A DNA stretch of 34,284 bases from Saccoglossus kowalevskii (taxonomy: Eukaryota > Hemichordata > Enteropneusta > Harrimaniidae). Below are positions 1-34,284 of this stretch, one piece after another. The position numbers and the translations under genes were made by a program. The stretch lies in assembly GCF_000003605.2 (NCBI RefSeq), contig NW_003128862.1, positions 947,695 to 981,978 of the forward strand, written 5' to 3'. The notes beneath the pieces are model-generated. The model worked only from the letters and a program-made list of their open reading frames with translations. It had not been told where the DNA came from and ran no database searches. Within the stretch, counting starts at the first letter, position 1, and each line of letters opens with the position of its first letter.

Positions 1-825
1 AAATATGGTTACCATAAAAACATCAAATTACAAATATCATATTTCAGGTTGTTATAGAAACATCAATTTCGAAATGTTTCATTCATAACTCAAAACGTTA
101 TTGATTTTTTTAGAAGGTGAACCAATCGATTACATTGTCAAAGACTTGTTGGTCTGATGCAATGGAAACGGCAATAACGGGAATGATCAAATATTTACCC
201 CGAAACAAAAAGTTATAAATCAGTGAGGGGTTGTAAGGTTTGGATTTCGGTGCCATGGAAACATTTTTTTCAATGATTATTCGTTGCCAAGATTCGATTT
301 TTGGTTATGTTTGCCGACAAAACAGCTTTAAAACAACAAGTATATGCATATTGGTCTGCTTCTGATTCTCAGAACATCGCTCTCCATATAGTAGAAGGGT
401 CGCTGGTTTCGAGTTGCACGTGGTATTTATTGCGTTTGGTTCAGTATCACCAGCCCGTCACTGCCTCGTTTTGACCCCAAAAAATAAACTTTGCCTAGAA
501 GTGATGCGATATATAACTAAAAGAGACTCGACTCATAGATGGTATGGCGCATACAGAAAACAATAATCTACTCGGTATATCTTTTCTCTATGTTTTATAG
601 GTATCTATAGACTGTCGACAATCCTCGGGCCTAATGTAATTGTGTATCCTAGACATTCAAACGGGGAAGGTGTTAGATGGGAAATGTGAAGCATTTCACA
701 GGAGGGACTTTAGTCCCGAGAGACTGTTTATGTCTGCAGGTTCTAGTTGATATGAATAATTCATAAGTTGGCGATGACGTCACAAAATAAAATATATTAA
801 CATAATATATGCAAATATATTCTAA
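1..825. other. Left edge, no gene recognised
   Basis: The DNA is AT-rich with no convincing exon. It holds the tRNA-SINE-like stretch at about 355-500. The segment at 239-262 resembles, on the other strand, a motif (GCCGAAATCCAAA) of the repeat copies at 5112 and 9394. Confidence 0.5.
355..500 (+). repeat. Possible tRNA-derived SINE remnant
   Basis: The sequence CATCGCTCTCCATA followed by GGTCGCTGGTTTCGAGTTGC at 399-417 looks like the anticodon arm and T-arm (B box, consensus GGTTCGANTCC, here with one extra T) of a tRNA-like SINE head. It is followed by a non-tRNA body ending near an A-rich stretch (ACCCCAAAAAATAAA). No clear A box was found, so this is a remnant at best. Confidence 0.3.
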
Positions 826-1397
826 ATGGGCGTACCTCCTGAATGCGTTGGTTTTCACCTTACGAGCACAGTGAATACAGTCACTCAAACCAAAATAACA
901 AAGAAAGCTATTATATCGCCGATAACCAAGGAAACAACGTGCATTGTTTGTGGCAGTCAAATTGGAAATATAGAAAACCGGAGGAGACTGTTTCGCGGGA
1001 CCAACAAAACTACTACATGCGAAGAAATCGAAGTTGTTGTGGCAGAGACGATGAGTTCAGGAACCAATTTCAACAAAATAAGCGACAGTTATTAGAAAGA
1101 TCGCAGGCAATTTCCTCTAAGAGAATGTCATCTGAAAGTGGGGGATCCCTGGTTTCGAAACAAGTTCTTTTTGGCAAGACGAATGTCAACACTATCCCCG
1201 GAAGTAATGCGACCTCACATGTTTCGAAGATCAGTGGTACTTTTGGAAATGCAAAGACTCAAAGCAGTGCATTCGTCAAGATTTGTTTTCTGTCATCATA
1301 TCAAAAACTGCTGTGGAAAGTGCCGCGATCACGTATAGTACAGTCAAAACAAACTTCGCGTAAGTTGTGGGCTATCCTATTAGCCAGCGACCCCTGA
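826..1397 (+). pseudogene. Possible frameshifted zinc-finger-like coding piece
   Basis: Two overlapping plus-strand frames are open here. The first (826-1095) starts with ATG just after an in-frame TAA. It contains TTCIVCGSQIGNIENRRRLF, then a conserved-looking helix TTTCEEIEVVVAETMS and NKISDSY. A C-x2-C pair followed by R-R-x-L-F and a later Cys resembles ZAD-like or other C4 zinc-binding modules of invertebrate proteins. The second frame (843-1397) looks natural downstream of about 1080: QLLERSQAISSKRMSSE, then a Ser/Thr-rich linker. The most economical reading is one old coding exon with a frame change near 1080-1100, either a pseudogene or a sequence error. No splice sites were pinned down, the family is a guess, and chance remains possible. 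Confidence 0.3.
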
Positions 1398-2590
1398 CCC
1401 TTTTCACGATTGACAGTCATTAGTATGTACTTTGAACAGTAAATTGTTAACGTGTAATTAATAATCTGTAGGGAAATAAAATTTCGATCGAAATAAATGC
1501 AAAAATGTCTTTAAAATTATATTTGCCCATAAATGTTTCATATAGTATCAACCACTACAATATCCATGTCCCAGGCGGATTAGAAACTTACAGCCGGGGA
1601 AAAGAAAAACTATGAGAATGAATTTATTCTTAGTCTACTAACCACAAAAAATAGATAATACAAAACTTACCACCATGAATATTGTTATAGAAAATATGAG
1701 ATGAAGTTGGACGAATACATACATTTATTCAGTATTCCCCTGTATGCCATACAATATTAGTGTATATTTTCTGGTTTATTCCCTCCTAATGAATCACATT
1801 CCAAGTACAACATATGTTAATCATACAATGTTTGTCGGTTTGGCAATGTTCTCTCAATATAGACATATACATGTCATACGTTCACACAGCAGGAACGCTA
1901 CACACGTCTATGTGAATTTTTATGACGATTGTAATGTAAAAATATAACATCATATTCATACAACATACGTAAGGTAAGGTAGTAGTAAGGTATTTAAAAT
2001 TACCTTGACTAAAGTATTTGTGCGCTATTTCGCCATGTTCTACACTTTGAAGGCGACTGCGACCGTTATTACAATTTACGTCACAACATACCCTTGATAT
2101 TTAATGCGTGTTGTATGGCTAATAAAAGACTAACCCACAATGCATCGTGACGGCGTTGTAAGATTGGGCGTTATTCACGTCCAGTTGCTAATATATAAAC
2201 GCAATAAATACGCGTGTTTACTTCCTCAAGCACGAGAATTAAACACAATTTCATCTGATTATAAGAATGTTTTTAATTGGTTCATGAATAGGTTATTTGT
2301 ATTCGTTCAGGTTAAAATCAGTGCGTATGAATATGCTTCGTGGCAGGGTGATATCACCTAATCTCATAAGCTGATTCCATGCAACAAAAAAAGAATGAGA
2401 GTGAACAAAAAGTGAACTGTGATCTATAAAATCATGTATTTTGCTAGTTGATAATGCCATTACTAAAAAAAGTATCAAGCGTAAAGCACACATATAACAG
2501 GTGTAACTTAGAGTCAGACGAACTGAATTAAATTTGTTAAGGCGGTTGGCGTACTGTGTAGCGGGAAATTTCAGGGCAGCTCCGCCCGCC
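1398..2590. other. Intergenic, no gene recognised
   Basis: AT-rich DNA with scattered short ORFs of no recognisable content. A short GTAAGGTA repetition lies near 1970-1992. Nothing else can be supported. Confidence 0.6.
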
Positions 2591-2591
2591 A

Positions 2592-2797
2592 TGAGTAATT
2601 TCGTTCGTGTAAACAAACAATATGTATATTACAAACGTTGCATACGTTACATAGGTCCGAAATCAAACGTGACGCTGTGCGCTGACTATGGTATTTTTGG
2701 ATACACAGGGCCAAGTGAACGATACTAATTGATTGATTACGTAAGGTATTTCGTGACTGCTTCAAATATGGCTATTGTCACTAATCCTGAGACAAAG
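2592..2797. repeat. Direct duplication, copy 1
   Basis: The segment from AAACAAACAATATG, through ACATAGGTCCGAAAT, to GATTGATTACGTAAGG, CAAATATGGCTAT and CTGAGACAAA recurs about 246 bp downstream with substitutions and a deletion of about 40 bp in the other copy. It belongs to no family I recognise. Confidence 0.75.
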
Positions 2798-2875
2798 TAT
2801 ATACGTAGCCATAATAAACTCTTTTCTCCACGTCTAGATCACGCACGTGCATAGGTGCAAGGTATAATACCCGAA

Positions 2876-3044
2876 ATGAGTAATAAACAATGTACATTAC
2901 AAGCATTGTATACGTTGCATAGATCCGAAATAGCATTTGTAGGTACACAGCGTCCATCGAATGATACTGATTGATTGATTGATTACGTAAGGCATTTCCT
3001 GACTGCTTTAAATATGGCTATCGTCAGTAATTCTGAGACAAATT
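2876..3044. repeat. Direct duplication, copy 2
   Basis: This is the second, shorter copy of the segment at 2592-2797. The best-preserved part is 2977-3040 (GATTGATTACGTAAGGC, AAATATGGCTATCGTCA, CTGAGACAAA). Order and strand match copy 1, so it is a tandem-type segmental duplication. Confidence 0.75.
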
Positions 3045-3287
3045 CTATAAGTTGTCTCGAGAACGGAAAGCCAACTATTCCACGTCTGAATAGAATCTGT
3101 GAATATGGATATTTACAAGTGCCAAAACAAATCGGAATATTAATAACTAATATTAACAAGTAACATGTAGAATGCTGTGTGGGTAATATTTTTATATTGA
3201 TTTCTGTTGCATTTGTAGCAAATAGTTACAAAACATTGAGAAATATACAGGATTCGTGATACATCTCAGCTGGCTACAAATACACAG

Positions 3288-3389
3288 TTAAAGCCTACCT
3301 AACCGGTGCTTACACCAGGATTTAGTTACAGCACCTGGACGGTCTGTGGTGACAGCTTTATGTTCCGAGTATTCGCACGAAATTGACAT
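3288..3389 (-). other. Short ORF faintly resembling an Ig V-type strand pair
   Basis: A 33-codon minus-strand ORF with its own ATG reads MSISCEYSEH at the start and TKSWCKHRLGRL at the end. S-x-S-C-x-Y followed by K-S-W-C-K recalls the B and C strands of PIGR/CD300-type Ig domains. It is very short and has no visible splice sites. Chance similarity is the more likely explanation. Confidence 0.12.
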
Positions 3390-3791
3390 TACAATAAAAA
3401 ATATAAGACTGGCACTCCCATGCAACTAATAGCAAGTGAAATTTCTGGGTTTGAAACATAGATTTGAAGTAACTGATGTAGGCAATGAATAGCTTGGCAT
3501 AAAGACGAGGTAATTTATTTAATCAGTGCTGAAGTATAGGCTGAAATTATAATTACGTTCGTTCAATTTCTCCTGAAGTCAAATACAATACACAAGTGAA
3601 AGGATGTTTTGGGGGTGGAGTGTATATGGAGGAGTGGGAGCGAGTGTCATATGATTTGTTCATTTCCAATTCTCATGAAGTCACATAGAATTTCACTTAA
3701 TTTATTTTCTCTGAAAGATTTTCAAGCATTACGTGTGGGTCTGATTTTCACTGTGCTGTGTCAAGTCTCAATAGAGTAGGAGGTAAATAGC

Positions 3792-4347
3792 ATTTTCACT
3801 GGAATTTATTTTAGCGGAAAAACCTTTTCAGTAAAAATGAAGTATTTCACATTATTACATATGTACTGCAGTTTATTTTAATCCGTCCCTGAAATAAAAA
3901 ACGGTATTTCCACACCCCATATGCAAATGAGGTCTGAGAGCAAACAAAGTTGTCCGAAACATATCAGAAATAAACAATATTTAGAAGTACGATATTTTAC
4001 CCTTGGGTACATGCATATACTTGCTGAGTGAAATGAAATTTGAACAACAGTAGTGGTATTTTTAGGCAGTCACTTGCTGTGGAATACTTTATTTTCGCTT
4101 GGAATTAATTTTCGCTGAAAGAATGATTCAGTGAAATTAAATCCAGTGAATATCCTTTTTTTTCCTATATTTTACATTCAACTCGTCAAAAATCAGTTAA
4201 AATCAATTCTAAAACACCCCAAAAATCTTTTTAGCGAAAATGTATTCCAGCTAAATTAAAATATTTCACAGTTTTTTGACTAAAAGTAATTTGCATAACA
4301 CCCATGCAATAATGTTTTCGGTATTTTCACGATCGATATGCAAATGA
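3792..4347. repeat. Two diverged copies of a repeat block
   Basis: The same order of motifs occurs twice. The first copy has CACTGGAATTTATTTTAGCG (3798), TATTTCAC (3843), CGGTATTTCCAC (3902) and ATATGCAAATGA (3919). The second has CGCTTGGAATTAATTTTCGC (4096), TCCAGCTAAATTAAA with TATTTCAC (4246-4268), CGGTATTTTCAC (4319) and ATATGCAAATGA (4336). This suggests an old duplicated dispersed repeat; sequences of this flavour are common in molluscan and other marine invertebrate DNA. No ends were defined. Confidence 0.5.
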
Positions 4348-6474
4348 ACATGGTATTTCCATTGGCAACTGAACGAACTATTTTTATTTTGTAAACAAAT
4401 TTTCGTCTGCTATTTTTATCCGGTTCAAATCGTTCAGCAACATTTTTGGTATATCAAGTGTACACCACATGGAATACTACGGTTGGGAGAACTTGATGTA
4501 TGTTGACCACCTGGAAACTGAAGGGCTCTTGGAAGATCCAAATCAAATCTCGCATTAGTTACAGTAGCAGAATACCACAGAAATATCAGACGAAACATGA
4601 AAACACTACATGATATTGTATTTCAGCTTGAACCCTCTCTATTGCAACTCCAGGAATTACCCCCATATGTACATCCATTTTCCACCTTGGTATCACCCAT
4701 TCCTGACAAAAAAAACTCTTAATACCACGCTGAAGCATTTGGTAATAAAATCAATACCACAGCAACTCTTAACAATATTTAATTCAAATGTAATAATGAT
4801 ACAATTAATGAAACGTGTCAGGGCATGTATATCAACATGTTGGTCAATAAAAATGATTTGACCTTGTCTAGATATTAGACATACTGGAATAAAAATAATA
4901 ATGCTATAAGCTGTACAAACGTAACCATGTTTTCATTACTTTACATCGTTTATACGAAAATGAATCGAGTAAACAGAACAATTATGCACAATGAATACTG
5001 TTTAGAGATAGTATATGAAGTGCTTTCAGAAAACATTATACAATCAGAAAATAAAAACTGGTTATTAAAAAATAGTATATTCGTTGAATTTACATGTCGA
5101 CTTAAAATGGTTAATAACCTGATTATTATACATCTTTTCCTTCCAAGGATACATCATGGACATGCCGAAATCCAAAGAGTCCGGGAAAACCATGGTGACA
5201 GCCATGTTTGTTTTTGTTATTAGAGGATGCATATGCGCTTAATCATTCCATATTTGGAATTCGCATTTCCTAATCTGGTAAGATGAAATGTCCCGTAAAA
5301 TTGAATTTAAGATTACACTTTAAACGTCGATAATTCTACGATATGCCCAGAATAACGCCATTGAACACATTTTGGATCTTGCTCGTATGATCATTGTTCC
5401 CCAATTACGTCCGAATAAAATTATCGTATCTGTTATTTATACGCTGTGAGTCTGGGTACACATGTAAGGCATCAAATATCAACGCTGCATATTTACTATG
5501 TATTTTACCATAATGCCCTATTGCAATTTCACTCACGGCAGACAGTGAGCAACAAACGTTCTCACAATTAGCACGTAACGAAACGACCAAGCTTTTCTGA
5601 TCTTATTAGTAAATTTTCAAATACATAGTCATGGGCACATAATAATCGTTAAATGCCGCAAAAAACACACAGTATGTATGAGCTACAGTAAACAAATGGA
5701 AGACATAGTTAAAGTACAAGAATATACACATTTGAAACGCATACTACAAAAATCGAAATAATATCAGCTACTGCGTAAATAAAAAAATACTGCTAAATAA
5801 AACACCAAGTCAGCATATGTAAAATTTTAATATGGGATGTACGAAATTTTCCGCTTGATATCCTGCAATAAGTATTTAATAAAAAAATAATAATAACATA
5901 TGCAGTGTACATGATACAACATTTTTTTGCAAGACTTAAAAGTCAACGTTAGCCATGTTTTGATAAAAGGCACTACAATTTGAAATTATGACCAACATAA
6001 AGTATTCACGACGAGACCTTACAAGTGATATTTTAACGATCTATCTATGGTCACTGTGCTACTCTGTGAAGCCCACAATATAACCAATTTATATTAGTGC
6101 ACTGGGAGATAAATGTTGCGCGTCTTTAAGCGTCGTGTTTGCGATAGAGGTCAATATATTTTTCGTGCTTGTTGACACGCTTGTTTGCTGCCCGGAGCAA
6201 AGTATATGTTACATGTTTAACTCAGGCATTAGTGTCATTCAATACTCTACTATTTAAAAACAAATGAGAAGACTCCTTTCTAATGGTTAATAACCCGCAC
6301 CAAATAACACGTAAATTATATTAGTCCTTCTTACTATTACCTACAAATATAGTTTAAAATATACATCCCGTCGTGTACCATCCATCATATTTGGCCGAAA
6401 GTAACAAAGAATTTCAGTTTACCATGAAACAATTGTAATTTTGGTGAGTTTGTAGCCATGTGTCATTTGCTTGC
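4348..6474. other. Region downstream of the receptor, no gene recognised
   Basis: AT-rich DNA beyond the 3' end of the receptor gene. Apart from the dispersed repeat at 5112-5301 I see no supported element. ORFs at 4610-4861, 4927-5223 and 5405-5590 have no domain features and biased, low-complexity composition. Confidence 0.6.
5112..5301. repeat. Dispersed repeat family 1, copy 1
   Basis: This copy shares TAATAACCT, ATTATTATACATCTTTTCC, ATCATGGACATGCCGAAATC and an end resembling GGTAAGATGAAATGTCCCG with the segment at 9394-9551 in the same order and strand. It carries an extra stretch (CAAGGATACA) and other differences. Confidence 0.75.
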
Positions 6475-6480
6475 TTTATT
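6475..6480 (-). terminator. Candidate poly(A) signal for tail B
   Basis: AATAAA occurs on the minus strand 41 nt past the tail B stop codon. The hexamer and its placement fit a short 3' UTR, but cleavage there is not shown. Confidence 0.45.
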
Positions 6481-6521
6481 TTCTTCCGCAAAAAAACAAA
6501 GATCAATAAAATTGTTATGGT

Positions 6522-6708
6522 TCAAAGCGTGTTCTCCAGTTCGTCGACCGTTGTTGTCATGTCTGATCCGTTTCTCATCAACTTCATGCCCTGGCTGGTG
6601 CTATACGTGCCGCTCAGAGTTGTTGGTCGTTGAGAATCGACCCGTTCACCTGGCGCCCATTTAAAACACGGCAGCCACCGAAGGGCCTTCCTGAAGCCGC
6701 GCCGGAAT
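6522..6708 (-). CDS. TACR: Tachykinin-type receptor, alternative terminal exon B (distal C-tail)
   Basis: The exon follows a strong acceptor (TTTATTCTCTTACAG). Its first A completes codon 338 as AGA, giving the canonical N-D-R-F-R. It then encodes 61 residues and a TGA at 6524-6522, for a 399-residue receptor. It opens FRRGFRKALRWLPC, with the same W-L-P-C position as tail A and nine of the first 14 residues identical to it. The remainder differs: 13 Ser/Thr in 61 residues, including TTLSGTYSTS and SDMTTT, and an acidic end (VDELENTL). Such Ser/Thr clusters are typical GRK and arrestin sites in this family. Codons are more GC-rich than in tail A. It matches the family consensus better and is probably the ancestral tail. 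Confidence 0.9.
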
Positions 6709-8359
6709 CTGTAAGAGAATAAATGTATATCACTTATTCGAGTACTTACTGAACACATTGCTGTCATGTCACATATCATTTTTGATTTCGACATTTTGAC
6801 TAAGTAAGTCATCATATCCGCCATGTTGTCAGAGTACGCCATTAATCACAACTTGATTGTTAACTTTTTACGTTTGTATTGGGAAATAATTAGAAAAGTA
6901 TAGCAACTTGTATTACAAGGTGATAACGTGTGCGTTGTAGAACGACGACATGTGCCTTTTTGTTTTTGTTAGTCTGTGAAGTGGTTAGTCTTCGTCCCAT
7001 GCTGTTTTTTTTCCCAAGTGCACTTGCGTGTATTGCGTGGTGTTCTAGATTAGTGTGACATCGTTCAATGCCGTATCCGTGTCCAAGAATATTCTCATTT
7101 CGCGTACCTAAGCTTCTGCGATGCTATTGGTCAGAGTGCGTAGTACTCAACAGCGAAATAGAATTCTCGTCTTATATCACCGTACACGAATATGAACATT
7201 TTATACGTTGTTTCTTAGTTATATAGATGTTGTAAACTTGGTGACCTGGTCACGTGCACGGCATGTGATTACAGGAAATGATGGGCATTTCGGATTGGCT
7301 GCAGCACACTAAGTGCGCATGTGAACATTGTGCATGCTGTAAGGAATGTGCAGCCACATAATGGACTCATAGTAATACATTGAACCATTATATCTCGTAC
7401 TGAATAATATCGCCAAAGATTGCGCCATTTTAATCAAATGTAAAATGCTTAATGAAAATGATTCGTTGTAAATTAACTTATTGATTATTGATCACTAAGT
7501 CAGATTTATCTGTGTTCTCGAAAAAGCAATTTTCAACCTCAGAGACGCCATCAACGACGGTATAATAAATAATCTAAATCATGCTGGGATTAGCCGCTAG
7601 TGACGCAATAATGAAATTTACGCCACATTCGCTCGCTCAACTGTCTACATGAATAAATGGTTGTGTTTGCGCCATCAACGGCCTGAGGTCTGGAGACATA
7701 GGTGATCATGCATGCATTACAAGTACACAATGTACTAAAACGAGTCCAGAAGTATAAGCCGGATTCTAATCGGTTGGTTGGATGCGCAAACATTGGGGAT
7801 TTATATTTCACATGCAATGGTCTCAGGCCAAAAACGTGCATTTAATATTTTACAAGAAAACTAGTAAATAAAGATGCTGAAAAGTGATGTGGAAACAGGA
7901 AAAGACGATTCAAGAAAGTTAGGTAAAATAGATATAATAATTTATTCAAATTAGTGTAAAATCAACTTGGAATCAAATTGAAATATTACAGTACGCAACT
8001 CGTATGTTAGAAATGGGGCAAATCGTCTTAGCAAAATGGAAAATAACTTACACACACTAAACAACATAGAAAAATGTGTTAATACTATATATGTATTGCA
8101 TATGCAAATAAATGAATGCAAGTCGTGCAAGGAAATTTAATGTTAAGGAGTGTGATTCATGAAAGAAATGTGATAAACATATATACTATCTTATGCGAAC
8201 TAATTTCGTCACGTGACAATTTAAAAGGCGTGCACCCCATTGGATCTACTTTCAAGAAGCTATTTCATTAATGCCCAAATAATTCACAAATGAGCAGACA
8301 ATTGGTTAGTAAATAACATTTCAGATACAGACCTAAAACCTCGTTGCTCTACATGGTGT

Positions 8360-8365
8360 TTTAAT
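8360..8365 (-). terminator. Candidate poly(A) signal for tail A
   Basis: ATTAAA lies about 97 nt past the tail A stop codon on the minus strand. It is the nearest canonical-type hexamer; the next AATAAA is near 7946. No cleavage evidence is available. Confidence 0.35.
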
Positions 8366-8461
8366 GTAATGCTTTCAAAAAATGATCATGCAATGTATTT
8401 ACATTACATAAGGGGGCATAACACGTGGGACAAAACAACCAACCAGAAACGAGCTTTGCTT

Positions 8462-8618
8462 TCACACTCGTGACGTCATCTTACTTCTGATCGCAGCCAC
8501 GTCATGTACTCGGCATTTGTATGTAACTTTCGTGTATCCCAACGATTTGTTCCATTCGTTCGAGGTATAGTGTACACACGGAAGCCACTGGAAAACTTTC
8601 TTGAATCCTGTTCTAAAG
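8462..8618 (-). CDS. TACR: Tachykinin-type receptor, alternative terminal exon A (proximal C-tail)
   Basis: The first base completes codon 338 as AGC (Ser), followed by 51 residues and a TGA at 8464-8462, giving a 389-residue receptor. It opens FRTGFKKVFQWLPC, the helix-8 segment with a candidate palmitoylated Cys at 352. The rest of the tail is basic (about ten Lys/Arg) with nine Ser/Thr, and it ends M-T-S-R-V. Ser at -2 and Val at 0 fit a class I PDZ ligand. Ser-338 replaces the Arg usual in the N-D-R-F-R motif. The acceptor is TTCATTTATAG. An internal GTAAGA at 8484 could act as a donor, but joining it to tail B would shift the frame, so a terminal exon is preferred. The function of this tail is inferred. 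Confidence 0.82.
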
Positions 8619-8980
8619 CTATAAATGAATGGAGTGAAGCCTTGAAATGGTGACAGTATATTATAAAGACAGAGCTGTCTACTGTAAGAAGTAGGGATTT
8701 AGACATAGTAATGACGGAAATCTCACCGGAAACACGGCCAACATTGACTGTCCTGGGCAAGAATAAAGCTATTGTATGAAAAACTGACTTCCTCTTGGAC
8801 CAATACAAGTCTTTCAATGTATTCTGAGTTTGTCCAAGTAGGATGTTCATTGTATAGTAGCCGTTAATTTCGTCGATAATCTCCACAACCTGTCGCAATT
8901 AAACCTTCCGACACATAACGTTTATATACTAAAGGCAACGACTTACCAGAAGAAATATGATGTAGGAGAAGACGACTTAC
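8619..8980 (-). other. Receptor intron 3 leading to tail A (intron 3 leading to tail B is 6709-8980)
   Basis: The short form of intron 3 is 362 nt and ends at CATTTATAG, before tail A. The long form is 2,272 nt, skips tail A, and ends at TTTATTCTCTTACAG, before tail B. The tail B acceptor has the better pyrimidine tract. A long open frame at 8476-8898 crosses this intron and tail A, but in the wrong frame, and is not coding. Confidence 0.85.
8941..8946 (-). promoter_or_regulatory. Second GTAAGT splice donor 34 nt past exon 3
   Basis: On the minus strand a second GTAAGTCGT occurs at 8946, 34 nt beyond the main exon 3 donor at 8980. Use of this donor would retain an in-frame TAA directly after Arg-338, so it would yield the tail-less receptor even from a spliced message. 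Its use is inferred; only the motif is seen. Confidence 0.35.
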
Positions 8981-9180
8981 CTATCGTTCAGCCAACAGTA
9001 GATGAACGGATTGTACATTGAATTGCTCATTCCCAACCAAAACACAGCCATGTAAATCTCGCGGGCATTAGGATGACTGTACAGTACATCGCTGTAGCTT
9101 CGTCCCAGTAAGAAGTAAATATGAACCGGAAGCCAGCAGATTGCAAAGATAACAACCACTAGAATCATCATTTTCACCAC
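8981..9180 (-). CDS. TACR: Tachykinin-type receptor, exon 3 (TM6, TM7)
   Basis: This 200-nt exon follows the acceptor GCAAACAG and begins GTG GTG, so the true residues are V272-V273 and no start codon is needed. It encodes residues 272-337 plus two bases of codon 338. TM6 contains the CWLP toggle-switch motif (286-289). TM7 contains FWLGMSNSMYNPFIYCW with NPxxY at 328-332. It closes with L-N-D and the split codon AG|N, where helix 8 begins. The donor is GATAG|GTAAGT. Both downstream terminal exons start with a single base that completes this codon. If the intron is kept, the frame reads AGG TAA and ends at once. Vertebrate TACR exon 4 is about 197 nt and covers the same region. Confidence 0.95.
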
Positions 9181-9297
9181 CTGTTTGCAAAACGGTTAAA
9201 CGTCATATATTGTACATTATGATTTTTGGTCACACGTATCGATGTGTGTTGCAACGACGAATACTTATATTTGGATCAAATACATATTATTTTTAGA

Positions 9298-9399
9298 TTA
9301 TTACGAGGATACCTCAAAGTATGCACGAAGACAGTACAACAGGAGTATCGACTGACACGCAGATGCGACAGTGTACTGTTTGAGGTATCCTCGTAATAA
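9298..9399. repeat. Perfect 21-bp inverted repeat with 60-bp loop
   Basis: The left arm 9298-9318 (TTATTACGAGGATACCTCAAA) is the exact reverse complement of the right arm 9379-9399. The loop of 60 bases contains ACAGTACA and CAGTGTACTG, extending imperfect pairing. It lies in intron 2, about 115 nt before exon 3, and its right arm overlaps the start of repeat family 1 copy 2. A small hairpin MITE or one terminus of a larger element are both possible. Confidence 0.8.
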
Positions 9400-9551
9400 C
9401 CTTATTATTATACATCTTTTCCGTCCATCATGGAAATGCCGAAATCCAAACTGTTTAAAACAGAATCAGAGAACTTCTTTGTGTAGAATCCGGTCAAACC
9501 CTGGTGGCATTTTCTGATATGGTAGGATGAAAATACCCCGTAAAATACCGT
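9394..9551. repeat. Dispersed repeat family 1, copy 2 (receptor intron 2)
   Basis: This copy shares TAATAACC, ATTATTATACATCTTTTCC, ATGGAAATGCCGAAATCC and GGTAGGATGAAAATACCCCG with the copy at 5112-5301. Just beyond its end, 9563-9577 (AGATGTATAATATTA) is an imperfect inverted match to the ATTATTATACATCT start, which would suit short terminal inverted repeats of a MITE-like element. Confidence 0.7.
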
Positions 9552-10467
9552 AAGGGTGGCAGATGTATAATATTATGCTTTATTTCAAAATAAATACCCG
9601 AATGAATAATTAAGGGTAATGCACTATGGCAACAACTAGTGAATTAAAACTTGTTCCATTGCTGCATCAATGGAGATTTCCATTTCATATTTTATTTATG
9701 CGTTTACATCACAGTTAAAACAGTGTTGCTGGATTTTTATAAGCGTTTTATGCTCATTTCATCTGTATAAACTATCAAATATATCCACATGACCAGTAAA
9801 ACATATTGCACTGGTACTGCAGTCATATGAATACTCAAACAACCTACCAAAAATATTATTGTAGCGAGATGTCTCTTTAACGTTACATCAAATCTAACAA
9901 TTGTAGATGCCGGTACAAAATTTAAAAATCAAACATATTTCACCCCATTGCCACAGACACGAAACTTACACAGTAATACACTAAACTGACGTCTCTGGTG
10001 GGATATATGTATGCCATCTAAAATATTAATTTTAATTTCAATTTCATGACCAAAGTAATTAAATTTATCAGATAGCTCGACAATTTGTCTGCACAACTCT
10101 GCTGTCACGACACGATGCAGCGTAATACGTCTGAAAAATGCATTAATTTTCTTCATCTTGAACGATGTCTTGTCAATTGGCATACAGCTCGCAAACACAA
10201 ACACAAATACGCCCCGATAGAGCATATATCATCGACATAGCTTAATTTGTTAATAATGCAGGACTACGTTTACGGTTCATTCGTAATAATGCCGTGCCTG
10301 GATCCGAGTATTAACGTGCGCCGATTGTAATTACCACGGCGTGTCGCTCACAGTATTCAAATGCTTATCGCCAAGAATTACCTAATACCTCACACACTTG
10401 AACATATATCAATTTGTGGGGCTTATCCTCTTAACATTAGCTATATTATATAATCTGATCTGCTTTT

Positions 10468-10735
10468 ATGTTCAATGGATGCACTGATCTGATACTACTG
10501 CATTATTATTCAAATACATACTATGTTGTTTCTAATGTTCAACGGATGCAGTGGTCTGATAATATCACGTATACATCACATAAATGTGATGTTTCTAGTG
10601 CTCGACGGATGTACTGATCTGATAATTTCACGTATACATCACATACATGTAATGTTTCTAATGTTTAACGGATTCATTGATCTGATAATATCATATTTGT
10701 ATCACATAGGTGCACTGTTTCTACTGTTTAATACA
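10468..10735. repeat. Minisatellite, 63-bp unit, about four copies
   Basis: Copies lie at 10535-10597, 10598-10660 and 10661-10723, each exactly 63 bp, preceded by a diverged 67-bp copy (10468-10534) and followed by a partial one. Each unit runs from TGTTCAACGGATG through CTGATCTGATAAT and ATCACAT to GTTTCTA. One unit contains the near-palindrome ATCACATAAATGTGAT. Because 63 is a multiple of three, one plus-strand frame stays open across it; that ORF is a by-product. Confidence 0.9.
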
Positions 10736-12413
10736 AGAAGCTATCATGTTAATCAATGCATCATCTCGATGACGTGATGGTAAACGAAATCTCGGTGAAG
10801 CGAGGACAAAACTTCAGTTACTCACGCTATAAAATAAAATAGTTATAATGTAAAACGTTCCGAAAGCAATAGCAGATGTCATGAAAATATAATTGATCAC
10901 TTGAATTTTGCAACACGCGAGAAACTGACTTTTTTACGACGTTGTGTATGTTTTCGTGTTTGATAATGGTATATTGCTGATTGCAATTGATTTTCCGCCA
11001 ATTAATAATTCCAAATTCGTCGTATTACTTTTTCATAGTTATCATGATTTTTGTGCGAAGCATGATCGAGTGTGTTTCGTTTAATCCTTTGAATAAACAA
11101 TTAGTGTAATATACTGCGAAATTCATGAAATAGTCGCGAATAAAAATAGCATCGAAATCTCTTGTAGCAGTTTCTTCACTTCAAATTGATTGATTTGTTA
11201 ACGCAGTGTAAAGAAACAACTGTTACTGTGAATTCACTTGCGTGTAATATTCAATCTAACAATTTATTGTCAAAACAACCATATTTAACATTGCTGAGTG
11301 TTAGGAAAATATATTTAATTCAACAATTACCCAGAAAGTTAGGATGTCGGCGTGCGTCATATGAACCAACATGTTGTGATTGTTTTCGAGCATTGTAAAC
11401 AAACATTGAAATGATTTGCCATCGGCTATGTCAACACAAACCGATATCCCGACGGTTTAATCCTCCTATAGCAGGACGAAATCTCGTAATTATTACAAAT
11501 AATGGTTTGATTCTTACATCAATGCCGAAATATTTATATATCTTTGATGTTACAGAGAGCGAATGGTATTGTGCGTATGTTAATGTTTGTTTCTATATCA
11601 CTAACTCAACAGTATTATTAGTTATATGACAGTAGCCCAGTTATTCACAAGTAATGACATGTTCGTGTGATTATAAGCAATGAGTGCTCGTACGTCAGCT
11701 CCAAAAATGATCCACAGTGCTGTTTCGAGTGATATTAAAGATGGCGGCTGCCACTTTACACAATATAAAGACCGTTTGACGATTTTTTGCCAAACAGACC
11801 TAAACAAATCCAATCTGGCCTCGATCTCACTAATTATGACACTGTGTTCGAATTTAGCGGAATTAAATATCAGGGAAACATAATTGTCTCGTTCCAACAG
11901 CTAGTCAGCCATATTTACTGTACTAAAAAGTGTGTTGCAACTATTCCGCATTCATAATACACATAACTGTGACGTCAAAATTCACAACATTTCATTCGAA
12001 GATAGTGTATACCCATGCCTCCCAGGATTTATGTATTGTTGACCTGTATATTGTATACGTGTTGCCCCTTGTTAGTGCAAATGCAGCCAAATGAATGTGT
12101 GTAATTTTACGTACAAGCGTTTTCTATATACATTTGTAGGAATGTTTACTATATCTTGTTTTCATTAAGATTGATTTGTTGATCAATGTGGTGATTCCGT
12201 TGCAGCGATCATCTAAGAATAGCTCAATATCATTTTTATACGACAGTTGTTGCCAGAACCTACTAGCATGTGGTGGATGATAACATGTGCATTAAGGTAT
12301 ATTCACTTTTTTACCCTGAGTTCTACATATCTCTTACTCACGTGTATTTATTTGTGTCTTAGATTTATAACAACAATTCTTGATTTATTATATTATTTCT
12401 ACAATATACATAC

Positions 12414-12564
12414 CTTTCTTTTTGCCTTTAACTGCTCTCTGTGTCTGTTTGATATCTCCCCAGGTGCCTGACTGCCCCATAGCTTAATACCAACGATACT
12501 ATAAGACACGCCTTGAGCAATCAATGGTAGGAAGTACGTGGCCACCATGAAACTGAAGCTGTAC
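12414..12564 (-). CDS. TACR: Tachykinin-type receptor, exon 2 (TM5 and intracellular loop 3)
   Basis: No plain ORF marks this exon; it was found by translating minus-strand sequence between splice sites. It follows the acceptor ATGTGTAG and its first G completes Trp-221. It then encodes residues 222-271: TM5 with YFLPL (P234), then VGIKLWGSQAPGE, a hallmark of tachykinin receptors, and a basic loop 3 ending K-A-K-R-K. It stops in phase 0 at AGAAAG|GTATGT. The length is 151 nt, which as I recall equals exon 3 of vertebrate TACR genes, with matching position and phases. That supports shared ancestry of the introns. Loop 3 is short and basic, the usual G-protein contact surface in this family. 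Confidence 0.93.
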
Positions 12565-14220
12565 CTACACATATACAAAGGAAAACTGTGTTCGACGTTG
12601 TATTTAACTTATGTCGTACCCATGTCGCTGGAAACAACAGTCAGTGAAAACAATCATTGTGTCATGTTCTCATTCACTCGCATACGAGTCAAAACTACTT
12701 CGGATTTTAATCAAGAATACAAGGAAGTACAATACAAAATTAAGGAATTCGGATCGTGGGGCATCGAAATTTGAAACTCTGGGAATCTTGAATATACACA
12801 AAATTTCAATTTGCATACGTTTCACAGGCCATCATCCAATATTAATTGATATGTAGACTGGCAATACTAAACGATCAACGTAGTATTATAGTATTCGTAT
12901 TGTACATTTTCATTTATACCGTACAGTCATAGAACATGTTCTTTTTTATTTACACTATCAATCTGTCAATCTTGATTAGTCCTTTAATTGACTGTAATTT
13001 TAATGAAAACGTTTAAGACAACAGTAGAAAAAAAAACGTGTAACTATCTAGATTTAATACTAAATTCTTTAAATAGAAATAAATGCTTCATTCAGGGGTT
13101 CTGTTTATCTTTACACAACTGTGTCGATAGATCGACTTAAATGGGTGATTAAAAAGTCGGGCTCACACCAAGCATATACACCCAAATGTTATAATCGCTT
13201 CGTCTATGCCAAATTAAACATTATTTATCAATATATTTTATATTACAGCTGTGCGTCCTTGCATAAATTATAGTATCGTGTACTAAAAGAAATAAGCTCA
13301 GTGCCGTTAAACTAAATCGTCGTCATAAAATTATACCTTGGCCTTACTTGTGTAAAATGCAATTTTATCAAGTAAATACAAACTTAGTGTAATTATTGCC
13401 GTATAGGCAATCGCTAGCACGAACTATATGCATTTATATTTCGTGTCACTGTTATATCACGTGTTGTGTTTTATATTGGACCTATACAGTCAAAAGCAAT
13501 TATGGAACATCTTTAGTCAAATAGATAAGTCATTCAAAATACAGTTTATCTATCTCCAAATATAAATTAAATATAAATAAAATCAGAATTTATTATTTTG
13601 CATTGAGTATTCGTCATGTATCGCGAAGTTTTCCTGAAGTATTGGTGGAAATATACGATATGTGTGAAATCGAACGTAAAAATATGACAAACAAATGTCT
13701 TGCCGTGCTAATGGCGTCAAAACATTGCGTGGTATTTAACAAACGCGAAACTATTTTGGTGATATTTCCACGTTTAATAATGTGCTATACATATTTGATG
13801 ATGGTCAATTTTGATAATGTAAAGCTATCTCAACACCATATTCCTTTTTGAAAAATGAGCATTTCCACAGTGAAATATATTGAAATTCAAGTTCAAAAGT
13901 AAATCATTCGATTTGCGTCCAGTCAGTCGTTCATGTCGCGCATTTTACGCAATATGTGAGATCTCGCAGTGAACTACGATAACCTAAAATCACCAGAAGG
14001 AATAAAACGTAATTAAAGAATAATGAAAATATTCGCGAAATGGTCTTATGTTATAACTCGCCTTCTCAGAGTACTGATACACATATAACCATCTTGTAAT
14101 CTCAACTGCAAAACGTTCATTACTATTTCAAACTTTATCTTTTCAAAATAAAATTAAGATATCACTAGTATTCCGACCTTCATTTTGTAAATTTTATCAT
14201 TGTGTTACAAGAAGACTTAC
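12565..14220 (-). other. Receptor intron 1
   Basis: This 1,656-nt intron runs from the GTAAGT donor at 14220 to the TAG acceptor at 12566-12565. It splits the Trp-221 codon (TG|G). It contains one copy of a dispersed repeat (about 13636-13918), described separately. No other exon was recognised in it. Confidence 0.9.
13636..13918. repeat. Dispersed repeat family 2, copy 1 (receptor intron 1)
   Basis: It shares TGGAAATATACG/ATCGAAC, GGACAAACAAA-like, GGTCAATTTTGA, TATCTCAAC-CCATATT and GTGAA motifs, in order, with 25392-25618. The clearest match is 13803-13850. The ORF on this stretch is not supported as a gene. Confidence 0.65.
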
Positions 14221-14882
14221 CAGAAATACCAATCTCCATAATTTTCCTGGTCGGGCCATATTGTAGCACATACTCTTCGTACATAGATGGGCGTGTCTGT
14301 TATTTTAGGAGGAGGACATGCACTAAAGTCGATATTGGTAAATATAAGCCAAGGGAGGGCGATTACGGCTGACGCAATCCACACGACGGCGATGATCGTT
14401 TTAGCGAGAATCTTAGACATCCTCGGCCTCATGGGGTGAACTATCGCAATATATCTGTCTATACTTATAGCCATTAGAGTGAATATACTTGAAGCTACTG
14501 TTAATGGTGAGATAAATCGTACGATCTTGCAATACGCATTCCCAAAATACCAATCGTTTCGGAGGACGTAGGTAAAAGTGAACGAGATATTGAAAATCGC
14601 GTTTAGGGCATCGGCAAGAGCTAAGTTAACGATGAAATAGTTGGTTACTGTTCTCATACGGCGATGAGCGAGGACGATCCACATAACAATGCAGTTTCCC
14701 ACCGCAGCGGTTACAATCATCGCGCAAAAAAGTAAAGTCCATATGAATGTCTCTATGATCGGCTGCTGGAAATCTTGACATGTTTCGTTCCAATTATACT
14801 CGTTATCGGATTCTACCGATGGTGCGAGTGTGGAATGAAGGGTGAAGTTCAAACTTGCGATGTACGAGGAATTCGATGCCAT
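14221..14882 (-). CDS. TACR: Tachykinin-type receptor, exon 1 (N terminus to extracellular loop 2)
   Basis: The exon encodes residues 1-220 plus two bases of codon 221. The ATG at 14882 has A at -3 and G at +4, and an in-frame TAA lies ten codons upstream, so this is the likely start. The extracellular N terminus has three N-glycosylation sequons (N4, N12, N32). TM1 carries G62-N63, followed by AHRRMRTVTNYF as in neurokinin receptors. TM2 has NLALAD with D91 (position 2.50). C118 opens TM3 and DRY is residues 142-144. TM4 has W168 and P177. Loop 2 has VCATIWP with C205, the likely partner of C118; the C-x3-W-P spacing is typical of tachykinin receptors. The donor is TTTCTG|GTAAGT. Vertebrate TACR genes carry further introns in this part, which are absent here. 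Confidence 0.94.
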
Positions 14883-16541
14883 ACTTGCAGACTTGTGCTT
14901 GGGGACCCCAATTTAGTGTACGTTGTTGATGAAGAAGACGTGACAGCCCAAATTAAATGCACCTTTCATATCTCTTTTCTTTGAAACAGTGAGGTTTCAA
15001 CGTCTTAAAATAATCCGGTGAACTACCGACTTACGAAGGTCGAGCGCGATGATCACCTTCTTAATAATCACACGCTTTCATCGTTTTGCTGCAAAGTTCA
15101 GTAATCACGCATACACTAAAGTCAGTAGATGATCCCACAATGAACGCATCACCAGCCTATATTATCCGAGAGTAGAAAATGAACAATTACAATAAATCGA
15201 TAGCTACTGCCCAACAGTATCCTTGAAAACAAATTCAGCGGTAATATCTACTTCAGTCTTTCCCAGACGCTGCAATTTTATACAGGAAATTCAAAGGCTT
15301 CACGATATGACAGCTGTATCAGACAAATGCAATTGAATGTCCCAACTAACGGTTATTGTCTATAGGTTTCTCTGGTGTTAATCCGTATCTATGAGAATGT
15401 AAAAACATAATATTGTGAGCAGAAAGGTAATGACGTTCATGTTCCTATACATGACACATACACACAATAACTGGATACCGTTGATCTTCTTTGAATTGTT
15501 TTCACTGATGTAGAGAACATTTGTATACAATGCATTTTGACGAATTTAGCGCAACAGAGAAGGCTTCATGTATTTGGTAAATCACACGAGCTCTGGGCAA
15601 CTGCATATTGTAAGATAATTGTTTTCACTCTATCTATTACATATTTGGACATTTTTGATTGCTGGCATTATAATCATAGTTTATGATGCAATATATATTA
15701 ACTATTCCCGAATTTGCATAATGTTAATACGACGATGCATAAAACTTTAGCATTGACGCCTACAGTGGCTGTTTCGTCATTGATTTCAAAAAACACATAT
15801 CCATATATTTGCCGGCACCTGAACGGTAACAAGCATTCAGTAAGTAAAGTTTTAGAATGTTTCTTTAAATCAGCAAGCGTGTCACTTACCGAAAATGCAC
15901 AATATTGACGCTGGGCGGGACTGCCTTTTAAAATTAATATCAATTTTGTCATTACTAATGCAAATGTCCACACAAATTAGACACGGCTGACCTAGCAAAC
16001 AACTTTGAATCGCGGATAATAGCGCAGCATCACAGTTCTCGTGCTAGTATTATGTAAGTTACATTTTGCGAGTGAACCATTATACATTTTTATTCCACGG
16101 ATTCAACGGGAGCGGTACGAGGCCTTACATATGAAGAATGTTCTCGGTAAGCCGCTACACAAATAACAATTCCACGAGTGTTACAACTAATCAACATAAA
16201 ATTTATTGGCGCCCTCGAAGAATTACGATGTGTTTTATGGCAGACACTGATAATTAAAAGAAGGATTTGCAGCATTTACAGTAAAACATAGCCAAGAGAC
16301 AATGTCCTTGTAAGCGCACATTCGTTTTGAAACAAACGATCATCATAAAACGGAAGTAGATGCGACATTGGCATTTTTATTGGTTCAAATATGAAAAAAT
16401 GCATTTCACTTAACCAGTATACAAAATATGTATTAACTTATCATGATCAGGTTCAATCGCAGGGAGCAATTACAAGAGAATACGTGTTACATTTCCTCCA
16501 TGTGGTCAAATGTGCTATTATATCGTCGTGTACTATTGATT
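14883..16541. other. 5' flank of the receptor gene, no gene recognised
   Basis: The receptor's 5' UTR and promoter should lie here or further right. A TATAAAA on the minus strand at 15282-15276 is the only TATA-like site I noticed, about 400 nt upstream of the ATG; it has no convincing initiator. No uORF lies in the last 80 nt before the start. Confidence 0.4.
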
Positions 16542-16576
16542 ACAAATACAATATGTTCACACATGCTTTTTATTAT
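16542..16576. repeat. 35-bp sequence at left edge of assembly gap
   Basis: These 35 bases, beginning ACAAATACAATATG and ending TTTTTATTAT, abut the Ns directly. The same 35 bases begin immediately after the gap at 17018. Confidence 0.97.
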
Positions 16577-17017
16577 NNNNNNNNNNNNNNNNNNNNNNNN
16601 NNNNNNNNNNNNNNNNNNNNNNNNNNNNNNNNNNNNNNNNNNNNNNNNNNNNNNNNNNNNNNNNNNNNNNNNNNNNNNNNNNNNNNNNNNNNNNNNNNNN
16701 NNNNNNNNNNNNNNNNNNNNNNNNNNNNNNNNNNNNNNNNNNNNNNNNNNNNNNNNNNNNNNNNNNNNNNNNNNNNNNNNNNNNNNNNNNNNNNNNNNNN
16801 NNNNNNNNNNNNNNNNNNNNNNNNNNNNNNNNNNNNNNNNNNNNNNNNNNNNNNNNNNNNNNNNNNNNNNNNNNNNNNNNNNNNNNNNNNNNNNNNNNNN
16901 NNNNNNNNNNNNNNNNNNNNNNNNNNNNNNNNNNNNNNNNNNNNNNNNNNNNNNNNNNNNNNNNNNNNNNNNNNNNNNNNNNNNNNNNNNNNNNNNNNNN
17001 NNNNNNNNNNNNNNNNN
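16577..17017. other. Assembly gap (441 Ns)
   Basis: A run of 441 undetermined bases. Its non-round length suggests an estimate from linked reads. Because both edges carry the same 35 bases, the flanking contigs may simply overlap, or the gap may hide a repeat. ORFs reported across it are meaningless. Confidence 0.98.
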
Positions 17018-17052
17018 ACAAATACAATATGTTCACACATGCTTTTTATTAT
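17018..17052. repeat. 35-bp sequence at right edge of assembly gap
   Basis: Identical copy of 16542-16576, starting at the first base after the Ns and continuing into ACTAAAAAGT. Confidence 0.97.
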
Positions 17053-17982
17053 ACTAAAAAGTATACGCGACAATATATTAACATACTCATTGAAGATATA
17101 CATATTTACACTATTAATAATTCGTGACATTATTAAATAAACTATTTACTTCGTGTTTAATATGCTTGCCGAATGATTATTGTTATTTTAAAAAGGTATA
17201 ACACTTATGATAATTTCACTGATCCCATAAATTTTCACATGGCAACAGCTGTACTTTATTGTATGTATACCAGTCGCATTCCGGAATGACTAATTTATAT
17301 GTAGTAAATTGGTATAGTGAGACACCTTTTGCTCAAAGCCAGGCTGATACATTTGTTGTGTGTTTAATCAATACGGTAAGTACATACACATATGTGCTAT
17401 AACACGTTTAACTTTCGCAGCCAAGAAGTTTGGCAATTTGAGCATTTTATAACATTCGTGAAGATATTATTTAACGGAAGTCAATAACAATCCAGTTTGC
17501 AGAACCCCCAGAGGAATCTTTACCGCTATAAAATTTCGCATTTTTATATGAATAGAGAATTGTCTTGTTTGAATTTATTCCACCACGTTTATCAATTATT
17601 GATTAAGGTATGAAAGAACATGAACGGTTTGAAAGACATGACGTATCTAGTAATTGTTACATGTAGCTTCTGTAAAAAGTCTCAAGTGGTTATCCATGTT
17701 GTGAAATTATTTAATTATGTCAAGTCGGTGTATGACTTTTTAAGATGTATTTTTTGATTGACACAGAATGACACTGAATAATTAAAAAAAAAGGTTTGAG
17801 CTGTCACAAACTAGAATATCCTTGTTTTGTAAACATAAATATATAAAAGTCGCGTTAACTCATCATTAGTGTCTGTTTTAAAGCGAGCGCAAAAATCAAA
17901 AATATGTGGAGACCCTGCATATATTATAATCACATAAACATGGTTTGATTCTTTTTCAATTTGATGTGAGTTTAATAGTAGG

Positions 17983-18085
17983 GTTCACGCACGTTTTCTT
18001 AGCCGGGCTTAGAAACGCTATGTATTGATTAAGTCTGGTCCATTTCGAAAACCCGGTCTCCATCTTTAACGAAGTGAGCGTGAAC
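17983..18085. repeat. Imperfect inverted repeat, MITE-like
   Basis: The left arm begins GTTCACGCACGTTTTCTTAG (17983-18004). The right arm 18064-18085, read in reverse, begins GTTCACGCTCACTTCGTTAA. About 16 of 22 positions agree and the first eight are identical. The enclosed 103 bp contains the palindrome AAGCCCGGCT on one strand. No target-site duplication was recognised. Confidence 0.4.
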
Positions 18086-18846
18086 GCTGAGATCGGGTCA
18101 AACGTCTAAAAAGGCACCGTATTAGATGTTTATGGAGAAGATTTACTACTATATTCATAACAATTCATTTCGGTGTGCCATTTTCCACATAATAACCAAC
18201 GCGAGAACACCAAGAAATATTTTTCTCCTGAAAAAAAAAAAAATAACTAACGATGAGACTCTGTACTGCTTACTTTTTGAATATACTTTAGTATTGTTTT
18301 ATAACCGTAGAACTAACATGTAAACCATCCGATTGACTGTACTAAGTAATCATAGGTAAAATGATGGAAAATTCTCGTTTATATACTCAAGCCGTGTATA
18401 AACGCAATTGGGTCTATTCGATAAGTTAACATATGATATTAGCTTAAATCTTAGCCCGTACTTTGTGTAGAGTGGACACTACCAATTACACAGAGTTGGG
18501 TTAATTTTTATATACGTTAGTGAATAAATAAATTATAATTATATATACATTACTACATTATATTTGCAGTTTTGGTGTTACATTCGCACGTGACTGTTTT
18601 AGAATTATGTATGAACATATGAATATTTATTGCTACACTCATGTTATATTCCCCACATAAATAGGCTTTTAAGACTAGTGTTATCTCTTACATTATAAAT
18701 GTGAGGCTTTTACGTAAGCTTCTGATACAGTGTACTATGCTGGGCTGTTAATGATACATTTATGGGATATATTCAACACTGCTCATTTTGGATCTTGGAG
18801 AATGTGTTAAGCCTGCAAGTTCTCTACCTGTATGTTCACTCCTATT

Positions 18847-18848
18847 AA

Positions 18849-18886
<38 letters not shown>

Positions 18887-18947
18887 GAATAATAAGAATA
18901 ATACGAATAAGAATAATAATCACCATAATAATAACAATAATAATAAG
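18847..18947. repeat. AAT trinucleotide microsatellite
   Basis: About 100 bp of AAT/ATA repeats. It is pure for the first 40 bp or so, then interrupted by AAG, ACG and CACC variants. Confidence 0.97.
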
Positions 18948-20568
18948 GATATTTGTGTTAGAAAAGATGAAAAGTATGCGCTAATATAGACTAAAGAAAA
19001 ATGTGTCAATTTATTGTTTTCAAATAGGTTTAGTGTATCATCGGCGTATCTCGATATAGAGCGACATGTGCGTGAAAGCAAATATTACCTGGAAATAATA
19101 AACATATCTGTCAATTTCTGTAATCAATTAAATTACATACACAAATTGTGTATATATATTTACCAGGTTGACCTTTATTTTTTTTTTGCGTGATTCATGG
19201 CGTAGTTGCTTCCACTAATTTGTTCATTGCCTGTGAAGTCAGGGAAATACACATAATAATTAATCTTCTGAGGTCTAATTTTTACTGTCTCTTGGGACAA
19301 AACTTATGGAGAGCAATATACTTTGTTATCATTGTAGAAAAGCGTTGCGTTTTTAGAAGAATAATGGCGTTTGCCGCGTACCTAAAACGTTTCAAATAGT
19401 GACAATGATACATTGCCTGTCAGAGTGATTTTCACGCTTTTTGATTTGACTGGGCTAGTGGCACAGAAACGATTTAGTAAGCGATCTGAAATGAACCATT
19501 TACCAAGCGCTGGTAGATTCGTGGTACAGTGCTCATATTTGATTTACACGATATGTAACTCGATACATACGTGTACATATCACTGAATGTTCACTCAAAT
19601 AGTATATGAGTGTTATGGATGAAGAATTTACTTCAGGAGATATGTGGAAACTAATGTATTGGACACTAGTATTGATGTCTACCCAAACTAAATTGTGTTA
19701 TCACTAAGTAAATCTACCTTGATTTGGATATTGATATCATAGTCTTAATGGCTCACCAATATTTTCTCAGGGTGGCTAGGCCAGAATTATCTTGAGTGCG
19801 AATCTTATATACCTCCTTTCAAAAAGATTGGTTTTTCTTAAAAAAAGTGAAACCGTTTTTTTTCGTGGAATATGAAATGAAATACCTTCACTTCATTAAA
19901 ACTGTCAAAAATCTCGAGATGTTTGAAGCCACTACAACGCCATGACAACTTTGTTTGTCCTGTTTTACGTGTTTGGAAATTGAATTAATTGATAAGGCTT
20001 GCAACACGATTTTGCATTACATGTCCAAGTAGAATTATTGAGATGAAAGAGTTAGTAATCGGTTATATTCCAGTAGTAGAACTAATACAATATTCAAGAG
20101 GTCCGGTGATAGTTATAATTGTGTGTTGTTCAGATTACTGTGTGTTTTACTTGTCACATGCATTCATTAAACTTCGTTAATGCGACACATAAGACGAAAT
20201 AAAGTAATAACAAAATGTATCTAACAAGATTTGAAATAAACAGAGTCAGATGTGGATTACGGAGATGGCGTGTATTAAATTGCAAGTGCAAGTTCTGCCA
20301 ATTAGTGACATACCTCACATAAACCATACTCATTAATTGGTTTACGTGACAAGGCTGTGCGCGTATCTCTCTCCCAAATATCAATTTAATGTGCTACCCT
20401 GGCGTTGATTTGCTACTTTTAGTCAAGAGTTAGGGATTTTATGAAAACTTTGTTGTTTATTCAATTAACTGGATATGTTACATTGTATTCAAGATTTGTT
20501 ATTAACTTTGTCGTTTATTCAAGCAATTTGTTCACATTACTCAAATAGTTAGGATTTTTGAATAAACC

Positions 20569-20619
20569 GGTCACAACTGGAGTATCCAAGTTGCGGAAAC
20601 CCAGTTGTGGACCTTTTTT
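20569..20619. repeat. Hairpin followed by a T-run
   Basis: GGTCACAACTGG (20569-20580) pairs with CCAGTTGTGGACC (20601-20613) with one bulged base and a 20-nt loop. TTTTTT follows directly. It could be an incidental palindrome, a repeat end, or the 3' end of a small Pol III transcript; no A or B box was found upstream. Confidence 0.45.
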
Positions 20620-22936
20620 CAGCCAAATACAGGTGTATTTCATTGTGTGAATGGGTTCCAGACACAAAATCATTTCACACCTGACCAATAGAAGTTCATG
20701 TTATTGTATACATTTTCGATTTATTTTAGTGAACATGCGCTGCACAGGAGGCTTTCACGCCTTGGTGAATAAGCAAACTGTTTAAAATAACATTCAGAGA
20801 CCACGACGTGTAAATCAAATAACATGAACTAACAAACAATTCCTATTCAGTTCGATCTAGGACATCTAAAAGCCATATGGTTAAAGCTAATAATTTTATT
20901 CATTTGTAATATTTGCATTAACGGTTAATAAGAACCACAGTGTTTTGAGACTCATCTAATGTTCATATTAGTAACATCAATGTTCACCCGGCGCCCTTGG
21001 GGCTTAATGAAGTCTAATTTATCGCTTTCATACCAATAAATAGTCCACAGACAAATCGAACTCTTGTTGTGTGTTTTTAATACTAATCATTAGTACATAA
21101 CTAGTAATAAATAATCTAGCATACGTGTTCGCTGTATTGCCTGAAAAAATAAATTCAGTATTTGTATCCGTGGGGGGTCAATATATACGTTTCCTTAATG
21201 AGATATAAAAAAGGCTTTATAAAATTAATGCTTTTAATTTAGTCAGAAAATAGCAGTAGCAAATGGCACTCACATTTAATCACCGTCGCCTTGCCTTGCG
21301 CCCTTGCTATTTAAAAACTGAGAAAGAAATATACGTTATTGCCAAGCGGATGTGATAAAATGTGCTTTTTATAACTATTTTCATATGTCTCGCTACACCC
21401 AAAAGAAAAGTACTTATATTTAGTGTATATTTTTTTTTTTTTAAATATATACATTCGCTTTTGGCGAACAATTATAATGCCTGTGTCGTCTCCTTTGACT
21501 TTTTTAGGTGCAGTTTGCAAGTGTCTATAGTACGTATAGTGCATGTTTCCACAAAACAATATGCTATGCTTTGAATACTAGTAGTCTGACTGGGTTATTT
21601 AACAATCTACAATTACGTATAACTATCTACTTAATGATTCAAAGCATTTCAAAGAGTGTGAATCGTATCGCCAATCCATTCAACTATTCACACAGTAATC
21701 TGACAGATTGTATTTGATTCTACATCTTCTACACAATTCCAAATGTACAAATTATATTTCTAGCTGCGTTTTCATATTTAAGCCAAATCAGTTAATACAG
21801 TTGAACGCCTATCACAAGTTGTTGTGTGCGTGTGAACAATCTGCTTAGATTTACTACTGAAGAAAGGTTGACGATTAGATTGCGAATAATTAAGATCTTT
21901 CACAGGGCGAATATACAGTGTGAATGAACGCAACCATTAGGCATGTATATTATAAAGATGGTACGCTATAGCGATAATTATCAAAAAAAAAAAAAAACGG
22001 AAAGTGAATTGATACCGACATGGACAAGTGGGCTAAAATGGCGTTCGCAAAACATATTACGTGGATCATTACTCTACTTGATGATCTGTATCGGCGTCTC
22101 AAGGTAACATTTATACGAGAAAAACGTAAACGCCGATGATATGCCATTAGGGTTATAATAAGCACGGGGATCGATCTTGCTTATAACCTTGTCAATCAAC
22201 GTAATTGTTGTGTTTAGCGAAAACATTTGTACGATGAATGGAGTATTTTACTAACTACCTTTGAGGTGTTGGTAACTAATTGTTCGGCTTATAGCTCCGC
22301 GTTTGATTAGATAACGCGCAATGGCATTTTAATATATAACGCGTGTATTCACTATCCTGAGACTTCGAGTGATCTTAATGTCTGATCCTGAAATAATGAC
22401 ATAACATTATCCGTGTTCTCTCTCGTAAAAGTTCTTTCAAAGAACAAAACAATTAAATGAAAAGCATTGTTAAATCTTAAAGCGTAGGATATATGAACGC
22501 CATGGTATACATGAAGTGATATTGGGTGTTTCGAAAAACGTAAGCACTTGTTCCACGTTCAGTATTCGCCATATATTATCAGGAATTGATAGATACACCG
22601 CAATGTATTGTTAAACGACCAACAAGCCACAACACAAACAACACGTCGCAACAGTACATCACAGACGATGAACAAACAACACAGGAAGTCGAATGAGTAA
22701 CAGATGAACCTCATGGTATAAATCAAGTGATTGTTATCTTATGCCACATAACAATGTGTAAACAAATGTGTACTGACTGGAACTACTTTTAGACATCGAT
22801 TGACCTGCCAGTTTAGAAAATCACGTGGAGTGTGCGTTTGGTGTTACTATAGCACGATCGTACAGAAACCATACACAATTTTTGTGATCATTTAAAATAT
22901 GTCTATATAATATAAACGGAAAAGAGTACAAGTATT

Positions 22937-23135
22937 TTACTTGCTCTCAGTTACAGGAGTTTTCTGGCACACCATATCAGGCGGGAGAGATACATCATAA
23001 CGTTTCGACCACCCTGGGAAAAGTCACTTCCGTGGTACCGTCTGCGGGGATTTGTCGTACTTTGGCGACTGCCCATCGACTCACTCCATCAACTGCATCG
23101 ATGATGTCTCCCCGTTCATATGTGAAAGTGGCCAT
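22937..23135 (-). pseudogene. Tudor-like domain coding fragment with a frame change
   Basis: A minus-strand frame from ATG 23135 reads MATFTYERGDIIDAVDGVSR, then WAVAKVRQIPADGTTEVTFP, and stops at 22997-22995. The next frame continues naturally from the same point with GWSKRYDVSLPPDMVCQKTP and stops at TAA 22939-22937. Together the pattern (Y-x-x-G-D-I-I-D-A-x-D, R-W-A-V-A-K-V, V-T-F-P, G-W-S-K-R-Y-D) is that of a Tudor/MBT or Tudor-knot small barrel, here about 65 residues with a one-base change at TTTTCCCAGGG. Such domains bind methylated ligands or act as adaptors. It may be a retro-copied fragment, a decayed exon, or an exon with a sequence error. A possible acceptor, TTGTATCAG, sits just before the ATG. 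No partner exons were seen. Confidence 0.42.
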
Positions 23136-25390
23136 ACTGATACAATTACGGGAAAAATTAACAAATTATGTACGCTTCTATAAAGTTTGACGAAATGCCG
23201 TAACTGAAAATTCAACTTGACACCAGTTGTTTTTATAAGACTAAGACTGCATAAAGGTCACATTTGCATATCCCTGTATGAGCGAAATGAAGAGGCCGTT
23301 CCAGATTGAATACTCATGTTACAATACGACGATCAAGACAACTTCACGGAGCTCTAAATTAAATAACATTTTCAACAGTATATGTTTATTGTCACGTCGT
23401 GAAAAACAAAAAAATAGAAAGTATTTATGAGTATTTCGTCTCAGGCATTGCCTTCGAATCTAGCTTATCTAACTTTTTACGACCCATATCCAAAAAGAGT
23501 AAACAAACTCCAGATTACGTCGACATTTTATCGCACCCGAGTAACTGCCTCAGCAACTCGAGTTTTTTTTTGTGGCTAGGTTATTAGCGTGTTGGTCTCG
23601 TAATGCATCGTGCATATTGTGTTTTTGAATGATGCAGTTCATGTATTTAGACGTCCAAATCAGAAAACGTTGTCACTTGTTGACATGATGTATAGAGATA
23701 TTAGTAAATACTTTTGTAAATTGACTAGGCCTTGGATAATTTCAATAGAGATTTAAATTTAAACAAAGTGACAAAGCAAAAATAACTTACGTGTTAATAC
23801 ACTCACTAACAATATTGATAACCATAGTCCACCAAACACGTTTTCAGTATAACAGAGCATAATATGCTTGCGAAACACCACTTTAGACCTCGTAAACCGA
23901 AGACTCCTTCCCTACCATGTTCAAGTGAAGCTTCTACATGACTCGCCAAGCAAAAAGTGATGCGATGCCTTCAGGCTGGCTCATTAAATATTCCAATCTT
24001 ACCTGTTAGACATCCCATGGGAGAACACGCATACCCCGATCTTGTTTAACGAAACATAGGCAGTAAGTCTCCCTAAGCGTTACTTAAAAATATTCGTCTC
24101 GTGACATAGATGTCCATCTTTCATCATCATCCGTGCATGCAAACAACGACAATGGAGCAATCGTGGGGACATTCACAAGCTGTGCGTCATTGCTTCCAGT
24201 GTTTAGGGGGCCTTTTTTTCAATTTGTACTGTTATACAGTGCATACAATAGATTGAAATTTCGATAAAAACAGTCAGCACTTCCGGAGTGATTAGAAGTC
24301 GCAGCAACACGATTGGATTTCGCATGGGAGTTTTTATAAGCTTCCCCAGGGTATGGGCCAAATGTTTCATCACTATAGCAACCCAGAGCCTGTTCGTGCT
24401 TGCGGTGTCAGTCGACGTAGCATATAAGGTCTGTTTCCATCTAATTTCACCGCGTTATCGCGTTTGCTGAAACCTGAGATTGGGGAATAATTGGTGATGG
24501 AATACTCGTTAAGTGAGTTGAAAGGCTCTCAAGCCCGGCTAGTGATATTACTCCCGTATACTATATATATATACTAATATAAGAATAGAGCAGCCGCACA
24601 ACACACATGGCACACAGTTGTAACATTTAGTTATAAGGAGTACACTGCACAGAACAGAGAATAAGTTGAAGCACCTTGTTTCACGATTCTAAAGTGAAAT
24701 ACAAATGACACTGATGTCAAAAAATCAGACATATCTCGTACTTCACACGTCGAATACATTTCAATTGTATCACCGGTAATTCAAAATTATCTAACTATAG
24801 CAATGCCCGTACTTTAGTATCATCGTTAAAGGTTGTTGTTTTCACGTCATTACATTCAGGAATATGACCCATGCTATCCCACTCGGAAATATCTTGAAAA
24901 TGTTAAATAACAAACAGAAATAAGATGAGAAGCTCTTCAGAGCAGTCTTGCGTTCTTATTTATTTCATTATTCACCTGACAAAACATTCAATTTCACGGT
25001 GTGTGTCACAACAAGAGCTAGACAAGGCGAGAGTGTCTGTTTGCATTCCCTTCAGTTTCAACAGACAATTCTCAATCTATTCACCAGATGTCACACTCAC
25101 AATGGGTTTTAATTGATTTTATTGATTACGAGTATTTGATGGAAAATCCATAATATGCCGACGATCACGTGTTTTACATGACCACACATATGACATACAC
25201 CACATACACATACACATGTTTATAGATTTACACCATTCTTGATATATGACTCGCTGTTATAGAATTACGCTGGGACGTCGATAACTCATCGATGATTTTA
25301 ATTATATAAGTAGGCGCGGCAGAGATAGCATTGTTTGTCGTGCACAATGATGTTAACGTGTGATTGAACAAGCCACATTCCGAACTTTTT
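23136..25390. other. Intergenic, no gene recognised
   Basis: AT-rich with a few GC-richer islands (near 24300-24470) whose ORFs show no domain. It contains the SINE-like scrap at 23570 and a CA-rich simple stretch at about 25170-25220. Confidence 0.55.
23570..23636 (+). repeat. Possible tRNA-derived SINE head
   Basis: TGTGGCTAGGTTATTAGCGT followed by GTTGGTCTCGTAATGCATCG resembles the 5' half of a tRNA-derived SINE: an A-box-like TTAGCGTGTTGG and an anticodon-arm-like GGTCTCGTAATGC. The B box position (GTTTTTGAATGATGC) is eroded. A T9 run precedes it. Confidence 0.4.
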
Positions 25391-25391
25391 C

Positions 25392-25618
25392 GAGATCGGG
25401 AGTTATGTGGAAATCGAACTTAAACCAGGACAAACAAAGTGCTTGGGATTTGACAAACACGTATAATTTCCCCTTTAATAATACACACATTCGGTGACGG
25501 TCAATTTTGACAAAGTAAGGGTATCTCAACGCCATATTACCATCTAAAAACGGTGAACTGTAAAAAAAAGTAATACTGTTTTCAAAATCAAGTAATTCGA
25601 ATATCAATTAGTCCAGAT
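25392..25618. repeat. Dispersed repeat family 2, copy 2
   Basis: This segment matches 13636-13918 in order and strand, with the best stretch at 25499-25545 (GGTCAATTTTGACAAAGTAA, TATCTCAACGCCATATTACC). The minus-strand ORF over it is a repeat-borne open frame with no recognised function. Confidence 0.65.
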
Positions 25619-28600
25619 AAAGTATACTACATATAATTGTTTATTTGTTGTCACTCGATGCACAAATCGTGTGTATCCAAGCTGTTTTGTTGATATTTTC
25701 CTATTATAATAAATATATTGTTCATTACCACAAGCCTTTCGACATGGTATGCAATCATTATTTTGTTTCAAAAGTAAAATGACGTTTTCGACTTTAAATA
25801 AAAAAAAATTGTAATATCAATCGAAACAATAGGTATTTAGATTCAATTCCAAGGTGTTTTTTTGGTTATGCATATTAACAGACATTTTAAAATTTAAGTG
25901 GAACTGAATTTTCGGAAATTTTACATCGATTCAAAACAATTACACTATACACAGAATCGTATGGAGCTTATTGGATAAGCATGCACACTGAGCAAATATG
26001 TTGTGGCTTGATTGAAAGACATTAAGACGACTTAATTATTACCTGAGGATCTCAACTAACAGTCACCCTACAATTTGTAATCAGATAATCCAGATATTAA
26101 GGTATCTGCACATGCAAACATTTTTCGGAATTTTTCACCGTCTTGTCGCCGTTCGGAATGGAACGAAATAATTGGTTTTGGTTATTACATGTGTGCCCTG
26201 TTTATTAATACGTAGTAGTTTCCACTCTAACAATGATTGACTCGTAATACATTATCAGCGAATAAAAACACTGCTGGCGTTTATACCAATCACACAAACA
26301 TAGATTTGGATTTATTACAATCACAGGGAGATTTTTGAAAAATATATCATTTATTAGGTTATGACTTATACAAAATCAATTGAAATCAATAATTGAAAGA
26401 CCTAGATAGATAAACTAGATCGACGGTTAAATAAAAAAGTATCGCTGTCTGTTTACAACATTTGTTTACAACCTAAGAGCTTTAGTGTGTGGCATATAAA
26501 GGCACCGACAAACAAGGACTACAACAAAAAGCAAATAGTTGAGGGACAGGTGGTCTACAACATGAAATGCTTCATAACCTTATAAAGTTGTCTAAAATTT
26601 AAATCAAAATTACCAGAAATGCGTTTATTTTATTGTTTTGTTCTTATCATTATAATTGTTTTTGTTCTTTTGATGTATATTAAAAGTCACGGCTTGCGAA
26701 TATAATCTGGTAAAAATTCTCAAAGCAGAACTGTTTCGAATGATGGCTAGTGGATAGTCAAAATATTTGAAACCTTCAGTGATAGCGGTAGAAACTCCTC
26801 TAAATGAAATGAACCCAGGTCTTTTAATTTGGCTACTATAATAATATCTCGTGTGTATGATAATAAATCTCAATATTGTGTATCTAAGTGTGTGACACCC
26901 TCTCGCCTTTTAGTCTTCCCGCCATGATGATAGTGACATGAATGAAATAAATAAAAAATACAGCCTTCCAGGCCCCCCAGTTTAGTTACCAGTAGCATGC
27001 CAACTTAAGGAATAGGACTAAGATACTTATCGTGGGGTATACATCCTAAACTGGGATACGCCAACGACCATTTCGCTTAATTATTGATCATACCTCGGCT
27101 TAGTGTGTCATCTTTGTATTAACATTGTACCGATGTAAAGAAAGCACCGTAATTCAGCGTGTTGGTGATCATGGCATCATGTCCTACTTCTATATTTCTA
27201 ACTAAATCGCCCATCAATGACGCTGTAAAAATCACTACAGTTCGCTTAGACGTTTACGATGTCAAGACGAGGGACTATTAAACTATTTAATTACTAATTA
27301 GACAAGGTTTAGCATACACGCAATCCAACACACGCGACGAAGAAATAAATATCAGGTTTTGCAAGGTGAGCCGCTGCATGAGATCCTTCTGTGCAAATAT
27401 GGTTGTCACTATGAAGTGATAAGCATAGTATGGAAAACGTATGCCACCAATTCGTCGTTATTGTTTGCAATCGCATTTGTTATCACCAGTTTATTTCATG
27501 TCAGTACATTTTCAAATCTGCATTCACACACACGTATTTAGAACAACATTGGCTATTGAATGTGTTCTGTTAATTCTCATGGTGTGTTGACATTTCAGAT
27601 CATATTAAAAATGGCAGCCTAAATATTGTATTATGCAGTGCAGAAATCACTTGTATAGCACAAATGAGCGAATGTCACTCACATTAGTTACAATGAAAAC
27701 AGAGCGAAGCACAGAGACGTAAAGGTCGATTCTGAAAGCAAGTAGGGTATTAACTGTATGGCGAGTAAGAACGCATATGGAAAACTACGTTATACAACAA
27801 ATATACCATGTTGCTGTGCATTTAAACCAGTGCAATGAAATTACGTGTAATGTCTTGCAGTATTCCGAAAAGCATTCCCATTCAAGTTGCGTGTATGTCT
27901 TGACAAGACGTACGTTGGTTTCGAAGTTGTAATATTGTACTATAGCAGGGTTCTATTCGATATCGACCGACACTTTTATATGTATAAATAATATTTCGTA
28001 CGGTATCAACCAGTTGTCAGTAATGAAACTGTGATTATATTATACTGATTGCATGAAACTCCAGTGATTGAATATTCATTTTATCTAATATAAATCTGTC
28101 ATTCTCACGAAAATGGAAGACACTATCGTCCTCTCATTTTGATATGTCGATTATGTACATGATCACGTAATATCTGTATCATGACAGATTATCAAGATTA
28201 TTTAATGAGGCTAACGCATTTTTTAACCATAGACTTCAGAGGCAAATGGCCGTCAAGAACTCGTCAAAGACTTGTTTTTGCTCCCAAAATTCCGTCTTCT
28301 CCGGTAATCGCGTCCATTGTTCCCCTGATCTATGTAACCATGACATTTGTAACAGTGAACGCGATGACAAGACTGAATAAAACAGCAAAAGAAAAATATC
28401 TTGCTCTGTACGAAAAATCGGCGGCCATTTGCGCTAAATGCCTATACAGTACAAATTCGATACATTAATATCAAACAACATGTGGTATACGCTATACAGA
28501 ATGAGAAATAGTGTTAATAGAATTCCCAAATCCAATCTCGTAAGTTAATGTGTTTGAACAACGTATTGATCTATAATCTATGATATGCAAAATGTTTGTT

Positions 28601-29993
28601 CTAGTCAATTGTAAAATCACGCTATTCACGACTTGTTAAATAACTTGTAAATTTGAATAATTGTATTCGCTAACCACGGTGGAAAATATGCACTCACCCA
28701 TAGTTTAAAGTATCGTGTCATCTCGTGATAATAGTTGCAGCAAACATTAACGTTAATTATGTTGAAAACGTTTTAATATTAGGTATTTAAAACTAAACTA
28801 AAAATAACAAACATAACTAGATAATTAATTATCACTCCAAAAATAATTTTGGAAATCTGCAAAATTGTTGTTTTTATTAACAATCCCGGTAAATCCCATT
28901 GGGGTTCAGCTGATCTTTCACAAAATGTATACGAGTGAAGCGCCAAACTTTTTCAGAAATGCGTTCGATACCACCGTTGAAAAACAAACAAACAAACTTG
29001 CATTTAATGACAGTGGCACAGTCGAGAATAATGACAAGGTAAATCTATTTACATCATTCCAAACTTTATCTTGTTATATGATTCAGTTATAGCTTGTTAG
29101 ATAACGTCTCTATGTACGTTGACGAATACCCGACGCAAATAATGAACTGACGCACGGTAGTTAGAAATATAATTGGACGAGCATCATTACATTTCCTGAT
29201 ACGGTCACGGGATACGCATTGAAGCAATTACGTATAAGCAACACAAAACTGCTATTAGATGTAGCTGATAAGCTACTCTTATCATTAATGTCACATTTTC
29301 TTTTTATTTCACACTGCAATTGCTCATGAGAGAAAAATTATTGATTTGCAGAGTGTGTTTTATATTATCTTTGTAGTTTAGTGTGATCGTATTTGTAATT
29401 ACAATCGCCTAGGTAATCTGTAGAGGTAATACCTAGTCTAAGTACATGTATTAAGAACAGATATAGTAGTATATGATAGAATATAATACATTTCGTTTCA
29501 CAACGATACATCTTAAATTAATAATAATTATATTATACCAGTGTATTCGTGCTATGAATACGTTATGGTGTTGAGGGCGTATTTTAATTCTTGCAAGCCA
29601 TATATAAATTGAGCATATTGTACTTACTGTCAAGCAATACTGCAATAGGTTATCGTTTTACGAGTGAGGTACAGTAAATGAATATCCAGTATTTTAAATC
29701 ATTATCGAACATAGAAAAAAACAAACAGTTTTGATTAAAAAGTAAAAGCAAAAAAAGGTGAGTTGAAAATCAGTAACTATCTGCACTAGCACACTCGCGA
29801 AAAAGCATCGCCACCCTCACATCTCAAGTATCTCAAATGGTAAAATTCTTTTTCCAGTGTTGGACTTAGAACGGGTCGTTTCAGTGCGATTTTGTTTTCT
29901 TGATTTCAAGCTTTTTTTATATTCTTTCCATTGCTAACTACAAAGATAATGGTGGGATATATTTTTACTCATCTGCGACTCGTGCATATATGT
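25619..29993. other. Intergenic, no gene recognised
   Basis: AT-rich DNA. The ORF at 28181-28468 has a hydrophobic middle but no recognisable family or splice context. Nothing can be supported as a gene. Confidence 0.55.
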
Positions 29994-30029
29994 TGTGCAA
30001 TATCTACATTATGTGCAATATCTACATTA
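29994..30029. repeat. Perfect 18-bp tandem duplication
   Basis: TGTGCAATATCTACATTA occurs twice, back to back, without mismatch. This points to a recent small duplication. Confidence 0.97.
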
Positions 30030-33000
30030 TACAAAAGGCGTGAACAAAGTTGAGTATTTGGGAATAAAATATTCCTAGAACTCTGATTCATTTCTTTCTG
30101 AAAACAATACTCCTGTAACCTACCACTGTCGTCGTTATGACTTCTCAGGCATGAATGTTGATTAGAATATCCAGCGTACCAGTGTTCTGTTGTGCCGCTC
30201 AACGCTTGTCACAGTAGCGTCGCGCCGATCACAACCGTGCCAGTGTCACTGATAGTTTGCGATAGTTCATATACTTCAGCCGTCACTGTTCTCATAGTCA
30301 ATGGAATCGGACACCCTGTCGACATTGGTTAGTGAATTTGAGTATATTTTGTTTTCGTTGTTCCATGCAATTAATGAATATTATCGAAGGATGTTGTTTC
30401 ATTTGGTTGAGACGACTATAATGTTAAACCGTTCACCCGTTAAACTTATATAACATTTTATATCTGGCATTAATAATTACATTTGAACAAGTGCTTTTAT
30501 AAACAAATAAATAATAATTTCATTTTAGTTCAAAATAATTCACATGTATCTATTCAACATGAACTGATATATTTAAAATTTTAAATGAAATTATTGAGGT
30601 TTTGGTCGAAATATAATTTACAAGTGTATATACTGCAGGTTTCCATAAAGTATGATGGAAATACAAAAAAATGACGACATAAAACGTTGTTTTATAAGTT
30701 TAGTTGTAAGATATCAGAATGACGAAAATAGATTGTCACAGAAAAAGCTTTTTTTATTCATAAATTTTAGCCACAGGTAATTACATACATCTTGCTCATG
30801 GTAAATATGACACTTCTGTCGAATATTCCGGATAATCTTGTTTCCCGCTGTTGCAACATTTAAATTTATTCCACCATCATGTTGCACAGTGTAATTTGAC
30901 TATGAATAATTAATCTCGCCGTTCTTTTTCTCTCAATTGATTTAATCGTACTCACCTATTCTGGGACAGGCTGTCAGCCCACGTGTTGGACCTACAGGGT
31001 CATAGTATGCTGTGTTTCCACGCCGGAAACAACAACAGCTGGCCTGGCAATTAGACAACTAAGTATGTGGTGGAAGCAGACCGAATTGCATTATGATCTA
31101 GCGAACAGTAATGCACACACAATAATAGCATAAGGTTGAAAGCGAATTCTCTTAATCGCTGAAGTTGCAATTTTAAAATCTATCGCACTTCAAGTAAGTT
31201 GTGTATCTCATGGTTCTTACTTATTATTTTTCTTGTAAATTAGGCAACTTTCCCAAGAGTCTGTTTTTGAAAACTACATGTTTTTGACTCGACCATAAAA
31301 GTTGTTTATCGCTTTTTAAATATGCTTCAATTTATAAATACATATTTTGAGCCCCATCTTCTATTTTGAGAATGGAACACACGATGAGACATTTTAATGT
31401 AGCATGAAATTCTGAAATAAAGATATATAACTGCGTATTCACCATGCATATTATGAAACATGTGGAACAATTGTTTTTAGGTGAACTGTGTTAAAAACAA
31501 AACAAACTTCGTTCCCCTATCAACAAAAACTTGTGTAACAATTTTGATGGTTTTAAGCTGCATTGATACATATATTATCACCGAACTCTACTTGAACATT
31601 TGCATACAGTAGTTTGTATGCATATAAATTAATGTACTTTTTAAGTTAATTTGTTATCAATGATCTAAATATATATAAATCAATGAAATTATTAAACATC
31701 AATTACACATAAAATCAATTATCAAACTTTGTTATGTAAAAGATTTACAATTCATGTAATGGATCAAATGTACAAATGTAATACTATAATACCACCTCCA
31801 CTAACATACATACTAGGGTCGGCCGTATGGCTCAGATAAGTATATCATTGACGATAATATATTAGGTATGCCTGTTAACAGTGTTGTGCACTTTTTCTTT
31901 TTTTATTATATGTCTGTGCTTAAATACGTCAGTCCGACAGGGAAGGTAGTTAGAATTTCCTCTAAAATTTCTCTTTTACCGTTCGGGTAATTGAAAAATG
32001 CTTGTAAAAATTAGTCACCGTAGTGCAGAACGTGACGAGTTTTTATCTCATGGCCAAAATACATCACATTTGTCCACTCATGTGATACACAATCAAAGCT
32101 AATGCAATTCTCCACGAGAATGACATACATTGGTCTGCGAAACAAAATAATTATTTCTCTACTATTCTTATTTTGAATCCATCAGTATAGATCTATGGGC
32201 AGCAGATAAGTAAATTGTCAAATGCATCAATTCCAAAATTCGATTCAGTAAGAGATAATCATCTCAAATTTGTGTAGATGTTTTTTTTCCATATTCGATT
32301 GAATTAGAGTGTGTACCCTGGGGCAATTTACCGCAACAATCTTGTAGTATCGTGACATGTTTATTGATCGCATACTTTGAAATGATATATGATGTATAGA
32401 GCTCTTAGCCAGTTGCCAAACTTGAATGTTTAACTCTTTGTTTACAAAAATCGATTGTTTTCTTTATATCGGCTATGGTATAGGTTGCTAGAGTATAGTT
32501 TACAGAGTCAACACACGCATTTCATGTCTTCTTAGAATATGATAATTATTTAAGGGCGTGATTCAAAATCAACATTTTACTTGATGGTGTGACTATTTGG
32601 AGAAATCCAACTAACAATAAATAATGATTATAACCATATGTAATACGTAAAACTTAGTATACAATTATGCTTTATGCATTAAACAGATAAAGCGACAAAC
32701 TTAACTGGAATTACCAGATAGTACTGCGTTGTTTGCATCAGTAACACTCTCCTCATTTCTACGAAAGAGTCAGTAACCCTTTTGAAATAGCAGCACGGTG
32801 ATTTCAGATGAAAAATACGTTTCCCTCATCAAAATTGATTTCAATTCAATTCTCTCTTTGTGGTTGGTACGCACTGGTACGTCGCTGTATTGTTTATCAG
32901 TCACACATTATGTATCTCCAAGCTGTCATACAAGCTGTGTGAGCGATAATTGCGATGACCTTTGACATTTTATGCAGAGCAGTTGTTTCAATGTATGTCG

Positions 33001-33614
33001 GTAGTTGACCGTTCATTATTTTTTTGTTATCTCTCATTGACGTAATTTTTGATAATAATTTTTCGTCTTTGCAATATAAGCTATTATGAAATAAAATGCC
33101 CAGATCTGTGTCTGTGTATGGATCTAGACTAGGGAGAAATGACTGACACTGATTACCTTTAGCCCTTGGTTACGTTATGCCGTTAGCATTTGTATTGACA
33201 AGTATTGTGTCTGCATCTCTTCCACTCATGGAAACACAAGAGCCGCGCTATCAACAACATTTCCGTAAATTGGAGACAATTCAATGGGATGACAGGCAGA
33301 TGAGTAGAAGACCTTTTCAGTATAGAGCACACAACGCATGCATACCATATGCGTATGACACCACCAAATAAATGGGACAAATTGAAATAGTGAATTAGAT
33401 CTTAGACAGGAGCGGGAAAAAGTCGGGTAATTGATGGTAAAAAGTCGCGTAATGCTCTTTGGAGATTCGTGTCCGATTCGATACATTTACAGTTTGTTTA
33501 CTCAGAGCGATAAGTGTCGATTACACGAATACAGTATTAGTGCTCTGCTGCACTGAACAGAAAAGAAGTGGCCATTTGCGGAATTTGCAAATGAATGCAT
33601 AGAGTATGCATAGA
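30030..33614. other. Intergenic, little recognised
   Basis: AT-rich with two GC-richer spots. One, near 30180-30320, has a minus-strand open frame of unknown meaning. The other, at 30956-31058, is listed separately as a possible exon. No repeats of note were seen. Confidence 0.5.
30956..31058 (-). CDS. Possible short internal exon, function unknown
   Basis: A GC-richer minus-strand stretch is bounded by an acceptor-like ACATACTTAG before 31058 and a strong donor (AATAG|GTGAGT) after 30956. Between them one frame is open for 34 codons, ending in phase 1. It is rich in Cys and Gly: CQASCCCFRRGNTAYYDPVG, then PTRGLTACPRI. An alternative acceptor (TTGCCAG) lies 16 nt inside. The protein is not recognised and no partner exon was found; it may equally be chance. 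Confidence 0.22.
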
Positions 33615-34120
33615 GGCTCTTCTTCTTAATTCTTGTTGCTCCAACCGGAACATAAGGTTAACACAAGATCCCTCCATTCGCACGGTTTTTAGCCTTGGTT
33701 TCTGCCTCTCCCCATGTTAAACCCATTTACCTGAGTTCTTGATCAATGGTTCTCCGCCAGGTGTTCTTCGGCCTGCCCCTTGGTCGTTTTCCTTGTGGTG
33801 TCCAGCGGAGATCTATATTGGTGTTGTATGAATCGGACATTCTGAGAACATACCCAAGACATCTGAGTCTTCTAAGCCTTATTTGTGCAGTGATGCAGGT
33901 GGCTCCAGTTCTTTTGAGGAGGTCCAAGGTGATATTCGGCAGGGCCAGAAAACTTTGCAGATGCGCCTGAGGCAGTTATGGTGAAAACTTGATAGCTTTT
34001 TCATGTCAACCTTGGTGACCCTCCAGCTTTCGCTCCCCTACAGCAAAATGGATTTTACATTGCTGTTATAAATTTTGACTTTAGCTGCTGGCATTAACAA
34101 CAAAGGATTATGTGCATACT
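33615..34120 (-). mobile_element. LINE (non-LTR retrotransposon) 3' end, degraded
   Basis: The minus strand encodes the C-terminal end of a LINE ORF2-type protein. In order it has KVKIYNSNVKSILL, GSESWRVTKVDMKKLSSFHH, NCLRRICKVFWPCRIS, then in another frame DLLKRTGATCITAQIRLRRL, LGYVLRMSDS, RWTPQGKRPRGRPKNTWRRT and GLTWGEAETKAKNR. This RT-thumb and C-terminal arrangement (LLYGSE, RGRPKxTWRR, TWGEAExxAxxR) is typical of RTE/I-like LINEs in animals. It is not functional: the Tyr of LLYGSE is a stop, the frame changes after WPCRIS, and another stop follows QELR. Only about 500 bp remain, a 5'-truncated copy possibly continuing no further than 34120. The exact clade is uncertain. Confidence 0.88.
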
Positions 34121-34284
34121 TGACAAACCATAATGAACAGTGCTGGTGCTAATGTGTTATTTCAGTTTGTTTGTGACCAGGGTCACGTCAGAAATATATT
34201 GTCAAATATTCTGTTTAGAGACATGTAAACGACAAATATGTATTAGAGTGAGCAAAATACTATAAATAAATTAAACAGTTTAAT
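34121..34284. other. Right edge, nothing recognised
   Basis: AT-rich sequence beyond the LINE remnant; no feature supported. Confidence 0.6.

Follow-up and report, generated by a model that had tools for sequence, protein, structure and literature searches.

A gene on the minus strand of the Saccoglossus kowalevskii DNA analysed here (34,284 nucleotides of contig NW_003128862.1, referred to as the window) is predicted to encode a tachykinin-type receptor, one of about eight copies in the genome, and we consider it likely that its duplicated last exon provides an alternative tail switch that determines the fate of the active receptor. The homology of the two terminal exons (designated A and B), their reading frame, their order, their retention and their constraint are established here, and in this family of receptor genes the two probably serve as alternative terminal exons that are functional and under constraint. 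The first-pass annotation of this DNA had proposed that two homologous terminal exons, both in frame, share a single receptor body, a proposal that is borne out, including by the sister genes described below, and its exon coordinates, splice phase and count of nine matches in 14 positions were all correct on recheck. The features of the gene and the sister copies with the same exon order are listed in Table 1.

Table 1. Features of the receptor gene, in window positions, and locations of the sister copies with the order exon 3, A, B.
Feature	Position	Strand	Description
Exon 1, coding part	14882-14221	minus	ATG at 14882; TM1-TM4 and extracellular loop 2; donor TG/GTAAGT
Exon 2	12564-12414	minus	151 bp; TM5 and intracellular loop 3
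Exon 3	9180-8981	minus	200 bp; TM6-TM7; ends CWLND plus AG of a split codon; donor GTAAGT
Terminal exon A	8618-8462	minus	Tail A, 52 aa, ends SKMTSRV; stop 8464-8462; acceptor AG 8620-8619
Possible poly(A) signal ATTAAA	8360-8365	minus	96 nt past the tail A stop
Terminal exon B	6708-6522	minus	Tail B, 62 aa, Ser/Thr-rich, ends VDELENTL
Possible poly(A) signal AATAAA	6475-6480	minus	After tail B; place not conserved in sisters
Sister copy c2070b	C2070, near 1.047 Mb		Exon 3, A, B
Sister copy c2070c	C2070, 1.129 Mb		Exon 3, A, B
Sister copy on C14	C14		Exon 3, A, B
Sister copy c3406	C3406		Exon 3, A, B
Sister copy c129	C129		Exon 3, A, B

When the spliced body with tail B is compared with PDB sequences, the best match is the human NK1 receptor (E 2.7e-89), and the top 11 of the best 60 matches listed are NK1, NK3 and NK2 receptors (E 2.7e-89 to 1.8e-73), with the nearest non-tachykinin receptor family among those matches at E 1.8e-54. 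The translation contains a 7tm_1 domain (PF00001, 3.6e-63) together with the DRY and NPxxY motifs, present as IDRYIAI and NPFIY, and these comparisons identify the predicted product as a tachykinin-type receptor, a class A GPCR. This identity agrees with the account, given in a review, of multiple tachykinin receptors in hemichordates and echinoderms (PMC6880623). In the mitochondrial COX1 of the same genome, ATA codons line up with Ile at 5 of 9 places and with Met at 1, and TGA codons with Trp at 6 of 8; hemichordates translate ATA as Ile. Exon 2 has an AG acceptor and a GT donor in all four of the copies checked. The intron preceding exon 3 contains a 63-bp minisatellite of 3.2 copies (window 10527-10728), and c2070b appears to carry many more of these units at the equivalent place; just upstream of exon 3 there is also an inverted repeat (window 9278-9419; 41-nt arms, 80% complementary and 60 nt apart), which is possibly a small mobile element. 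Elsewhere in the window, a minus-strand open frame at 33727-33975 has no Pfam match, and presumably resembles the end of a retroelement endonuclease-reverse transcriptase.

At the 3' boundary of exon 3 (...AACGATAG, followed by GTAAGT) two bases of the split codon are left over, and the acceptors at 8618 and 6708 each contribute the one missing base and then continue in frame to their own stop. Exon A begins 362 bp past exon 3. Tails A and B have a common helix-8 start, FRxGFxK, and a common Cys, and the sequence beyond is unrelated; they are identical at nine of 14 positions in the block from F to C, and at nine of 16 over the 16 codons that can be aligned. Among copies of tail A the Cys lies in a WLPC or LLPC context, and in c2070c the helix-8 start is YRxGFxK, with YR for FR. 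A and B are neighbouring homologous exons of the same phase within one gene, the arrangement of a C-terminal tandem duplicated exon substitution.

The resemblance of A to B was evaluated by scoring every AG on the window minus strand (1502 sites) as a candidate tail acceptor using BLOSUM. The 8618 site is the sole tail-like site besides B, with a score of 59; no further AG on that strand scores above 19, and there is no third tail exon elsewhere in the window. The best score in 200 same-length first-order Markov windows is 38, and a chance match between A and B is ruled out by this value together with that of the next-best site. With the human NK1R tail as the reference, A scores 37, B scores 38, and the next best site 18. 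Across the 16 aligned codons there are 18 base differences between A and B (4, 4 and 10 by codon position), with pS of 0.89 and pN of 0.23, such that synonymous sites are near saturation and the protein block is kept. Simulated random substitution of equal size yields a protein change as mild as this, with no stop, in only 1.2% of cases when starting from B and in 0.4% when starting from A. The site scores and the substitution simulation together indicate that exon A is a tail exon duplicated long ago, with its protein sequence conserved. The length of the A frame by itself is weak evidence, because an open run of at least 51 codons follows 7.0% of 1482 AG sites and is hence not rare here; the sister copies are the stronger support for exon A.

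We searched the source genome (572 Mb, 4830 contigs) for related copies. The stretch of 700 bases around A gives six further matches (78–85%), five of which are within receptor genes ordered exon 3, tail A, tail B, and a search with exon B DNA gives eight copies genome-wide, the window included. Exon 3 is readable in six of these eight (the window and five sisters), and all six have A and then B in the same phase, with tail A in frame in five of the six. The frame of tail A is evidently not random, since the window gene and its five sisters all have it and only one has lost it; this is c129, in which a 1-bp insertion after the seventh codon causes a frameshift. In c2070c, tail A is two residues shorter and ends KMVS. 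The other two B copies are incomplete. For c2070a (C2070, 0.865 Mb) the search recovered exon 1 and B but not exons 2, 3 and A, whose expected site is a 4.4-kb assembly gap. The c4136 copy (L025/L026), the sixth match to the stretch around A, is partial: its match starts 7 bases before the end of exon A and runs through B. Its B frame is open, and the 7 kb of contiguous sequence upstream contains no receptor body. The c129 insertion, the early end in c2070c, and the presence of c4136 without A or a body indicate that A is not indispensable in each copy.

A protein query spanning exon 3 and the last part of exon 2 gives six close matches with 94–99% identity, which are the same six genes, followed by a relative on C1815 at 64% and at least 23 other places at 48% or below (best 150 of 286 candidates); at E 1e-10 there are at least 30 matches with 150 of the 286 candidates scored. 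One tachykinin receptor has expanded to about eight copies, located on C2070 (0.845–1.146 Mb), C14, C129, C3406 and C4136 (L016-L026, L038-L039). Four of these are on C2070, one of them in the opposite orientation, and the receptor bodies are 92–94% identical among the four copies compared. The noncoding DNA of c129 and c3406 differs by only 4–12%, and these two may be alleles or very recent copies.

The acceptor of exon A (ATTTATAG, followed by CT) is invariant in all six copies. Because A contains a stop codon, and the only donor-like site inside it, GTAAGA, is not conserved (it is missing from c129 and c3406), exon A is most likely a terminal exon. A role for A as an internal exon leading to B was rejected, as the phases would put the join out of frame and the donor-like site is unconserved. 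The two exons had been described as mutually exclusive, a term that does not apply in the strict sense to an exon with its own stop and without a conserved donor, and we refer to them as alternative last exons. An ATTAAA or AATAAA hexamer is present within about 100 nt after the A stop in all five copies with an in-frame A, although its aligned place varies, and none is near in c129; such hexamers are weak evidence, because the region is AT-rich and they are common there.

To compare rates of change, the DNA from exon 3 to B was aligned for six copies, leaving out c4136 and c2070a; c129, being frameshifted in A, was not used in the codon counts for that exon, nor in the variable-column counts, the third-position test, the simulation or the dN/dS bootstrap tests. 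Mean pairwise identity among the six copies is 0.94–0.97 in exon 3, 0.91–0.93 in exon A, which aligns nearly without gaps, and 0.88–0.94 in alignment windows over exon B, with about 0.79–0.87 in the A flanks and 0.54–0.86 in the remainder. Exon A, like B, thus appears in the alignment as a conservation island. In the five copies with an in-frame A, 30 of 157 columns are variable in A, 30 of 187 in B and 20 of 200 in exon 3, whereas the two A flanks have 95 of 241 and 112 of 280 (207/521 pooled; Fisher p 1.5e-6 versus A). Pooled dN/dS is 0.39 for A (five copies), 0.29 for B (six copies) and 0.07 for exon 3 (six copies), with dS at 0.17–0.18, near the intron divergence; the bootstrap interval for A (0.18–0.88) overlaps the values for nine noncoding frames (0.57–1.25). 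Third-position enrichment among the copies is not significant in either exon (12 of 30 in A, likewise B, p 0.28). In a neutral star-tree simulation at 0.095 per branch, equivalent to the flank divergence, variability as low as that of A was seen in 0 of 5000 cases, while at 0.05 per branch it is not unusual (P 0.17). Coding constraint on both exons is seen in the flank contrast and in dN/dS, with a wide interval for A and a codon-position enrichment that is non-significant, and A is probably constrained in the same manner as B, as a loosely but really constrained tail.

The slightly faster change in A than in B, with an interval for A extending up to 0.88, could also be read as decay, such that exon A would be the relic of a duplicated last exon which was once usable and whose splicing has since been lost. 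The frameshift in c129, the shortened A in c2070c, and the change of the NDR motif to NDS in tail A all point the same way. We regard this explanation as unlikely, however, because A is in frame in five of six copies despite pairwise differences of 16–26% among those five in the three noncoding stretches measured, and because A forms a conservation island with an invariant acceptor and far fewer variable columns than its flanks. A different possibility is that A is used chiefly for regulation, reducing the output of full receptor as a poison exon or an early poly(A) exon, and not as a functional second tail; its short distance from exon 3, its termination of the frame and the bases just past its stop, which are also well conserved, would all be consistent with such a role. 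A poison exon, though, need not keep about 50 codons, a helix-8 motif, a Cys and an SRV end (present in four of the five in-frame copies), and we find this account improbable. It is highly improbable that A came to lie in this intron by chance, either as the terminal exon of some other receptor gene or through an artefact of assembly: mis-joins could have arisen, given eight closely similar copies and several gaps in the assembly, but the proposal is contradicted by the order exon 3, A, B on four contigs (three copies sharing one of them) with introns alignable on both sides. Spread of A by a mobile element alone was also rejected, since its copies, c4136 excepted, are embedded in receptor genes whose introns can be aligned.

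A diverged receptor on C1815 (L046, C1815:42152-42352) provides a view of which tail is the older. Its exon 3 ends in the same phase, and 1.2 kb past it there is a tail reading RFRRGFKRALRFFPCV... and then a Ser/Thr-rich stretch, with 11 of 16 positions identical to B. Between this exon 3 and the B-like tail there is no A-like exon, the next best A score being 14. Because C1815 has a B-like tail without an A-like exon before it, B is probably the ancestral tail and A is derived, unless C1815 has lost A or has it further downstream. The C1815 exon 3 is followed by GCAAGT, and there is apparently a GC-AG type intron ahead of the B-like tail.

Under the preferred reading of A and B as alternative functional tails, an old duplication of the last coding exon would have created two alternative last exons. 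If exon 3 is spliced to A and the transcript is cleaved and polyadenylated beyond A, the product would be a receptor with a 52-residue tail, usually ending SRV; if A is skipped, splicing of exon 3 to B would produce the ancestral-type tail of 62–64 residues, with more Ser/Thr. From these features we infer the use of A in transcripts, a choice between poly(A) sites, and a functional difference between the two tails. After the helix-8/Cys region there are 8–10 Ser/Thr residues in tail A (in-frame copies) and 11–13 in tail B (six copies), a modest difference. The Cys after helix 8, which could be palmitoylated, is kept in both tails. A class I PDZ ligand motif has S or T at position -2 and a hydrophobic last residue. 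The SRV end of tail A, found in four of the five in-frame copies with c2070c as the exception, matches this motif and is possibly a PDZ ligand; tail B ends in ENTL, ENML or ENAL, none of which fits. Tail B would be expected to direct phosphorylation and arrestin-type desensitisation of the active receptor, and tail A would be under weaker phosphorylation control and possibly bind a PDZ scaffold, with ligand binding left unchanged by the swap. By analogy with Aplysia, the choice of tail most likely switches the fate of the active receptor. We offer more tentatively, as a possible but rather doubtful extension, a family of about eight genes with a two-way tail switch, in which B is the ancestral phospho-regulated tail, A is the derived PDZ-docking tail, and the choice is set independently in each copy. 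More generally, tail choice can set the speed at which a neuropeptide receptor is shut off. Because the tail starts are homologous, the swap would affect helix 8 and the tail alone and leave the ligand-binding body unchanged, and the six natural gene copies are a ready comparison for identifying which tail residues are kept.

The first-pass annotation took tail swapping to be undescribed in tachykinin receptors, a view that is out of date in view of the reports from Aplysia (PMC11365428) and abalone (PMC9521575); its claim of novelty is weakened and its biology is strengthened. The Aplysia receptors apTKRPR-A and apTKRPR-B derive from one gene by alternative splicing, differ only in the tail, and have been cloned and functionally tested; only the B isoform is reported to desensitise, dependent on C-terminal Ser/Thr and on phosphorylation, with Ser/Thr counts of 14 versus 5 (PMC11365428). 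As described there, the Aplysia system is like the one here in that the same receptor family has its intracellular C-terminus swapped and one tail has more Ser/Thr (PMC11365428). It is unlike it in being a single gene in a mollusc, whereas the present exons are homologous to each other and the same layout recurs through a family of genes, although the Aplysia tails may be homologous too. In abalone, the transcripts Hdh-TKRL and Hdh-TKRS do not differ between the start codon and TM7/helix 8 and have different tails thereafter, but in contrast to the present case, the authors' account of the pair, in text that does not use the word exon, leaves splicing versus gene duplication undecided (PMC9521575). 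For oyster, silkworm and fly, the Aplysia paper predicts TKR isoforms, and it also cites NK1-like isoforms of the cane toad, which, with the long and short NK1R and the alpha and beta NK2R of vertebrates, are C-terminal isoforms of tachykinin receptors as here; the long and truncated NK1R forms differ in desensitisation (PMC11365428). The mammalian isoforms depart from the arrangement here in that their C termini largely overlap, with one being longer, and the treatment of them in that paper makes no mention of a homologous replacement exon (PMC11365428).

In the literature searched, whose coverage takes in few subscription papers, we found no tachykinin receptor described as having homologous duplicated last exons, nor, among the matches listed, any account of a homologous last-exon pair kept through a receptor gene family. 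The alternative exons of the insect receptors ETHR-A and ETHR-B are reportedly 3' exons. Use of these related exons gives two subtypes of a peptide GPCR that are conserved among insects (PMC8291126). Unlike the swap of helix 8 and tail here, the ETHR swap is described as much larger, the complete variants being 43.4% identical in protein, and as altering ligand sensitivity (PMC8291126). The human tandem duplicated exon substitutions, of which 77 of 236 are C-terminal, likewise have homologous exons swapped at the end of the protein (PMC9741552). That set differs from the present one in being human, and the sections of the paper drawn on here do not mention GPCRs and name receptors only as olfactory receptors, in the context of proteomics filtering (PMC9741552). 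If the tails of mollusc TKRs are built likewise, then the switch either dates back to the bilaterian ancestor or evolved more than once. The genes described here are probably a third lineage, beside molluscs and vertebrates, with tail isoforms of tachykinin receptors, such that a common versus a repeated origin becomes testable.
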